IMG/VR virus record: IMGVR_UViG_3300008107_000157
Span: 1 to 64,000 of that record
DNA: 64,000 nt
From: a virus
Reading direction: 5' to 3' (one strand)
Below are positions 1-64,000 of the stretch, piece by piece. How positions within the stretch are numbered: position 1 is the first letter of the stretch; each line of letters starts with the position of its first letter. Under the pieces are notes generated by a model. It worked only from the letters and a program-made list of their open reading frames with translations, was not told the DNA's origin and searched no databases. Position numbers and translations under genes: made by a program.

Positions 1-97
1 TGTGAAGTTATTGTATTGTGGAACTTCAATGATATTTTGTCGGTTGTTCGGTCACGCCTTATAAGAGAAGGGTATTCATTAACCAACTAAGTCTTAA
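1..97. other. Non-coding left end with a hairpin
   Basis: I see no open reading frame of useful length on either strand. Positions 3-9 and 22-28 form a perfect 7-base inverted repeat (TGAAGTT / AACTTCA) around a 12-base loop. The minus strand from about 95 down has a tRNA-like D-arm string and an anticodon-like arm, but no T-arm or acceptor stem can be drawn, so I do not call a tRNA. The stretch lies beyond the terminator of the bS21 gene and could lead into the next transcription unit outside the window. Confidence 0.4.
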
Positions 98-123
98 TAA
101 AAAAATCCTATATAAGATAGGAT
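98..123 (-). terminator. Rho-independent terminator after bS21
   Basis: On the minus strand ATCCTA and TAGGAT (positions 123-118 and 110-105) form a 6-bp stem around a 7-base loop, followed at once by a run of T (A at 99-105 on the plus strand). It sits about 40 bases after the bS21 stop codon, as expected for the end of this minus-strand operon. Confidence 0.7.
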
Positions 124-165
124 ATTCGAAAATAAATATATAAATTTTTTAGAAAACTAAAGAAA

Positions 166-363
166 TTATTTGTTTTTATCAAAAATATTTTGTAATTTCT
201 CTTTTCTTATAGCTTTTTGAGTTTTAATTCTTTTAGTTACAGATGGTTTTTCAAACTCTTTTCTATCTCTAAGTTGCTCAATTTGCTTTACGCTTTTTAC
301 TTTATTCTTGTAAGCTTTTAATGCTCTTTCGATGTTTCCATCTTTTACATCAATAATCAACAT
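166..363 (-). CDS. rpsU: Ribosomal protein bS21, phage-encoded
   Basis: The 65-residue basic protein matches bS21 over its length. The start MLIIDVKDG, then the pattern ALKAYK, QLRDRKEFEKPSV and a lysine-rich helical tail follow the Bacteroidetes form of S21, which typically begins M-I/L-I-I-x-V-K-x-G and carries R-x-x-x-x-F-x-K-P-S-V. bS21 binds the small ribosomal subunit next to the 3' end of 16S rRNA, where start sites are selected. Phage copies are thought to exchange into host ribosomes and favour phage mRNA. It is the last gene before a terminator, downstream of the prohead genes. Family assignment is strong; the effect on translation is inferred. Confidence 0.85.
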   Translation of the reverse strand: MLIIDVKDGNIERALKAYKNKVKSVKQIEQLRDRKEFEKPSVTKRIKTQKAIRKEKLQNIFDKNK

Positions 364-369
364 AACTTT

Positions 370-741
370 TTATTGGTGATTTACTAACTTATATTTTGTT
401 TTATATAATAAAGATACAACTGTATCGATATCGTTTTGAATCCAGCTATCTTGTAATTTTGGATTCTGTCTTAACTTTGCAACCATTACACATAATTTTT
501 CAAAATAATTAATTATGTTTTTGATATCATTATTTTTATCCAATACTCCGATACCAGATAATTGTATTAAACCTTCTTTACCCTGATATACTTCTACTAA
601 TCCATCAATTAATCCACCAATTGAATCATAGTATTCACCCAATGCAACGTGTGCTGAATGTGCTCCCACACCCCTAACACCTAAATGAAATGAATGAGTT
701 TGCGTTCTACTTTGTAATAGTAATGATGCTAATTCTTCCAC
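370..741 (-). CDS. Dps/ferritin-like small phage protein (DUF5856-like)
   Basis: The protein has 123 residues. Near the N-terminus the pattern T-H-x-F-H-L, then H-x-A-H-x-A-L-x-E-Y-Y and I-D-G-L-V-E resembles the metal-site helices of Dps/ferritin-like proteins. The match is to a small family seen in T4-like marine phages, sometimes annotated as starvation-inducible DNA-binding protein or DUF5856 (name from memory). A role in DNA protection or iron binding is possible but unproven, and the fold is inferred from His/Glu spacing. The start is GTG and overlaps the upstream gene's TAG stop by one base, which suggests coupled translation. Confidence 0.5.
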   Translation of the reverse strand: MEELASLLLQSRTQTHSFHLGVRGVGAHSAHVALGEYYDSIGGLIDGLVEVYQGKEGLIQLSGIGVLDKNNDIKNIINYFEKLCVMVAKLRQNPKLQDSWIQNDIDTVVSLLYKTKYKLVNHQ

Positions 742-1169
742 TATTTTTTATTTTTCGATTCTCTTAACCCTAATCTTTTTCTCATAACTTCTTCGGAAAC
801 ATCTGCAATTTCAAAGTATCTATTCAATACATGTCCCATATCTTCGTAAAGAGCTTCCAATCTTTGTTCTTGTGCTTTTGCTTCTAATGCTTCTTTTTGG
901 AATTTTTCGTGCAATCCTTTTAACTCCTTCATATTACGTTTAATAGTAACTCTATCAAACCAATCACCACCTTCTCTCAAAGTGTATTCTTGTGCCGCAT
1001 CTGCAATACCACCCAAAGTTTCTGCAACAGTTCTAATATCAGATTTTCTATTCATTTGTTCACCAAATTGGCCAAATGTAGAAATTATTTCCAAAAAGTG
1101 TTTTTTGATTTCGGTAGGAAGTTGTTGAAATTCTTCTTCCTCATTCAATAAATCTTTTAACTTTATCAT
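741..1169 (-). CDS. Conserved hypothetical protein, helical
   Basis: This 142-residue, highly charged protein is predicted to be almost entirely alpha-helical. Residues from about 75 to 135 are rich in E, K, L and A in a coiled-coil-like pattern. It begins MIKLKDLLNEEE, a short amphipathic start like that of other small head-module proteins in this window (compare the start of the gene at 2447-2854). I recognise no function. Its place between the prohead protease and bS21 suggests a head or packaging accessory role. Confidence 0.7.
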   Translation of the reverse strand: MIKLKDLLNEEEEFQQLPTEIKKHFLEIISTFGQFGEQMNRKSDIRTVAETLGGIADAAQEYTLREGGDWFDRVTIKRNMKELKGLHEKFQKEALEAKAQEQRLEALYEDMGHVLNRYFEIADVSEEVMRKRLGLRESKNKK

Positions 1170-1171
1170 AA

Positions 1172-1435
1172 TTATCTCTTTACAATTTTATTTTTTTTCA
1201 ATTTTTGAACTGCTTGAGCTAATTCTTGCGGAGTCATTCCCAAAGCATCTATTAGTTTTGCTATTACTAATTGTTCTTTTCTTCTACCTAAGTTATATGA
1301 TTTGATAACATTCAATGCTCTATCTAAAAATCTTTCAACTTTAGATGGGATTGCTACATCCATATCCTCCAAATCTTCCTTTATTACTTTTGAGGTAATT
1401 TCTTTGCCAGGTATTAAATTTATTAGCTTTGCCAT
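1172..1435 (-). CDS. Conserved hypothetical small protein
   Basis: The protein has 87 residues. The C-terminal half looks like a small helical bundle, with a segment around residues 66-82 (ALGMTPQELAQAVQKLKKN) that resembles a helix-turn-helix or short three-helix domain. No enzyme motif is visible. It lies between the prohead protease and the 142-residue gene with only a few bases on either side, so it is part of the head operon. Function unknown. Confidence 0.65.
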   Translation of the reverse strand: MAKLINLIPGKEITSKVIKEDLEDMDVAIPSKVERFLDRALNVIKSYNLGRRKEQLVIAKLIDALGMTPQELAQAVQKLKKNKIVKR

Positions 1436-1439
1436 TTTA

Positions 1440-2030
1440 TTAGTTTAATTCTATTATAATTTCTCTCATTAAATCCTGTGATTTACACCATTTACCACAT
1501 TCTTCTGCAACTTTTTTCCATTGCTTTGATTCGTTCATCGGAGCCATAAATGCTCCATGCGTAGATGGATTTGATACAAAATCCCATCCAACTAATTCAA
1601 AGTCTTCCTGAACCATTAAAGTACCATCATTAAGTTCTTTTACTGAACCTAATCCTCTACTACTAATACCTAAACGAATATTATTTTTTAGTAATTCTCT
1701 AAGAATGTTTCCCGATGGAGTTGAAAGGATTTCTACTACACCAACAACATCATCACCATCCCAACCAATTTCTCTAATATTATGTGAAACGTTTTTAAGG
1801 TTAATAACAGGGGAATCTGGATGGTCTAACTCACCCAATGCTCTTCTTTCTTTAATAAGTTGTCCGTATTTTTGACACTCTCTTTCTAAGATTTCTTTAG
1901 GATATCTTCTATTATTTTGGTTAGGAGCACCTGCTCTTTGTAGGATACCTTTAACCAAATAAGTTCCGTTATCTTGTTCTACTAATTTAGCTTCGAACAA
2001 ATGCGTTTCTATTAATAATCCTTTATTCAT
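1440..2030 (-). CDS. 21: Prohead core protease, T4 gp21-like
   Basis: The 196-residue protein is close in size to T4 gp21 (212 residues). It has the family's catalytic signatures: L-G-E-L-D-H-P with His70, and G-I-S-S-R-G with Ser123 or Ser124, followed by an acidic segment and G-W-D-F-V-S-N-P near residue 150. This serine protease is built into the prohead core and cleaves scaffold and capsid precursors before DNA packaging. In T4 the order is portal, core proteins, protease, scaffold, capsid; the same order is followed here through the protease. The major capsid gene is not in this window and should lie elsewhere. Confidence 0.9.
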   Translation of the reverse strand: MNKGLLIETHLFEAKLVEQDNGTYLVKGILQRAGAPNQNNRRYPKEILERECQKYGQLIKERRALGELDHPDSPVINLKNVSHNIREIGWDGDDVVGVVEILSTPSGNILRELLKNNIRLGISSRGLGSVKELNDGTLMVQEDFELVGWDFVSNPSTHGAFMAPMNESKQWKKVAEECGKWCKSQDLMREIIIELN

Positions 2031-2450
2031 TTATCTTATATCTTTTTTTACCTTTTCTACCGCTTTATCCGTCAATCCTTTATCTTCCCACGCTTTTAAT
2101 AATGCGGTTTTTATATGGTTTTTTAATTCAGTTTCATCCAATTTTCCGTTTGTACTATCACTCATTTTTGTTATTTGAGTTTGTACATATCCCATTTTTA
2201 AAATTCTATCAGCAACTCCGTTATTTATTCCATCGTTACTATCTAACAATTTAGCTATATCATTCATAGCTTGTTTATTATTAGATATAGATTCTAATAT
2301 TTTGATAACAGCTTTTCTATATTCACTATTACCATTTATGTAACTACCTACTTTTTTAACTAATTCATTAAAAAAATAGATAACCACTTTACCCAATATA
2401 GCAAAGGATATAGTTAAAAGTATTCCTTCAACTACACCTTCGTTAACTAC
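2031..2450 (-). CDS. Frameshift-dependent membrane/core extension
   Basis: An open frame of 139 codons begins directly at the A10 tract at the end of the upstream gene and runs to the prohead protease start. It contains no ATG or GTG before its hydrophobic segment; the first usable start is TTG at 2396, inside that segment. Read from 2450 it starts VVNEGVVEGILL and continues with a roughly 20-residue hydrophobic stretch that could be a membrane helix, followed by a charged helical domain. I interpret it as the -1 frameshift extension of the 135-residue gene upstream, giving a 274-residue fusion. A single-base assembly error in the A tract is the alternative. Confidence 0.6.
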   Translation of the reverse strand, partial: VVNEGVVEGILLTISFAILGKVVIYFFNELVKKVGSYINGNSEYRKAVIKILESISNNKQAMNDIAKLLDSNDGINNGVADRILKMGYVQTQITKMSDSTNGKLDETELKNHIKTALLKAWEDKGLTDKAVEKVKKDIR

Positions 2451-2463
2451 TTTTTTTTTTGAG
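2447..2463 (-). other. Candidate -1 frameshift site (A10, A AAA AAG)
   Basis: The minus strand reads CAA AAA AAA AAG TAG in the zero frame. The heptamer A AAA AAG is the slippery sequence of E. coli dnaX, with codon phase X XXY YYZ and the stop codon immediately after it. A -1 slip passes the stop and enters the open frame 2450-2031. I did not find a clear downstream pseudoknot by eye. Transcriptional slippage on the A10 tract could give the same product. Confidence 0.6.
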
Positions 2464-2854
2464 CCCCTTCATTTTTGGCTCTCAATGCTGCTAAATCAGA
2501 ACCTTCAATCTCACCATCTTTATCGGTATCGATTTGCTTTTGCTTATCAGTTAATTCAGCCACACTACTAAGTGCTTTACTGAATTCACTGGAAACTTGC
2601 CCATCTACATCCGATTCCATACCACTTGTATCTGCGCTGTATCCCCCATCACTTTCATTATATCCTCTCAACTTACCTTCTGATTTTGCTTTAGCGGCTT
2701 TATCTACAGCGTTAAAGAATGCTTTCTTTTCAGTATCGCTCATAGACTCAATTGATTTACCAGTTCTATCCAACATTGCTTTGAACATTTCTTGATAATC
2801 GTTTTCTTCTTTAACAACTTGTTTGATAAGTTCTTTTAATTGAGTTAATTTCAT
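2447..2854 (-). CDS. Prohead core-like acidic protein with an EF-hand-type loop
   Basis: The 135-residue, acidic, helix-rich protein begins MKLTQLKELIKQVVKEE. Near its C-terminus it has D-T-D-K-D-G-E-I-E-G-S-D, which fits the calcium-binding loop D-x-D-x-D-G-x-I-x-x-x-D of EF-hand or dockerin-type repeats. It ends in three lysines coded by the A10 slippery tract. It sits two genes before the prohead protease, where T4 has its small core proteins (gp67, gp68), so a scaffold or core role is likely. Two products are expected if the frameshift works: 135 residues and a 274-residue form with a hydrophobic segment. Confidence 0.65.
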   Translation of the reverse strand: MKLTQLKELIKQVVKEENDYQEMFKAMLDRTGKSIESMSDTEKKAFFNAVDKAAKAKSEGKLRGYNESDGGYSADTSGMESDVDGQVSSEFSKALSSVAELTDKQKQIDTDKDGEIEGSDLAALRAKNEGAQKKK

Positions 2855-2855
2855 T

Positions 2856-3806
2856 TTATTCTGATATTTTTCGTATTTGTTGTTCTAATCTTATAAGTCT
2901 TTCCTTTATCTTATAAATATTACTATTTGTTCTTTTCCAAAAAGACCCGTTAGAAACTCCGTTTTCTGATTTTAATTTACCATACCAACCTAAAAACTTT
3001 TCTATTTCTGCAAGTTGTTTGTTTATGTTTGAGATACCTCTATTTACTTTTGTAGTAGCTGGTGCATCTTCTTTTTTTAATGCAACCCAACGATTTTCAT
3101 TCATTACAAAGTTTCCATCTTTATCGGATACATAGTAGGCAACCATATTATACGAACCCCCTCTTTGCTTTTCAAGCTTTTCTACCTCTTTCTTAGCATC
3201 TTTATAGGATGAATATGAATCTTTGAAAACTCCCTTACCTTGTCCTCTACCTTTGTTATATCCTACATAGTATAAACCTTCTTTTACTACACTATACCCA
3301 GTCAATGCAGCTTGTTTTTTTCCCTTAGATTCTTCATCTTCTTTTCTACCAAATGCGTATGGAGTACCATATCCGGCAACATCGCCCGTTGTAGTAGCTT
3401 CATCAACTTTCAATTCAGCATCTTTATACATACCACTAACTTTAGCATCCAATTCTGCTGCTAATTTTTTCTTTTGTGCCGTTAATGTTTTTAAATGTTG
3501 GATGTGTTGTTTTTCTTCCGGAGTTCCTTTAGATTTTTTATATAATTCTAAATGTTTCTCCATAGAATCGATTACTTTTGCATAATCGGTTTGTATAGCT
3601 CTAACTGAACGTAATTCTGCTAATACGATTTCTTTGATTTTATCGGGCAAACCTTTATGAGATGTGGATGCAAAATCTTTAGCATCTTTATCACTCATTG
3701 AATCAGCTGCTTTCGCAACTTCAGGAGATGGATTTTCCATATCACCTTTTTGAGCGGCATGTACCATTCCCATAAATTTTTGTTGAGCTTTAGATTGTGC
3801 TGGCAT
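2856..3806 (-). CDS. Prohead core-like protein with an N-terminal DUF3008-type domain
   Basis: The protein has 316 residues. The first 55 match the short domain known from many marine phage and bacterial proteins as DUF3008: MPAQSKAQQKFMGMV, then SPEVAKAADSMS and DFASTSHKGLPD. A lysine/glutamate-rich helical segment (about 60-135) follows, then a Tyr/Gly-rich region (about 170-230) and a C-terminal coiled coil. It overlaps the end of the upstream gene by 17 bases. Lying between portal and prohead protease, it is probably an internal head or scaffold protein. The biochemical function of the domain is not known to me. Confidence 0.65.
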   Translation of the reverse strand: MPAQSKAQQKFMGMVHAAQKGDMENPSPEVAKAADSMSDKDAKDFASTSHKGLPDKIKEIVLAELRSVRAIQTDYAKVIDSMEKHLELYKKSKGTPEEKQHIQHLKTLTAQKKKLAAELDAKVSGMYKDAELKVDEATTTGDVAGYGTPYAFGRKEDEESKGKKQAALTGYSVVKEGLYYVGYNKGRGQGKGVFKDSYSSYKDAKKEVEKLEKQRGGSYNMVAYYVSDKDGNFVMNENRWVALKKEDAPATTKVNRGISNINKQLAEIEKFLGWYGKLKSENGVSNGSFWKRTNSNIYKIKERLIRLEQQIRKISE

Positions 3807-4665
3807 TTTTTAGTTCTTTTAAAAGTTCATAAGACATCATTAATGCCGACAAATGTGATTCTTTTAATTTCTTAACACTTTTAATTTTCTTAATGTTAGA
3901 AATTGTTTCTGCCAATTTGATTTTTGTTACTTTATCTGAAACTTTAGAACCGATTTGCTTTAGACCTTCTGATAAAGAATTAACTTCATTAGTAACATAC
4001 TCTTTTAATTTACCAGTATTGTTAATATTGTTGATATATTCTTTAAGTAATCTTTTTTGTTCTTCTGATAAATTATTGTATTTTTTGTTGAAGTTTTCTA
4101 CTAACATTTTGTAAGATAGCATTCTAACTTCTTCATCTTGCTTTTTATATTCTTCAAAAACTCTATCGTTTACTTTTTTATCTTTATTTTCAATCGATGA
4201 GTTAATCATATTTTCAACGATTGTAAATTTGGAATTAACTATATCCTTTGGTTCAAATGATTCTTTACTAATACTTGCTTCAAAAATTTTGTAGATTGAT
4301 GCTAAAGATTTATAATTTGAAATTGGAGATTTGGTAAACTCATCAATATTATAAGTTTCTTTTATTTGCTTAATAAGATTATATTTTTCTTTTGTGATTT
4401 TCTGCTCATCTAATCTTTTACGAGCTTCGCACACAGTTTCTACGAATTTCTCAGCTTTTGATTCTGAATTATATTTTTCATTAATCAAATACTGATATAG
4501 TTTTAACTCTTTTGAAAGTTCTTTTTTAGAAGAAAAAAATTCTTTTAATATCTTTTCAGCTTTTGAATTAGTATTACCAGACATAATTTCTGATGTAATT
4601 TGTCTTACTAATAATTCAAAAATGAATCCTGTGTTTTTAAACTTTGAGTGTTTAATATTTTTCAT
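3790..4665 (-). CDS. Conserved head-module protein (KHSKFxNTGxxFELLVRQ family)
   Basis: The 291-residue protein starts MKNIKHSKFKNTG followed by FIFELLVRQIT, a beginning I associate with a conserved but uncharacterised protein of T4-like marine phages next to the portal gene. The rest is lysine- and glutamate-rich and predicted helical. I chose the ATG at 4665 over the TTG at 4668, because it follows the candidate promoter and leaves a normal 46-base leader region after the portal stop. Position and composition suggest a scaffold or core role; no enzyme motif is visible. Confidence 0.65.
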   Translation of the reverse strand: MKNIKHSKFKNTGFIFELLVRQITSEIMSGNTNSKAEKILKEFFSSKKELSKELKLYQYLINEKYNSESKAEKFVETVCEARKRLDEQKITKEKYNLIKQIKETYNIDEFTKSPISNYKSLASIYKIFEASISKESFEPKDIVNSKFTIVENMINSSIENKDKKVNDRVFEEYKKQDEEVRMLSYKMLVENFNKKYNNLSEEQKRLLKEYINNINNTGKLKEYVTNEVNSLSEGLKQIGSKVSDKVTKIKLAETISNIKKIKSVKKLKESHLSALMMSYELLKELKNASTI

Positions 4666-4685
4666 CAATTATATAATTTCTCTGA

Positions 4686-4694
4686 TATAAATAT
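4686..4694 (-). promoter_or_regulatory. ATATTTATA motif, candidate phage promoter
   Basis: The exact nine-base motif on the coding strand lies 20 bases before the ATG at 4665, in the short gap after the portal gene. It is one of ten exact or near-exact copies in gaps of this window. Confidence 0.5.
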
Positions 4695-4711
4695 ACTTTT
4701 CTTTTAGATTA

Positions 4712-6466
4712 TTACTTCTTATCCAAATTCTCTGTTAAAATGGTCTTTTTATTACCATCCATATCCTTAAATACTTCTAAATAGGAAGATTTTCTCGGTT
4801 TGTAATTAACAGACCCTTCTTTTTGTTTAAGAGTTTTAATTCCTAATGGGTCTCTACCTTGTGGATGGTCATCTTTACCATATCTAACTACATCCTTCGG
4901 TCTGCCAACCCCATCTTCTTCTAATTCGTTTTTAATTTTACTAATTTCTTCTTCAACATCGGTAGGGCCGTCTGTTCCCGTTTCTTTTGCCGGGTCAACA
5001 CCTTGTGTTTCGATTGATGTTAAACGGAACATTTGTTTAGTATCCTCTAATACTGCAACTGTTTGTTCATCTTGTTCATCTTGCGCCATTCCCATAATAG
5101 ATTGATACATCCATTCTTTAGAGAACATTTTAGTTTGTTGCATTTGGGTAATCAATGCTACTTTAGAAGTATATAATTCAACCTTCTCTTGCTCATAGAT
5201 TTTAGATGGAATAGTTAATTCTAATGAAAAATCAGTTAAACTATCATCTTCAATTCCTTGTGAATATAAGTGAACTATTGCAATCTTTGTTAATTCTGAA
5301 ATCAATACTCTTTGAATTCTTTCGATGGTTTTTGCAAATCTAACATCTTGTGCTGCTAAAGTTGCCTTACCATTAATATCTTCTTCGTATCCTAAAAACG
5401 CTTTAGGAATCTTTAAAGATGACATCAATTTATTTTTAAGATAATTAATATCATCAATCATATTATATTCCAATCCCTTCAATGTATCGATAGATGTACC
5501 ATTATCACTACCACGAACTGGCATATAGTAATCTTCAATAAGGTTTTGAATATTATATTTTAAGTTGTACTCACCTGTTCTTTCATCAACGAAAGGAACT
5601 TTTTTAGATGAGTTAATAATTTTCTGCATATAGTTATCCACTTCGTTTGGTGGAATATTACCAACATCTACCTTAAAGATTCTCTTTTCAGGAGCTCTCA
5701 TTACTCTATGAATCAACATAGCATCTTCCATAAGAGATAATTGTTTCCAAACCCTTCTACCACCTTCAATCATCGATTTACCATAAGGTAGGAAGTTTGC
5801 ATCTGAATTTAAACGGAAGTGAGCTACTTCATAGTTTTCGTATTCTTTTTTATTTCCTGCGTTAGCTGGAGAATATCCACTATTTGGATTCATAAATGGT
5901 GAATATACGAATTTAACTCTTTGTGGATTTTCTATATCAAATCCTTCTACTCTGCTTGTTTCATATACAGACATTGGGATTACGTTTATAATACCCAATC
6001 CTTCAGCCATTTCTAATTGTAAAAATAAATCACCATATTTTACTAAATTTCTTGTCCAAGGCCATAATGTAAATTCGATATTCATTATATCGTAGAACAA
6101 ATTTTCTAATATTTGTTTTACATTATCATCTGGGTGATGTATCTTTAATATATTACCTTGTTCGTTTTTTGCAGTACATTCATCAGCGTATATATCTAAT
6201 GCCGATGAAAGTATCGGGTCCATGTCCATTGAATCGTAATCTCTAAACAAGTCAATTCTAACTTGCTGATAAGCCATTGCGGATTCTATCAAACCTCCAC
6301 TAAATTGTGGGGTTCTCATACGCATGTATCTATCTACTAAGTTTGTTGTTAAACTTTGGTGCTCATCGGTATCTATTACCTTAATACCTTTTTCGGTTTT
6401 TCGAACTATGGTATTGGTTGAAAATAGTTTTTGTAACCTACCAAAAAATGATTTATCTGATGCCAT
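4712..6466 (-). CDS. 20: Portal vertex protein, T4 gp20-like
   Basis: The 584-residue protein is slightly longer than T4 gp20 (524). It shows the family pattern: D-x-D-P-I-L-S-S-A-L-D-I-Y-A-D-E near residue 80, P-Y-G-K-S-M-I-E-G-G-R-R-V-W-K-Q-L near 240, the R-A-P-E-K-R-I-F-K-V-D-V-G segment, and I-P-K-A-F-L-G-Y near 370. Twelve copies form the ring at one capsid vertex through which DNA is packaged and to which the neck attaches. The C-terminal 70 residues are polar and probably disordered. It lies three genes upstream of the protease and two downstream of the terminase, as in other T4-like phages. Confidence 0.92.
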   Translation of the reverse strand: MASDKSFFGRLQKLFSTNTIVRKTEKGIKVIDTDEHQSLTTNLVDRYMRMRTPQFSGGLIESAMAYQQVRIDLFRDYDSMDMDPILSSALDIYADECTAKNEQGNILKIHHPDDNVKQILENLFYDIMNIEFTLWPWTRNLVKYGDLFLQLEMAEGLGIINVIPMSVYETSRVEGFDIENPQRVKFVYSPFMNPNSGYSPANAGNKKEYENYEVAHFRLNSDANFLPYGKSMIEGGRRVWKQLSLMEDAMLIHRVMRAPEKRIFKVDVGNIPPNEVDNYMQKIINSSKKVPFVDERTGEYNLKYNIQNLIEDYYMPVRGSDNGTSIDTLKGLEYNMIDDINYLKNKLMSSLKIPKAFLGYEEDINGKATLAAQDVRFAKTIERIQRVLISELTKIAIVHLYSQGIEDDSLTDFSLELTIPSKIYEQEKVELYTSKVALITQMQQTKMFSKEWMYQSIMGMAQDEQDEQTVAVLEDTKQMFRLTSIETQGVDPAKETGTDGPTDVEEEISKIKNELEEDGVGRPKDVVRYGKDDHPQGRDPLGIKTLKQKEGSVNYKPRKSSYLEVFKDMDGNKKTILTENLDKK

Positions 6467-6503
6467 TTCTTTTTGTTAAATAATTGTAATTGTTAAATAT
6501 ATG

Positions 6504-6525
6504 GAAAAAATTTGGAATTTCCAAA
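6504..6525 (-). terminator. Possible weak terminator before the portal gene
   Basis: On the minus strand TTTGGA and TCCAAA form a 6-bp stem with a 3-base loop, followed by TTTTTT, starting four bases after the stop codon of the upstream gene. The stem has only two G-C pairs, so termination may be partial. Confidence 0.4.
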
Positions 6526-6528
6526 AAT

Positions 6529-7023
6529 TTACCACTTTCTACAAGACCAATATCTTGCTTTCCATCTTGGACCTGGTGTATCACAATTATGTCTAGCTCT
6601 GAAAGATGCTCTTCTATCAGGATTTGATTTTTTAATTCTCATATTAGGGTCACCAAAGTTTACTTTAACAACATTTCCTTTGTCGTTCTTTACATATACT
6701 TTGAATTTCTTAACATCCCCTTGCATTGGTTTGCCCAACTTAACACTTCTTCCCTGATATTCTGCTTCATATACACAATTACATTCTGCTTCTGTTAAAT
6801 ATTGTGTGTACTCCCTCATAAACTGAACGAATTCTTTCATATCTTCTCCGTTCTCTACATCATATTCAGTTGGCTCGTTTTCATCGGCCTCTTTGATAGG
6901 TACACAATTTGGTACTTCTCTGCCATCTTTTTTCTTAGTACCTACCATTTCATATCCTTTCCAACAAGGATTATCCATTTCTTTCAATGGTGATAAGTTA
7001 ACTAATCCGCCTAATTTTATCAT
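6529..7023 (-). CDS. Cys-rich phage protein, CWxGY and ARYWSC motifs
   Basis: The protein has 164 residues when started at MIKLGGLVNL, the ATG at 7023. That start follows the candidate promoter; a longer frame to 7080 would overlap the terminase end. The N-terminal part has C-W-K-G-Y-E-x-x-G-T-K-K-K-x-G-R-x-V-P-N-C-V-P, and the C-terminus has G-D-P-N-M-R-I-K-K, then R-A-R-H-N-C and A-R-Y-W-S-C. Both motifs recur in proteins of marine T4-like phages. The paired Cys and His residues suggest a metal-binding fold. The function is not known to me; it lies between terminase and portal. Confidence 0.65.
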   Translation of the reverse strand: MIKLGGLVNLSPLKEMDNPCWKGYEMVGTKKKDGREVPNCVPIKEADENEPTEYDVENGEDMKEFVQFMREYTQYLTEAECNCVYEAEYQGRSVKLGKPMQGDVKKFKVYVKNDKGNVVKVNFGDPNMRIKKSNPDRRASFRARHNCDTPGPRWKARYWSCRKW

Positions 7024-7048
7024 TTTAAATCTTTTTATAGTTTCAACA

Positions 7049-7057
7049 TATAAATAT
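7049..7057 (-). promoter_or_regulatory. ATATTTATA motif, candidate phage promoter
   Basis: An exact copy on the coding strand lies 25 bases before the ATG at 7023, in the 41-base gap after the terminase gene. Confidence 0.5.
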
Positions 7058-7064
7058 ATAAAAA

Positions 7065-8672
7065 TTATCGAAGTAACCAAGTTAAGTTTTCTGTTTCTCC
7101 TCTACCTATCTCCATTTCATACGGATTCTTTTGTTGCCAGTTAGATGTATATACTCCGGTATTGTTTTGTATCGTTGTTGCATTTAACATATTTCTTGTC
7201 AAATCAATACCTTCTTGTCTTAATCTAAGTGCAGTATTTCTAACCCATAATCCAATACTCAACGCCATTACTAAGTCATCATTATATCCTTTCATAGCTT
7301 CTGCTCTACCACCACTCCAAATAAATGTAAATAATTCATCAATCAATCTATTTGAACGAATAAGAATATCCTTATCAGTCATATAGGTATCCAATGCTGA
7401 TATGATAAGAGGACGAGTTTTGGATGTTGTAGAGAATCCCGCAACCATTTGACGTTCTTGCCTATAATGCTTATTAGTCATTTGTTTTTCAACATCTACA
7501 TATTGTAAATCGTTACTCATATAGAATAGATTCGGATATCCTCTATCTATAATTTGCTGAATACAAGCCCAACCTACGTTTGAGTTCTCTACTACTAATA
7601 ATGCGTTGTTATATTCAGTTGCTAATGCTGTTAGGAAGTTTCCAAAATCTTTTGTATCAATCTTACCTCTATATTCACCAACTTGCGATGAATCTTCTAT
7701 ATCAATGATTTGCGCAGTAGAATAATCTGAACCATCGCCCCTCGCCACGTCGGCAGATATCATATATTGTCTATTGTAGTTAGGATGTTCCCATATCCAA
7801 AGGTTTCCATCGAATCCTCTTTTCTCTACGGGCTCCATAACGTATGTATCTTTATACCAAGTCAATAATGCCGGGTCGATTACAGTATCACCCGAACCGA
7901 TAAAGTCACAATCACATTCTTGTGCTGCTCCTTTAACTCCTAAGATACGAGTTTGTTCATCTCTCCAACTTTGATTTCTTTCTGGGTGTACCGTCCAATG
8001 TAAATTGATACAATTGAAACCATTTGCTCCGCTTTCACCTTCTACCCACATTTTATGAAACCAGTTACCCACACCATTTGGAGTAGATAATACGATTGCA
8101 GAACCACCCGTTGATAGGGTTGATTGTGCCGATAACCAAATTTCATCGATATCTCTAATGAACGCTGCCTCATCCACTACTAAAAGTGATAGGGCTTCTG
8201 AACGTCCTGCATCTGGAGAAGATGCGATTGCTTTTACTTGCGAACCATTTTTTAATTTAAGTGATAGTTTATTATCTTCAACTGAACTATTTCCACCATC
8301 TCTTAACCAAATAGGAAGTAAATCGTGCATAACCCTAACTTTCTCTACTAAGTTTTTTGCAACAGTTACTTTAGTTGCAATAACCAACGCATTAAAGTCT
8401 TGGTTGAATAACATCTTCCAAAGTATAAAGCCCGCCGATAGGGTTGATAAACCTAATTGGCGGGATTTAAGAATAATGTTAAATCTATTATCTTTAAAAT
8501 CATCTAAACAATTTTCCTGAAAAGGGTATAGATGAAAAGGTATTTTACCACGAGTAGGGTGTTGGATGACACAATACTTTTTCATAAAGTATATTGGGTC
8601 TAACGCACACTTTTTGTACTCATCGGCGATGATTTCTTTTAGAGTCTTTTTAGGTTGCCCTTGAACACTCAT
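7065..8672 (-). CDS. 17: Terminase large subunit, T4 gp17-like
   Basis: The 535-residue DNA-packaging motor has all expected parts. The ATPase domain has the Walker A variant S-R-Q-L-G-L-S-T (70-77), Walker B L-L-V-V-D-E-A (163-169, with Glu168 catalytic) and the coupling motif L-S-T-P-N-G (195-200). The RNase H-fold nuclease domain has its acidic residues at Asp308 (SADVA), Glu362 (VVEN) and Asp465/Asp466 (YNDDL). The enzyme cuts concatemeric DNA and drives it through the portal with ATP. It overlaps the upstream gene by one base. T4 gp17 is 610 residues, so this is a slightly short but complete member. Confidence 0.93.
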   Translation of the reverse strand: MSVQGQPKKTLKEIIADEYKKCALDPIYFMKKYCVIQHPTRGKIPFHLYPFQENCLDDFKDNRFNIILKSRQLGLSTLSAGFILWKMLFNQDFNALVIATKVTVAKNLVEKVRVMHDLLPIWLRDGGNSSVEDNKLSLKLKNGSQVKAIASSPDAGRSEALSLLVVDEAAFIRDIDEIWLSAQSTLSTGGSAIVLSTPNGVGNWFHKMWVEGESGANGFNCINLHWTVHPERNQSWRDEQTRILGVKGAAQECDCDFIGSGDTVIDPALLTWYKDTYVMEPVEKRGFDGNLWIWEHPNYNRQYMISADVARGDGSDYSTAQIIDIEDSSQVGEYRGKIDTKDFGNFLTALATEYNNALLVVENSNVGWACIQQIIDRGYPNLFYMSNDLQYVDVEKQMTNKHYRQERQMVAGFSTTSKTRPLIISALDTYMTDKDILIRSNRLIDELFTFIWSGGRAEAMKGYNDDLVMALSIGLWVRNTALRLRQEGIDLTRNMLNATTIQNNTGVYTSNWQQKNPYEMEIGRGETENLTWLLR

Positions 8673-9322
8673 TATTTTTTAACTTTGATTTTCCAATAAG
8701 TACCAAACCCAACGTATGGTGAGAATCCGCCGGTAGTACCATCAACAACTCTATTGTTTACACCTAAAGTAAATTGATATATTTTATCTTTCTTAGTTTT
8801 TAACATAATACCTGCTCCAACAGAAGAAACAACATCTGCTTTATTAAATCCACCATTTAAACCATAATAAACTTGGTTTCTAGCTGGTTCTTTAACAATA
8901 AGGGTTTCTTTAATAGTTCTTTGCTTAACGTTAGCATCGAATGTTCTACCTAAGATTTTGTTTTGTGAAATTGTATCAGTTACAGCCACAGTTCCCAATG
9001 AATCAGGCAATACTAATACATCTTTGTATAATACTTTTGAATAGTAATCCTTTAATAATGCCGCCGTATCTACAACTGCAGGAATTAATACTTCTTTTTC
9101 AACAATTGTTTCGTGATAGATATCATCACCTTTCTTAGTTACCACTTTTGTTTTGATTACATCTACTGTATCAATTTCGTGTTTGATAACTTCATATTTT
9201 TTACCCTCAATACGGATAGTTCTTCCACCTGGCATAACTCCACCTGGGTTAAACCATTGTAAAAGAATGTAAACTATTAATGCTGCAATAGCAATGTTTT
9301 TAAAATTCACTAATTTTTTCAT
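8672..9322 (-). CDS. Membrane-anchored protein with a beta-rich C-terminus
   Basis: The protein has 216 residues. Residues 9-24 are a hydrophobic segment (IAIAALIVYILLQWF) after a short basic start, giving a single N-terminal membrane anchor. Residues 40-130 are polar, with repeated V, K, D and T. The last 65 residues alternate glycine, aromatic and polar residues and end Y-V-G-F-G-T-Y-W-K-I-K-V-K-K, like a small outer-membrane-type beta domain. Similar anchored proteins occur in Bacteroidetes phages. A spanin-like lysis role or envelope location is a guess. It lies between the terminase and a zinc-ribbon gene. Confidence 0.6.
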   Translation of the reverse strand: MKKLVNFKNIAIAALIVYILLQWFNPGGVMPGGRTIRIEGKKYEVIKHEIDTVDVIKTKVVTKKGDDIYHETIVEKEVLIPAVVDTAALLKDYYSKVLYKDVLVLPDSLGTVAVTDTISQNKILGRTFDANVKQRTIKETLIVKEPARNQVYYGLNGGFNKADVVSSVGAGIMLKTKKDKIYQFTLGVNNRVVDGTTGGFSPYVGFGTYWKIKVKK

Positions 9323-9326
9323 AATT

Positions 9327-9992
9327 CTATTTTTTTATAAGCTCTGAATGATTTAATTCACATAACTTTTCTTCTAATGCTGCTTTCCTCTCCAATAGAG
9401 CTTCAATTGCTTCGGTAGCACCATCTATATCTTTTTGCAAATCTGCTTTTACTTTATCCATATCAACATCGTAATTCCACTTCTCAATTCTTCCATCTTC
9501 ATTTACGAATTCCAATGTTTTAGAAAGTCCGGCTAACGCATCTTCGAATCTCATTTTTAAATCCCTAACATACGCTATTTGGTTTCTCGTTATTTTATAA
9601 TCAGCATAAAAAGGAAATGTTCCATCAATTCTTAATTGGGTTTCCATTTTTGCTAAACAATTTGAACAATATCCGGTTTTGCGAATTAATTTTTTGTCAG
9701 CGTGTCCATATTGTATAGTATTACAATCTTCTGCGGAGCAAGTATTTAATTTTTCTAAATATGCTCTTACATCATCTAATTGTGATACTGATATTTTATA
9801 TCCCTCTTTTTGTTCCCACTTCTTTCCCTCTTTATCAGTCCAAATTTCTCCTACTTCTTTTTTAGTTTCTACTTCACCTTCATAACCAAATGTAGTTTGA
9901 TTATCATCTCTACCAAAGACCGTATCTATAATTTTTTTACGGGTTGGGTGAATGTAGTTATTTTTTTCTTCAAAGCTTTTTCTCTTTGCCAT
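9327..9992 (-). CDS. Zinc-ribbon and coiled-coil protein upstream of terminase
   Basis: The protein has 221 residues. Cysteines at about 84, 89, 108 and 111 (C-S-A-E-D-C and C-S-N-C) form a likely zinc site in the middle, and residues 160-215 form a strong coiled coil. The start Y-I-H-P-T-R-K-K-I-I-D-T-V-F-G looks conserved. T4-like phages often carry the small terminase subunit (gp16), a coiled-coil oligomer, next to the large subunit; this gene could fill that role, but the zinc site is not typical and I see no direct homology. It is preceded by a (TA)-rich gap. Confidence 0.55.
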   Translation of the reverse strand: MAKRKSFEEKNNYIHPTRKKIIDTVFGRDDNQTTFGYEGEVETKKEVGEIWTDKEGKKWEQKEGYKISVSQLDDVRAYLEKLNTCSAEDCNTIQYGHADKKLIRKTGYCSNCLAKMETQLRIDGTFPFYADYKITRNQIAYVRDLKMRFEDALAGLSKTLEFVNEDGRIEKWNYDVDMDKVKADLQKDIDGATEAIEALLERKAALEEKLCELNHSELIKK

Positions 9993-10042
9993 AATATTTT
10001 TATTTATAACTTATTGTTTATATATACATATATATATATAAA
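9993..10042. other. AT-only gap with alternating TA
   Basis: These 50 bases between two minus-strand genes contain an almost perfect TA alternation at about 10019-10041 that can fold on itself. It may be an easily melted promoter region for the 221-residue gene. No exact ATATTTATA box is present on the coding strand. Confidence 0.3.
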
Positions 10043-13000
10043 TTATCTTCCAAACTTAAAAATTCCTAAAATTTGATTTAACGGAGCGAATGTGCCCGTT
10101 AATTTATAGGTATTTCCTTTGTAGAAAAATACTAATCCTTCATTTGGAACTAACTTTTCAAATCCACCAATAGCGTTTAATCTAGCTAATTCCTTTTCTA
10201 ATCTTTTTATTTGTGCTTCACTACCACCACTCTTAATATCTGATATAGATGATTCCAATGATGATTTAATCGATTGTAATGCTGCATCGGGTTGAGCGGT
10301 TAATACTGAACTCATAAATGAAAGAACTTCTGCACCAACTCCTAAAAAGATATCTTCAAATTTACGAAGGTTTCCTTTCATAATCTTATCCTTTGCATCT
10401 TTATCCACACCATCTGCCCATTTTCTGGCATCTTCATCGGCGACTGATTTGATTCCGAATGATTTATCATCAAATGCCCATCTTCTAGCTAATCCTTCTT
10501 TTTCTAATTGAGCTAAATTCTTTTTTGATTTGTTTACAAAGTTCATCCACCAAGCATAATGATAATCAGCTACACCATCTCTATCGGATAATCCAAATTC
10601 AGATTGTAGTTTGGATAACATACCATTAAACTTACCCTTTTGGGAACTTAGCTTCTCATCTTTTGGTAGTTTTGTAATTGGAGGTCCTTGTAGTGTATAT
10701 GTACTTTGTACGTGCTTATTAATATCTTTAATCATAGATGCTAATTTACTTTCAGCACCTTTTACACTACCTACTGCGTTTCCTTTTTCATCGTATTCAA
10801 CTACATTATGAAATACTAATAGATTTTGTCCATAAGGAATTACATTTGCATTTTGTGGATAGATTACTTCTAAATTACAAAACGCTGAACCATCTTTGAA
10901 TATACTCTGTCTTTCTTTTTCACTTAATCCACTAATTGCTGAATATAAATCTCTCATTGCGAAATTATATGCATCACTTAATGCACCTCTACCACCAAAC
11001 TTAGATGCCAATGCACTCATATCTAATGCACTTGCTCCACCATTTGATAAATGCCCTTTATTACGAGCTGCAATTAACTTACCATTTTTCCAACTGATTG
11101 CTAATGCCTGTCCATCGGTTTTTTCTCTAACAACTCCCAACTTACCATCTAAAGCGTTGTTGATAATCTTTTTTAAATCACCAAATGTAAGATTCATTGA
11201 AATATCAAATGGATGGTTCATATGTCCATACGCACCACCTTCACTTATAATTTCTTTTGATTCGTAAATGTGTCCGTTTCTTCTACCGAAATCTCTTAAA
11301 AGAATTCCTGCAGCCGCATTAGCTTCGTTTTCAACATCGGAGCCAGTAGCACCATCTTCATAACCACCAACAGTTCCAATTTCTCTTTGCTTTAGATGAA
11401 CTAATTCGTGTGCTAATGTTCTAAGGATATCCGGCATACTTCTATTTGAAACATACACAAATATTTCATCGGTATTTGGGTCATACCCACCATACGATTT
11501 AAATGTAGTTGCAAATTCGTTATCTTTTACTAATCTTATTTGAAATGGAAATTTATTTAAAGATAATCTATCCTTTGCGAATTTAATAAATTCACCTATG
11601 ATTTGAGCTTTACTTTTTTTTTGCTCTGGAGCTGGGATTTCTTCTTTTAATAATCCCAACTTAACAGACATATCAGTTACTTCTTCGTAATCAGTATCTC
11701 TTAAACTTCTTTCTACTTCTCTTCTATTTGCATTTGGGTCTGCACATACAGCTGCTCCAATTTTCTTTCTACCAAATGAACCTGCTTTGTCCCACATCTT
11801 CATAATGGCTTTATAGTGCCAATCACCTGCACCAACTTCGTTGAACGCAGATGGAACTTTAACTTTTACCCAACCACCATGTCTAAATAATCTAGCAGGT
11901 ATTGGTAGTGTAGAACCTATTGGTAATTTATTCTGATATTTCTTATCAATTCCAATTACTTTGGTAACAAATTCTCTATTCTTATTATCTGCTCCTACTA
12001 ATTCAACTTCTACATCAACAGGCTGTCCACCTATTTTAATTTTACCTTTAAAGAATCCTTTATTGATTTCATTTACAGTTCTAAATGTGGTTGCTTGCTT
12101 ACCATTAATTGTTGGCATTCCGTGGTCATCAGTTCCGATATCTTTAATGGTAACTTTTTTATTTTTAAATTTACCCATTAAAACTTCATCACCTTTATCA
12201 ACATCTACATTCACATCTTCTTTAACCAAATCACCAAATTCTTTACCTTGCTTATATGCTTTTATAGAATCCAATAATTGTTCATCTGACATTTCAAATG
12301 TTTCCATTTTTTCTGCCATCTTATTTATTACATTCTGAATATATTTTTCAGAATTCATTTCTTCTTCTTCGGTAACTAAATAACGAATTTCCAATAATCC
12401 CATAGTTGCTCCAGCTAATCCTGCTCCACCAAGTGCGGCCTGTGTACCACCCAATCCCATTGCTTCTAATGCAACGTGTTTAACCGCATCTTTACCCAAA
12501 TGTGCAGCAAATGCACCTACTCCGTGAGTGAATGAACCAACTATACCACTTCCGACAGCTTGACCAGCTGTGGAGGCTATTCCCGTAACACCACCGCCCG
12601 CTGCTAAACTTAAACCACCGCCCGCTGCTGCTTTACCAAGTGCTGCTAAACCACCACCAAGTGCAACACTACCAACTAAAAGAGCTAAATCTTTTACAAA
12701 ATGCTTCACATGGCCTATTTGCTCTTTTCTTTTTTCATCGGAGTATTCCCATTCGCCGGTTTCTTTATTTTTAGTAGAACCAACTTTTTGTCCGCTTGCT
12801 AATGCTTTAACAGCATGCCAACTGCCTTTAACCATATCGGATTTGTGTTGTAAAACATGTCCTATTGCTTTAACAACTTTAGTATCGGCTACTTTCTTTA
12901 AACCATCTTTCAAAGAGTTCATAAATTTAGAGCCCTGCTTATGTTCACCTTTTTCAATGAAATCCTGCTCTTCTTTACCTAATGATTTAATTTCATTATC

Positions 13001-14107
13001 TAATGTAGCTTTTAGTTCTTCTGCTTTTCTTTCTTTTGCTACTCTATCTTCTGCATCTGATTTTAATTCAGTACCACTTAATTTTTGTTCTGGTGGTGGG
13101 GCTTGTTTTTCTCCACCCTTTTCTCCACCATCGCCTTTTGGTTTATCATCAGCTTTACCTTGTTCGGTATCGCCTTTTTTAACGGGTTGGCCTGGCTGTG
13201 ATGGTTTATCATCTTTCTTTTTGGGTTCGTTTGCAGGTGCATCATCTGGTCCAACTAATTTAGCTGCTTGAATATGAGCTTCGTGGTCTTTTGGTAATCT
13301 TAATGCGTTTCTTACAGTAATTTTTTTCTTTTTACCATCTGCGGCAGTATATGTAAGTTCCTTATCCATATTTGGATTAGGTTCTTCTTCTAAGAAGTAT
13401 TCTTCAATAAAATTATCAGCTTCAAATACTAATTTTGCAATTTGTTCTGCAATTGGGTCATATACATACGAATCATCCGTAGTTGCTACTGAACGGATAT
13501 CATCATTTTTCTTTTGTATGTTTTGAACATCCTCTTTGGATGGATAACCTTTTATAAATCCTTCTTTAATCAATTTGTTAGTTATCATTTTATAAATTTC
13601 TTTATCGAATTTTGGATATGCTTTCAAAAATAGCTTTTCAGCATTATCCGAACTTAGCCAACTTCTTACATCCGTACCACTAATTGGATTTGAATCCGCT
13701 GGTATAATATAAGTATAACCAATCTCATCATAACCATATCCAGTCTTACCTTTGTATGGTTTAAAATATTTTCCTGCTAAACGAGTTGCATCTTTTTCAC
13801 CAACAGCCGCTATGTATGCGGTAGTTTTACCATCAAATTTAGAAAGTATTTCTTTTGGAGCGTATGGATTTGATACTTGTACAATTTTGTTTGGTGGGAT
13901 ACCAAACATTTTACCCATTATAACAACTTTTTCTTTAAAGTTAAATGGAGATTTACCAGAATCGGTTTTATCAGATGTACCAATATAAACATTACTAGCG
14001 CCAAATTTTGACACTAATTTTTGGTAGGCAGCGTAATGTCCTTTATGAAAAGGTTGAAAACGGCCCGAATATACTACTACGGTCTTTTTAACTTCTGGTT
14101 TATCCAC
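10043..14107 (-). CDS. Multidomain protein: NMNAT-like, HExxH peptidase, ligase-like
   Basis: The 1354-residue protein starts at GTG. Residues 8-160 are a cytidylyltransferase-fold domain with G-R-F-Q-P-F-H-K-G-H (His21, His24) and I-S-G-T-D-V-R (142-148), as in NMN or pantetheine-phosphate adenylyltransferases. A Pro/Lys/Glu-rich linker follows (about 260-400), then a Gly/Ala-rich hydrophobic stretch (about 473-573). A zinc-peptidase motif A-H-E-L-V-H lies at 899-904. The C-terminal domain carries ligase motifs: K-T-D-G (Lys996), L-E-V near 1080, E-G-L-V (Glu1323) and Y-K-L (Lys1335). Substrates are unknown. It lies between the glycan cassette and the packaging genes and may be a virion or ejected protein (inference). 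Confidence 0.75.
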   Translation of the reverse strand: MDKPEVKKTVVVYSGRFQPFHKGHYAAYQKLVSKFGASNVYIGTSDKTDSGKSPFNFKEKVVIMGKMFGIPPNKIVQVSNPYAPKEILSKFDGKTTAYIAAVGEKDATRLAGKYFKPYKGKTGYGYDEIGYTYIIPADSNPISGTDVRSWLSSDNAEKLFLKAYPKFDKEIYKMITNKLIKEGFIKGYPSKEDVQNIQKKNDDIRSVATTDDSYVYDPIAEQIAKLVFEADNFIEEYFLEEEPNPNMDKELTYTAADGKKKKITVRNALRLPKDHEAHIQAAKLVGPDDAPANEPKKKDDKPSQPGQPVKKGDTEQGKADDKPKGDGGEKGGEKQAPPPEQKLSGTELKSDAEDRVAKERKAEELKATLDNEIKSLGKEEQDFIEKGEHKQGSKFMNSLKDGLKKVADTKVVKAIGHVLQHKSDMVKGSWHAVKALASGQKVGSTKNKETGEWEYSDEKRKEQIGHVKHFVKDLALLVGSVALGGGLAALGKAAAGGGLSLAAGGGVTGIASTAGQAVGSGIVGSFTHGVGAFAAHLGKDAVKHVALEAMGLGGTQAALGGAGLAGATMGLLEIRYLVTEEEEMNSEKYIQNVINKMAEKMETFEMSDEQLLDSIKAYKQGKEFGDLVKEDVNVDVDKGDEVLMGKFKNKKVTIKDIGTDDHGMPTINGKQATTFRTVNEINKGFFKGKIKIGGQPVDVEVELVGADNKNREFVTKVIGIDKKYQNKLPIGSTLPIPARLFRHGGWVKVKVPSAFNEVGAGDWHYKAIMKMWDKAGSFGRKKIGAAVCADPNANRREVERSLRDTDYEEVTDMSVKLGLLKEEIPAPEQKKSKAQIIGEFIKFAKDRLSLNKFPFQIRLVKDNEFATTFKSYGGYDPNTDEIFVYVSNRSMPDILRTLAHELVHLKQREIGTVGGYEDGATGSDVENEANAAAGILLRDFGRRNGHIYESKEIISEGGAYGHMNHPFDISMNLTFGDLKKIINNALDGKLGVVREKTDGQALAISWKNGKLIAARNKGHLSNGGASALDMSALASKFGGRGALSDAYNFAMRDLYSAISGLSEKERQSIFKDGSAFCNLEVIYPQNANVIPYGQNLLVFHNVVEYDEKGNAVGSVKGAESKLASMIKDINKHVQSTYTLQGPPITKLPKDEKLSSQKGKFNGMLSKLQSEFGLSDRDGVADYHYAWWMNFVNKSKKNLAQLEKEGLARRWAFDDKSFGIKSVADEDARKWADGVDKDAKDKIMKGNLRKFEDIFLGVGAEVLSFMSSVLTAQPDAALQSIKSSLESSISDIKSGGSEAQIKRLEKELARLNAIGGFEKLVPNEGLVFFYKGNTYKLTGTFAPLNQILGIFKFGR

Positions 14108-14126
14108 AATACCCTATTATTTTGTA

Positions 14127-14135
14127 TATAAATAT
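14127..14135 (-). promoter_or_regulatory. ATATTTATA motif, candidate phage promoter
   Basis: An exact copy on the coding strand lies 19 bases before the GTG start at 14107, between the 41-residue microprotein and the 1354-residue gene. Confidence 0.5.
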
Positions 14136-14149
14136 CTTTTTATAAAAGA

Positions 14150-14275
14150 TTAGAAACTTTTATAAACAAATGGGTCTCTTTTTTTAAGTTCCTCTAACTT
14201 TTTTTTGAATCTTTTTTGCTTTTGTCTTTCTTCCCATAGTTTTACGAAAAAAGAAATGATAGGCCAATTTTTCAT
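14150..14275 (-). CDS. 41-residue basic microprotein
   Basis: A short open frame starts at an ATG four bases after the stop of the ThDP-enzyme gene upstream and ends with TAA. The product is hydrophobic at the start (MKNWPIISFFVKLW), then strongly basic (about 10 Lys/Arg in 20 residues), and ends D-P-F-V-Y-K-S-F. The D-P-F-x-Y end recurs in small phage proteins I have seen in this setting. The amphipathic pattern suggests membrane or nucleic-acid contact; function unknown. Tight spacing and its fit in the gap support it as a real gene. Confidence 0.6.
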   Translation of the reverse strand: MKNWPIISFFVKLWEERQKQKRFKKKLEELKKRDPFVYKSF

Positions 14276-14279
14276 AATA

Positions 14280-14822
14280 TTAGTTTTTATAATACAATTC
14301 AGGATATTCTATTAAACAATGTACTCCGCCATTTTTGTAAGCGTTTATGTAAGCTGTTTCAATATCTTTCCAATCTTTTAAATTATGAAATTGTATATTT
14401 TTACACATTGATTTAAATTCTTCAAAATAATTTCCTTTATGTTGGTGACCAGGGTCTAATGGTTTATCAGAACCTTTTCCTAATCTAATTAAAATATTTG
14501 CTTTTTTACCCGTCATTAATTCATACTTATCGATATGATTTATTAACTGATTTGTCGCACATATTATAAAATCCCAACGAGGATAGAATGTTACAACAGT
14601 CTTTCCAGCCATAGCCATTCCCAAACTCATACCCATTTGAGTTTCTTCCATTACAGGCAATTCTACCATCTTTTCTTTTGGCACATCGCCCAATGTGGTA
14701 CTCATTGGATTTCCGGCATAAACTATTTGTTGTCCTATAAATATAACATCATCTTTTTCTCCTAAAACTTTCATTGAATTTGAAAGTGCATCTTTATATG
14801 GAGTGTATTCTGGTTGACTCAT
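14280..14822 (-). CDS. ThDP enzyme, E1 beta-type (transketolase pyrimidine domain)
   Basis: The 180-residue protein matches the N-terminal pyrimidine-binding domain of dehydrogenase E1 beta or transketolase-type enzymes: an early A-L segment, V-I-F-I-G-Q near 30, the catalytic-type P-V-M-E-E-T-Q-M-G-M-S-L-G-M-A-M-A-G near 56-73, and F-I-I-C-A-T-N-Q-L-I-N-H near 85. It stops before the C-terminal domain of full-length E1 beta (about 325 residues). It probably pairs with the E1 alpha-type product of 16735-17364 to make one ThDP site. No E2 or E3 gene is near, so a keto-sugar reaction is more likely than an acyl-CoA dehydrogenase. It abuts the SDR gene upstream. Confidence 0.75.
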   Translation of the reverse strand: MSQPEYTPYKDALSNSMKVLGEKDDVIFIGQQIVYAGNPMSTTLGDVPKEKMVELPVMEETQMGMSLGMAMAGKTVVTFYPRWDFIICATNQLINHIDKYELMTGKKANILIRLGKGSDKPLDPGHQHKGNYFEEFKSMCKNIQFHNLKDWKDIETAYINAYKNGGVHCLIEYPELYYKN

Positions 14823-15817
14823 TATGGTTTTGAATTTGGGTTAAATAAATGTTTATTTGTTTTGTACCAATTTAGTGCATCTTCCAATCCGCTTTTTAAA
14901 TCGTATTTAGGTTTCCATCCCAACTTCTTTAATCTTCTATTAGATAATAATCTGACTGGAATCATTGGTGCTTTATTACTTACATACTCAATTGGATTAT
15001 TATTACCTTCAATCTCTTTAATGGTATCCAAAACCTCATTAACAGTGTATCCACTTCCATAGCAAACATTGTAAATATCATATTTGTCAACATTCTCTGC
15101 AACACATATGAATCCACTAACCATATCATCAACGTGAATAATATCTCTTACTTCCGTTCCATCACCCCAAACTGGGATTGGATTTAAACCATCTGCTACT
15201 TTACGAATGTTTGCAGGAGTAACGTGGCATTTTTCAAAATCGTATTTATCATTTGGACCAAATGCGTTTGAAGGTCTAATAATTACACATTGCATTGGAT
15301 TGTGAATATGATTTGATAAAAAATCACAAAGGGTTTCACCATAACGTTTCATATTACCAACTGCTTTATAAGCCGGATAGATATTTGGAGTTTGTACTTC
15401 CATTTCTTCTACACAATATTCACTTCCTATATTTGGATAAACTGTATTTGATGATATAAACATAAATTTACGAACATTATTTTTCCAACATTGTTCCATT
15501 AAATTTACATTCATTTCTACATTTTGAGTAACATGTAATAGTGGGTTTACCTTCGTATCTAATGCATTTGTGGTATTTGCTGCACAATGGAACACAACAT
15601 CTACATCGGTTGATACCAATTTACAAAATTCAGCATCCGTTAAATCGCCTTTAAAATGTTCAAAATTACCTTCTACGTTTGGTATATCATTAGTTAAATT
15701 ACGTTTATGTGTAACTGCTCTAACATTTGTGTATCCATTTTCTATTAGCATTTTTAGTAAACGCGAACCAATGAATCCACTAGCTCCTGTAACTAATACC
15801 TTATCTATTTTCTTCAT
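14822..15817 (-). CDS. NAD(P)-dependent sugar epimerase/dehydratase (extended SDR)
   Basis: The protein has 331 residues. The Rossmann motif G-A-S-G-F-I-G-S is at 11-18, S-S-N-T-V-Y at 122-127 and the catalytic Y-P-A-Y-K (Tyr147, Lys151). The substrate-binding region R-P-S-N-A-F-G-P and the G-D-G-T-E-V-R-D-I-I-H-V-D-D segment are typical of nucleotide-sugar epimerases and GDP-fucose synthase-like reductases. It should act on an NDP-sugar in the cytoplasm. Overlaps with both neighbours show it is co-translated with the cassette. The exact sugar cannot be read from the sequence. Confidence 0.82.
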   Translation of the reverse strand: MKKIDKVLVTGASGFIGSRLLKMLIENGYTNVRAVTHKRNLTNDIPNVEGNFEHFKGDLTDAEFCKLVSTDVDVVFHCAANTTNALDTKVNPLLHVTQNVEMNVNLMEQCWKNNVRKFMFISSNTVYPNIGSEYCVEEMEVQTPNIYPAYKAVGNMKRYGETLCDFLSNHIHNPMQCVIIRPSNAFGPNDKYDFEKCHVTPANIRKVADGLNPIPVWGDGTEVRDIIHVDDMVSGFICVAENVDKYDIYNVCYGSGYTVNEVLDTIKEIEGNNNPIEYVSNKAPMIPVRLLSNRRLKKLGWKPKYDLKSGLEDALNWYKTNKHLFNPNSKP

Positions 15818-16733
15818 AAAATTTATATGTTTTTTTGATTCCTTCTTTTATACCCATTTTTGGTAAAATATTATAATAAGTTTGATTTGTAATATCCATT
15901 TGTCTTCGTTTATCCCCGTTGGGTTTAGAAGTATCCCATTTTATTAAAATTGATTTTCCGCTGATTTCTACAATGGTTTCTATAATTTCTTTAATTGTAA
16001 CTTCTTCACCACAACCAAAATTTATAGTTATATGATAATTTCTTTCATATAATTCAATAATTGCATCTGCTACATCTCCTGCATAAACAAAATCTCTAAT
16101 AGGAGAACCATCGCCCCAAGCTTCTATTTGATTATATGCTTCAAACACCTTTTTAATAGTAGATGCTATAACTGTTCCATTACCACTAAAATCATCATAT
16201 TCACCAAATATATTTGCAGGTCTGATTATTGACCACTTACTATATCCGGTCTGAACTTTATAGGATTCCAATAGCAATTCTCCCATTCGTTTACTCCAAG
16301 CCGGAAACCAATCTGCTTCCGATGGTAAAGTTTTCCATACACTATCTTCTACAAATTTTTCCGCAGGTGCATATACTCCAACCGAACTTACAAATATTAA
16401 CCAAATATTATGTTTAGCACATTGATTAATAATTTCAGTATTAATTTTAAATGATGGGTATAGGAAATCAACTGGTTGATTTTTTGCCCTCATAGGAGAA
16501 CCTTTGACACCAAACGCATTTAATACAACATCCGGAGATTCATAAAAAAATAAATTCTTTACATTTTCTTCATTGGTTAAGTCCAATTCATAAAAAGTAA
16601 ATCTATCGGATATTGGCAAGTTATCGGAATATCTGATATCTGCGCCAATAACTTCGTATCCTTTTTCTAAACACTTTTTTACTAAATGGATTCCTACTAA
16701 TCCACTACATCCTGTTATTAAAACTTTTTTCAT
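15801..16733 (-). CDS. SDR epimerase-like protein lacking the usual catalytic Tyr
   Basis: The product has 310 residues starting at MKKVLITGCSGLVG. I placed the start at 16733 because the ATG follows the upstream TAA by one base; a longer frame would run back through the upstream gene. The Rossmann motif is G-C-S-G-L-V-G (8-14). S-S-V-G-V-Y and the G-D-G-S-P-I-R-D-F-V-Y segment are typical of extended SDRs. Where family members have Y-x-x-x-K, this one reads P-A-W-S-K, so the catalytic tyrosine is replaced. It may bind a nucleotide sugar without the normal redox chemistry, or use another acid/base. Confidence 0.75.
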   Translation of the reverse strand: MKKVLITGCSGLVGIHLVKKCLEKGYEVIGADIRYSDNLPISDRFTFYELDLTNEENVKNLFFYESPDVVLNAFGVKGSPMRAKNQPVDFLYPSFKINTEIINQCAKHNIWLIFVSSVGVYAPAEKFVEDSVWKTLPSEADWFPAWSKRMGELLLESYKVQTGYSKWSIIRPANIFGEYDDFSGNGTVIASTIKKVFEAYNQIEAWGDGSPIRDFVYAGDVADAIIELYERNYHITINFGCGEEVTIKEIIETIVEISGKSILIKWDTSKPNGDKRRQMDITNQTYYNILPKMGIKEGIKKTYKFYEENR

Positions 16734-16734
16734 A

Positions 16735-17364
16735 TTAAAATGCAATCCATTTGCCGCTTCCATAATGCGGATATTTTGATTTATAATCATACCAAATAAC
16801 ATCTTCAGGAACTTCTCTTTTCCCATTCCACGTTGCTTCAGTTGGTGTGTATGTAGATACTCCGTTATCTTCAACTACAAAATATAATGGTAAGTCAAAT
16901 CGTCTGGCATACTTATGAACTTCATAGAATATACCACTTTCAAAACTCATATCCCCAACAAATACCCACACCTTATCATCTCCTCCATCTTTCTTAATAG
17001 CGGATGCTACTCCCAATGCAATCGGTAGAGTTCCACCCACAATAGCTGATGCATAAAATCGATTATCGTGGTCACACATTGTAATTGATTTACCTTCTTT
17101 TATTACTTCGGTAGCATAGTCAGCTGATAACCCACTTAATACCCAATGATAGTGAGAACGCCAAGTTGAGAATACCCAATCGGTTTCTTTAATTCTTTTG
17201 AAAACTTCAATTAATTGTGATTCATTTCCATTTGATAAATGCACGGGTCCTCTTATTTTGCCGCCTTCCCAAATATCAACTATACTTTGTTCAAACGCTA
17301 TTAATTTTTCTACCGTCCAATCGATATCCCTAACAATTGGATATTGTTCTAAATTTTTTATCAT
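16735..17364 (-). CDS. ThDP enzyme, E1 alpha-type
   Basis: The protein has 209 residues. The ThDP/Mg-binding motif is G-D-M at 137-139 and E-D-N at 165-167, with the usual spacing and the family's F-E-S-G-I-F-Y-E-V-H between. S-A-I-V-G-G-T-L-P-I-A-L-G-V-A-S-A precedes it. It is much shorter than E1 alpha of pyruvate dehydrogenase (about 320-400 residues), like compact ThDP subunits found in polysaccharide clusters. Partner: the E1 beta-type gene at 14280-14822, separated from it by two SDR genes. It overlaps the RmlC-like gene by four bases. Confidence 0.75.
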   Translation of the reverse strand: MIKNLEQYPIVRDIDWTVEKLIAFEQSIVDIWEGGKIRGPVHLSNGNESQLIEVFKRIKETDWVFSTWRSHYHWVLSGLSADYATEVIKEGKSITMCDHDNRFYASAIVGGTLPIALGVASAIKKDGGDDKVWVFVGDMSFESGIFYEVHKYARRFDLPLYFVVEDNGVSTYTPTEATWNGKREVPEDVIWYDYKSKYPHYGSGKWIAF

Positions 17365-17906
17365 CTATCTCTTTTTTGTAATATTGGAGAATCTGTTGGC
17401 CATTCTATTTGAAATTCCGGGTCATTCCACTTAACTACGCCTTGTGCATTTTCTTCAACGAAATCTCCTTCATAAAATAAATTATAATGAAATACACAAT
17501 CCGTTAATGCATAGTGTCCATTTGCAAACCCAGGTGGAACTAAAATTTGGTCTCTTGATTTTTCAGTAAGTAGATATGAGTTCCAATCGCCATATGTTGG
17601 TGACTCTTGTCTAACGTCCAACACTACTAAAAATATATCACCTACTAATGCTTGAACCATTTTCCAAGTCTTATTATCCCAATGCAATCCTCTTAATACA
17701 CCTTTATATGATTTTGAAAATCTACCATGTACTTTTAAATCTCCATGCATAAAATTATGAACGGGGTGTTCTTCAGAATGATACGTTGTCCATATCTCAC
17801 CTCTATACTCTCTATATACTGATGGTGAAAATATTGGAACATCGTTTCCAAATGGTTTTAGAAATGATACATCTATATCATTCCATTTTTTGTCTTTATA
17901 ACTCAT
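17361..17906 (-). CDS. dTDP-sugar 3,5-epimerase-like protein (RmlC/RfbC family)
   Basis: The 181-residue protein matches RmlC over its core: R-G-E-I-W near 35, F-S-K-S-Y-K-G-V-L-R-G-L-H (63-75, with His75 at the catalytic base position), L-V-G-D-I-F-L-V-V-L-D-V-R, S-P-T-Y-G-D-W and P-P-G-F-A-N-G-H-Y-A-L. The family epimerises C3 and/or C5 of 4-keto-6-deoxy dTDP-hexoses with a cupin fold. No RmlA or RmlB homologue is obvious, so the substrate may come from the host or from the cassette's own nucleotidyltransferase. The ATG follows the upstream TAA by one base (TAATATG). Confidence 0.85.
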   Translation of the reverse strand: MSYKDKKWNDIDVSFLKPFGNDVPIFSPSVYREYRGEIWTTYHSEEHPVHNFMHGDLKVHGRFSKSYKGVLRGLHWDNKTWKMVQALVGDIFLVVLDVRQESPTYGDWNSYLLTEKSRDQILVPPGFANGHYALTDCVFHYNLFYEGDFVEENAQGVVKWNDPEFQIEWPTDSPILQKRDR

Positions 17907-17907
17907 A

Positions 17908-18873
17908 TTATGTTCTATTTGCGTATCCTAAAGGAAATCCGTTTCTAAATTCTGCTCCCATTTTAGGAACTATCATTTGATATCCCTGAATTAATTGTTT
18001 AATACCTTTATCCAATCCCCAATGTGGCACCCACCCAGTCGCTTCTATTTTAGCGTTTGATACGATATAATCTCTTTTATCGGGGTCCTCATAATAATCG
18101 TTATATGATACCGCAAAATCCTTTACATGAGATTGTATCTTTTCCAACAATTCTTGCTTTGATAAATTGGCAGAGCTTAACCCAACATTGAAAACTTCAC
18201 CTTTATATTGTTCATAGTTTTCTAACATAAAAAGAAATGCCGATGCTACATCTTCTATGTGGATAAAATTTCTTTTAAAGTTCTTTTCAAACACAACGAT
18301 GTATTTATCCGTAATTGCTTTATAAACAAAATCGTTTACTAATAAATCGGTTCTCATACGAGATGATACACCAAATACAGTTGCTAATCTAAATGTAATC
18401 GCTGATGTATTTGCTCTAAGGAAATTTTCTGCTGCACATTTGGTATTACCATAAACCGATATAGGATTTAATGGCGATTCTTCGGTACATTCGGTTTGCC
18501 CTACACCAATACCATACCCACTATTAGTATTTGGGTACAATATTTTTTTATCTTTTGCAAATCTTACAATATTAAAGATTTGTTTAAAATTTATTTCATT
18601 TGCCAATTGAGGGTCAGCCGCACATGCGGGGAATCCTACTATTGCCGCCAATGGTATTATAACATCTGCTTCTATACAAAGTTCTTCTAATAATGTTTCA
18701 TTACGAACATCTCCATAGATAAATTTAAAATTTGAATTAGATGTATATTGAAGTAGCGATGTTTGGTTAAACAATAACTTATCCAATACAACTACTTCAT
18801 ATCCGGCTTTCAACATCTTGTCTACAATAACCGAACCCAAATAACCGGCGCCGCCTGTGATTAATATTTTCAT
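17908..18873 (-). CDS. NAD-dependent epimerase/dehydratase (extended SDR)
   Basis: The protein has 321 residues. The N-terminal Rossmann motif is G-G-A-G-Y-L-G-S (7-14), the catalytic pair is Tyr141 and Lys145 in Y-G-N-T-K, and N-F-I-H-I-E-D-V-A is the usual segment near residue 215. The structure fits a nucleotide-sugar 4-epimerase, reductase or dehydratase. Unlike the SDR at 15801-16733 it keeps all catalytic residues. It overlaps the HAD gene upstream by four bases. Cytoplasmic sugar-precursor synthesis is the expected role. Confidence 0.83.
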   Translation of the reverse strand: MKILITGGAGYLGSVIVDKMLKAGYEVVVLDKLLFNQTSLLQYTSNSNFKFIYGDVRNETLLEELCIEADVIIPLAAIVGFPACAADPQLANEINFKQIFNIVRFAKDKKILYPNTNSGYGIGVGQTECTEESPLNPISVYGNTKCAAENFLRANTSAITFRLATVFGVSSRMRTDLLVNDFVYKAITDKYIVVFEKNFKRNFIHIEDVASAFLFMLENYEQYKGEVFNVGLSSANLSKQELLEKIQSHVKDFAVSYNDYYEDPDKRDYIVSNAKIEATGWVPHWGLDKGIKQLIQGYQMIVPKMGAEFRNGFPLGYANRT

Positions 18874-19229
18874 AATTTTATTAATTCCCTTTTAGCTGTT
18901 TCTAAATCCATAGCCTTATCATCTATAAGTAAATCATAATGCAATTTACCCATAAATAATCCGTGATGTTTTACACCCCATTCTTTTAAATGATTTAAAG
19001 TTAACTCATAAAGTTGTTCATATATAACTTTAATATCACCATCAAATGTTTTCATACCTCTTGCGGTATAGATATATATGGTATTTCCACCATCATATAA
19101 TTTATTGGAAATATCAATCATTTCTTGTATTGGTTTACAATGGTGGTATTTATCACCGCCTAAATGTTCTACATCTTTAGGTCTGTAACAAAGTGTATCA
19201 TCTAAATCAAAAGCAAATATTTTTTCCAT
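18870..19229 (-). CDS. HAD-family phosphatase, small capsule-type
   Basis: The 119-residue protein has HAD motif I F-D-L-D-D-T (Asp8, Asp10), motif II Y-T-A-R-G-M around residue 55, a lysine and acidic motif near the end (K-L-H-Y-D-L-L-I-D-D-K-A). There is no cap domain. Small HADs of this kind are common in capsule and LPS loci, where they remove a phosphate from a sugar-phosphate intermediate. Its place between an SDR and an aldolase-like gene fits that role. The exact substrate is unknown. Confidence 0.8.
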   Translation of the reverse strand: MEKIFAFDLDDTLCYRPKDVEHLGGDKYHHCKPIQEMIDISNKLYDGGNTIYIYTARGMKTFDGDIKVIYEQLYELTLNHLKEWGVKHHGLFMGKLHYDLLIDDKAMDLETAKRELIKL

Positions 19230-20170
19230 TATGGTAAATGATTTAATTTATTTTTAATATTTTCTTTAACTATATTATCTATTTTTGGCATATTGTACAA
19301 ATCAAAACAATAATGGCCACACACTTTAATTAGTAATTTTTTAGATAAAGTAGTATTTCCATCCGGCACCCATCTCTGCCATTTCATAGATTTTAAACAT
19401 ATTTCATAAAATTCATCAATTTGTGTTTTTGTCATATGTTCTAAATAGGTAAGTGTTTCTATTTGAGCAATTTCAGGACCAATATTAATTGAATCCAACC
19501 CATTTTGAAATCGTATTTTTAATTCCGGTGTACTTAAATAATCTCCATTATGCTCTTTTGTTTTTTTACCAAATGATTTTACTAAAAGAGATTGTGTTTT
19601 TAATTTTTCTAAATTAAATATTCCCGTATTTTTTCCACCAACTAAATCCAATCCAACTCCTGATTGAATTACAATGTATATGATACTATCAAATTCATCT
19701 TTTGTCAAATTGGTTATTAAATATTGTAGAATATTGATTAGTTCGTTATCCGAAAATGGTTTTATAGCTTCTTCTGTAAGGATTTCAAATTTAGTATTTG
19801 GATTTATATGATGTATATATTTTATAGCATCTACTGTTTCTTTTATCCCTAACAAATGATTTTGAGTATATTTCCAAGGGTCTAAATGTATTACATCAAA
19901 GTAGTTTGCGTCGTGTGTATATGTCTCATACCCAAAATCTTCCACACTTCCTTGTAATGGGCCGGAATGGTCACGTTCTAATATTATATTAGGATTTATA
20001 GATTTGACGTATTCGTAAAAACTTTTAGTATTCCATCCATTTACATATCCACTATTAAAATCAATTTGTCTGCGTGTTGGTAACAATCCAAATGCTGAAT
20101 TGTTTAATTCCAAAACGGAATCAACAATGTTTTTAGACATTGGGCATATGTAATATTTAGGTAGCATCAT
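19229..20170 (-). CDS. Putative TIM-barrel sugar-phosphate aldolase-like protein
   Basis: The protein has 313 residues. The N-terminal part has L-L-P-T-R-R-Q-I-D-F-N-S-G-Y-V-N-G-W, then I-I-L-E-R-D-H-S-G-P, and a mid region D-V-I-H-L-D-P-W. This layout recalls the non-catalytic subunit family of class II tagatose-bisphosphate aldolases (GatZ/KbaZ), in which R-D-H carries a metal-ligand type histidine. The match is from memory of motif order only. It overlaps the shikimate-dehydrogenase-like gene by 14 bases, so the two are probably functionally linked. An alternative is another TIM-barrel isomerase or synthase. Confidence 0.45.
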   Translation of the reverse strand: MMLPKYYICPMSKNIVDSVLELNNSAFGLLPTRRQIDFNSGYVNGWNTKSFYEYVKSINPNIILERDHSGPLQGSVEDFGYETYTHDANYFDVIHLDPWKYTQNHLLGIKETVDAIKYIHHINPNTKFEILTEEAIKPFSDNELINILQYLITNLTKDEFDSIIYIVIQSGVGLDLVGGKNTGIFNLEKLKTQSLLVKSFGKKTKEHNGDYLSTPELKIRFQNGLDSINIGPEIAQIETLTYLEHMTKTQIDEFYEICLKSMKWQRWVPDGNTTLSKKLLIKVCGHYCFDLYNMPKIDNIVKENIKNKLNHLP

Positions 20171-20798
20171 ATTCTATTCCTGTATATAATTTGAATTGAT
20201 GCTTTGCTTGATATTCTGCAACAATTTTTCCATAATGAGTATGTGGTCTTAAATCTATTATTTTATTGTGTGTAGATTCAAATTCAATTGGAGTTGCGTT
20301 TATAAAAATCTCATCTACAACATTAAACATTGTTTTGGTATCCTCCCTTTTAATTATCTTATATTCAATATTCATTTTTTTACAAGCATATTGAATTGCT
20401 TTACTAAATCCCCCATTACCAATTATGTTTATATTCTTTTCTATGTTAATATACGAAAAAAAATCAATAATACCAAAAAAATCGGTATTAAATCCGGTCA
20501 ATTCTCCATTTATATTTACAACAGTATTAACCGCTCCTATTTTATGAGAAATTTCATCCAAATGATTTAGATATGGTATTACATTTATTTTATGTGGCAT
20601 ACTTAACGCAAATCCACTAAATCCCAAATGCTTTACAGAAGTAATTGTATCTTTTATGTTATCCGAATAAAAGGATTTATATATTGCATTTATATTATGC
20701 TTTTCAAATGCGGCATTAAAAAATAAACATCCGTTGTTGCCAGGTGTTTCTGAAAATGAACCAAAGATTTTTGTATCTTTATTTATTTGCAAACCCAT
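20157..20798 (-). CDS. Shikimate dehydrogenase-like protein (AroE family)
   Basis: The 213-residue protein follows AroE closely in the substrate domain: Ser14 and Ser16 (G-S-F-S), F-S-G-F-A-L-S-M-P-H-K with Lys70, K-I-G-A-V-N-T-V-V (86-94), and G-F-N-T-D-F-F-G with Asp106. In E. coli AroE the equivalent residues are Ser14, Ser16, Lys65 and Asp102. The NADP site G-N-G-G (127-130) is present but the C-terminal part is short (AroE is about 270 residues). It could reduce a shikimate-like or other carbocyclic or quinate-like keto compound in the cassette. I found no other shikimate pathway gene here. Confidence 0.7.
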   Translation of the reverse strand: MGLQINKDTKIFGSFSETPGNNGCLFFNAAFEKHNINAIYKSFYSDNIKDTITSVKHLGFSGFALSMPHKINVIPYLNHLDEISHKIGAVNTVVNINGELTGFNTDFFGIIDFFSYINIEKNINIIGNGGFSKAIQYACKKMNIEYKIIKREDTKTMFNVVDEIFINATPIEFESTHNKIIDLRPHTHYGKIVAEYQAKHQFKLYTGIEYDAT

Positions 20799-22689
20799 AA
20801 AGTATTTCTATTGATTTGAACCACAACATTTTTGAAAACTTCTCATCATGCAATGGCGACATATTTAAAAATATTAAGCCAGTTATTAGTTTTACTTTAT
20901 CTAAGTCAAACCCAACTTTAATGACCCAATCTTCAAATTCTTTTTTAAATAAATTTAGATTATCCGAAATATCGTATGAATATCTAATCGAATATTCCCC
21001 TTCAACATAATCTATATTAGATTCATCCTTCATCATATTATATGGTATTATAGAACCACCATATAATTTAGCTAAATCATAGTATATATCGCCCGATTCA
21101 GTATAGCCTCCAAACGATTCTCTCCAATCAATATATGTAAATTTATCATTTTTTGAATTATAAATAATATTATCAAATTGAAGGTCTCCGTGAAACACTT
21201 TATAAAAAGTATTACTATTAAACTTACTAAAATTTATATTACCAAAAAAAGAATCATATGATGGGTAATCTACTCCATTTATGTTATGTGGATGTTTAAA
21301 ATACTTATCCCCATTTTTACTTATAAATTTATTAAGTCTTTGATAAGTTTTATCTTTGTAAAATTTATGAATGTGCTCCAATGAATTATTAGAAATATTT
21401 TGTAAATTATTTTCTAATGTTTTTAAAAATTTTTTAAACAATTCTAAATTATCAATGGTGTACAACGTATTACCATCTTCCCAATTATAATACATAAACT
21501 TTGAAACACATCCAAAGTTAGATGGAATTTGATTTTGAATTAATTGAGCTCGTTTAATTCTATTTTCTAATATGTTTGTATCAGGTGTAAATTTAATAAA
21601 TAAATTACCTTCTTTGTACGTTATTTCATTATTATCTTTTTGTAATGATAATGGAACATCGTTAAAATATTGCTTTGTTTTATTTAAATCATCTAAGTTG
21701 CCGGTATCTAACCACTTTAGTTTTTTAATTTTAAATGTTGGATATTCTAATGGCGATTCAAATGCTGATACCAATTCTCCATTAATAGTTTTTGATTCCA
21801 ACTGCTTCCAAAATACATTATAATCCCATATTCCCGCCAATCCAATAAATGCCAAATCAAAACCGCTTTCGCTTTTATTAGAATAATTTATAATATTATC
21901 ACCATCAGATAATATTGTAGAATATTTTTCAGGATATGATGTTGGTTGAACTCCTAACCAATTACCATCTAAATGTGGCATTGGTGAATCGATTAGACAA
22001 TCGCAAGTTGTTATATAAAAAGGTCTTTGCAAATATTCCTTACACTTTAATGTAGAATATCCAGGACCAGAACCTTGTCCATCTATATTGTCTATTTCGA
22101 CAAATGTAAATTTATGATTAGGAAACACTAATTTACAATATTCTTTAACCAATTCACCTTTGTATCCAATTGCTACTATAAATTCATAATCTTTTGGAAA
22201 TTTATCAATTATGTGAGATATAATTGCACGGTTGTTAATTGGTAAAAGTGCTTTGTTAATTTCTTTTGTAAGAGTTTCCAATCGTGTTCCTAATCCAGCT
22301 GCTAATATTAATACAGCAGGAGTCTGATGTTCTCCTTCTATTTTACCATCTCCTCTAGCGAATTCATCATTGATTCTGATTACATCATCTACTTCGGGTG
22401 TAGAAACTTCCTGAAGTATTATATCGGTAAGTGCTATAACTCTGTGCTTTTTTGGTGGAGTTACATTAAAGTAATCTCCTGCTTTCATAATTTTCTTTTC
22501 AACAACTCCCTCATCGTTTTCTAACCATACCTCTGCTTCACCGGAAATTATATAATTGGTTTCTTTTTTGAAATTATGATATTGATAAGATGTTTTGTAT
22601 CCAGCATTTATGTATATGCGTTTATAACAATATCTATCATTGAGTTCTAACCACTCTTCTTTGCCCCAAGGCTTTGTAACTGTTTTCAT
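20779..22689 (-). CDS. Cupin + nucleotidyltransferase + kinase fusion
   Basis: The protein has 636 residues and three domains. Residues 1-115 are a cupin like the C-terminal isomerase of ManC/mannose-6-phosphate isomerase type II (P-W-G-K-E-E-W, Y-H-N-F-K-K-E, G-D-Y-F-N-V-T-P-P-K-K-H-R). Residues 124-335 are an NTP transferase with L-A-A-G-L-G-T-R-L (129-137) and Lys147. Residues 360-636 are an APH/choline-kinase-like kinase with H-G-D-L-Q-F-D-N (500-507) and I-D-W. Together they could epimerise or isomerise, phosphorylate and activate one sugar or alcohol, as LicA and LicC do for phosphocholine. It is the first gene after a promoter-like motif, so it may head the precursor operon. Confidence 0.78.
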   Translation of the reverse strand: MKTVTKPWGKEEWLELNDRYCYKRIYINAGYKTSYQYHNFKKETNYIISGEAEVWLENDEGVVEKKIMKAGDYFNVTPPKKHRVIALTDIILQEVSTPEVDDVIRINDEFARGDGKIEGEHQTPAVLILAAGLGTRLETLTKEINKALLPINNRAIISHIIDKFPKDYEFIVAIGYKGELVKEYCKLVFPNHKFTFVEIDNIDGQGSGPGYSTLKCKEYLQRPFYITTCDCLIDSPMPHLDGNWLGVQPTSYPEKYSTILSDGDNIINYSNKSESGFDLAFIGLAGIWDYNVFWKQLESKTINGELVSAFESPLEYPTFKIKKLKWLDTGNLDDLNKTKQYFNDVPLSLQKDNNEITYKEGNLFIKFTPDTNILENRIKRAQLIQNQIPSNFGCVSKFMYYNWEDGNTLYTIDNLELFKKFLKTLENNLQNISNNSLEHIHKFYKDKTYQRLNKFISKNGDKYFKHPHNINGVDYPSYDSFFGNINFSKFNSNTFYKVFHGDLQFDNIIYNSKNDKFTYIDWRESFGGYTESGDIYYDLAKLYGGSIIPYNMMKDESNIDYVEGEYSIRYSYDISDNLNLFKKEFEDWVIKVGFDLDKVKLITGLIFLNMSPLHDEKFSKMLWFKSIEILYGFANK

Positions 22690-22708
22690 ATTAATATGTT
22701 CTATTAAT

Positions 22709-22717
22709 TATAAATAT
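22709..22717 (-). promoter_or_regulatory. ATATTTATA motif, candidate phage promoter
   Basis: An exact copy on the coding strand lies 19 bases before the ATG at 22689, in the only clear gap inside the glycan cassette. It would start a separate transcript for the sugar-precursor genes. Confidence 0.5.
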
Positions 22718-22718
22718 A

Positions 22719-23480
22719 CTAAACGGGTAAATTAAAAAAATACCTTCTCCAATTGTTTTCGTAATCTTCTATTGTTCTATTTTGTTCATAAAGATTACTC
22801 CATCGGTATGGGATACCTTCATTTCCACAAAACAATCGTTTAAACGATATATTATTTTTGATTAAATATTCCGCCATTTCCGTTTGCCAATCTACTTCAT
22901 TCGTTCCCAATCTTTCGAAGTAATAATTTACAGCAACATCAAAAACGTTTGATGTAGCAATCCAAAAAACATCTTCAAATTTATTTAAACTTATTACATT
23001 TCCAAAATCCATAGTATATATACTATTTCCGTAATCGGAATTTAATATTATTTCCAATTCATCTTTTAATTTATATGATGGGTTATAAATAAAATCAGGC
23101 CTTATTTTTATTATAAAATGATAATCTAAATTATTTTCTTTTTGATATTCTTTTCTTAGTTTATCACATTCATATAAAGAATAAAATAAAGGTTCTATTT
23201 TAATATATTGTTTTTGCCAGTCAATAAAATCATCAACAATCATTTTTTTAGGATTCCATATTTTTGAAAATTCTTCAAACAAAGAATTAGGCTCTTTAAA
23301 TGGAACACCTGCTATACTTAAATCCGATGATGTTTCACTTCTAACATCCCAAGTATGAACAAATACATCGCATTGGTCTATTAAATCTCCTATAAAATTT
23401 TTAATATTTTTATAGGTTAATAACCCTGTTCTTATTTGTCCACTAAAACAAATCGCTATTTTTATATTTTCAATTTTCAT
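22719..23480 (-). CDS. SGQxRT-family putative glycosyltransferase, paralogue 1
   Basis: The protein has 253 residues. It starts with I-A-I-C-F-S-G-Q-I-R-T, then D-V-F-V-H-T-W-D, and near the middle I-I-K-I-R-P-D-F. The same three blocks recur in four more genes here (23470, 30484, 31382 and 32189). The family resembles WavE-type LPS synthesis proteins and phage GT-A-like enzymes of unknown specificity; the R-P-D or R-x-D site may be the metal or sugar site. It overlaps its upstream paralogue by 11 bases. Glycosyltransferase activity is inferred from context and motif style. Confidence 0.6.
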   Translation of the reverse strand: MKIENIKIAICFSGQIRTGLLTYKNIKNFIGDLIDQCDVFVHTWDVRSETSSDLSIAGVPFKEPNSLFEEFSKIWNPKKMIVDDFIDWQKQYIKIEPLFYSLYECDKLRKEYQKENNLDYHFIIKIRPDFIYNPSYKLKDELEIILNSDYGNSIYTMDFGNVISLNKFEDVFWIATSNVFDVAVNYYFERLGTNEVDWQTEMAEYLIKNNISFKRLFCGNEGIPYRWSNLYEQNRTIEDYENNWRRYFFNLPV

Positions 23481-24378
23481 TTAAATAAACTTTGTTGTCC
23501 ATATCATCAAAATCAACACCAACCTCATTAGGTAAGTCATATACATAAAAATTACCATTAGGGTTTAATTTATAATAGCTATAATAATATCCATCAGCTT
23601 CTGATATTTTTTCTATACACTCTTTACTAACCTCTTCCTTTGCTAAATGTTTATATGCATCTCTTAACACAAATGGTTCATCAAACGCATGTATTGGATT
23701 TATGTTTTTAAAAAATGTGTGCATATATTGAGTATATCCATATCCATCATTTTTACAATACGCTGGATTTATTGATTTATCATATTTCATTTTGTCTATA
23801 AAAAATGTTGAATATGAGTCCATTGTTTTAGAATTTGAAATAAAAAAAATATCGTTTGCGCTTATTGTATTTAAAATACTAGTCCAGTCTGAGCTATATC
23901 TGAAATGAGTAGCCATTGTATTATCACTCTTACTTAAAATATGCTCAATATGCTCATCAAACGTATCAACATTTTTAAACATAGAATCCGGTCTTATTTT
24001 TATAACAATATCATATTTAAAATTATGTTTTCTTTCATACCATCTTTTTAAAATAATACTTTTATAAAAAGAATACCAAAGCTCTAATCCACTACCAAAT
24101 CCTTTTTCTACATATTTTTTTAAATAATCCAAATGCGATTCTATTTTTATTGCTTTTGGATTGTAAGTTTGTTTTAAAAATTCTACTTCATCCGATGTAA
24201 TAAATCTAGTACGATGTGGATAAATGTTTGTGCCATTGAAATTTTTGTAAGATGTGTTATCCCAAGTATGAATAAAAAAATCAATCTCATGCTTTTTGCT
24301 TGAGAAAAATCGTTTTAGATTAGGTGCACATTCGTTTGCTGTCCTAATCTGCCCACTAAAACATACTGCTACTTTCAT
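23470..24378 (-). CDS. SGQxRT-family putative glycosyltransferase, paralogue 2
   Basis: The 302-residue protein begins V-A-V-C-F-S-G-Q-I-R-T, has I-D-F-F-I-H-T-W-D at about 35-43, and I-V-I-K-I-R-P-D-S-M-F near 150. It carries extra residues at the C-terminus compared with paralogue 1. Overlap at both ends with its neighbours points to coupled translation. It probably adds a sugar or related group in the cassette; a structural or substrate assignment cannot be made from sequence alone. Confidence 0.6.
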   Translation of the reverse strand: MKVAVCFSGQIRTANECAPNLKRFFSSKKHEIDFFIHTWDNTSYKNFNGTNIYPHRTRFITSDEVEFLKQTYNPKAIKIESHLDYLKKYVEKGFGSGLELWYSFYKSIILKRWYERKHNFKYDIVIKIRPDSMFKNVDTFDEHIEHILSKSDNTMATHFRYSSDWTSILNTISANDIFFISNSKTMDSYSTFFIDKMKYDKSINPAYCKNDGYGYTQYMHTFFKNINPIHAFDEPFVLRDAYKHLAKEEVSKECIEKISEADGYYYSYYKLNPNGNFYVYDLPNEVGVDFDDMDNKVYLNEN

Positions 24379-25187
24379 AATTTTTTATCTACAAAGATAA
24401 AAAACTTTTTTGAAAATTCCAAATGCCATTTTTCGCCAGGGTGATGATTATCTCTTGCTGCAAAATCGGTTTGATAACAATCCAATGGTTCAAAAAATGT
24501 GCTATAATCAATTGTATTTTTAAGATGCGGTTTTAGTTCTTTAAATATATCGTAATAATATCCGGAAATGGTATGTATAACATTTATATTATATAGTTTT
24601 GCGGTCATTTCAACCAATTTATAAGCTTCCCAAAACTCCATTAAATCCTGATAATCATTTCTTAGTTCAACAAATAATCTATCTTCTTCTTCGTTTTTCC
24701 AAATAACATCTCTTTCATGTGCTAATCTAAACCCCCCTACCTTTTTAAATACTCCATTATCTTTTAAGTAATCTCGTCTACTAAACCCAGGCCACATTAT
24801 TAAAACCAAATCGGGTTTAATTTCGGATGTTACAATTTTATAAAAATTTTTAGCTGTAAAAGAAGTTGATACACCATATGTTCCATAATTAAATAAAGAT
24901 ACTTTTTTATTTATTTTATTTTGTATTTTTTCTGCTATCAATGTAGGCCATATGGCTTCATTTCTAACGCCAACACCCATAGTCCAAGAACACCCTAATG
25001 TTAGAATATTATATTCTGATTTGTTTTTGAATGAATTTGAACGGTATCCATGCTCATTCATTTTATATAAAATAGAACCATCATCTTTTGTATCACTAGC
25101 TATTGTGAGTAGTTCCTTATTTACATAATTTTTGTTTATAAAAACATCATCCGATAGTATTAATTCGTAATCTTTTGTATAACTCAT
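24375..25187 (-). CDS. SGNH-fold hydrolase/acyltransferase-like, paralogue 1
   Basis: The protein has 270 residues. The SGNH blocks are visible: L-T-L-G-C-S-W-T-M-G-V-G-V (block I, Ser at about 69), F-N-Y-G-T-Y-G-V-S (block II) and D-N-H-H-P-G-E-K-W-H near residue 250 (block V, with the Asp and His of the triad). This fold includes carbohydrate esterases and O-acetyltransferase domains; deacetylation or acetylation of the glycan is plausible. No signal peptide is visible, so it acts in the cytoplasm or on virions. It overlaps the SGQxRT gene by four bases. Confidence 0.65.
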   Translation of the reverse strand: MSYTKDYELILSDDVFINKNYVNKELLTIASDTKDDGSILYKMNEHGYRSNSFKNKSEYNILTLGCSWTMGVGVRNEAIWPTLIAEKIQNKINKKVSLFNYGTYGVSTSFTAKNFYKIVTSEIKPDLVLIMWPGFSRRDYLKDNGVFKKVGGFRLAHERDVIWKNEEEDRLFVELRNDYQDLMEFWEAYKLVEMTAKLYNINVIHTISGYYYDIFKELKPHLKNTIDYSTFFEPLDCYQTDFAARDNHHPGEKWHLEFSKKFFIFVDKKL

Positions 25188-25189
25188 TT

Positions 25190-26617
25190 TTAAATAATAT
25201 TATGTGTGATATCATAGAATTCTTTAACTAAATCTTCTCCAAATAATTTATTCTTATGATGATTTATTAATGTTCTATGATTATGAATTAGTATATCTTC
25301 CATTTTCCAATACCAATCGTGTATTTCCTCTTTACTCATTTCACATAATCTTTTAACTTCTAAAAATATAGCTTCTAATCTTTCATTAACATTTTCTATA
25401 TTATCATAGCTTTCATCGATAAACCCTTCAAATGTTTTAAATCCTAAATTTCTCAATAATTGTAATCCTCCTGGGAATGCAACAAAGAAAAATGGTTGGA
25501 AATTTATAATTGGTTTAAATATTTTTTCCGTTAATGATTTGTGGTCGCCATGTACAAATGTTTCAAAACATATTTCAAAATAAGAATTTATATGTGGTTG
25601 AAAGTGAGAATCAGTCCACGCATTAATTTGTCCATATGATATATCTCTTTCACTTTGTAAAACATGCGGAGCCGTTTCATGTAACCTTTTAATATTTCCC
25701 AAATGTTGATTTTTTAAGTCATAATTTTGAATTACGTGCTGAACCGAATCCATAAAATTTTGGTTAACATTTGGTGTAAGGAATGAAAAATCTCCCATTT
25801 CCAATAAATTAGCACTTGCCATTTTATACAAAAATGCGATTCTATGCTGTCTACCATTTCTAATTTTCATTAAAAAATGGTTTTTTCTTATTGTATTTTT
25901 TGTATTTAAAAAATCAGCTTCGGTCATACAAACTCCTGTATTTCTTTCTAATTCACTATTATAATACCAAGAGCTATGGTCTAAACAGAATGGTAAATTT
26001 CTAACTGAATACATTCTTTCATTTTCTGGATAATAGTTCTCATAACAAGTTCTTGCATTAAAACTATTTACACATAAAATTATAGATTCTTTTGGAATAC
26101 CACTATTTTTTAATCCTTCGTGAAATGCATCATGTAAGTATTTATCAATATATGGCTCCATTGAATAATCTATGAATATAATTCCATCTTTTCGTAAAAT
26201 ATGTTCCATAGCTTGTGCCGAAATATATTTCCAAAAGAATTCCCCATTCATTCTACTACCAATTGTTTGATTTACGCCAATAAAATCACTTAATACAGGA
26301 TTAGGTTTTATTGGATATATAAATCTATCTTGTCCATTATTATTGTTATATAATGGTTTTTGTATAAAATCTAATATAGGTTGATAAACTTGTGCTTGAT
26401 AAAAATACCCAGTACCGGAATTAGGCATACCATTAAATTTATCCCCAAACAATTCTTGTAAACCAATTTGCTGTTCAAACACAGTTGCATTTTGTGCTTT
26501 ATTTGTGTGCATTGAAGCTAAATAATTTACAATACCAATTTCAGGCATAGTTGCATTTGGTAAAATGAAACTTGGAAAAAAGTAATCAAAAACGAAGTTT
26601 AATTTATATTTGTTCAT
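25190..26617 (-). CDS. Putative glycosyltransferase (fucosyltransferase/exostosin-like C-terminus)
   Basis: The product has 475 residues starting at MNKYKLNFVF; I chose the ATG at 26617, which follows the upstream TAA by one base. The N-terminal half shows no motif I know. The C-terminal block E-K-I-F-K-P-I-I-N-F-Q-P-F-F-F-V-A-F-P-G-G-L followed by L-G-F-K-T-F and D-E-S-Y-D matches the donor-binding end of fucosyltransferase and exostosin-type GT-B enzymes seen in phages. It lies between two SGNH genes. Confidence 0.6.
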   Translation of the reverse strand: MNKYKLNFVFDYFFPSFILPNATMPEIGIVNYLASMHTNKAQNATVFEQQIGLQELFGDKFNGMPNSGTGYFYQAQVYQPILDFIQKPLYNNNNGQDRFIYPIKPNPVLSDFIGVNQTIGSRMNGEFFWKYISAQAMEHILRKDGIIFIDYSMEPYIDKYLHDAFHEGLKNSGIPKESIILCVNSFNARTCYENYYPENERMYSVRNLPFCLDHSSWYYNSELERNTGVCMTEADFLNTKNTIRKNHFLMKIRNGRQHRIAFLYKMASANLLEMGDFSFLTPNVNQNFMDSVQHVIQNYDLKNQHLGNIKRLHETAPHVLQSERDISYGQINAWTDSHFQPHINSYFEICFETFVHGDHKSLTEKIFKPIINFQPFFFVAFPGGLQLLRNLGFKTFEGFIDESYDNIENVNERLEAIFLEVKRLCEMSKEEIHDWYWKMEDILIHNHRTLINHHKNKLFGEDLVKEFYDITHNII

Positions 26618-26618
26618 A

Positions 26619-27413
26619 TTAAAATAAGGGAGCACCGAATGCTTTGTTTTTTTGTTGATTAAAATTCAGTTGATATGATTGTTGTTGATTGTGCCAAGAT
26701 GAAGTATCCTTTAACGATTCTAACAATTCAAATGTATTTTTAGATTTTTCTGTATCGAATTGTGGAAATTTATCTTTCATAAATTCGTAATGCATCTTTT
26801 GAGTAGGATGTGCATCTCTGAAATCTTCTTTTTTATATAACTCATAATCATTTGGATACTCATATCGTTTTCCCTTCCACTTATCTAATGATTCAGAATC
26901 GGCTAATGAATTGTAAATATTGTTTACAAATTTATTTGATAAAGCGTTTGTTAATGTATCATCAAACGGAGATTCTTCAAAATAAATACTATCCATAGCC
27001 ATTAGCAATTTATTTTCTAAAGCTTTATATCTCAATAATTGTTTGATTGTGTTTATTGCTATCCAAGAATTATAAATTCCCCAATCTTCGGACCACATTT
27101 GATTTCTAAATTGTTCTGGGTATGTTTCATTTTTATAAACGCTTCCTTGTAATTTCCAACCAACTTTATCGTAGTATGAAAATCTATTGAAATTAGTAAA
27201 CATAACAACTATGTAATCCGTTTCATAATCAAATTTATATTTAACATCTGCTTCTATAAATTTACTCATTATATATGTGTTGCATGCTCCACCTCTTCCA
27301 AAGTTGTAGTATTCTTCAAAGTTTGAACCAATATAATCTGCCCAAGTTCCAGCTATATGACATGTGTAACTACACCCAAATGCAAAAAATCTTTTTTTAT
27401 TTACTCCATCCAT
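26619..27413 (-). CDS. SGNH-fold hydrolase-like, paralogue 2
   Basis: The 264-residue protein has F-A-F-G-C-S-Y-T-C-H (block I, with Ser in place of GDS), N-F-G-R-G-G-A-C-N (block II) and D-A-H-P-T-Q-K-M-H (block V) around residue 200. The last 40 residues are rich in Q and N and probably flexible. It overlaps the next SGNH gene by 17 bases. Role as for paralogue 1: probably sugar O-acyl chemistry. Confidence 0.62.
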   Translation of the reverse strand: MDGVNKKRFFAFGCSYTCHIAGTWADYIGSNFEEYYNFGRGGACNTYIMSKFIEADVKYKFDYETDYIVVMFTNFNRFSYYDKVGWKLQGSVYKNETYPEQFRNQMWSEDWGIYNSWIAINTIKQLLRYKALENKLLMAMDSIYFEESPFDDTLTNALSNKFVNNIYNSLADSESLDKWKGKRYEYPNDYELYKKEDFRDAHPTQKMHYEFMKDKFPQFDTEKSKNTFELLESLKDTSSWHNQQQSYQLNFNQQKNKAFGAPLF

Positions 27414-28197
27414 TGCTTTGTAATTTTTTTATTATCGTTTCAAAAACCTCTTTATGGCCTTCGGCTGATGTATGTAGTGTATTCAAATCATCGGGATACT
27501 TCTTTGATAATATCCCCCAATCTACGTTAACTAAACTTTCATCTGGTATATAATTTTTAAAATCCGCATCATAAGTTAATACCAATGATTTTATATTTCT
27601 ATTTTCTAATAAATTATATGCCATAGTAATTACGCCTATATCATAATAACGTTGTATTCTATCATCAAAAACTTCTGCATAATAATTTCTAAGTAAACGC
27701 ATTCTATCAGGCCTTTCGTTTTTGAATTTAGCAAAGTAATCTCCAGCTCCACGCTTTCCATCTAAAACATTATCCACATAATCTACTACACCATAATAAT
27801 TTTCAGTAAACATTTCGCCTGTATATCTTTCATCATATTTCATTGGGTTTTCTAAAATATACTGATAAGTATCTCTCCCATATGGCGGATATTGATGGTA
27901 ATTAACACCTGTTAATTTCAAATCTCCATCGGATGCATCCGCATCTTCTGGAAACCATTCTACTCTATTATATGAGGTTGGTGCAATACATACAAAATCT
28001 ATATCCGATGGATTTATATTTTCTACAACATATTTTACTTGTAAAAAAATAGATAGATTTGTGGATGAGCCTTTTGCATAGTTTAAAATATTTCTATCAA
28101 ACTTATTTGCTAGCCTAGAACCATATGGTTCATTGTGTAAATCGTGGCACCCTATTCCAATACTAAATGAATCACCACAAATAACTATATTTTTCAT
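27397..28197 (-). CDS. SGNH-fold hydrolase-like, paralogue 3
   Basis: The 266-residue protein starts MKNIVICGDSFSIGIG, the classic GDS(L) block I at the very N-terminus. N-Y-A-K-G-S-S-T-N is block II. L-H-T-S-A-E-G-H near residue 245 may supply the triad His in a less usual form, lacking the D-x-x-H-P pattern. The ATG follows the upstream TAA by one base (TAATATG). The five SGNH paralogues here differ strongly from each other, so they may act at different positions. Confidence 0.65.
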   Translation of the reverse strand: MKNIVICGDSFSIGIGCHDLHNEPYGSRLANKFDRNILNYAKGSSTNLSIFLQVKYVVENINPSDIDFVCIAPTSYNRVEWFPEDADASDGDLKLTGVNYHQYPPYGRDTYQYILENPMKYDERYTGEMFTENYYGVVDYVDNVLDGKRGAGDYFAKFKNERPDRMRLLRNYYAEVFDDRIQRYYDIGVITMAYNLLENRNIKSLVLTYDADFKNYIPDESLVNVDWGILSKKYPDDLNTLHTSAEGHKEVFETIIKKLQSNGWSK

Positions 28198-28198
28198 A

Positions 28199-28972
28199 TT
28201 AACGATTTATTCTTTTTCTTAAATAAGTATCTATACGTTTTAATTCTTCTTCAGAAAAAACATTTAATTCTTTATAATAATGTAGAGTTGTAAATGTATC
28301 TAAACTTCCGGACCAGTGCCATCCAAATGCGTTTGAATTGTATTTAAAAAATGATGAAAAATTAAAAGAATCACATATTTCATCATTTTCATTTAATGGA
28401 TTAAATGGTTCGTTTAATAATAAATTTTTATTTTCTATAAATTCACACCAATCATATCTTATTCTACTATCTTCGCCGGGTATCTTTTTAGCATTATGTT
28501 TATAAAACATAGAGTAATACGAATCTTCATTTGTATATAAAGAATTTACATTACCAAATCCATTTATACACTCCATTAATTCATTGGTTGATAGATTTCG
28601 CATCATATTGGTTTTTCTTAAAGAAAATCCACCATTTTGTAAACGATGTCCACCGCCAATGAAATCATATTTTAGCCAATTCGGATTCCAACTTAATGGG
28701 TTTATTATAAATCCATCCCATTGGAAAGTTAAATAATATTCGGTATTTACTAACCAAGGTAATTCTCTTACAAAAAAGTTTTCGAATTCGCCGGTTTTTA
28801 AACTTCGATTGAATCCATTTAACGGAGAAAATTCTAATATTTCTCCAAAATTAATATATTGCTTTGAATAATCTAATGCTTTCTTTACTATTATGTTTCG
28901 TATGTTAGATTCTGATGGATTATCTCTATAATCATCTACTATAACAACAGATACATTTGTTAAATCTAACAT
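28199..28972 (-). CDS. DUF5672-type putative glycosyltransferase
   Basis: The protein has 257 residues. The core pattern Y-Y-L-T-F-Q-W-D-G-F-I-I-N-P, then L-K-Y-D-F-I-G-G-G-H and N-G-G-F-S-L-R-K fits the DUF5672 family, often found in capsule and LPS loci next to glycosyltransferases. The Q-x-D-G element probably takes the place of a DxD site. It lies inside the SGNH/SGQxRT block with gaps of one to two bases. Substrate unknown. Confidence 0.72.
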   Translation of the reverse strand: MLDLTNVSVVIVDDYRDNPSESNIRNIIVKKALDYSKQYINFGEILEFSPLNGFNRSLKTGEFENFFVRELPWLVNTEYYLTFQWDGFIINPLSWNPNWLKYDFIGGGHRLQNGGFSLRKTNMMRNLSTNELMECINGFGNVNSLYTNEDSYYSMFYKHNAKKIPGEDSRIRYDWCEFIENKNLLLNEPFNPLNENDEICDSFNFSSFFKYNSNAFGWHWSGSLDTFTTLHYYKELNVFSEEELKRIDTYLRKRINR

Positions 28973-28974
28973 TA

Positions 28975-29856
28975 TTAAAGTAATTTGTATTGATTTATAT
29001 ATCTAACCAATTCTTCAGCCCAAATAGTATGTGATTCAGGAGATGGGTGCCATCCATAATATACGGGGGTTGGATTTTTCTTTTCCATAAAACTTTTAAA
29101 TGTATTGTTTGGTTGGTCTTTTTTATAGAAACGAATTCTATCTACTGTATCCCACATTGGAACGTAATCATATTGATAAACGTGTCTACCTTTATGATTG
29201 GATATACTATATGGAGTACCATGTAAGTTTAATTTTTGTAACTCGTCTCTAACGTTTAAATCTTCCCAATCCATTGGATTTTTTCCTGGTGTTTGATAAA
29301 ACGCATTAAACATCATCCATTTAATATTATGAGCTTTAAAAAAGTTTTGAAGTTGTAAAACGTTCATAACATATCTTGGTAAATATTCTTCCGCATTCCA
29401 AAGATATTGTACATATAACTTCCAAAATTCTTCTTGCTGTGGTTTATCGAAGTGCTGAACTTGTGGCCATAATCTAAATCTCATTGAGAAGTTTTCAATA
29501 TCATCCTTATACCAAAAGAAATTTCTTTCAGGAGATGACCATCCAACTATTACAAATAAATCATCTGTTGGTAATTCTTTATCAATGTAATTTGATGTTA
29601 TATATGCCATTGTTCTATGTGCAATAGTTCCATTATCATCGGCAGGCCAAGCTAAGTTTGTAACTTCTGCATTCATCATTTCTGATAATCGTGTTGGAAA
29701 TATTTTTGGAATTCTATAATTATCATTCTCTTCCATCCAATCATATTTACCAGGATGAACTTCACCATCGAATCTCATACTGATTTGTGGGTCTGCTATT
29801 TCAGAACCAAATACCCAACTATCTCCATTGGTAATTATTTTTAATTTTTTATTCAT
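28975..29856 (-). CDS. SGNH-fold hydrolase-like, paralogue 4
   Basis: The protein has 293 residues. N-G-D-S-W-V-F-G at 10-17 is block I and N-L-A-W-P-A-D-D-N block II. Block V is seen as G-W-H-P-S-P-E-S-H near residue 270, with His but no preceding Asp. The middle is rich in Trp and Tyr (aromatic residues every few positions from about 90 to 170), as in proteins that bind sugar rings. It overlaps the next gene upstream by eight bases. Confidence 0.62.
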   Translation of the reverse strand: MNKKLKIITNGDSWVFGSEIADPQISMRFDGEVHPGKYDWMEENDNYRIPKIFPTRLSEMMNAEVTNLAWPADDNGTIAHRTMAYITSNYIDKELPTDDLFVIVGWSSPERNFFWYKDDIENFSMRFRLWPQVQHFDKPQQEEFWKLYVQYLWNAEEYLPRYVMNVLQLQNFFKAHNIKWMMFNAFYQTPGKNPMDWEDLNVRDELQKLNLHGTPYSISNHKGRHVYQYDYVPMWDTVDRIRFYKKDQPNNTFKSFMEKKNPTPVYYGWHPSPESHTIWAEELVRYINQYKLL

Positions 29857-30481
29857 ATTCTTTTATTTTTTGTACTATTTCTTCAGCAAATGCTTTATGT
29901 CCTTTAAAAGACCAATGTCCATCATTTATTTGTGCATCGATATCACTAATTCTTTCAAATTTTATATGATACCCATCTTCTAAATCCCAAAATAAACACA
30001 CTTTAACTTTTTTATGAACATCTAATATTTTTTTAAAAAAATGCATTCGTTCTAGCCACCTTTCATTGTGTAAATCGGTATCAATTAGTGATAAGGTATG
30101 TAAAAAAGATAATATATCATTTTTAGAATATCCTTTTTCTTTTAAAAACACTTCCGATGTTGGAGTTATGGTTTCCCATTGATATCCACTATCATCATCA
30201 TTTTTAGAACATATATCAAATCTATGCGAAAATGTTTTTTGTATTATGACAACATCTCCTTCACCTATTAAGTCGAAATTTTGCATAATACTGTCAATTA
30301 TATAATCATTTCCAACGCCACCCATTCCTAAATTAAATAATTTTAAATTTAATTTTTTAGCTATGATTTCCGGCCATATTAAATCATCTTCGGACTTTTT
30401 ATATTTTAAAGAATATGGGTCATTTGGTAAACAACCATTTCCATGCGTAAACGAACATCCAAATACAAATAAATTATTCAT
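29849..30481 (-). CDS. SGNH-fold hydrolase-like, paralogue 5 (shortest)
   Basis: The 210-residue protein starts MNNLFVFGCSFTHGNG (block I), followed by N-L-G-M-G-G-V-G-N-D (block II) and D-G-H-W-S-F-K-G-H (block V) near 190. All blocks are present in a minimal fold, making it the cleanest of the five paralogues. It lies two bases after the stop of an SGQxRT gene. Acyl transfer to or from the cassette glycan is inferred. Confidence 0.65.
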   Translation of the reverse strand: MNNLFVFGCSFTHGNGCLPNDPYSLKYKKSEDDLIWPEIIAKKLNLKLFNLGMGGVGNDYIIDSIMQNFDLIGEGDVVIIQKTFSHRFDICSKNDDDSGYQWETITPTSEVFLKEKGYSKNDILSFLHTLSLIDTDLHNERWLERMHFFKKILDVHKKVKVCLFWDLEDGYHIKFERISDIDAQINDGHWSFKGHKAFAEEIVQKIKEYE

Positions 30482-30483
30482 AA

Positions 30484-31380
30484 TTAATGTATATCAGCTT
30501 TTGATTTTTCAAAATAACCATTTTCATACCAATCTTTTGATACGTTGAATACTTCTTGCCAATCATTAATGCTATGCAATCCCCTATCTTCTGCTTCTTT
30601 TCTAACTACATAGTATGGATTAGCATGTTCTCCATATGGATGAATATTCCAATTAGTCATATATTTGTATAAAAGTGTACCCGGTCCATAGTAGAATTCG
30701 GGAAATTCAACGAACTCCCCTGTAACTTTTTGTAGTCTACCTTTTTCCATTATTTTTTTATACCATCTGTAAATTTGTGCTATTATATCCATAGTGGATG
30801 AGTCTGCATAAAAGAATACATCATCAAAGCAAACCTGATTGAATTCGTTTGGAAATCTTGTAGGAGTTGCCGATGAGGCATATGCCGTAAATGGTTTTAT
30901 CGGATGTACATAGAATTTATTTATGGGTAACCCAAATTTATTAACACCTTCTTGTAGAAAGTTTATATCAAATCGGGTTTTAATAACCATATCATATGTG
31001 ATATCTTTCATTAACTCATATCTTCGTTTAAGTTCTACGCTTTTCATAAAGCTATAAAACATGCCATCCCAAGCTTCAATAAATCCTTCCGAATTAAATG
31101 GTTCATACTCCATCAACTTTGGTTTAAAAGCAAATTTTATTTCATCAGCTTCATTTGGATTATCTATTACATAATCAGTATTTTCCCATCTCGGTTGTGT
31201 TTTATCTCTGTAACTATTTGTATCCCAAGTGTGAATAAAGAAGTCAACATTTACTTTACAATTTTTATGTGTATTAATTTTTACATCAAAATAGTTAAGA
31301 ATGTTTTCCTTAGCCGTTCTCCAAGTACGTGATTGTCCGCTTAAACAAACTGCTATATTATATGTTGTTAACTTTTTCAT
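30484..31380 (-). CDS. SGQxRT-family putative glycosyltransferase, paralogue 3
   Basis: The protein has 298 residues. I-A-V-C-L-S-G-Q-S-R-T at the N-terminus, V-D-F-F-I-H-T-W-D near 45 and M-V-I-K-T-R-F-D-I-N-F near 140 are the family blocks. Here the third block is R-F-D rather than R-P-D, a variation shared in style with paralogue 4 (R-N-D). The ATG follows the upstream TAA by one base. Confidence 0.6.
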   Translation of the reverse strand: MKKLTTYNIAVCLSGQSRTWRTAKENILNYFDVKINTHKNCKVNVDFFIHTWDTNSYRDKTQPRWENTDYVIDNPNEADEIKFAFKPKLMEYEPFNSEGFIEAWDGMFYSFMKSVELKRRYELMKDITYDMVIKTRFDINFLQEGVNKFGLPINKFYVHPIKPFTAYASSATPTRFPNEFNQVCFDDVFFYADSSTMDIIAQIYRWYKKIMEKGRLQKVTGEFVEFPEFYYGPGTLLYKYMTNWNIHPYGEHANPYYVVRKEAEDRGLHSINDWQEVFNVSKDWYENGYFEKSKADIH

Positions 31381-31381
31381 A

Positions 31382-32185
31382 TTATCTTATTATATCTGGG
31401 TCAATTTTTAATCTTACGTTTTTAATATCAAATATTCGTATTAAGTATGCTAATATCGATTCAACTTTAACATCCGGTGGAAATATATCAGGCGATATTT
31501 GTGGTAAATAATTGTATGCGTTTGCTATAATATCATATGTAAAACTATCTGCGTAGAAAAATATATCACCAACCGCATCATGTGGAAAGTATTCTGTATT
31601 AAAACTATGAACCGAATATAATGTTTTTTCTTTTGGCATTTCAAAATCGTTAACAAATATCATACGATTTAAATAATCAAAACTTAAATCATTTCTCATT
31701 CTTACCACCATATCATATTCAAATCCATAAGCTAATTCCCAATTTCGTTTCATTTCAGCTGCTCTCATAATTCCATATAGTTGAGAACCGGCCCAACTTA
31801 TTGGTGACCACTTTGTGTAATCTCCCAATCTCCATTGAGTTCTGGCATCTAATTCTTCTTTACGACTTGTACTTTTGAATATGTTTTCAATGATGTGTTG
31901 TTTTGGTTTTATAGTTTCCAAAAATTCATCTATTTCTTCCTTTGTAACACCTTCCGCTGGAGGTTGTTCAAAGCCTGAATGGTATTTACCAGCATCCCAT
32001 TGTTGTTTTGTCCAAACCGCAAATGGTGTACTATTAAAATCCCATGTATGTACAAAGTAATCAACTTCTAATTCTTCACCATCTAATATAGGTGATTTTT
32101 GAAGTTCATCAAAGAATAATCCCCAACTTTTGTAGGAATCTTTCCAAGTTCTTAATTGTCCACTTAAACAAACAGCTAATTTCAT
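31382..32185 (-). CDS. SGQxRT-family putative glycosyltransferase, paralogue 4
   Basis: The 267-residue protein starts MKLAVCLSGQLRTW and carries D-Y-F-V-H-T-W-D near 50 and M-V-V-R-M-R-N-D-L-S-F near 160. It keeps the overall length of the family. The gap to paralogue 5 is three bases and to paralogue 3 one base, so three paralogues lie head to tail. This suggests tandem duplication followed by divergence. Confidence 0.6.
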   Translation of the reverse strand: MKLAVCLSGQLRTWKDSYKSWGLFFDELQKSPILDGEELEVDYFVHTWDFNSTPFAVWTKQQWDAGKYHSGFEQPPAEGVTKEEIDEFLETIKPKQHIIENIFKSTSRKEELDARTQWRLGDYTKWSPISWAGSQLYGIMRAAEMKRNWELAYGFEYDMVVRMRNDLSFDYLNRMIFVNDFEMPKEKTLYSVHSFNTEYFPHDAVGDIFFYADSFTYDIIANAYNYLPQISPDIFPPDVKVESILAYLIRIFDIKNVRLKIDPDIIR

Positions 32186-32188
32186 TTT

Positions 32189-33121
32189 TTATTGTTTTTC
32201 TACTAATTCATCAATGTAATTATCTACATCATCATTAATAATATATCTATCTTTTAATAAATTTATATAATGTCCCTCCGGAGTTATCGGATTTTTTTGA
32301 GGATTCCCATAGTAGTAGTCTTCGCATCCAATACATCTATGATACCCATCAATGGTACTATCATTATATTCCAAACATTCTGGTCTTAACACTATATAGC
32401 CCGATTCGCCACCTAAATCTCTCCTTTTAAATTGCAATAGTTTTAAATTGTGTAATATAGAATGTCTTATAAATCCATAAAATGGTTTAGTCCTATCTCC
32501 AATACCCCAATCCAACCATTTTAAATAGTATTCAGATGCAATATTCATACTTTCTGAATTTGATAAAAAATAAACATCGTCTATCGTATGAGTATCAATA
32601 GAATAATCTCTTATCAAATTTTCTATATAAAATTCACCCGAATCTAATTCATTTTTATACATTTCTATATCTTGACTTAATCGTCTATTTGGATGAAGTA
32701 ATATATCTGGTCTTAATTTTATAACATAATCATATTTAAATCCATTATCAATTTCATATTCATTTTTTAACTGAATACTTTTGTAAAAAGAATACCATAG
32801 AGGTTGAACTATATCAAATATATTTACAGTTGTATATAGTAAAGGTTCATATTTTACTAACTCTTTATAAGCAATTTGATAATCATCTACTATTATTTTT
32901 TTAGGGTTGTATTTATTTTTAATTTCATTGATATCATTCGATGTTAACTTTGTTTCTTTTGAAAATACATTGGATAAATTATAGCACTTTTGTTTATTTA
33001 TATCCCAAGTGTGAATAAAGAAATCGCAATATGGATACAATATACCAAAAAATTGTTTTAAGTTTTCATAACAATAGTTTCCGGTTCTCCATTGACCACT
33101 AAAACAAACTGCTATTCTCAT
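32189..33121 (-). CDS. SGQxRT-family putative glycosyltransferase, paralogue 5
   Basis: The protein has 310 residues. I-A-V-C-F-S-G-Q-W-R-T, D-F-F-I-H-T-W-D and Y-V-I-K-L-R-P-D-I-L-L mark the family. It is the longest copy, with a C-terminal tail containing C-I-G-C-E-D-Y-Y-Y-G. It lies downstream of a lectin-like gene with a three-base gap. The function is inferred as for the other copies. Confidence 0.6.
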   Translation of the reverse strand: MRIAVCFSGQWRTGNYCYENLKQFFGILYPYCDFFIHTWDINKQKCYNLSNVFSKETKLTSNDINEIKNKYNPKKIIVDDYQIAYKELVKYEPLLYTTVNIFDIVQPLWYSFYKSIQLKNEYEIDNGFKYDYVIKLRPDILLHPNRRLSQDIEMYKNELDSGEFYIENLIRDYSIDTHTIDDVYFLSNSESMNIASEYYLKWLDWGIGDRTKPFYGFIRHSILHNLKLLQFKRRDLGGESGYIVLRPECLEYNDSTIDGYHRCIGCEDYYYGNPQKNPITPEGHYINLLKDRYIINDDVDNYIDELVEKQ

Positions 33122-33124
33122 ATA

Positions 33125-33874
33125 TTAATAATATACGTTTCCATCAATATAGATTTGTGGATAGTTTCCATTAAATGCATAATTCCAAAGTTTGTATCTA
33201 TTTGATATTTCAAAATTACAAAAGAAAGCAAAGTATTTGGTTAATTCCCAATTTGGATTGAATATTTTATAATTTCCAAATGCTCTTCTACTATACTTAG
33301 CTTCATAATTTTTTAAAATATCTTGAACATCCAACGTTAATAATTTTTTCTTAATTGCAAAGACAATATCATATTCAAAATCGCCTATACCTCTAGTGTT
33401 TTCATCACCAAACATACTACCACATCCTATCCAATACGGAGCATCTACATAGGAAAGTTTATTAAGACCTGAATACACTATACTACCAACGATGTTATTG
33501 TTAAGATAGCAAGATATTTTTGCTTTCGCATCATCGTTTGTCATATATACATCTATAAAATCATCTAAATCTGAATCTTTTAGTTCTATTTGAACTTGCT
33601 TAACCGATTTACTTCCATCTTCTTCATTTTCAAACCAATATGTGTATTGTAAAAATACTTTATCTAACTGATTTTTAAATATAGATATGCCTGAATGCAT
33701 TCCACTTCTGGAAATAATAAACGATTCGTTTTCTGTTAAAGTTTCTTTATCAATTTTTACTCTAGCAAATAAAGTAAAATCGTTTTCCATAGAATCACCT
33801 ATATTAGATTCTTTAAATGATACATTTGATGGGAGTACCAAATATAAATTTTCTGCGTTTATTTTTAAACTCAT
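33125..33874 (-). CDS. Stand-alone LamG/concanavalin A-like protein
   Basis: The product has 249 residues from MSLKINAENL. I chose the ATG at 33874, which overlaps the TGA of the radical SAM gene upstream (ATGA). The pattern D-F-T-L-F-A-R-V-K, later I-S-C-Y-L-N-N-N-I-V-G and I-G-C-G-S-M-F-G resembles the beta-sandwich LamG modules fused to the GT7 genes further upstream. There is no enzyme motif. It could be a free glycan-binding module of the same system, or the remnant of a larger fusion. Confidence 0.55.
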   Translation of the reverse strand: MSLKINAENLYLVLPSNVSFKESNIGDSMENDFTLFARVKIDKETLTENESFIISRSGMHSGISIFKNQLDKVFLQYTYWFENEEDGSKSVKQVQIELKDSDLDDFIDVYMTNDDAKAKISCYLNNNIVGSIVYSGLNKLSYVDAPYWIGCGSMFGDENTRGIGDFEYDIVFAIKKKLLTLDVQDILKNYEAKYSRRAFGNYKIFNPNWELTKYFAFFCNFEISNRYKLWNYAFNGNYPQIYIDGNVYY

Positions 33875-35289
33875 ATTGTAATAGTTGAACAAAAGTGATA
33901 AAATTCTTCTAATTCCGGAAACGTTTTAATGAAATCAGTACCTCTGCGTTTATCATGTTCACTAAAATATTTAAAGAAGTTATGTCTATTTTTCATTTGC
34001 TGCATCGAATCTTGTGGTGCTAGCATCCAATCGTAAATTCTTTTAATCTTTTGAACCTCAACATCTGAATATCCAATTTGAGTAGAATTAAAAGATGGGG
34101 TTGAAAAGAATGTTGCCAATTTAGCTTGGTTCATTATTTTTTCTGAAAACTGATGTGGTAACACTTGAACCGTTTGATGTAGTGGGTATCGTAGATATGA
34201 TGAATCTAAGAAAGTTGCCGAATTCCAATAACGATATGGACTTGCATATGTTTCTTTTAATTTATAAATTTCTTTTATCAATTTATCATAATTAAAAACG
34301 GATAAAGCATTATATGTAACCATAAAGGTTACAACTATCTTCGGACAGTTTAAAAGAATTTTATTAATATTATCCCAAAAACGATTAAATTCTAAACCAG
34401 TTCGAATGTATTCAGCTTGTTGTCCCCAAGTATCAGCGGATGTAAATAGAATCAATTCTTTAACTCTACCTTCATCTTCAATTTTCTTTATTTTTTCAAT
34501 CAATTTATCAATCAACGCATCAGGTACACCTAAATTCGAATTAATTGCTAATTTAAGATTTCTATTTGGATTCTTTTCACTAATAATGTAATCCAAAACA
34601 CTCCAAGTATCTTTTGATAATAATGGCTCACCTCCGGTGATTCTGAAGGTGTGTAAATCTCTATATAACTCTGGCCACCATTTCCAAAATGCTTCTACAT
34701 ATGGATTATGCTGTCTTTGTGGAATAGGCATTTTATCTTCACGCTTCATCCAAGTAATATCGTTGAAATTATCAGTAGTTGGAAATCCACCGAATTGCTC
34801 AATTTCTTCCATCCAAGTTGTACTGAATGATGGTCCACAATATGAGCATTTGAAATTACAAACATTTGAAAATGCAACTTCAACATATTTTGGATTATAA
34901 TCATCTCTCCAATCTGAATTAAAAATTTCTTCTTTATGTTCCCAACTCCAACTTTCAGATGATTTAAATATTCTATCACTAAATCTATCCGAATTATCTT
35001 CCACATTCCAACAATAATCACATTCAGCAGGCCTTGCTCCACTTAACATTTCTTTTCTTTTTAGTTTTTTGAAACGAGTATTATGAAGTGCAGATGGATT
35101 TCTTGCTATTTCTTGTTCTGAAATTTTATGAGTAGCGGGGTGATGGCAGGAATGGTTATGTCCACTTTGTAATTGCATAGTTACTTGTGTCCACTTTGCC
35201 AAACACATACCATGTCCGATGGAATCTAATTCGTTTTTTACCTGAACATACAGTGGATTTTCTCCTTTTATAATTTTATCTTCTGCCAT
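33871..35289 (-). CDS. Twitch-type radical SAM protein
   Basis: The protein has 472 residues. The radical SAM [4Fe-4S] motif is Cys144-x3-Cys148-x2-Cys151 in V-C-N-F-K-C-S-Y-C, with R-I-T-G-G-E-P-L at about 216-223. Extra cysteines at 90 and 93 (C-D-Y-C) and a His/Cys-rich stretch at 43-50 suggest further metal sites, as in the twitch-domain group. Such enzymes start radical chemistry with S-adenosylmethionine; sugar or peptide modification is possible. It sits between lectin-like and galactosyltransferase-like genes. Confidence 0.8.
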   Translation of the reverse strand: MAEDKIIKGENPLYVQVKNELDSIGHGMCLAKWTQVTMQLQSGHNHSCHHPATHKISEQEIARNPSALHNTRFKKLKRKEMLSGARPAECDYCWNVEDNSDRFSDRIFKSSESWSWEHKEEIFNSDWRDDYNPKYVEVAFSNVCNFKCSYCGPSFSTTWMEEIEQFGGFPTTDNFNDITWMKREDKMPIPQRQHNPYVEAFWKWWPELYRDLHTFRITGGEPLLSKDTWSVLDYIISEKNPNRNLKLAINSNLGVPDALIDKLIEKIKKIEDEGRVKELILFTSADTWGQQAEYIRTGLEFNRFWDNINKILLNCPKIVVTFMVTYNALSVFNYDKLIKEIYKLKETYASPYRYWNSATFLDSSYLRYPLHQTVQVLPHQFSEKIMNQAKLATFFSTPSFNSTQIGYSDVEVQKIKRIYDWMLAPQDSMQQMKNRHNFFKYFSEHDKRRGTDFIKTFPELEEFYHFCSTITI

Positions 35290-35293
35290 TTTA

Positions 35294-36607
35294 TTATTTT
35301 ATACAATGAACGTTAATCATCTTATGTTTATCAAATATAGTTTGTGTATTTAGATATTTAAATTTTTCATCTAAATTACTCATACCATCGTTTTTATAAT
35401 CTATTTTACCTTGCTGCATTTCTAACACATATCTTCTTTCGTTTGCAGCTGTGGTTTCTCCTTTTGCCCACTTTTCTATTCCACCAACATTAATTAATCC
35501 TTCGGTTTGATGCGGTAAGCATAGAAATTTACCATCTCGTCTATATGGTAAAATTACATCAGAAATTTTTATATCTCTATCTTCAAATGAAACATTTTTA
35601 CATATTCCATCATTTAATTCGGATTGGTCTATAACTCTACCCATCTCATCAAATTCTTTAAAATTATAATGTAATAACAATCCCTTTGTTGAGAATTGTT
35701 TGTGTAATAATTCTATTTCAGCTTCACCTAAAGCTCTGTTCCAAAATTTAATATCTGCAATTTCGCCTTTAAAAAAGGCGTTTGGTTCAAATCCAGCTAC
35801 CGATGGGGTATATCCTATATAGAATGGTTCGCTCCCATATCTTTTTAAAGTATGTTCGTATCTTAGTGGAGATTCTGTACCCGTACCATGTCTTGCGCTA
35901 CTCTCTCTACCATTTAGATAAAAGTGCATTTTTTTGTTATAATCATCTGCAACCATTGTTAGCCAACTCCACTCACCTTCATATCGTTTAAACCATTGAT
36001 ATAAATGTTCTTTATGTGAGTTCCATAGCATGGCTGTATAAGCTCTGCTATTATTAAATGATACACCCCAATCGTAACCTGGCTTTCTAAATATGGGGTA
36101 TTCAACAAACTTTCTATTTTCATCTCCTATCAACCAAATGGGTACTTTTTCAATCTGCTGGTCAGCCTTTACTAATATTGATATTGTATGAGAACTACTT
36201 ATTGCAAATCGCATATCTTCATTGCATGGTATTTTAATCATAGATGTTTTACCATCAAAAATAGCAGCAGTTTTTGTTTTATCAAACTCTATAAACTGCC
36301 TATCAGCCATTCCTTCTTTTACACATCTCCAAAATAAATCATCATCCTCCATACCCCAATCCCAATAATCATTTGAATAACCATTGGTTTTTAGGACTTG
36401 TTCTTTTGTAAATAAAACTGCACCACCAAAATATTCATAATATTTTAATCCATAGTCGGATTGTGAAATACGAACTGCTAAGTGTTTTGGATTATCCGAA
36501 TTGTACGAATAATCGCAACTCTCATCTTCTGGCACCATATCAATATCATGCCATACAATGTAATCACACCCATCTTCAAATGCGTATTTAGCAGCAACAT
36601 TTTTCAT
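35294..36607 (-). CDS. N-terminally truncated GT7-like + LamG protein
   Basis: The reading frame starts at MKNVAAKYAFEDG and gives 437 residues. It keeps H-D-I-D-M-V-P (metal site), Y-F-G-G-A-V-L-F and W-D-W-G-M-E-D-D-D of beta-1,4-galactosyltransferase-like enzymes, then a LamG sandwich (about 115-300). Compared with the tandem paralogue upstream it lacks about 50 N-terminal residues, including the V-P-Y-R-D-R donor-binding motif. Codons just before the ATG still read F-N-R-G, which matches the paralogue, up to a TAG ten codons further back. This suggests a deletion by recombination between the tandem copies. It is probably inactive as a transferase. Confidence 0.65.
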   Translation of the reverse strand: MKNVAAKYAFEDGCDYIVWHDIDMVPEDESCDYSYNSDNPKHLAVRISQSDYGLKYYEYFGGAVLFTKEQVLKTNGYSNDYWDWGMEDDDLFWRCVKEGMADRQFIEFDKTKTAAIFDGKTSMIKIPCNEDMRFAISSSHTISILVKADQQIEKVPIWLIGDENRKFVEYPIFRKPGYDWGVSFNNSRAYTAMLWNSHKEHLYQWFKRYEGEWSWLTMVADDYNKKMHFYLNGRESSARHGTGTESPLRYEHTLKRYGSEPFYIGYTPSVAGFEPNAFFKGEIADIKFWNRALGEAEIELLHKQFSTKGLLLHYNFKEFDEMGRVIDQSELNDGICKNVSFEDRDIKISDVILPYRRDGKFLCLPHQTEGLINVGGIEKWAKGETTAANERRYVLEMQQGKIDYKNDGMSNLDEKFKYLNTQTIFDKHKMINVHCIK

Positions 36608-36610
36608 CAA

Positions 36611-36640
36611 TCCCCTATTAAAAAGATGTTCATCAATATA
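36611..36640 (-). other. Remnant coding sequence and deletion scar
   Basis: On the minus strand this gap reads in frame with the truncated galactosyltransferase as Y-I-D-E-H-L-F-N-R-G after a TAG. The last four residues match the F-N-R-G-K-L-L-N motif of the intact paralogue. It marks the point where the N-terminal part is missing. Confidence 0.5.
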
Positions 36641-38068
36641 CTAAATTAATACAGATAAATGATGATACTTTTGTATATGTGAATTACCAATAATCTGATA
36701 CATACAGCTATTTAATCCATCCTTTTTTGTATCATATAAATCTTGCTTTATTTCATTTAAGAATTTTATCTGATTTATACGGGTTTCATTATGAACCCAT
36801 CTACCACCATCCCAACTATTTGTCTTATGTGATAATAGTTTAAATAATCCAACACGTCTATATGGAACATCTATCATTTTACCCAATGATTCTGTTGATT
36901 TAATAAAATGAGAATTAAATACTTGTCCATCATTTTTATTAAAAGTTAAGTCCATTATGTAATTGTTTCTAACAAATTTTGAATCATAATAGAGCATTAA
37001 ATTTTCAGCGGAATTGTAGCCTCTAAAATTTTCTAATAAAGAATTTTCTAAAGCCGTTTCTGATAATGTTTGAATTTCTTTAGGACTCAATATATCGTTG
37101 AATATTGCAAATTCGGAAATTGTTCCTGAAAAATAATTTGGATTACTTCTTTTCGGGTCTCCTACTCCTAAATAAAAATGCTGCTCCTTAGAATAATCTT
37201 TTAATTTTCCTTTGTAATAATCTCTACCAACTAACTCACCATCTTTATAAAAAGAAATTGTTTTTTCTTCAGCATTTATTACTAAAGCTATTTGTGTAAA
37301 ATGGTTTGTAAGTATTTCCGAATTTATTGAGATACATTTATTTTTATCATCCCAAACATCTACTTTATATCTTCTAAAAGAATTAAAAGAAATATTTGTA
37401 TCGTATCCCGGTATAGAAAATACCGTAAAATCATCATATTCCAAATTTGGATTTGAAACCAAATCATCTGGCTTAAAACTTATTAATATGGTTCTGTTTT
37501 TTGAAAAATCTAATAAATCTTTTTTCTCTATTTTAATATGAGATTGCGAACCATCGAAGTACAATCCATATACATTTTTTACATCATTTTTTCCAATGAT
37601 TGTAGTATCTAATGGTAGATTTTCGTTTTTACTTCTAAATAATAAATCATCATCTTCAAACCCCCATCCCCAATATAAATTAGAATAACCATTTATTTTT
37701 TCAAATGCTTCATTTGAAAACATAGTTACACCACCAAAATAATCTTCAAATGATAAATTTTTTGATTTATCGTTTTCTAATTCAAATTCGGTAGCAAGAT
37801 GTAGTGGTATATCTGAATATGAATAATCAACATCAATCGGAATCATATCCACATCGTGAAATACAACGTAATTACAATCTAATTTTTTAGCTTCTAAAAA
37901 GCCTATATTTAATAATTTTCCTCTATTAAATGGTTTTTTATCAGATTGCTCTACGACTATTAATTCGTATTCTATATCATTGTTCGAAAGATAGGAAGGC
38001 ATTTGCTTTATAAATTTTTCCAAATGTTCTTGTCTATCTCTATATGGAACTATAACTCCTAATTTCAT
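36641..38068 (-). CDS. GT7 beta-1,4-galactosyltransferase-like enzyme fused to LamG
   Basis: The protein has 475 residues. The catalytic domain (1-165) has V-P-Y-R-D-R (7-12), F-N-R-G-K-L-L-N-I-G-F (47-57), the D-V-D metal motif (72-74) and W-G-W-G-F-E-D-D-D (133-141), all hallmarks of animal-type beta4-galactosyltransferases (GT7). A concanavalin A/LamG-like beta-sandwich of about 170 residues follows, then a C-terminal domain shared with the two paralogues. The enzyme would transfer a sugar from UDP-Gal, UDP-GalNAc or a relative; the lectin part may hold the acceptor glycan. Confidence 0.78.
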   Translation of the reverse strand: MKLGVIVPYRDRQEHLEKFIKQMPSYLSNNDIEYELIVVEQSDKKPFNRGKLLNIGFLEAKKLDCNYVVFHDVDMIPIDVDYSYSDIPLHLATEFELENDKSKNLSFEDYFGGVTMFSNEAFEKINGYSNLYWGWGFEDDDLLFRSKNENLPLDTTIIGKNDVKNVYGLYFDGSQSHIKIEKKDLLDFSKNRTILISFKPDDLVSNPNLEYDDFTVFSIPGYDTNISFNSFRRYKVDVWDDKNKCISINSEILTNHFTQIALVINAEEKTISFYKDGELVGRDYYKGKLKDYSKEQHFYLGVGDPKRSNPNYFSGTISEFAIFNDILSPKEIQTLSETALENSLLENFRGYNSAENLMLYYDSKFVRNNYIMDLTFNKNDGQVFNSHFIKSTESLGKMIDVPYRRVGLFKLLSHKTNSWDGGRWVHNETRINQIKFLNEIKQDLYDTKKDGLNSCMYQIIGNSHIQKYHHLSVLI

Positions 38069-38076
38069 ATTTTAAT

Positions 38077-38397
38077 TTAGACTGTTTCTATATCTTTTTT
38101 TGGTCTTACCTTTCTAACAGGCATTGGATTTGATTCGGATTGAGTTACTTCTGCTGTATCTTCATCCCCGCCATTACTTCTAGCTTTTGCTAAATTGTGA
38201 AACTCATACAAATAGTATGCAATTCTCTCACTCCAATCTTTTTTATCAATTTCTTCAAACCAAATAGTTAACGCATCTAATGAATTTGCAATCTTTTCCA
38301 TTGCTTTCACTTTTCTGGTTTCTAACACAACTAATTCTAAATTGGTAGGTTGCGGGGTTTGTTCTTGTTTTACATCTTCTTTTTTACTTGTAGCCAT
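38077..38397 (-). CDS. Hypothetical protein within the GT7 block
   Basis: The protein has 106 residues. The ends are polar and probably disordered (Lys/Glu/Gln at the start, Pro/Arg/Lys at the end). The centre (about 20-75) is a helical segment with W-F-E-E-I-D-K-K-D-W-S-E-R-I-A-Y-Y-L-Y-E-F. I do not recognise a family. Short gaps to both neighbours show it is co-transcribed with the galactosyltransferase genes. Confidence 0.6.
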   Translation of the reverse strand: MATSKKEDVKQEQTPQPTNLELVVLETRKVKAMEKIANSLDALTIWFEEIDKKDWSERIAYYLYEFHNLAKARSNGGDEDTAEVTQSESNPMPVRKVRPKKDIETV

Positions 38398-38401
38398 ATT
38401 A

Positions 38402-39856
38402 TTAAATTTTAATTGAATGTATGAATATGTTTTCTTTTATTTTTTTAGTTTCCTTTAGGTCATACGATAAAGTATTTAACCCAAAATTATCAGTATTTAA
38501 TACGCCAGATGCAATTTCATAAAAGAATATATTTTCATTCTCTATAAAGTTTTCATCTTTTTCATCCCACTTATAATTCTCTAATTTAAGGAATTTTTTT
38601 GAATTTTCCAAAATTTCAAAATATCCTGGGGATTCTTCGGGCATTGGAAATTTATATGATACGTTTATATCTTCTTTTTCTATCTCTGAAATCAATCCGG
38701 TTGATATTCCCCTTAAATTACTTTTTGATTTCTTAGAAATATCTACATAGAAATCTCCGAATCTTTTATCAAATGGTATATTGATTACAGGTTCAAACGT
38801 TGTACTTTTTTCTTTGTACCCATCTACATATATTTTTTGAATTTCTGATTCTTTTAGTGCGTAATCAAATATTAGTAGTTCTGATATTTTTCCTCTTAAA
38901 TTGTTTTTATATTCTAAACTACCAACCCAAACATCACTCATTGATGTATCCAATATATTTGGTGATATATTTACTCTACTAACATCTTTTCCATTCAAAT
39001 ATAAAACCATTTCCGAATTATTTAAATCGATGGTTAATCCAATATTAACCCATTCGTTACAATAGTTTCTATGTGGAAACCATATTTGATGTAATTCTTT
39101 TTTATCATTCCAAATTTGAGCAACTATGGCTTCATTCTTCATCACAAATAATCCAATATCATATCCTTTTTTCCCAACAATGCAGGCATTTTGAATTTGG
39201 TCATCATTTATATATGCATTTACCGATATTGTAAATGAATCGTTAAATGTTAAATTGGTAACTTTATTGGATTTAATTACACCACATGTATTATCGCTAC
39301 ACAACAATGGATATATTGTTTTTTTAATTTCTCTATTAGCTAACTTACTATCTGTTAGCATATGAGGTTTATATAAATTTTTAGTAAAGAACTTATTGAG
39401 AGTTAGGTATCCTTTTTTATTTAATCGATAATGTAAATCATTCCAATGAAATGCTCCACCCCAATAATCATTACTAAATCCATTAATTTTTTGGAATTGT
39501 TGTTTATTTATTTTAAATGCTCCTCCAATCCAATCGGCATAAGGTCTTAAATTTGAACACAAATGCGTTGGTTTATCCGAATACCAATAATCACATCTTT
39601 CGTCTTTCGGTAAAACATCTATATCGTGAAATATGAAATAGTCATTATCATCTTTTGCTAAATCGAATCCGATGTTACATAATTTACCATAATTAAAATA
39701 TAAATCTGCATATTTTTGGTTCATAAAATGAATAGTATAATCCATTTTATCTTCTAAGAAATATTCCATATGGCCGGAGAATTTATACATTTCATCCAAC
39801 CTATTTTCGGTATATGGTACAATTATTGCTAATTTTTTATTTTCAGCACCTTTCAT
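38402..39856 (-). CDS. GT7-like + LamG protein, divergent paralogue
   Basis: The protein has 484 residues. I-V-P-Y-T-E-N-R (12-19), F-N-Y-G-K-L-C-N-I-G-F (54-64) and F-H-D-I-D-V-L-P (76-83) follow the GT7 layout. The usual W-G-W-G-x-E-D-D-D is replaced by W-G-G-A-F-H-W-N-D-L, so the acceptor and catalytic acidic cluster differs and specificity or activity may have changed. The C-terminal LamG part has F-T-I-S-V-N-A-Y and V-L-Y-L-N-G-K. It is the third member of the GT7-LamG set. Confidence 0.72.
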   Translation of the reverse strand: MKGAENKKLAIIVPYTENRLDEMYKFSGHMEYFLEDKMDYTIHFMNQKYADLYFNYGKLCNIGFDLAKDDNDYFIFHDIDVLPKDERCDYWYSDKPTHLCSNLRPYADWIGGAFKINKQQFQKINGFSNDYWGGAFHWNDLHYRLNKKGYLTLNKFFTKNLYKPHMLTDSKLANREIKKTIYPLLCSDNTCGVIKSNKVTNLTFNDSFTISVNAYINDDQIQNACIVGKKGYDIGLFVMKNEAIVAQIWNDKKELHQIWFPHRNYCNEWVNIGLTIDLNNSEMVLYLNGKDVSRVNISPNILDTSMSDVWVGSLEYKNNLRGKISELLIFDYALKESEIQKIYVDGYKEKSTTFEPVINIPFDKRFGDFYVDISKKSKSNLRGISTGLISEIEKEDINVSYKFPMPEESPGYFEILENSKKFLKLENYKWDEKDENFIENENIFFYEIASGVLNTDNFGLNTLSYDLKETKKIKENIFIHSIKI

Positions 39857-40713
39857 TATAAACTTATTATTTTTTTACTTAAATGATTCCAGTTTTTATA
39901 GTTTTCATAGTTTGGAGTTATACACTCCTCAAACATATACTCTTTATTAGAAATATCTACTATGAATTTATTCTCTTTTAGAGATTCATACATTTTCCTA
40001 TATTCATCTGAATATGAATATGGTGTATTAATATCTGCAACTGCTTTTAATCTTCTTCTTACTGTTGAATCCCATTTAAAATGATGTACTTGTGTGAAAT
40101 TTTTATCAACGGGGTATCTTAGCGGATGATTCCAACCTCTCCACTTCCAAGTAGTTTCACCATCAATAATAGCATAATGTTGTCCGTTTGATATTTGAAC
40201 ATTACCCTTACATAAAGTAACTTTATTTGGACAAGCTCCACTCATCGGTTGTCTAAAAAATCCAGCCATTGGAAACTCTTTCCAAATATTAGTATCATCA
40301 TCTATTGATGGAAAATCGCCATCAATACCAATTCTATCTATAAATCCACCAGTTACGAATTTCCATCCATTTATATCACAATCGGTTATTATTTCTGATA
40401 TCGGTTTTGAATACAATTGAAATTCATCATCATCTGCTACAATCCACCAATCATTTGGGAATAGCATTTTAGTTTCATTGTATAGATTTGTAACCATTTC
40501 CCAATCAAATGGTTTGTGAGTTTTTACTTTGTGAATTTTTAATCCGAAATCGGCACAAATATCTGCTATCTCAAATTCTATTTTCTTATTTGTTTCGGAG
40601 TTTTCATATACCACAACAAATATATCGCTCACTATATCTTTATAGTGATTCAATTGATGTCGTAATGTATTGGTGCGGTGTCCTGTAACTGTTACCAATT
40701 TTGGTTTAACCAT
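39856..40713 (-). CDS. Glycosyltransferase, GT2/GT92-like
   Basis: The protein has 285 residues. W-W-I-V-A-D-D-D-E-F (89-98) is a clear metal/nucleotide-sugar site of the GT-A fold. The N-terminus L-V-T-V-T-G-H-R-T and V-V-V-Y-E-N-S-E resemble the Rossmann-like first half. Q-V-H-H-F-K-W-D near residue 215 is a conserved His/Trp block typical of the family's C-terminal part. It overlaps the GT7-like gene by one base. Sugar specificity unknown. Confidence 0.72.
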   Translation of the reverse strand: MVKPKLVTVTGHRTNTLRHQLNHYKDIVSDIFVVVYENSETNKKIEFEIADICADFGLKIHKVKTHKPFDWEMVTNLYNETKMLFPNDWWIVADDDEFQLYSKPISEIITDCDINGWKFVTGGFIDRIGIDGDFPSIDDDTNIWKEFPMAGFFRQPMSGACPNKVTLCKGNVQISNGQHYAIIDGETTWKWRGWNHPLRYPVDKNFTQVHHFKWDSTVRRRLKAVADINTPYSYSDEYRKMYESLKENKFIVDISNKEYMFEECITPNYENYKNWNHLSKKIISL

Positions 40714-40738
40714 AACTTATTGTCTTCGTTTATATATA

Positions 40739-41497
40739 TTATTTTTTGGTTAATACTGTTAAACCAGTACTTGTGGTTTTAGATGTAAACATACGAAAAT
40801 TTTTTAAATTTACCAAATTCCAATCATTATTTTTTTCTAATTCTTTAATAAATTTAGCAGGGCCATCAAATGGAACAAAATCTTTTTTAGCTTCTTCTGT
40901 AATAATAAATGTGTCTTGGTATTTTTGGTCTATATCGTGAATTGTAATAATTCCGTTTTCTGACATTATTTGTGAATATAGTTCAAAATCTTTTTTAACT
41001 CCCTCATATGAATGGTCACCATCTATGTGTAGATAATCAATTTTAATATCTTGTCTTACAAAATAATCATAATATGCTCTTTCGGATGTTTCTAAAATTA
41101 CTTGGGGTTGAAAATGTGTTCTTAAAAAAGAATTCTCATCAGTCCAATCGGTATATCCACCTATACCATTAGCCGCATCTACGATAATTGTAGTTCCAAT
41201 ATCTCCCCATTCGTTTGTATTTTTTCCTTCAAAAATACCCTGCTCCCATAAATCATATCGTGATTGTGTCATAAGACGTGGTATAAATCCACCTCCCGTT
41301 CCAATACATACGCATATTTTTGCTCTAATAAATTGAATGAAAGAATATACCAACAACCCATCGCCTAAGTGTAAATCGGTTGCACCATGTGTCCAACGAT
41401 AATTTATCGGAGTATGTATCATATTACCATCTTCATTAATAATATGATTATTAGTTAAATAATCTTTAACTATATTTAAATTGATAAGACTTTGCAT
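40739..41497 (-). CDS. Class I SAM-dependent methyltransferase (Methyltransf_24-like)
   Basis: The protein has 252 residues. The SAM-binding glycine motif I-G-T-G-G-G is at 65-70 and the later block Y-L-H-I-D-G-D-H-S-Y-E-G-V-K-K-D (155-170) is typical of the Methyltransf_24 group, often found in LPS and sugar-modification loci. In this cassette O- or N-methylation of a sugar is the likely job. It overlaps the GT-B gene upstream by 22 bases. Confidence 0.75.
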   Translation of the reverse strand: MQSLINLNIVKDYLTNNHIINEDGNMIHTPINYRWTHGATDLHLGDGLLVYSFIQFIRAKICVCIGTGGGFIPRLMTQSRYDLWEQGIFEGKNTNEWGDIGTTIIVDAANGIGGYTDWTDENSFLRTHFQPQVILETSERAYYDYFVRQDIKIDYLHIDGDHSYEGVKKDFELYSQIMSENGIITIHDIDQKYQDTFIITEEAKKDFVPFDGPAKFIKELEKNNDWNLVNLKNFRMFTSKTTSTGLTVLTKK

Positions 41498-42465
41498 ATT
41501 TCAGTAACCCAGTTTTGTTTATTAATGTATTTGGTTAATCCATCTCTTAATTTAGAAAATTCTAAATTTATAGTATTGAAATCATCTTCTAATATTTTTA
41601 AATATCTTTGGTGAAATTCACCTTTACTACCTGCTCTATATTTGTAATCAATATGTTTCATCCATTCCGTATGTATGATTGGAATTTTACCATTATCGAC
41701 CGCATCAAAGATTGCGTATCCAAATGGCTCTTTTTCATAACATCCGTGAAATATCTGAAAATTACTTTCAAAAAACTTTTTATGAAATCTATAATCAAAT
41801 TCTATAAATCTATGATAATCTGAATTTGTATTCGAACTTTCTAACATTCGTTTATAGTCATATTTGTTTGAAAATATAATCGATGGAATGTAATCTAAAT
41901 AATGTGCGTTTTTTCTCGTTTCACACCTAGCCGCATATCCCACTTTATTGGTTATGATTCCTAAAAATGGTTTGCTTTCTTTCCATTCATAATAATTTGT
42001 AATGTTAATAACGTGTGGATAACTTTCATGTATAGTATCGTTTTCATATCCAATCCAAATTATATTATCCGAATTATCTAATATTTCCTTTTGCCATTCC
42101 CAATCTATTTTAGTCATTATGTTTTCATAATCAGAATTCAAACCCATCATATCAGGAATAAAAGCATGAACAAAGGTTGTGTGAGTTTTATGTAAATACT
42201 TTTTGATTATAGGATTTGGTTTGTAAGAATGATGTAAAAAAACTATTTTATCACAAGACTCCAATAAGGCATCTACTTTTCCATCATTTTCAAATGTGTA
42301 TAATTTATAAAAATCTTCTTTTCTATTTACTAAAGGTCTACCATCTATTAGTAAAACAAATTTCTCTTTTATTAATGGAAATATATTTTCTATAAAATTA
42401 GACACCCATAAATCAGAACCTCCTATAACATTTTCATTATAACCCGTTGTTATGAATACTATCAT
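41476..42465 (-). CDS. GT-B-fold glycosyltransferase-like protein
   Basis: The protein has 329 residues. The N-terminus F-I-T-T-G-Y-N-E-N-V-I-G-G-S-D-L-W fits the acceptor-side start of GT4-like enzymes. Near residue 245, H-G-C-Y-E-K-E-P-F-G-Y-A-I-F-D-A-V-D-N-G-K-I-P-I-I fits the donor-side E-x-F-G-x-x-x-x-E-A motif with Asp for Glu. It is the first gene of the glycan cassette after the fibre and overlaps the fibre stop (ATGA). It may attach the first sugar to the fibre; this is inference from position. Confidence 0.7.
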   Translation of the reverse strand: MIVFITTGYNENVIGGSDLWVSNFIENIFPLIKEKFVLLIDGRPLVNRKEDFYKLYTFENDGKVDALLESCDKIVFLHHSYKPNPIIKKYLHKTHTTFVHAFIPDMMGLNSDYENIMTKIDWEWQKEILDNSDNIIWIGYENDTIHESYPHVINITNYYEWKESKPFLGIITNKVGYAARCETRKNAHYLDYIPSIIFSNKYDYKRMLESSNTNSDYHRFIEFDYRFHKKFFESNFQIFHGCYEKEPFGYAIFDAVDNGKIPIIHTEWMKHIDYKYRAGSKGEFHQRYLKILEDDFNTINLEFSKLRDGLTKYINKQNWVTEICKVLSI

Positions 42466-45400
42466 ATACTTCCACTTATTTTTGCTTCCAATTCATCTAT
42501 TTTGGCAGATAATTGCTGAATTGATTTAATCATAGGTGATATTAATTCATTATATGCAATACCAAGCTCTTGTCTATCAGATGCAGCCATTTCACGCTCA
42601 TACACTTCCCAATCTCTTCTATCTTTAAATTTTTCAATTTCTTCCGCAGTATAATTTACAGAAGAACTTACTAAAAATCCAGCATCAGAAGTTGTTAATC
42701 CATAATCTACTAAAGATGCTGTAACTTCTTGTGCAATCAATCCATAATGAAATCTTGGACTAGATGCTCCTATTCTTTTATATTTTACAGGATTTAATTT
42801 GTTTATAAAATCTAAACCCAAATCAGTTGGTTGTATATCCTCTTTTAATCTTCTATCTGAAACTTGTAATAGATTATTTGAATATATGTATCTCCACCTA
42901 TTACCACTTGTACCTAAATCGTTTGTATTTCCTGTAAATGGATGAACAACTCCATCGAAGTATGAAAAAGTACTAGTATTCGGAGATTTTACATAAATAG
43001 CACCTAAAGATTCGAATGCATATGAACTATTTCTAGCTATTTTTGCAAATTGATTTGCAGATGATGCAACTTGTAAACCAAACTCTGTTAATTCACCAAA
43101 ATCTACTTCAGGGGTAAAATTACTACTTCCCCCCGTATAACCACCACCAGCGAGTTGTACATATCCACTTGTAAAATTACCTTGCACTGTCCTTACAGGA
43201 AACAAATAATAAGTACCCGCAGTAGGAAATGATAACGTTGTGAGGGATGAGTATATGCCCATAACTCCCGTTTCATTCGGCATACCATATGTTGTATCAC
43301 CACCAACACTTATATATCCAACACTATTTGCAGTTGCGTATGTAGGTCCATCTTTAATCTCAATCCAAAAATTAACAGAAAAATATCCATTAAAAGTTGG
43401 GCTCGTATAATATAAGTTAGAGCCATTTCCAGAAAATGATGGAGTACCAACGTAGCTACCCGCATCCGGTATATATATAGTTTGAACAACACCAACTGTT
43501 TGATTATACACATTTGAATAATAAGTACCAGCACCGGTTGTTTGGGATGGCATTGAAAGATTTACACTATTTCCTCCTAAATATGTTAGCTGACCTGTTC
43601 TTATTGTTAATTTTGTTGCACCGTTGGCGTTATTGAATCTCATAGATGGTATAGATGGGTCTAATATGATTTTACCAGCAGAACCACTACCTTCCAAAGC
43701 AGTACCACTAATAGTCCATCCACCAATTCTACCGGTATTTGCGGTTACCGTACCCGTCATAGATGCGTTATTGGCAACCATATTTCCAGAAGTATCTACT
43801 GAAAAGTTAGAGCCAATTGTAATAGCACCACCACTAATAGTAACATTTGTTGCAGTTAGTGCACCTGCAGGTGTTACTCTAAATGGCGCAGAAGCAAATG
43901 TTGTATTACCCAAATATATACCATTTGAGTCCGCTTTAAAAATGTTATTTCCTGTACCAATTGAAATAGTTCCACCACTAAATGTTGATGCATTCATAGT
44001 TCCAGTAAGCGATAAAGCACTTCCATTAAAAGATAATTTATCGCCTAATGAAAATATATCAGTAGAACCTGATTTGAAATAAAATGGAGTGTTTGCATTG
44101 TTGTAAGTTCCCGCTCCAACGTATATACTTTTATTTGTACCATCCAATGTAATACCATTTGGCCCTACTCTAAATATTTCATCAAAATAGCCAGCATTAC
44201 CAGCAATAGCCGGTGAATATATAAAACTATCATTAATAAAAGTACCCGTTAAAGTAGAGTTACCATTAACAACTGCTTGTAAGTTATTAGCAACTGTTGT
44301 TGCTGCTGATTGCGCATTTGATGCCGCAGTTGATGCATTAGAAGCAGCGGTTGCGGCATTGTTTGCGGTTGTTTGTGCAGTTGCCGCCGATGCAGTTGCT
44401 GCGTTTGCGGTTGTTTGTGCCGTAGCTGCATTACTAACGCCTGTATTTGCCGTTAATTGTGCGGTATTAACACTTCCTGATAGTGTTGTAAATCCACCAA
44501 ATCCACCCAAGTCTACCGATGATTGATTTGTAAAGTTTAATGAACCTTTTATTTCCAAAGAAGTTCCTGTCCACTTTAAGAATGATGTAGTTCCGTTTAC
44601 AATACTAAATTTAGCAACGTTACTATCTCTACCCAAAAATATTCCATCATTTGCATATCCTTGCGTTGATTGTCCAATTGATAAATACGGATTTGTACTA
44701 CCGCCGGCTAATGTAATATTAGCAGATGATACTCCACCATTATTATTTGTACCAATGTTTAATGTACTTTGAACATATGAATCTTCAAATAAACCTATCT
44801 TTGCAGCCACAAAGAAATCTTGTGTTCCTAATGAAATCCACGGCCCACCTAAATCTGGTCTACCTGTTAAAGAATTTGAGTTATTTGTTGATGTGTGTTG
44901 TCTAGTTGCTGCATAATATGTATCATATGGAGCGTTTCCGTTTGAACTCCACAATACAGTATCTCTTCGTCCATCACCAGAAGTTAACCCATCCGAATAT
45001 TGATAAGCTCTTCCTGCTTCCCAAATTCCAGTATGAACCACACCAGGTCCAGTTTGTCCATCTAATGTTACTGATACTTTATGTGATTGTGAAACAGAAG
45101 CCGGAGTACCAGCCGCGTTTTTATATTCAACCGTAAACGTTACATTTGTTCCTGCGGTTGTTGTTGGAGTTGTTGGTGTTATAGATGCGTTTGTGTGTGC
45201 TTGATGCCCAGATAAACTTACAATTCTAAATGTAGAAGCTGAAGCTAATGTTGCACTATATGTATAAGTTGTGGCTCCCTCAACAACACTAACCACAAAT
45301 GCGGTTGGTGTTCCATATGTTCCCGTATTACTTCGTGTAACAATTTGTGATGCTGGATTTAAGTTTACTACAACTCCACTTTCTCCTTGTTTTATTTTGG

Positions 45401-46364
45401 AAGCTCTTATTGTTATGTTTTGCGTTTGACCCGTTGTACCTTCACTATTAGTATGAACTACTGTCAATGTTACCGATGCTTCATCTGCGTTCATAACAGC
45501 CGATGTCATTGTAAGAGTGGCACCACTAACAGTTGGCAGAGTTGAAAATCCAACTGCATTGGCTGGCGTAAATGACATAGATGTGAACATAGAATTTGTT
45601 CCTTCTAATGCACTTATTGTAACATTTTGTAATGTTCCTGTTTGTGTACCAGCTGCGTTTGCTGCAACAGTTTGTGCTTGCGGAGTTGCTGAAATAGTAA
45701 CGCTTGGTACTGCTTTTCTTGCTTTAGATATTGTAGCTACTACATTTTTTGTTCCCGTTGTTCCTTCACTATCGGTATAATTTACAGGAATAGTTACTTG
45801 TCCCGTATCAGCAGACATTGATGATGCGTTTGAAGTAAATGTTAAGGTGTTTGTAGACGTAGTTCCACTTAATCCATTTGTATATGTCGGTGTTCCTAAA
45901 GATGAAAACCTAGTAGTATTACCTTCTAATGCGGTTATTGTAAGAGAATTAGGGGTAGCAGAACCACTACCTTTTGAATTAGCTTCTATCGTTTGAGCCG
46001 GTGGTGTAACTGCCACTACAACATTAGGAACTCCATCTTTTGCTTTTGAATAAGTTACAACTTTTGTAATATCAGTTGTACTACCTCTACCGTCTTTATA
46101 TCTTACCAATAAACTTAATGAACCACTATCAGCGGTTAATGATGTAATTCCATAAGTAGCATCATCTGGTGTTGTATCATTTGGAGTACAATTTATACCC
46201 GTTGCTGAAATTATATCAAATCTATTATTTGTTGCTAAATTTTCTTCTCTTGCAATATCTTCTCCACCAACTTTAACACTTACCGAACCACTTGTTGCAA
46301 CAAATGAACTGTGATTCTGCGATAACCGATGATAGTGTAACCTCATCATTATATGCGATGCCAT
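42462..46364 (-). CDS. Tail fibre, C-terminal part with S74 chaperone
   Basis: The open frame has 1300 codons. The first 16 or so do not look like normal protein; coding character starts near 46315 (S-S-F-V-A-T-S-G), so the true N-terminus probably comes from the upstream frame by a frameshift. Residues of about 70-500 contain roughly 115-residue beta-sandwich repeats with A-Q-T-V and A-L-E-G blocks. An Ala/Thr-rich coiled segment (about 635-705) follows. The last 135 residues are a peptidase S74 intramolecular chaperone with S-D-R-R-L-K (1169-1174), the Ser/Lys autocleavage site of endosialidase-type fibres, and a coiled-coil tail. It binds the host surface after trimerisation. Confidence 0.8.
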   Translation of the reverse strand: MASHIMMRLHYHRLSQNHSSFVATSGSVSVKVGGEDIAREENLATNNRFDIISATGINCTPNDTTPDDATYGITSLTADSGSLSLLVRYKDGRGSTTDITKVVTYSKAKDGVPNVVVAVTPPAQTIEANSKGSGSATPNSLTITALEGNTTRFSSLGTPTYTNGLSGTTSTNTLTFTSNASSMSADTGQVTIPVNYTDSEGTTGTKNVVATISKARKAVPSVTISATPQAQTVAANAAGTQTGTLQNVTISALEGTNSMFTSMSFTPANAVGFSTLPTVSGATLTMTSAVMNADEASVTLTVVHTNSEGTTGQTQNITIRASKIKQGESGVVVNLNPASQIVTRSNTGTYGTPTAFVVSVVEGATTYTYSATLASASTFRIVSLSGHQAHTNASITPTTPTTTAGTNVTFTVEYKNAAGTPASVSQSHKVSVTLDGQTGPGVVHTGIWEAGRAYQYSDGLTSGDGRRDTVLWSSNGNAPYDTYYAATRQHTSTNNSNSLTGRPDLGGPWISLGTQDFFVAAKIGLFEDSYVQSTLNIGTNNNGGVSSANITLAGGSTNPYLSIGQSTQGYANDGIFLGRDSNVAKFSIVNGTTSFLKWTGTSLEIKGSLNFTNQSSVDLGGFGGFTTLSGSVNTAQLTANTGVSNAATAQTTANAATASAATAQTTANNAATAASNASTAASNAQSAATTVANNLQAVVNGNSTLTGTFINDSFIYSPAIAGNAGYFDEIFRVGPNGITLDGTNKSIYVGAGTYNNANTPFYFKSGSTDIFSLGDKLSFNGSALSLTGTMNASTFSGGTISIGTGNNIFKADSNGIYLGNTTFASAPFRVTPAGALTATNVTISGGAITIGSNFSVDTSGNMVANNASMTGTVTANTGRIGGWTISGTALEGSGSAGKIILDPSIPSMRFNNANGATKLTIRTGQLTYLGGNSVNLSMPSQTTGAGTYYSNVYNQTVGVVQTIYIPDAGSYVGTPSFSGNGSNLYYTSPTFNGYFSVNFWIEIKDGPTYATANSVGYISVGGDTTYGMPNETGVMGIYSSLTTLSFPTAGTYYLFPVRTVQGNFTSGYVQLAGGGYTGGSSNFTPEVDFGELTEFGLQVASSANQFAKIARNSSYAFESLGAIYVKSPNTSTFSYFDGVVHPFTGNTNDLGTSGNRWRYIYSNNLLQVSDRRLKEDIQPTDLGLDFINKLNPVKYKRIGASSPRFHYGLIAQEVTASLVDYGLTTSDAGFLVSSSVNYTAEEIEKFKDRRDWEVYEREMAASDRQELGIAYNELISPMIKSIQQLSAKIDELEAKISGSI
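44249..44460 (-). repeat. Short tandem repeats coding Ala/Thr-rich coiled coil
   Basis: Near-repeated units coding T-A-Q-T-T-A-N-A and A-A-S-N-A occur several times inside the fibre. They form a trimeric coiled-coil-like shaft segment between beta domains and could vary in copy number. Confidence 0.55.
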
Positions 46365-49056
46365 TTAAATCATATGCCGTAAATGTGTATGTTTGTACTC
46401 CGGTACTATATTGGTAATTTGAAGATTGTCCAGCTGAAATTGTATAAGATGTAACACCATTTCCTTCATAGTTTGGTGCTGATAAAGCAGGAACTCCACT
46501 ACCGCTTGTTACAGTTATAGTGTTTGTTAAACTTCCTAAGTTTAATCTTTTTGCTAATATTGTTATGGTTTGTGAAGATGGAATAGGTGATAAATCAGTC
46601 ATCTTATAAAAAAACTGATTTGCATCTGATGTTGCTATTAACCCTTTACCTTTATCTCCTTTTAATACCGCATCAATTGTTACGGATGAGGTAAAATCTC
46701 CATCAACAGTATCGTATTTAAAATCATAATGTGATTGTCCAAAATCATATACATAACCACTTCCAGAAATCGGTGTTGCGCTATATTGGTGAGTAGATGA
46801 TGTTACAAATAATCTATAAACAGTTGCATTTCCAACACTTTCTATTTCGTGTAATGGTGGAGGCGTTCCTACTTCCGAACCCGATGTTATATTAAACCCT
46901 TCACTTTCAAATGATGGTAGATTTTGTCTTACTAAACGAATATCAATATAATCATCGGAAATATCAGATTTATATCTATCATCCGGGTCAAATACAAAAT
47001 TATTTTTATCTGCCGTAGCATAGAATAATCTTGCAGGTGCACCTTGGTCTATTCTAAAAATTGTAAAGTATCTATTAACATCTTCACAACTAGCCGTATA
47101 TGTAATTGCTCCAACAGTTACTCCTAAAGCAGAAGAACCTGTGAAGTTTGGTAAAGATAATGTTCTCGTATCAACATCTACATAATCCAATGTTCCCGGC
47201 TTTGGCGTTCCGGTAATTAAATTACCATTAACATCAACCGATTGTGATTGAAATGTAACAGAACCAGTCAATCCTGTTTTTGTAAAATCAATTGTTACCA
47301 ATTGTGGAAATATGGATGCCGTTGAAAAGTTAAACGAATTATTCGAAACGTTTAATTGTAAATCCCTTCTAACATCAACATCGTTACCACCCGTAAAAGT
47401 AAATTCTTCCTCCAATAAAACGGGAACATAATTATTGTTGATATCATATAACTCAAATTTAAAATCAAATGTTTCATTATTGATTTTAACTGGCACATTT
47501 ACAGTTAATGTAATTTCATTTGGTGAAAACGATGATTCTTGTGCCGCTCTTAAACTTATATCGCTAATATGCCAAACCCCTCCTTTAACAACATAAACTA
47601 AATTACCAATGCCATCGGCATCGGGCTTAAAGTTTATTTGTTGTTTATCATATTTTCTGAATTGAGTATTTGTTGTTAAATCCCCAATCTTTTTTCCGTA
47701 GTTTGTTTCTAATGATGTTGGAGTAAAGGCAGAACCACTCATATAAACTTCAATACCACCAAATGTATCAGCTGCTGCGGATAACAATGGTGTAAAATCT
47801 AATTGATATTCTGTATTCTTTGTGAAATTTACCGATTCTTTGTTATAGAATTTAAATAATCCAACCGATGAACTATAATCGCTTTGTGGTGTTAATAATA
47901 CTGATTTTAAAAGAGTTGTATTATCAACACTAAGATTTACACCCGTTTCTATTACCGATGATGTCCAAAATGATGATAATATAGCATTGGTAAATAAACC
48001 AGTTCTAACATTTAATTGATTTGCAAAAGATGATGTTAATAATAACTCATTACTTTCTAATTGAACATCTTCTAATAATTGAAAATCGCCTAAATCATTT
48101 TTAGAACTAGCATAAACTTTAATTCGGTTTACATCACCACTAAATGTATCTAAATCGGTAATGTTTATGGTAGCAAATGATGAATTGATTGCTGAATCGG
48201 TTAGTGTTACATCCGCATCGTATGACATTGTGTATGATGCCGATGTAAATGCGGTAACCGAATAATAATTTGGTAAAGATGAACCCGTTACATAATATGG
48301 TACATCTACAAATGCTTTTTTATTTGTTGTAACATCGGTTATGGTTGGCGAATATATTTTATTAAAACCAGAGCCGGTTATTTCTATAATCTCTCTTTCC
48401 ATTGATTCGGAAAATTGAGATAACGCATTTAATGATAATTCGTATCGTGAAACTCCTTTAAATGTTCTATAATCTTCGCCAGCCGATGGTACTATTGGTG
48501 TACCATTTAATGAACCAGATATTGTTAATCTACTTACATTTCTATTATAAATCGGAAGTATTGATTCCGTTATATCAATTTTTGGTCTACGATAAAATCT
48601 TATCTTAGATGTATTTGCTAATATTGGGTTTACATTTATTTGCTTTTCCCACTTAACGTTGTATGTGTCTTTCCAATTTTCAGGAACAGGAACTCTAACT
48701 CCGTTTGAAACATACTCACTTAACTCACCCAATATTGTTACAGTACACGGACCAAATGCAGTATCGGGGTATATATAAACGGCAACGACTTTAGAAGTTC
48801 CTTCAAAATATTCAGGAATACCTTCACCTGGTTCGTGATAAATTATGTTACCCTGTGAATCTCTGATTTGTATTTTTACAATTGTATCGGAAACCAATTC
48901 CGGCGAACCTTGAATAAGGAATGCGTTTTTACCTCCCGTAAATGTATCGGGTAATTCTGTTATTTTAAAATATCTACTATTAGGGTCGGTATCGTTTACT
49001 AAAACATTAATTGTTTCTAAACTTTCATCGAAAAGAGTTTTCTTCAGAATTGCCAT
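46273..49056 (-). CDS. Tail fibre/structural protein, N-terminal part
   Basis: The 927-residue, beta-rich protein starts MAILKKTLFDESLETINVLV, a likely virion-attachment start. Its later part (about 700-905) holds beta-sandwich repeats with V-T-S-G-S-G and Y-T-F-T-A-Y-D-L-N-G-I. The last 12 residues (FICCNKWFGKC) do not fit the composition, whereas the overlapping frame there does. This points to a frameshift near 46315 joining it to the gene at 42462-46364 as a fibre of about 2200 residues. Alternatively the two are separate proteins. A promoter-like motif precedes it. Confidence 0.72.
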   Translation of the reverse strand: MAILKKTLFDESLETINVLVNDTDPNSRYFKITELPDTFTGGKNAFLIQGSPELVSDTIVKIQIRDSQGNIIYHEPGEGIPEYFEGTSKVVAVYIYPDTAFGPCTVTILGELSEYVSNGVRVPVPENWKDTYNVKWEKQINVNPILANTSKIRFYRRPKIDITESILPIYNRNVSRLTISGSLNGTPIVPSAGEDYRTFKGVSRYELSLNALSQFSESMEREIIEITGSGFNKIYSPTITDVTTNKKAFVDVPYYVTGSSLPNYYSVTAFTSASYTMSYDADVTLTDSAINSSFATINITDLDTFSGDVNRIKVYASSKNDLGDFQLLEDVQLESNELLLTSSFANQLNVRTGLFTNAILSSFWTSSVIETGVNLSVDNTTLLKSVLLTPQSDYSSSVGLFKFYNKESVNFTKNTEYQLDFTPLLSAAADTFGGIEVYMSGSAFTPTSLETNYGKKIGDLTTNTQFRKYDKQQINFKPDADGIGNLVYVVKGGVWHISDISLRAAQESSFSPNEITLTVNVPVKINNETFDFKFELYDINNNYVPVLLEEEFTFTGGNDVDVRRDLQLNVSNNSFNFSTASIFPQLVTIDFTKTGLTGSVTFQSQSVDVNGNLITGTPKPGTLDYVDVDTRTLSLPNFTGSSALGVTVGAITYTASCEDVNRYFTIFRIDQGAPARLFYATADKNNFVFDPDDRYKSDISDDYIDIRLVRQNLPSFESEGFNITSGSEVGTPPPLHEIESVGNATVYRLFVTSSTHQYSATPISGSGYVYDFGQSHYDFKYDTVDGDFTSSVTIDAVLKGDKGKGLIATSDANQFFYKMTDLSPIPSSQTITILAKRLNLGSLTNTITVTSGSGVPALSAPNYEGNGVTSYTISAGQSSNYQYSTGVQTYTFTAYDLNGIAYNDEVTLSSVIAESQFICCNKWFGKC

Positions 49057-49077
49057 TGTATATCTTTGAGTTACAAT

Positions 49078-49086
49078 GATAAATAT
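49078..49086 (-). promoter_or_regulatory. Near-match to the ATATTTATA motif
   Basis: The coding strand reads ATATTTATC (8 of 9), 21 bases before the ATG of the fibre gene, in the divergent gap 49057-49152. Confidence 0.4.
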
Positions 49087-49106
49087 TTCAAAAAAATATT
49101 ATCTTC

Positions 49107-49115
49107 ATATTTATA
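49107..49115 (+). promoter_or_regulatory. ATATTTATA motif on the plus strand
   Basis: An exact copy lies upstream of the only plus-strand gene, 37 bases before its ATG. Its orientation follows the gene, which supports a directional promoter element rather than random AT-rich sequence. Confidence 0.5.
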
Positions 49116-49152
49116 TAAAGAAAACTAATAAAAACTAAAGAAATATAAAGTT

Positions 49153-49332
49153 ATGAAATATTCTATGTTGCAAATAAAAAAAGAAACCCACGAACTTCTC
49201 AAAAAATATTGCGAAGAACATGGGTTTAAGATGGGGAGTTTAGTTGAAAATTTAATTAAAAAACACGTCGGTGTTACTAAACCTCAAGCGAGTGTGTTAA
49301 GAGCTGATAAGGTTAAAAATCAATCTTACTAA
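49153..49332 (+). CDS. Ribbon-helix-helix-like DNA-binding protein
   Basis: The 59-residue protein, MKYSMLQIKKETHELLKKYC followed by E-E-H-G-F-K-M-G-S-L-V-E-N-L-I-K-K-H-V, has the pattern of the Arc/CopG/MetJ fold: a short beta strand (S-M-L-Q-I), helix A, a G-containing turn and helix B. Dimers of this fold bind DNA as repressors. It is the only plus-strand gene. It lies divergent to the fibre gene and overlaps the 3' end of the Mre11-Rad50 gene by 20 bases. It could regulate the divergent gap or late gene timing (inference). Confidence 0.72.
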   Translation: MKYSMLQIKKETHELLKKYCEEHGFKMGSLVENLIKKHVGVTKPQASVLRADKVKNQSY

Positions 49333-52300
49333 ATCCATCTATCTTTTTTATCTCTATCAATCCATCTACGATATCTCTCATTTGTTCTAAGTGAGAAATC
49401 ATCCAAATAAAATCAAATTGAGTTTTTAAATATTGCATCATCATAAATAATGATGATAAGTTGTTTGCATCCAATGTACCAAATCCTTCATCAATTACTA
49501 AGAAGTTTGGACGAGGTAGGTTACATATGTTAATTAGAGCTACTCTAATAGCCAATCCACTTACGAATTTCTCCATACCACTACACATCTCTAAAGGCCA
49601 TTCTTGGTCTTCATAAACAATCTTTGCGTTAATGTTTTTACCATCGATGTCCATTACAATACTAAAATCAACAACCTGTCCTAAGATATTATTGATTTCA
49701 TTTTCAATAACTGGCATTGCTTTAGAAATTAATTCGTATGGAACTCCATCACGCTTAACTGCATCTAAATAATAGGTGTATAGGCGGTTCTTTTCTTCCA
49801 AATCCTTAACTTCATTCATCTTAGATTTAATACCTTCTATAAACGATTCTAATGAAGAAATAGAGCCATTCAATCCAGCTATATCTTTGTTAATAGATTT
49901 GATTTCTAATTCAATCTCACCCTTAGTTCTATTTAACCCATTAATAACGGATTCTATTTGTTTGTTACGTTTAATAGTATCTTCGTTATCGTGATACTTT
50001 TGGATATCGGTATTTACCTGCTCTAATTGAGTATCATATAATTGTTTTTGAGTTTCGAATCCGTTTAATTCAGCAATTGTTTTTTCTTTAATTACAATTG
50101 CTTTTTGATATTTGGATTTTAACTCAACTAATTCATCCCATTGTTCTTCTACATCTGCAATATAAGATGCCTGTTGAATTAATGATTGGTGCTTGTTTCC
50201 TAATTCTTCTAACTTATCTTCTTGCTCTTCTACTTTAGATTTGGTTTCTAATGCATCTTTTACAAACACATTATTCATACAAAACTTACAATTTGGGTCA
50301 TATTCGTGTTGTTCCAAATGTGAAAGTTTTTCTCTATTAGATTCCAAAGATTGTTCTAATAATTGAATCTGATGTTCGGTTTCATTTATCTCACTTTTAT
50401 ATTCATCCCATTCTTTTTTTGCATCTTCAATTGGTTTACCATTTATAATTTTATGTTCTTCAATTGATTGGGATATTTCTGTAATCGATTTAGTATATTC
50501 ATCCAATTTACCATTCTTACTTTTTTCTTCGGAAAGAACGTGTAAAATATCAAATCCAATTTGATTCTTTTTCTTTTCTAATTTTTCTAAATCCAAATTA
50601 GCATCTACTGGCACTAACTCTTTTGTTAATCCCAATATTCTATTAGATAAATCTTCTACATCATTTGTTTTTGTTTCTAATTCTTTTTCTTTACCTCTTA
50701 GTTCTGATTTCTTAGTTTGCTTTTCTAAACCCTTTTCAGCCAACTCTGTCGTAAAGTCGGTTTTCTTAAAATTTTTGATAAGTACCGATACTTCTTTAAT
50801 ATCTTCGGTTGCGGTTTCGTATAATTTATCAAACACATTTAATCCCATAAATTGTGCTAATAAATCTTTTCTTTCCGATTGTGATTTATCAATAAAGATT
50901 GAGTTATTACCTTGTAATGATAATGCGGTCAATACGAAATCTTCATACTTACCAACGTATTGTTCAATTACGGCGTTTGTATCCCTACGTTCCGTACCAT
51001 TTAAAGAAGTTGTAACTCCACCTTCTTCTTTCCAAAATTGTACATCTACTTTAACGTTCTTACCTTTGTTAATAGTTCTAGCAGTTCTTTTGATAAAGAA
51101 ATCCATTCCATTAACTTGGAAGTGTAGCTCACATTCGAAATCAGATTTACGATTATTCATAATGTTTTGAGCTTTGAATGCTCTACTACTCTTATCGTAT
51201 AAACAAAATGAAATAGCATCGAATAAAGAAGATTTACCTGCTGCGTTTGGTGCAAATAATCCCATCAATCCTCCTATCTTTTGGAAATCGATTTTATTCT
51301 TCTCACCATATGAGAACATATTACTGAATGTAAACTTAATAGGTTTCCAATGAATATTTCTATGTACTTCCTCTTGCGTTATTCTACTATTGATATCTCT
51401 ATTGATTACTTCCAATCCATCTAAGTCGGTAGTAGTTGTAAACGGCATCATTCTTTGAACGTAATCTCTTATCAATGTGTTTTGATGATTGATATCAGTT
51501 ACATCTTCAAAATCTAATTTACTTAATCGATTACCAGTCTTTTGCTTATTAAATGAATCGGTTCTGATGATTGTGAAATCTTCAACACCATATCTCATTT
51601 TAATTTCAGTAATTACTTTCTTTGTATCAGCCGTATCCGTATTAGATAAACGAACTCTTAAACGAGGTTTCTTTGGCATATCCATTACAATAGGAACTAC
51701 TCCATTATCAACATCCAATGTATAATATCCATATTCATTTGGAATATCGATTGCTTCGTATTTCATTGAATCCATATCCCAAGCTAAGAATCCGTGTCCA
51801 TTTAAACTTTCACCAAAGTTTTGTTGTACCAATGAACCGGCATAAACTACTTTACATCCGCTTGGTGAAATCATAGTTTGTCTTTTATGGATATCACCTA
51901 ATAAGGCTAAATCATATCCATCAAACATATCGGTAGTGAAATGGCGAGATGATACCACATACCCAACATCGGTTTGGGAATTATCAACAGGTCCATGAAA
52001 CAATGCAATCTTCTTATTACCAAATAGGGTATTAGCTTTTGGCCAATTTGCTTTGTCATCAAAGATACTGAATACACCAAAATCAACATCACCAATAGAA
52101 TATACTTGCGTATCTCTTAGGTATGTAAAATTGGGTAGATTCAATGCATCTACGATAGGAGTAAGTACATCTAATCTATCGGAGTTATTCATATTACAAT
52201 CGTGATTACCTGTAATAAGGATTGTTTCACAATGTTTAGAACATTCCGTAAATAGCCAACTTATCTCTCTAACCAATTCAGGAGATAATTCCAATTTAGC

Positions 52301-52459
52301 ATGCGCAATATCACCTGCTAAATAAATGAGTGAATTTTCCGTACCTCTTTTACGGATTTCTTCAAACATCTTTTCAAACACTTGTCTATACTCTTTGTGT
52401 CTTTGTACGTTGCGAATGTGTACATCCGCAATATGATAGATTGTTTTTAATCTTTTCAT
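49313..52459 (-). CDS. Fused Mre11-Rad50 (SbcD-SbcC; T4 gp47-gp46)
   Basis: The protein has 1048 residues. Residues 1-340 are an Mre11-type phosphoesterase with D-V-H (12-14), G-D (49-50) and G-N-H-D (84-87). Residues from about 365 are a Rad50/SMC ATPase with Walker A A-P-N-A-A-G-K-S-S near 400, long coiled coils, the zinc-hook C-K-F-C (724-727), the signature C-S-G-M-E-K and Walker B F-L-V-I-D-E-G near 985. T4 has these as two proteins, gp47 (339) and gp46 (560). The complex resects DNA ends for recombination-dependent replication. It overlaps the plus-strand RHH gene at its 3' end. Confidence 0.9.
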   Translation of the reverse strand: MKRLKTIYHIADVHIRNVQRHKEYRQVFEKMFEEIRKRGTENSLIYLAGDIAHAKLELSPELVREISWLFTECSKHCETILITGNHDCNMNNSDRLDVLTPIVDALNLPNFTYLRDTQVYSIGDVDFGVFSIFDDKANWPKANTLFGNKKIALFHGPVDNSQTDVGYVVSSRHFTTDMFDGYDLALLGDIHKRQTMISPSGCKVVYAGSLVQQNFGESLNGHGFLAWDMDSMKYEAIDIPNEYGYYTLDVDNGVVPIVMDMPKKPRLRVRLSNTDTADTKKVITEIKMRYGVEDFTIIRTDSFNKQKTGNRLSKLDFEDVTDINHQNTLIRDYVQRMMPFTTTTDLDGLEVINRDINSRITQEEVHRNIHWKPIKFTFSNMFSYGEKNKIDFQKIGGLMGLFAPNAAGKSSLFDAISFCLYDKSSRAFKAQNIMNNRKSDFECELHFQVNGMDFFIKRTARTINKGKNVKVDVQFWKEEGGVTTSLNGTERRDTNAVIEQYVGKYEDFVLTALSLQGNNSIFIDKSQSERKDLLAQFMGLNVFDKLYETATEDIKEVSVLIKNFKKTDFTTELAEKGLEKQTKKSELRGKEKELETKTNDVEDLSNRILGLTKELVPVDANLDLEKLEKKKNQIGFDILHVLSEEKSKNGKLDEYTKSITEISQSIEEHKIINGKPIEDAKKEWDEYKSEINETEHQIQLLEQSLESNREKLSHLEQHEYDPNCKFCMNNVFVKDALETKSKVEEQEDKLEELGNKHQSLIQQASYIADVEEQWDELVELKSKYQKAIVIKEKTIAELNGFETQKQLYDTQLEQVNTDIQKYHDNEDTIKRNKQIESVINGLNRTKGEIELEIKSINKDIAGLNGSISSLESFIEGIKSKMNEVKDLEEKNRLYTYYLDAVKRDGVPYELISKAMPVIENEINNILGQVVDFSIVMDIDGKNINAKIVYEDQEWPLEMCSGMEKFVSGLAIRVALINICNLPRPNFLVIDEGFGTLDANNLSSLFMMMQYLKTQFDFIWMISHLEQMRDIVDGLIEIKKIDGFSKIDF

Positions 52460-52464
52460 ATTTT

Positions 52465-53076
52465 TTATATTAAATTTTGTATATTTTTTTCTTTATAAAA
52501 TTCTCTACCATTAAATGTAGTATATTTTAATTCATAATCACCATATTTAAAATAAGAATTTTTATATGGGAGAGATTCATATTCCGTTTCCGATAAGTTA
52601 TATCTAATAGCATTAAATATGCCATCCACCATTGGTGTCTGAAAAAATGCAACTATTGTTCCTTTTTTACAATTAGGTTTTACATAATCTAAAAATTTAG
52701 GAATATTTGAATCCAAATGCGTATCGTGTAAAACTCCATCAAATTTATCATTTAACGTTGGTAAAATATCAATCCAATCGCCTAAAAGTATTTTAGTATT
52801 TGGTTTATCTTTACACCATTCTAATGCGTTTTGATATATTTCGGGATGAACTTCTATAATTGTGTGCGATGTTACATTTGGGTTGGATTGTATTTCATCA
52901 GCTGATAAATGCATTCCAAATCCTATTTCTAAAATATCCCCACCATTTTTAGTAACTATATTTGCTAGTTTTTGCATTAATGATAATTCACCTATATGCA
53001 TAACTCTATCGCCATTTGTACAATCATCCATCATAATTTCATCTGATGATACAATTATTTTTTCTTTTCCATTCAT
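52465..53076 (-). CDS. SAM methyltransferase, RMT2/guanidinoacetate-type
   Basis: The protein has 203 residues. D-I-L-E-I-G-F-G-M-H (47-56) is the SAM motif, followed by T-I-I-E-V-H-P-E-I and L-L-G-D-W-I-D-I-L-P, then F-D-G-V-L-H-D-T-H. This set resembles the arginine N-methyltransferase 2 / guanidinoacetate methyltransferase group. The substrate is unknown; it may methylate a small molecule or protein arginine. It lies between the primase and recombination genes with overlaps or gaps of at most five bases. Confidence 0.72.
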   Translation of the reverse strand: MNGKEKIIVSSDEIMMDDCTNGDRVMHIGELSLMQKLANIVTKNGGDILEIGFGMHLSADEIQSNPNVTSHTIIEVHPEIYQNALEWCKDKPNTKILLGDWIDILPTLNDKFDGVLHDTHLDSNIPKFLDYVKPNCKKGTIVAFFQTPMVDGIFNAIRYNLSETEYESLPYKNSYFKYGDYELKYTTFNGREFYKEKNIQNLI

Positions 53077-53315
53077 AATGAGTTTATTTTACTTATTAAT
53101 AAATCTTCGGATGAAAACTCTTTAGTTTTCTTTAGTTCTTCATAAAAACTTTCATAACCCATTTCAGATGCATCTTTATCTTTAAGATACATCATTTTTA
53201 CATTGATTCCATTTTTTCTAAAATAATCGGCTGCTTTAAGTGCTTCGTTGATTGCATCGTTATCTAATGAAATTACAATATCACTAACCCCACTCATAAA
53301 GATTTTCTCAACCAA
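53073..53315 (-). CDS. DnaG-like primase, C-terminal Toprim fragment
   Basis: The 80-codon frame starts at TTG and contains D-I-V-I-S-L-D-N-D-A and Y-L-K-D-K-D-A-S-E-M-G, matching the second half of the Toprim domain of DnaG primases (the metal-binding D-x-D and K-D-x-x-E motifs). It is in the same frame as the N-terminal part upstream, separated by one TAA and nine codons that also look like primase. The first Toprim motif (E-G-x-x-D) is missing. It is probably part of a broken or mis-assembled primase. Confidence 0.65.
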   Translation of the reverse strand: MVEKIFMSGVSDIVISLDNDAINEALKAADYFRKNGINVKMMYLKDKDASEMGYESFYEELKKTKEFSSEDLLISKINSL

Positions 53316-53342
53316 TTGTTTGGATGGAAACTTACCTAAAAG

Positions 53343-53852
53343 TTAATTTAGTGAACCATCGGAATTATATGATGGGATAATTACTCTGCGTGAGTACAAT
53401 CCTTCTTTGCAATAACCAATATTATGTTTAATAATATCTTTTACATTAATACCTCTTTGATTTAAATAATGAATAGCATGTTTGTATTCAGGATTAAATC
53501 CTTTTGGTTCTTCTGCTAAACTAATAAATTCTTTTGGAAGTTGAATGAATACTTTTGTTTCAGCATCTTCTTGCTGTGGCGTCCAATTACTATCACCATA
53601 GATTTCTCTAATAAGAGATATAGTTTTTCTATCTACATCTAATTTACGAAGTAAAGATGTTAATTTCTTACCACCACTATTGCAAGTCCAACAATGCCAC
53701 TTTTGAGTTTCCGTATTAACTTGTAGTTTTTGTTTGTGGTGATTACAAAATGGACAATAAAATGCCAACTCATTCCCTTTAAGAGTGAGGTGACTACCCA
53801 ATACATTAGTAAGGGCAGTAATTACCTTATTTTTATCATTGCTACTTAACAC
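53343..53852 (-). CDS. DnaG-like primase, N-terminal zinc-finger part
   Basis: The product has 169 residues from the GTG at 53852. The zinc site is F-Y-C-P-F-C-N-H-H (two Cys, His) followed by W-H-C-W-T-C. The RNA-polymerase-domain start R-V-I-I-P-S-Y-N-S-D-G appears just before the TAA. Full-length DnaG would continue with about 70 residues, including the catalytic E-G-x-x-D motif, before the sequence L-L-G-K found here directly after the stop. I therefore read this as an internally deleted primase. I chose the GTG start because a TTG 18 bases further out lies upstream of the expected transcription start. Confidence 0.68.
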   Translation of the reverse strand: MLSSNDKNKVITALTNVLGSHLTLKGNELAFYCPFCNHHKQKLQVNTETQKWHCWTCNSGGKKLTSLLRKLDVDRKTISLIREIYGDSNWTPQQEDAETKVFIQLPKEFISLAEEPKGFNPEYKHAIHYLNQRGINVKDIIKHNIGYCKEGLYSRRVIIPSYNSDGSLN

Positions 53853-53856
53853 AAAC

Positions 53857-53888
53857 CAAATATACGACAAATATTTGAAATTACCAAA
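53857..53888 (-). promoter_or_regulatory. Bacteroidetes-type promoter for primase
   Basis: The minus strand reads TTTG, 20 bases, TATATTTG. This fits the Bacteroidetes house-keeping consensus TTTG-N19/21-TAnnTTTG. The expected transcription start is at or next to the GTG at 53852, so the primase mRNA would be nearly leaderless. Host RNA polymerase could start this early or middle operon. Confidence 0.6.
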
Positions 53889-53891
53889 TTT

Positions 53892-54308
53892 TTATGGTTC
53901 TAAAAACCATTCTTCTGGTATTTCTTTATCTGCGTATTTGTAACCATTCTTTTCACACCACATTCCGTAGGTGGTTTTAGAATTTTTGGTGATTTTGTTC
54001 TTTGAATTGGAGAATACGAAACGAATATCCAAATTTGGATGTTGTTCCTTTACCAAAAGATGCTTTTTACGGTCTGCTGCAACAAACCTACCTTTGGTTT
54101 CGATTATGATTCCATTTGGTAACCTAAAATCAGGATTGTAAGTATGTTGAGAAGCAGGTATAATATAAGCCACCTTTTCGGACTCATATTTAACCTCAAT
54201 TCCCTTACCTGCGATTTGATTGGAAATATTTTCTTCAAGACCGGATTTGAATCCATACTTTTTAGCAACCCATTTAGGGTTGGACTTTTTTGTAACTTTT
54301 TTTGGCAT
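53892..54308 (-). CDS. Holliday-junction resolvase, T7 endonuclease I-like
   Basis: The 138-residue protein matches T7 gp3: Y-G-F-K-S-G-L-E-E (catalytic Glu25), Y-N-P-D-F (Asp60), I-I-E-T-K-G (Glu70, Lys72), D-R-K-K-H and H-P-N-L-D-I-R-F-V-F. T7 endonuclease I uses Glu20, Asp55, Glu65 and Lys67 at the same spacing. The enzyme resolves branched DNA before packaging, the job T4 gives to gp49. It lies upstream of the primase promoter. Confidence 0.88.
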   Translation of the reverse strand: MPKKVTKKSNPKWVAKKYGFKSGLEENISNQIAGKGIEVKYESEKVAYIIPASQHTYNPDFRLPNGIIIETKGRFVAADRKKHLLVKEQHPNLDIRFVFSNSKNKITKNSKTTYGMWCEKNGYKYADKEIPEEWFLEP

Positions 54309-54315
54309 TAAATTA

Positions 54316-54528
54316 TTATTTCTTTACTGAATCCGAATATTTCGGAGAAGAAGTTACTTCACCACCTCTACCTGTTTTGAATTTTGCAGCAGTTAACACT
54401 TGGTCATCTACTTTTTTCAAATCGTCTGTAGTGTATGGAGTTTTTGCAGCAACACCTGCTTCGAATCCAATTTTATCAACACCTAAAGATGCTTGAGATG
54501 ATTTGTATAAATCTAAAATCTTTGACAT
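54316..54528 (-). CDS. Small hypothetical protein, probably virion-associated
   Basis: The 70-residue polar protein begins MSKILDLYKSSQASLGVDK and has a Gly/Thr/Ser-rich end. Such small proteins often sit next to tail-structure genes. It has its own promoter-like motif 16 bases before the ATG and an 8-base gap to the resolvase gene. I recognise no family. Confidence 0.6.
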   Translation of the reverse strand: MSKILDLYKSSQASLGVDKIGFEAGVAAKTPYTTDDLKKVDDQVLTAAKFKTGRGGEVTSSPKYSDSVKK

Positions 54529-54544
54529 AGTTTCTATTGTTTAA

Positions 54545-54553
54545 TATAAATAT
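54545..54553 (-). promoter_or_regulatory. ATATTTATA motif, candidate phage promoter
   Basis: An exact copy on the coding strand lies 16 bases before the ATG at 54528. Confidence 0.5.
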
Positions 54554-54556
54554 AAG

Positions 54557-55759
54557 TTAAGTATCAAAACGTACAATAAAGTTTACAGGTAATTCCGGGT
54601 CTGATTTAATTGCTTGTGGAAGTTTAGCCACAGCTACTAAATCACAATTATCATCATATAAACCTATTGTTGTTATAAATGGTGCTAAGAATGAGCCTGT
54701 TGAATCTACCGAACCACTTGCTTCCCAATGTTCAAATCCAGCTTTAGCGCTTCCCGTAGTACCACTAAATCTATAATCTAAAACATCTCCGTTTTCTAAT
54801 ACGGATTTTTTACGAATATATTTAACGCCTGGGGTTGTAGTTGTTTTATATATTTTACCATCGGAGCCTGTTATATATTCTTGCACTTTTCCTACTTCTA
54901 CTACGGCTGATGGGTTTTGTGAAATATTAAATTCATCTGGTTGAACTATTAATAAGAATTCGTTTTCATAAATAGTTTCGGTTGATTTATAATCTAAAGT
55001 CCAACCACTATTTAATCTATTTGCCGCATCTCTTGTTAATACTATTAAACCTTGTGTATAGAATACGTTACCTATTTTTATACCCTGCGCTGCTTCTGGT
55101 AAGAATGGTAAATCATCTGCAATTAATACACCGGATTGTACATCGTATGATATCAATTGTTGGAAGTATGTATCACCTTGATATATAATTTCTATTTCTT
55201 CATTTTGAATATCAACGAATACAGTTGTTGGATATGGAGATGAAGCACTATATTGAGTATTAATATAATCTACAAAATTTACTTCATTTGTTTGATTATC
55301 TATTAATGATACAACTACACTATCTCTCGGGTCTTGTATATTACCATACCCATCATCAACATAAGTTGCGGATGAATCTATTAATGTAACAGAAAACTTT
55401 TTTATACCTTCACCAACTGCTATTTGTGGAATGCTGATTACTTTTGCGTAATCTTCAAAATATCTTTCTTTTGCTAATGTAGCAGTTTCATAATAATTTC
55501 TTTTAGAACCAAATCTTATAAATGGATTATCTTCATTTCCATTATAAAATTGAGCTCTAAGTTGACCATAAAGCCCCAATTTACTATAAGATGAACCACT
55601 TAAACTTCCGGTTGTGATTATATTAGAAGATAATGATTCATAGTTGCCGGCTTCTGCTTCCAATACGGCTATTTCTGGAGAACCACTAATAAAGCTCCAT
55701 TCTTTATAAGCCTTAAAAGGTCTTATACTAATATCTGATTTTGGTATTCTTTTTAACAT
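54557..55759 (-). CDS. Structural protein with shared C-terminal module
   Basis: The 400-residue, beta-rich protein ends in a module (F-I-T-T-I-G-L-Y-D-D-N-C-D-L-V-A-V-A-K-L) that is also found at the end of the next gene upstream. The N-terminal half is rich in Ser, Gly, Tyr and Thr. Its place within the tail/baseplate region suggests a virion role. The shared module points to gene duplication or a common binding partner. It has its own promoter-like motif and lies beyond a terminator. Specific function unknown. Confidence 0.7.
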   Translation of the reverse strand: MLKRIPKSDISIRPFKAYKEWSFISGSPEIAVLEAEAGNYESLSSNIITTGSLSGSSYSKLGLYGQLRAQFYNGNEDNPFIRFGSKRNYYETATLAKERYFEDYAKVISIPQIAVGEGIKKFSVTLIDSSATYVDDGYGNIQDPRDSVVVSLIDNQTNEVNFVDYINTQYSASSPYPTTVFVDIQNEEIEIIYQGDTYFQQLISYDVQSGVLIADDLPFLPEAAQGIKIGNVFYTQGLIVLTRDAANRLNSGWTLDYKSTETIYENEFLLIVQPDEFNISQNPSAVVEVGKVQEYITGSDGKIYKTTTTPGVKYIRKKSVLENGDVLDYRFSGTTGSAKAGFEHWEASGSVDSTGSFLAPFITTIGLYDDNCDLVAVAKLPQAIKSDPELPVNFIVRFDT

Positions 55760-55765
55760 ATCACA

Positions 55766-55774
55766 TATAAATAT
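55766..55774 (-). promoter_or_regulatory. ATATTTATA motif, candidate phage promoter
   Basis: An exact copy on the coding strand ends only six bases before the ATG at 55759, just after the terminator at 55785-55810. If it is a -10-like element the mRNA would be nearly leaderless. Confidence 0.5.
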
Positions 55775-55784
55775 CTTTGAAACT

Positions 55785-55810
55785 AAAAACCCAACTTTTT
55801 GGAGTTGGGT
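55785..55810 (-). terminator. Rho-independent terminator
   Basis: On the minus strand ACCCAACT and AGTTGGGT form an 8-bp stem with a 6-base loop, followed by TTTTT. It lies about 40 bases after the stop of the 404-residue structural gene and separates it from the next unit. This is the best terminator in the window. Confidence 0.82.
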
Positions 55811-55851
55811 CTAGCCTATACATTGATAGTTCGGTATAAGTTACTCTCTGA

Positions 55852-57066
55852 TTAAAAGTCTAATTTAACCTTAATTGCAACTTCCTTATCAAATGATTTT
55901 TCAATTGGTTTAGATACTTTTGCAACTGCTAATAATTCGTTAGCATCATCGTAAAGACCTACGGTAGTAATGTACACTTTAGGGTCTCTTTCAAAAGTAG
56001 GTTGAACAAATTGACCAGTTGAGCCGGTTACAAATGTTGGGTTGTTTGAGAAATTGAATTCTCTATTGTTAGCTCTTACGAAATAATGTGAAGTAGAAAC
56101 GTTTTCAGTTCTACGAGCTTGGAAATCTTCTCCTTTTTTCAATGCAGCAAATAAATTGTGCATATTAGTTACGTTACTATATGTGTTAGCTGCTGATGCT
56201 GAAACAAATGTTGTTCCAACTCCTGCTCTAACAGCCGAAGGGTTTAAAATGATAACACCTGCATCTGGGTAAAATAATCCCCATCCTAATCCGTTTGATG
56301 CCGTTACTGAATTGATTGTACCTTCGTTGCCAGTACCGATGTTCAATGCACCACTAACCATATTAAATACTCTACCGCTTGAACCAACAGTTTCAGTTTG
56401 ACCTGAATCATCGATTAGGGTTATCAATCCTGTTGAACCCGATAAATCGATTTGGATATTACCTGGGTCTAATTTTTCTTTGTATCTAGCTCTATTAATG
56501 TTTAATGCGTAGAAATGCTCTAAGTCGTGTCCACCTTCGGTAGAACCGTTATAAACACTAAAGTATGTATCACCACCATCTAATAATAAGTTTCTCATTT
56601 GAGAATAGATAGCTTTGGTTGCTAAAGTTGAGCTATCAGTTTGTGATAATGTTGGTACACCACCTCCACTAATATGTGCATATGCAATAGAAAACTGAAC
56701 TTCAGCTGATGCTGATGTATAGTGTTCGTTGTAAACATCTAAGTAATATTTACCACTTACCGATGAACTTTGCTCCGATGATGAATAGAATGCGGTTAAA
56801 GAACCTGCATCACTACTCCAAATACCAGAAGTTACAACTTCAGTTCTATTTGTTACTTTATCAATAGCACCAAACTTTTTGTAAATACCATTTGTTACGG
56901 TAGTTACATCGGCACTAATTTGTTCACCTTGTCCTAAGAATTGGTTTACGATGTTTACTAATTCGTTTGTATCAACGGGAGTTCCTGCGGTGTTAGCTGC
57001 ACCTGCTAAGTATTGTGATAAATTACTTGCTAAAAGGGCTCCTCTATTGTCTCTTATTACTGCCAT
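55852..57066 (-). CDS. Structural protein with shared C-terminal module
   Basis: The protein has 404 residues. N-terminal residues 1-60 are helical (N-L-S-Q-Y-L-A-G and N-I-V-N-Q-F-L-G), the middle is Ser/Thr/Gly-rich and beta-type, and the end Y-I-T-T-V-G-L-Y-D-D-A-N-E-L-L-A-V-A-K-V matches the end of the gene at 54557-55759. A terminator follows. High-level late expression would fit; it may be a tail or decoration protein. I cannot assign it to a known T4 gene. Confidence 0.7.
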   Translation of the reverse strand: MAVIRDNRGALLASNLSQYLAGAANTAGTPVDTNELVNIVNQFLGQGEQISADVTTVTNGIYKKFGAIDKVTNRTEVVTSGIWSSDAGSLTAFYSSSEQSSSVSGKYYLDVYNEHYTSASAEVQFSIAYAHISGGGVPTLSQTDSSTLATKAIYSQMRNLLLDGGDTYFSVYNGSTEGGHDLEHFYALNINRARYKEKLDPGNIQIDLSGSTGLITLIDDSGQTETVGSSGRVFNMVSGALNIGTGNEGTINSVTASNGLGWGLFYPDAGVIILNPSAVRAGVGTTFVSASAANTYSNVTNMHNLFAALKKGEDFQARRTENVSTSHYFVRANNREFNFSNNPTFVTGSTGQFVQPTFERDPKVYITTVGLYDDANELLAVAKVSKPIEKSFDKEVAIKVKLDF

Positions 57067-57074
57067 AGTTTATA

Positions 57075-57698
57075 TTATTGAACGTAAGTTACTGTCACTG
57101 GAATTGTTTGTGAACCACCCGTTTCGTTACCATAAACAGTTATAGTTGTTTTGATAGTCGAAGTTAAAGATGGGTTTGGAATAAATTTGAAAGTTAATCC
57201 CTTTGCAACTGCTGCAGTTGCTGATACATCATCACCAATAAAAATAGGTACAGTACCAACATCTGCTGTTACACCTTCACCTACAATATCACCAGCGTTT
57301 TTATTTGATAATACAATTGTATATCCTAATCTTCTATTTCCGGCAGGAGATGTAGTTGGAGATAATGAAACCTCACCACTTCTTTGATTAACTGCTACGT
57401 TAGGAACACCAAATTCTACAACTGGGATTCTTGTAGTATTTTTTGGAAGTGTTACAATTTTGTATTTCATCACCTGAGTCTCATCAGGAGATGCTTCTAA
57501 TACAGGCATATTTTTGATTGCTGCGTCATAATAAGCCGAACCCAATGGGTGTGCTGGCTCATATAAAGAGTAATCAATTTCATCGTCTGCTAAAGCAAAT
57601 TGGGTAATATTTAAACCCAAACCTGCTGCTAATTTTTCTCTACCTTTTTTAGTAAGAATTGCATCAACTGTCAATTCATTATTACTTAAATATCCCAT
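57075..57698 (-). CDS. Structural protein, ALADDEIDYSLY-type
   Basis: The protein has 207 residues. It starts with M-G-Y-L-S-N-N-E-L-T-V-D-A-I-L-T-K-K-G-R-E-K-L-A-A-G, then F-A-L-A-D-D-E-I-D-Y-S-L-Y near residue 40, a start I associate with conserved phage virion proteins. The C-terminal half is a beta domain (V-T-V-T-Y at the end). It is followed by an 8-base gap to the 404-residue gene, so both share one transcript. Exact role unknown. Confidence 0.7.
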   Translation of the reverse strand: MGYLSNNELTVDAILTKKGREKLAAGLGLNITQFALADDEIDYSLYEPAHPLGSAYYDAAIKNMPVLEASPDETQVMKYKIVTLPKNTTRIPVVEFGVPNVAVNQRSGEVSLSPTTSPAGNRRLGYTIVLSNKNAGDIVGEGVTADVGTVPIFIGDDVSATAAVAKGLTFKFIPNPSLTSTIKTTITVYGNETGGSQTIPVTVTYVQ

Positions 57699-57719
57699 AG
57701 TTTTTTAATTATCTTTGTT

Positions 57720-57734
57720 TATAAATATAAATAT
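57720..57734 (-). promoter_or_regulatory. Two overlapping ATATTTATA motifs
   Basis: Two exact copies overlap (57720-57728 and 57726-57734 on the coding strand), the nearer one 21 bases before the ATG at 57698. The doubled motif may mark a strong promoter for the structural genes downstream. Confidence 0.55.
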
Positions 57735-57746
57735 TTTAAAATTCCG

Positions 57747-60700
57747 TTATTCCACTTCTAATATTGGTTCACTTGCATCTCTACCTGCTTTGTTTACTCT
57801 TAATGTGTTTGGATTTGTTAAGAATGTTTCAACAGGCGGTGTACCATCTAATGTAGTTGCTGCAGTATTTTTTGAACCCTTATAGAATGAATTTTGTAAT
57901 CCTCTTGTCAAATCCGTTGTGTTTCTATAATGTGTTGGCAAGTATCCATTTAATGGAATTACTTTTACATTTGCATTTGATGATGTTAATGCGGATGAGC
58001 CAGAAAATGGTTGTATATTTAATTTTGTTTCAACATAAGTATCAGTTCCAACTTTATTATAAAGTCCACTAACACCCACACTTCCTGTTAAATATACATA
58101 TTCTCTCGTTTTAGTTTCTTTTATTAATTGTACCCTAACTCTTTCCTTTTTAAGATTACCATCTTTATCATAGTAAGTTCTTATAGCAGAACCACTTTGT
58201 GCATAAATACCAAATCCTAATGTTTCATAATCATTTTGTCCAACAACAACGTTGCCATTTATTAATTCAACTTCGGTTAATATGGTTGGTACATCAAATA
58301 TAGAATCTATACTTGCCGTATATTGATATGAATTACCTTCTAATAGTGAAAATTCTTTTGCATCTATTGTAGATGTATATTGATATGATTCTCCATTTAA
58401 AATTGCTGCTGATGCTGAATCCAAAGTTGCATCATATTGATTGTTTTCACCAACTAATGAATATTCACTTTCAGTATCTAAAACAACATCGTATTGTATG
58501 TGTTCCGCTGATAATAATTCATTTCCATATTTTATTACCGATTCATAATCATTATGTTCACCAACTGGTTTTGAATGTTGGTGTTTGCTTCTTTCTAAAA
58601 TGTGTGGTTCAATTAAAAGACCTGTACTAGCTTTAACTCTAGCCGGCAACATCTTCTTAATATCTTCAAACATAGATTTCTCATATAGTTTGATTAAGTT
58701 GATGTATGCGTAGATATCTCTACCATCAAATCTCTGGAAGTAATAGTGTCTTAATTTATCTAAACTCTTATAAGTATCTTTATATCTATCAGATGGGTCA
58801 CCGATATAGTTATCTAAGTTAATTCCACCAAACGATTTAGCAATATCAATATTCAACTCTTTTGTAGGAGAGAAGAATAAACCAATTCTGTTAGAATCAG
58901 TTGGAGATTGGTCAAATGCTTTTTTAGTAGAACGAGTCTTTGATGATAAATCGGAAACTAATGTTTGCTCTTCAAATCTAACTTTGTTTGTAGAGTATCT
59001 TGTAGAACCCATATCAGGAACTTCTAACACAACACTTCTATCTATTGCTTCAAAGTTAAAAGGATAAGAACCACTATTCGGAAAATTATGTGCACTTGCC
59101 GAATATGAAGCTGATGGGTTTAGTGAATATAATTCAGTCGCACTTCCACTTTCATAACTTACTCTATCGGCACTACCACTAAAATAAATATTTGTATCTA
59201 CGTTTGGTATGGATTGATATTGAGATAAGTTCTTTGGATATTCAAAGTCTAAACGGAAATGTAAATCATCAGTTGAAGATGAGATATGGTTACCATTAAT
59301 CATTTCGGGAAATGAAACGTGCTCATAGAATCTTTCTTTATCTAATGGTGTAGACCATAATCTGAATTCATCAGCCGTTCCTACGAAATCATTACCAAAT
59401 GTTATATTAGACCCATTATTCCAATTTGAATTTGTTCCTAAAACACTTATAGTGTTTGATTCTTCAAATATTGTTCTATCTTTATCAGCCTGTCTTACAT
59501 TTAATTCAAAATTATGATAGCTTGAACTAATTTCTCTACTAACTTCTATACCAAAAAATCTACCATTAAATAATGGTAATAAAGATGATGATATAGCGTT
59601 TGAGCCAGAGTAATTAAATATAACTCTACCATAGTTTTGATTTGCAGAACCACTTATATGTACACCCCAACCACTACCCGATATAACATTATAGTTATCT
59701 GCTTCGGATGGTTTTACAAAAAACTCTATTGTATCAGGTTTTCTATTTTCGTTTGTATCAAACCAATCTATTGATAGGTAAGAGCCACTAATCATTTTTA
59801 AACCATAAGTAAGATTATCAAATACTAATTTAGATTTTGTAACTTCACTAACTTCTGGTCCACCAAATTCTAAAATTGAAAGGTTTGATGATGGGATACC
59901 ATAACAACTTAATAGTGCATAAATACCTCTACGAGTACCTTTATGTTTTAAAAGATATGGTAAATTGTTTACAATTCTTCTCCAAACTTCGTATGTTCTT
60001 TGTTTAGCAGGATTTTCATTTTTAATATTACCATCTACATCTATACCAAATGTATATTCCCAAAGTTTAGAATCTGCTGCAAGATTTTTTGCATCCCAAT
60101 TGAATGATTTAAGAATATCAAATAATAGTTTATCTGATATTCCATCTTTTGCTTTGTATCCTAATCCTCTACTTTTTTCAATTGCTTTAGTATGGTAGTA
60201 GATGTTATCAAAGTGTTGACCAACCATTGTAAAGAATAAAATAAATTGGTCATTGTTTTCATTATTTACAATGTATTCCGGTATGTTATTTAAAACGTAG
60301 TTTGGATTCTCAATATCAAAATCTTCTGCTAATTCTATAATATTATCATACCAACCTGTATTAAAAATGTTTGTTATAATATGCGATGTGCTTGATATCC
60401 TATCACCATTATTATCATATGGCCATGTTATAGAGCTTCCCGTATTATTTGTATATAATGAAGATGATGTATATAAAAACTTTTCAAAACCATCGAATCC
60501 AGCTATTAACGTATCTTTTTTAGATTGCTGTCTATTAACTTCTTGTATTGATGCAATAGAGCCGGTATATGAACCAGATGGTCCATTAGTATAGTTTGTA
60601 GAAGCTGATAGTATTAAATTATCGTAAGCTTCAATCAATTGAACTTTATAAACAAAGTTATCTACTCTTTCTTTAGCAGAACTAAAATGTACAAAGTTAC

Positions 60701-63092
60701 TCCATTCATAATTATCCGAACCACTTATATAATATTCTACATTTAATTCATCAGTATTTATTAATGATGATGTTAAGTATGTAGAAACTAATTGAGCTGA
60801 TGTTGTTGAACCACTTAATATTAAATTATCCAAAGATTCGTATGCGGTAGATTGACCACTTACAAAATCAACATCAATATTGAAATTAGGTCCTTTTATT
60901 GGTGGACATTTAACTTCATCTTGCTCCGTAAGAATTACAGTTTCAATTAATGGATTTGACATTAATTTAGTAATCCACAAAGTAGAGTTTGCGGTTATAT
61001 TTGGATTTAAAGGTGTGTATAATTTAAGAATTAAAGAATCAACTTTATTTGTTACCTTTATGTTTCCTATTTCATCCGTTTCTTTATCCGATAAAGTCCA
61101 ATCATCATTTTCCCAAGACGAAATTAATATTTGCTCATCATTACCAAAATTTGTTAAGTGAGATAAATATTTACTTTCTTTTTCAGGTTCAACTATACTT
61201 AATTTTTCTGCAAATGCATCAAATATAACAGTTGAAAATATATTCTCATCTAATTGAAATGCCGGCAATCCTAAAGTAGTTATTACTTCGTATTCATTAC
61301 CAATAAGCTCTTCGGCGCCACCTCTATTAAATGGTTTAAATACCAAAGTTACATTATCACTACCTGCCCAATTTGTAAATCTTTCTCTTAAAGATTTTAT
61401 GTTTATTAAAACTTCTCCGTTTGGATTTAAGTTTTTAAATAAACCTATTCTACTTTTATCTTTTAATAATAAATCTACATCCACCGTTGTTGTTGAGAAC
61501 GATGTGTATTCTATTTTATATTCAATGTTAAAATCTGAAAAAGATGGTACATCTATATTTTGCGGAAAGTTTATTTCGGTAATAGATGGAAAATCATTTA
61601 CAGCAGTAAAAGTAATTAAAGTAGTAGCAGAATCTCCTGTTCCGTATCTATTACTTTTAGCTAATAAAACTATTTTTTTAGTTCCATAAACTTCAGCAAA
61701 ATCATTTTTAAATGATAAAGTTATATATTGATTAGATGGTGGTATTGATATTACTTGAGAACTCCCATCGATATAAAGTAATACCTCATCTGCATTTATC
61801 GTTCTAAATGGAATTGAAATATTTTTATCATCATCCGATTCTTTTACCTGAACAGATATTTGTTTATATACATCATCAATTTCAACAGATGGTCTTTCTA
61901 CTTCTATTTCTTTTTCGAATAGAGTTACGACAGATATGCCTGTTTTTAAAAGCTCACTAGATACACTAAACGCAGATGGTTGCTTATTCCATTTGTTATA
62001 ATCGGGTTCGGTTGTAGCAAACAATCCATTTGGTGTGGCTGTTTGATATATGTTTGTTAAAAAATAATTAGATGGCAGATTGTTGTATCTTATTTTAAAA
62101 TCTACTCTACCTCCATTTAATTCTTTTAAATCAATTTTCTGTATATCATTACCATCTGATAATGATATCGAACTTTGTTTTAATATATTTTCCTGTGCTG
62201 AAAATATTATATAATCCAATATTACATTATTTCCTAATTCGTTTTTTAAATTAGAAGAAAATACAATTTCATATTCCAGCTTATCAGCTACATTTGGGTC
62301 TCCACCTAATCCACCGCCAAATCCACCTCCAGTATCGCCGCTTAAACCACCACCGCTTTTAGTTTTTGCCTTAGTTGTAAAGTTTAATGTTATAGAACCA
62401 AAATCAGAATCTAAATTTTTAGTATTATCTAGTAAATAACTACCATCCGGTTGTAATCTATATTCGTTTATTGTTAAAACTTCAGCATATTTGTAATCAA
62501 TAGCTGTTGTTTTAGGGTTAAAATTATATCTTAATTTTGGGGTATATCTAGTTAAAAAGTTATTTCTATCATCATTATAGTAATCATCATTAAATCCAAA
62601 AATACCCCTTCTGTTTGAATTAAATCCATATGAATTTCTTCCAAATCTTATATATTCTGGGTTTAGATAATCTATATCCAAATCCAATGGTGTATTTATT
62701 TCTTTTGGTGGTTGATATTTTTTTGTAACGCTAACTTCATAGTATTGTTCTGCGATACTACCATCTTTAACGATTTCATATTTTTTTGTGCCGGAAAATG
62801 TAGAAGCTGGAAAGAATCCTTTTCTAAAACTCTGACCAAATGATAATGAAACTCCGTTTTCAAAAAATTCAACTACATCATCCCCAGCCGTTAATGATAT
62901 TTTAATCATTTTACTGGTAGTAGTATCCACTATATCAATCGGAACATATGTTGGGTTTGGTGGTACAGGTGGTACATATCCTCCTCCTCCGCCTCCTCCA
63001 CCATTATCAATGAAAGCAGAGTATTGACCGTTACCATCATATGCGTTTAGGGTAGGTTCTCCTCCAAAAATATTTTCTAATGCTTTTACCAC
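57747..63092 (-). CDS. Giant tail/baseplate protein with LamG domain
   Basis: The 1781-residue protein starts at GTG. Residues 31-38 are an eight-glycine run followed by a Pro-rich hinge. The long beta-rich body includes H-K-G-T-R-R-G-I-Y-A-L-L-S-C-Y-G near 1045, a segment I associate with baseplate-linked proteins of marine phages. A LamG/concanavalin A-like domain follows (about 1090-1290; F-F-V-K-P-S, I-T-F-G-N-D-F-V-G-T-A-D-E-F-R-L-W). Near the C-terminus are 19-residue repeats. The protein is probably part of the baseplate or tail tip and may bind host glycans. Confidence 0.75.
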   Translation of the reverse strand: MVKALENIFGGEPTLNAYDGNGQYSAFIDNGGGGGGGGYVPPVPPNPTYVPIDIVDTTTSKMIKISLTAGDDVVEFFENGVSLSFGQSFRKGFFPASTFSGTKKYEIVKDGSIAEQYYEVSVTKKYQPPKEINTPLDLDIDYLNPEYIRFGRNSYGFNSNRRGIFGFNDDYYNDDRNNFLTRYTPKLRYNFNPKTTAIDYKYAEVLTINEYRLQPDGSYLLDNTKNLDSDFGSITLNFTTKAKTKSGGGLSGDTGGGFGGGLGGDPNVADKLEYEIVFSSNLKNELGNNVILDYIIFSAQENILKQSSISLSDGNDIQKIDLKELNGGRVDFKIRYNNLPSNYFLTNIYQTATPNGLFATTEPDYNKWNKQPSAFSVSSELLKTGISVVTLFEKEIEVERPSVEIDDVYKQISVQVKESDDDKNISIPFRTINADEVLLYIDGSSQVISIPPSNQYITLSFKNDFAEVYGTKKIVLLAKSNRYGTGDSATTLITFTAVNDFPSITEINFPQNIDVPSFSDFNIEYKIEYTSFSTTTVDVDLLLKDKSRIGLFKNLNPNGEVLINIKSLRERFTNWAGSDNVTLVFKPFNRGGAEELIGNEYEVITTLGLPAFQLDENIFSTVIFDAFAEKLSIVEPEKESKYLSHLTNFGNDEQILISSWENDDWTLSDKETDEIGNIKVTNKVDSLILKLYTPLNPNITANSTLWITKLMSNPLIETVILTEQDEVKCPPIKGPNFNIDVDFVSGQSTAYESLDNLILSGSTTSAQLVSTYLTSSLINTDELNVEYYISGSDNYEWSNFVHFSSAKERVDNFVYKVQLIEAYDNLILSASTNYTNGPSGSYTGSIASIQEVNRQQSKKDTLIAGFDGFEKFLYTSSSLYTNNTGSSITWPYDNNGDRISSTSHIITNIFNTGWYDNIIELAEDFDIENPNYVLNNIPEYIVNNENNDQFILFFTMVGQHFDNIYYHTKAIEKSRGLGYKAKDGISDKLLFDILKSFNWDAKNLAADSKLWEYTFGIDVDGNIKNENPAKQRTYEVWRRIVNNLPYLLKHKGTRRGIYALLSCYGIPSSNLSILEFGGPEVSEVTKSKLVFDNLTYGLKMISGSYLSIDWFDTNENRKPDTIEFFVKPSEADNYNVISGSGWGVHISGSANQNYGRVIFNYSGSNAISSSLLPLFNGRFFGIEVSREISSSYHNFELNVRQADKDRTIFEESNTISVLGTNSNWNNGSNITFGNDFVGTADEFRLWSTPLDKERFYEHVSFPEMINGNHISSSTDDLHFRLDFEYPKNLSQYQSIPNVDTNIYFSGSADRVSYESGSATELYSLNPSASYSASAHNFPNSGSYPFNFEAIDRSVVLEVPDMGSTRYSTNKVRFEEQTLVSDLSSKTRSTKKAFDQSPTDSNRIGLFFSPTKELNIDIAKSFGGINLDNYIGDPSDRYKDTYKSLDKLRHYYFQRFDGRDIYAYINLIKLYEKSMFEDIKKMLPARVKASTGLLIEPHILERSKHQHSKPVGEHNDYESVIKYGNELLSAEHIQYDVVLDTESEYSLVGENNQYDATLDSASAAILNGESYQYTSTIDAKEFSLLEGNSYQYTASIDSIFDVPTILTEVELINGNVVVGQNDYETLGFGIYAQSGSAIRTYYDKDGNLKKERVRVQLIKETKTREYVYLTGSVGVSGLYNKVGTDTYVETKLNIQPFSGSSALTSSNANVKVIPLNGYLPTHYRNTTDLTRGLQNSFYKGSKNTAATTLDGTPPVETFLTNPNTLRVNKAGRDASEPILEVE
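58300..58500 (-). repeat. About 3.5 tandem 57-base repeats (19 residues)
   Basis: Within the 1781-residue protein, units beginning Q-Y-D or Q-Y-T and containing L-D-S or I-D-A and a G-E-N/G-N-S end recur at 19-residue spacing. Sequence identity at the DNA level is moderate, so the repeats are not very recent. Confidence 0.6.
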
Positions 63093-63106
63093 TCTTTATT
63101 GTTTAT

Positions 63107-63115
63107 TATAAATAT
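63107..63115 (-). promoter_or_regulatory. ATATTTATA motif, candidate phage promoter
   Basis: An exact copy on the coding strand lies 14 bases before the GTG start at 63092. Confidence 0.5.
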
Positions 63116-63116
63116 C

Positions 63117-64000
63117 CTATTGTATATTTTCTCTTTGACTCATATCTCTTTCAAAAACTTGCTCTCTACCGTACCCACCCCCTCTTTCGAAGTAATCGTA
63201 GCTACCACCGCCGCCGCCTCCGCCGCTGCCACCTCCCGTGTATGGTGGCACATCTGCTATTGGAGTTTTAATCGGGTCCTCTTTTATTGGTTCTTCCTTA
63301 ATAGGTTCAATCTTAATAATTGGGTCTGGCGGAAGTATAATTTTAATCGGCTCTTCTTTTATTGGTTCTATTTTAATAGGTTCTTCCTCAACCGGTGGGT
63401 TTGGTGGTAAATCAAATATTGGAAGAATTTCTTTTGGTGGTGGAACTATATCAATTGGGTCTGTTTTTATAGTGTATATTTTACTTCCCTTTACATTTAA
63501 TTCAACTTTCTCTGGGTTATAAACATTCCTTACTCTATTTTCTTCAACTTTTATTTCACCAACCAAATCCTTAACTTCTTTTTTAAGTTCGGTAATTTCG
63601 AATTCTTTTGGAAGAGTTTTAATAGCTATATTTCTTCTTTTTAAAGTTTTAGTATGATAATCTATACAATTTCTTAATATAGAATACATCTCACTTAATA
63701 ATCTACTAAAATCATATTGTTCACAATCTTCAAATCTAATTGCCGATGGTTTTCCAAAATTAGATTCGGCAACATTGTAGTTTTTATTTGTTGTCCAATA
63801 TGTTACACTATCTTTAAAATCTCTGAATATTCTTTTTTTAAATCCATCAAAATCAGATAATCCAAAGTCTGTTCTAAGAACTGATAAAAAATCTTTACCA
63901 AATCTGGCAACCATAGCATCGGTAATTGAATCCAAATATGTAACTTCAAATGAATCCAATGCATCTAATATATTTTTTCTATAATATTTAAAATCTTTAT
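63117..64000 (-). CDS. Structural protein with Pro-Ile-Lys repeats, partial
   Basis: The frame stays open to the window edge (an internal TTG is at 63959; upstream codons continue I-L-N-I-I-E-K-I-L-D-A-L-D-S-F), so the 5' end lies outside. The N-terminal half is globular and helical. The C-terminal part has a low-complexity segment with E-P-I-K and E-E-P-I-K units (63270-63400), then Gly runs (63200-63235) and an Arg/Gly end. This resembles a flexible linker in a virion protein directly upstream of the giant tail gene. Family unknown. Confidence 0.65.
   Translation of the reverse strand, partial: KDFKYYRKNILDALDSFEVTYLDSITDAMVARFGKDFLSVLRTDFGLSDFDGFKKRIFRDFKDSVTYWTTNKNYNVAESNFGKPSAIRFEDCEQYDFSRLLSEMYSILRNCIDYHTKTLKRRNIAIKTLPKEFEITELKKEVKDLVGEIKVEENRVRNVYNPEKVELNVKGSKIYTIKTDPIDIVPPPKEILPIFDLPPNPPVEEEPIKIEPIKEEPIKIILPPDPIIKIEPIKEEPIKEDPIKTPIADVPPYTGGGSGGGGGGGSYDYFERGGGYGREQVFERDMSQRENIQ
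63270..63400 (-). repeat. Short repeats coding E-P-I-K-x-E
   Basis: Degenerate tandem repeats of about 15-27 bases code for alternating Pro, Ile, Lys and Glu. Such repeats can change copy number by slippage. Confidence 0.5.

What the first reader, a model, noticed from the sequence alone, without database searches (positions are those of the whole stretch)
2031..2854. Probable programmed -1 frameshift (A AAA AAG TAG) fusing a core-like protein to a membrane segment
The 135-codon gene ends CAA AAA AAA AAG TAG. A AAA AAG is the E. coli dnaX slippery heptamer in the right phase, directly before the stop. The -1 frame is open for 139 codons down to the prohead protease and has no ATG or GTG before its hydrophobic segment, so it is hard to translate in any other way. 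The result would be two products, 135 and 274 residues, of which only the longer has a hydrophobic segment. A prohead protein made in two forms by recoding would be a new example next to the protease.
Basis: partly seen in the sequence, partly recalled or inferred. Interest (0 to 1): 0.75.

Follow-up and report, generated by a model that had tools for sequence, protein, structure and literature searches.

The report
Frameshift lengthens phage head-module protein
In a large group of uncultured T4-like phages, a gene beside the head protease ends in a long run of A's where some ribosomes probably slip back one base and make a second, longer protein with a membrane-type segment; the signal is conserved across 71 sequence variants, so it is a real and apparently undescribed recoding site.

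Summary
A 135-codon gene between a T4-type portal and prohead protease ends CAA AAA AAA AAG TAG; the -1 frame is open for 139 codons with no start codon before its hydrophobic segment. IMG/VR holds the same arrangement in 71 distinct haplotypes (43 clusters below 90% identity), all with 10 or 11 A's and the same -1 relation. In these loci, A/T runs of 9 or more are almost confined to this site. A stem-loop about 7 nt past the slip site is more stable than synonymous recoding predicts in 86% of haplotypes, has compensatory changes, and is weaker in one lineage where the tail has its own ATG. This supports programmed -1 ribosomal frameshifting. Transcriptional slippage is the main rival, because the run never drops below 10 A's although A6G would suffice. 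All extensions carry (V/I/L)-x-Glu just before the hydrophobic helix, resembling T4 gp21 sites; stand-alone relatives share the Glu. I infer that the shift attaches a protease-releasable, membrane-prone cargo domain to a prohead core protein; that function is untested. No earlier report was found in the papers searched.

The parts
2447..2854 (-). 0-frame gene, 135 aa, putative prohead core protein (N-domain of both products), stop TAG at 2447-2449
   Evidence: ORF; conserved family in 80+ IMG/VR loci; position between gp20-like portal and gp21-like protease
2450..2456 (-). slippery heptamer A AAA AAG
   Evidence: sequence; last codon AAG in 61 of 71 haplotypes, otherwise AAA (7), AGG (2), AAC (1)
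2451..2460 (-). A10 run; A10 or A11 in all 71 fused haplotypes
2402..2442 (-). stem-loop starting 7 nt after the heptamer, putative frameshift stimulator
   Evidence: folding z -3.6 to -6.1; relatives:
2340..2387 (-). second hairpin, in the window's own clade
   Evidence: consensus in the close clade
2031..2450 (-). -1 frame extension, 139 codons plus stop
   Evidence: open frame; conserved as protein in this frame
2439..2447 (-). Val-Asn-Glu at the start of the extension; putative prohead-protease cleavage motif (V/I/L)-x-E
   Evidence: present in all fused extensions; Glu invariant, stand-alone relatives included; resembles LLDE-A of the major capsid protein (site inferred); cleavage not shown
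2370..2435 (-). hydrophobic segment of the extension, possible membrane helix
   Evidence: 19-mer hydropathy 2.16 versus at most 0.83 in upstream genes; helix in model
1440..2030 (-). prohead protease, T4 gp21 type (context)
   Evidence: Pfam Peptidase_S77 1.2e-29, PHROG 207 1.1e-52
4712..6466 (-). portal protein, T4 gp20 type (context)
   Evidence: Pfam Portal_T4 1.5e-71

Best explanation
[quoted passage not shown] Most ribosomes read CAA AAA AAA AAG and stop at TAG, giving the 135-aa protein. Some slip back one base on A AAA AAG, helped by a stem-loop about 7 nt downstream, and continue for 139 codons to give a 274-aa protein. The long form shares the presumed core-binding N-domain and then has a (V/I/L)-x-E junction resembling gp21 sites, a hydrophobic helix and an alpha-helical C-domain. 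Inferred function: the shift sets a minor dose of the C-terminal cargo carried into the prohead by the core protein, and the neighbouring protease cuts it free during maturation. Shown by comparative sequence: two frames, conserved slip run and phase, conserved downstream structure, both frames conserved as protein. Inferred: that slippage occurs on the ribosome, its efficiency, the cleavage and the location. Confidence: about 0.95 that it is a programmed frameshift at some level, 0.8 that it is ribosomal, 0.35 for the cargo function.
For: 91/91 loci keep the -1 relation with A10/A11; 71 haplotypes in 43 clusters below 90% identity; 65 of 77 distinct A/T runs of 9 or more in the fetched loci are this site; 16 loci with room downstream lack the tail, and those examined lack the run; downstream structure: z -3.37 right after the run in 41 haplotypes, more stable than synonymous resampling in 86% of 64, compensatory changes; heptamer is the E. 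coli dnaX site (PMC5009743). Function: invariant Glu shared with stand-alone relatives that carry short N-terminal peptides, gp21 cuts after L/I-X-E and frees internal proteins (PMC9026906), capsid-targeting-like N-termini in a neighbouring family.
Against: The run is never shorter than 10 although A6G would suffice for the ribosome. No expression data. No conserved upstream Shine-Dalgarno-like stimulator seen by eye. A few haplotypes have little downstream structure (L026, L018, L081, L045, L144). The cleavage motif is short, and P1' is mostly Asn, unlike T4.
Confidence: 0.8

Rival explanations
1. Programmed transcriptional slippage: RNA polymerase stutters on the A10/A11 run, and transcripts with one extra A (or two fewer) are read by ordinary translation into the tail.
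For: The run is always 10 or more, held by an extra AAA codon when the preceding codon does not end in A; the base after the run varies (G, T or C); bacterial polymerases slip on runs of 9 or more (PMC5009743).
Against: A conserved, synonymously constrained stem-loop lies downstream at ribosomal spacing, which polymerase slippage would not be expected to need; A AAA AAG is kept in 61 of 71 haplotypes.
Confidence: 0.17
2. The long form is a membrane tether for prohead assembly: the hydrophobic segment holds the core/portal complex at the inner membrane and protease cleavage at the junction releases the prohead.
For: T4 proheads assemble at the inner membrane and detach after gp21 maturation (PMC9026906); the hydrophobic segment lies directly behind the putative cleavage motif.
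Against: Many relatives lack the tail, so it is not a general requirement; stand-alone relatives carry short N-terminal signals like packaged internal proteins. This concerns function only and is compatible with either level of slippage.
Confidence: 0.25
3. Two separate genes, the second started independently (internal start or reinitiation); the A run is incidental or an assembly error.
For: One lineage has the tail as a separate gene with its own ATG (L095-L099, L101); some haplotypes have in-frame ATG or TTG codons within the hydrophobic segment.
Against: Apart from L095/L101 no haplotype has a start codon before the conserved Glu; run and phase are uniform in 91 loci.
Confidence: 0.03

Closest known systems
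Escherichia coli dnaX -1 frameshift
   Same: A_AAA_AAG slip site followed at short distance by a stem-loop (PMC5009743)
   Different: dnaX shifting yields a shorter product and has a Shine-Dalgarno-like stimulator upstream (own knowledge); here the shift yields a longer product, no such element is evident, and the A run is always 10 or more
Phage capsid frameshifts (T7/T3 gene 10, Lactobacillus phage A2, Listeria phages)
   Same: Two head proteins sharing an N-terminus, the longer made by frameshifting near the 3' end (PMC5009743)
   Different: Those extend the major capsid protein, often by an Ig-like domain; here a small putative core protein gains a hydrophobic helix and helical domain
Lambda gpG/gpGT tail assembly chaperones
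   Same: Minor frameshift product links a shared domain to a second function in assembly (PMC5009743)
   Different: Different module (head rather than tail); no sequence relation claimed
T4 internal proteins with capsid-targeting sequences
   Same: N-terminal targeting region, a gp21-type motif, then cargo (PMC9026906); a neighbouring gene family starts M(I/L)(K/R)L..LLxE
   Different: T4 uses a 10-19-residue propeptide in one frame; here a whole core protein would be attached by frameshifting
Transcriptional slippage genes (e.g. Shigella mxiE, Thermus dnaX)
   Same: Homopolymeric A/T run of 9 or more at a frame change (PMC5009743)
   Different: A conserved downstream stem-loop is present here

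Membership tests
Programmed -1 ribosomal frameshift sites | X_XXY_YYZ slippery heptamer in the right phase before the 0-frame stop | tested here: met
   A AAA AAG in 61 of 71 haplotypes; A AAA AAA or A AAA AAC in 8; in 2 (AGG) A AAA AAA one codon earlier
Programmed -1 ribosomal frameshift sites | downstream stimulatory RNA structure at about 5-9 nt | tested here: met
   a few haplotypes are weak
Programmed -1 ribosomal frameshift sites | evolutionary conservation of both frames and of the slip site | tested here: met
Programmed -1 ribosomal frameshift sites | trans-frame product observed | not testable with these tools
   needs reporter or mass spectrometry
Transcriptional slippage sites | homopolymer run of 9 or more A/T at the frame change | tested here: met
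   A10 or A11 in all 71 haplotypes
Transcriptional slippage sites | heterogeneous transcripts | not testable with these tools
   no RNA data
T4 gp67/gp68 prohead core proteins | position between genes 20 and 21 | tested here: met
   two further genes (2856-3806 and 3790-4668) lie between the portal and this gene
T4 gp67/gp68 prohead core proteins | sequence homology | tested here: not met
   hhalign probability below 1%
gp21-type prohead protease substrates | L/I-X-E cleavage motif | tested here: inconclusive
   (V/I/L)-x-E in all, mostly V at P3 and N or G at P1'; cleavage not shown

The most novel reading that the evidence does not exclude
A whole group of T4-like phages uses frameshifting to dose a protease-releasable, membrane-active cargo into the head by fusing it to a core protein, and the site combines ribosomal slippage with a long A run that may also make RNA polymerase slip.
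Probability: 0.3. Interest if true: 0.8.

Novelty: new variant of a known kind. Interest (0 to 1): 0.7.

Why it matters
Recoding in phages is known mainly from tail chaperones and major capsid proteins. A conserved site in the prohead core region next to the maturation protease would add a new kind of target, suggests how phages could fix the dose of a packaged internal protein, and means that automatic gene calling misses or splits this protein in many environmental genomes. The natural contrast set (fused, separately started and absent tails) makes the role of the long form directly testable.

Tried and rejected
Assembly error: rejected by the uniform phase in all loci. T4 gp67/gp68 homology: none found. 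Known fold for the tail: the model is confident (pLDDT 86, pTM 0.80) but has no significant PDB match and one significant viral match, an uncharacterised 204-aa phage protein. The N-gene model is poor (pLDDT 61) and was not searched. Cultured relatives Microcystis phage Mel-JY01 and Flavobacterium phage immuto share the protease but show no recognisable tail next to it. Tail and upstream gene found no convincing match in 50,697 phage records (Ochrobactrum and Vibrio hits are weak), and the tail none in bacterial genomes; two stand-alone relatives likewise. RNAalifold gave no consensus for the diverse clade, so named-structure counts and synonymous resampling were used; on the close clade it found mainly the second hairpin. 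No Rfam match. Literature searches found no earlier description.

Full report
What is there. The finding lies on the minus strand. The gene 2854->2447 encodes 135 residues and ends CAA AAA AAA AAG TAG; the A10 is at 2460-2451. From base 2450 the -1 frame is open for 139 codons to TAA at 2033-2031 and abuts the prohead protease gene 2030->1440. The protease is a Peptidase_S77 (T4 gp21 type, 1.2e-29), and a T4-type portal lies upstream at 4712-6466 (1.5e-71). In the -1 frame there is no ATG, GTG or TTG before codon 19, which is already inside the hydrophobic segment.

Conservation. Searching IMG/VR with the extension gave 33 loci, with the upstream gene 103 (80 kept), and with the alignment of extensions 138 (80 kept). 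In all 91 loci of the first two searches that hold both parts, the extension is in the -1 frame and a run of 10 or 11 A's sits near the junction (six of these belong to the separately started lineage described below). Collapsed to unique sequences and with the third search added, there are 71 fused haplotypes, 47 with A10 and 24 with A11, in 43 clusters below 90% identity. The run keeps its length through sequence change: CAA or GAA before AAA AAA AAG gives A10; when the previous codon is GTT, GCC, GTG, ATT, CTG or GCT there is one more AAA. The last codon is AAG in 61, AAA in 7, AGG in 2 and AAC in 1. Of 77 distinct A/T runs of 9 or more in the fetched loci, 65 are this site. Both frames evolve as protein: differences per site at codon positions 1, 2, 3 are 0.30, 0.20, 0.45 for the extension in its -1 frame and 0.24, 0.24, 0.42 for the upstream gene in frame 0. 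Sixteen loci with room downstream lack the extension; in those examined the upstream gene ends ...LRKKD or ...LRKK without the run and the protease follows directly.

RNA signal. Folding of the window shows a stem-loop 2442-2402 beginning 7 nt after the heptamer and a second hairpin 2387-2340 (z -6.07 for 117 nt). In 41 haplotypes of the more diverse clade the 70 nt right after the run have mean z -3.37 and MFE -17.3, the strongest position between -260 and +320; two haplotypes with a separately started tail give -0.7. With amino acids held fixed and codons resampled, the native sequence is more stable at p<=0.05 in 86% of 64 haplotypes (mean z -3.6); the separately started ones give -1.6 to -1.7, and control windows further into the tail average 0.1 to -2.0. 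On 38 aligned haplotypes a 29-pair structure is formed in 82.8% of cells against 39-55% when slid, with 57 double-change cells against 32 in shuffles. The core helix (8 pairs) is 90% paired, with U-A/C-G exchange at one pair and C-G/U-A at the next. The structure was taken from one of these sequences and related sequences are not independent, so the synonymous test carries more weight.

Mechanism. A_AAA_AAG followed by a stem-loop is a standard bacterial -1 signal; it is the dnaX site and among the most efficient heptamers in E. coli (PMC5009743; PMC4066793). I therefore favour ribosomal frameshifting. The feature this does not explain is why the run is never shorter than 10, since A6G would do. 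Runs of 9 make bacterial RNA polymerase slip (PMC5009743), so transcriptional slippage, alone or in addition, stays open. The hosts are unknown; Bacteroidota are plausible from the relation to a Flavobacterium phage protease, which is only a hint.

Products. The long form is 274 residues. The extension has a hydrophobic 19-mer with mean hydropathy 2.16 (same median over 55 relatives), while no upstream gene tested exceeds 0.83. AlphaFold2 on 34 relatives gives a confident all-helical model with one significant viral structural match of unknown function and none in the PDB. The Glu of (V/I/L)(N/S/D/T)E just after the Lys run is one of two invariant residues in the set that includes stand-alone relatives (tally). 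T4 gp21 cuts after L/I-X-E and releases internal proteins from short targeting propeptides (PMC9026906). The major capsid proteins of these phages carry NQAKQLLDEATRTG in their N-terminal region, probably their own cleavage site (inferred). A neighbouring small-gene family begins with a 10-residue M(I/L)(K/R)L..(I/L)LxE, much like a T4 capsid-targeting sequence. Stand-alone relatives of the extension in some of the same genomes begin with short peptides such as MRLSDFIKEEYKTKKK..NINEG, MQKLSDLVNEKYKTDK.., MENKQQLNEF and MAKKENLNEL. One lineage (L095-L099, L101) carries the extension as its own gene, MIKLKSILIEVMKKKSVNENL.

Reading. The simplest account is that the extension is a small membrane-prone head protein that needs an N-terminal delivery region. 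Stand-alone forms have one of their own; the frameshift form borrows the core protein, in a dose set by the shift, and is probably cut free by the protease. A membrane tether for prohead assembly is an alternative. The recoding itself rests on strong comparative evidence; the function is a hypothesis.

Prior knowledge. Head-protein frameshifts in phages are known for major capsid proteins, and tail-chaperone frameshifts are widespread (PMC5009743; PMC10885494). Full-text searches for a prohead or core-protein case, and a look at the Far-T4 paper, found nothing. The library is incomplete, so earlier reports cannot be excluded.

Noticed in passing
window 166-363 (-): Small gene resembling ribosomal protein bS21 by eye, in the same module as the RpsU gene annotated in Microcystis phage Mel-JY01. 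Related phages have it between gp21 and gp22.
   Followed up: no
window 11614-11622 (A9 in gene 10043-14107, -): The only other A/T run of 9 or more in the window, in EQKKSKAQ of the 1354-aa gene; a -1 slip there would lead to an early stop. Conservation not tested.
   Followed up: no
window 10043-14107 (-) and L047, L106, L110: A domain (GDWHYKAIMKMWDKAGSFGRKKIG...) in the 1354-aa protein also occurs as an insert near the C-terminus of the longer versions of the frameshift gene's 0-frame protein, so head-module proteins exchange modules.
   Followed up: partly
window 741-1169 (-) and relatives: Gene family with a conserved 10-residue N-terminus M(I/L)(K/R)L..LLxE followed by A/E/T/S, like a T4 capsid-targeting sequence; a candidate packaged internal protein.
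   Followed up: partly
L049 6958-7428, L060 8362-8820, L064 4333-4791, L077 6483-6977, L087 5596-6027: Stand-alone relatives of the extension with their own start and short N-terminal peptides, several in genomes that also have the frameshifted copy.
   Followed up: yes
window 14280-42465 (-): Long cluster of genes that look by eye like sugar-nucleotide, glycosyltransferase, methyltransferase and radical-SAM enzymes, perhaps for glycans. Not searched.
   Followed up: no
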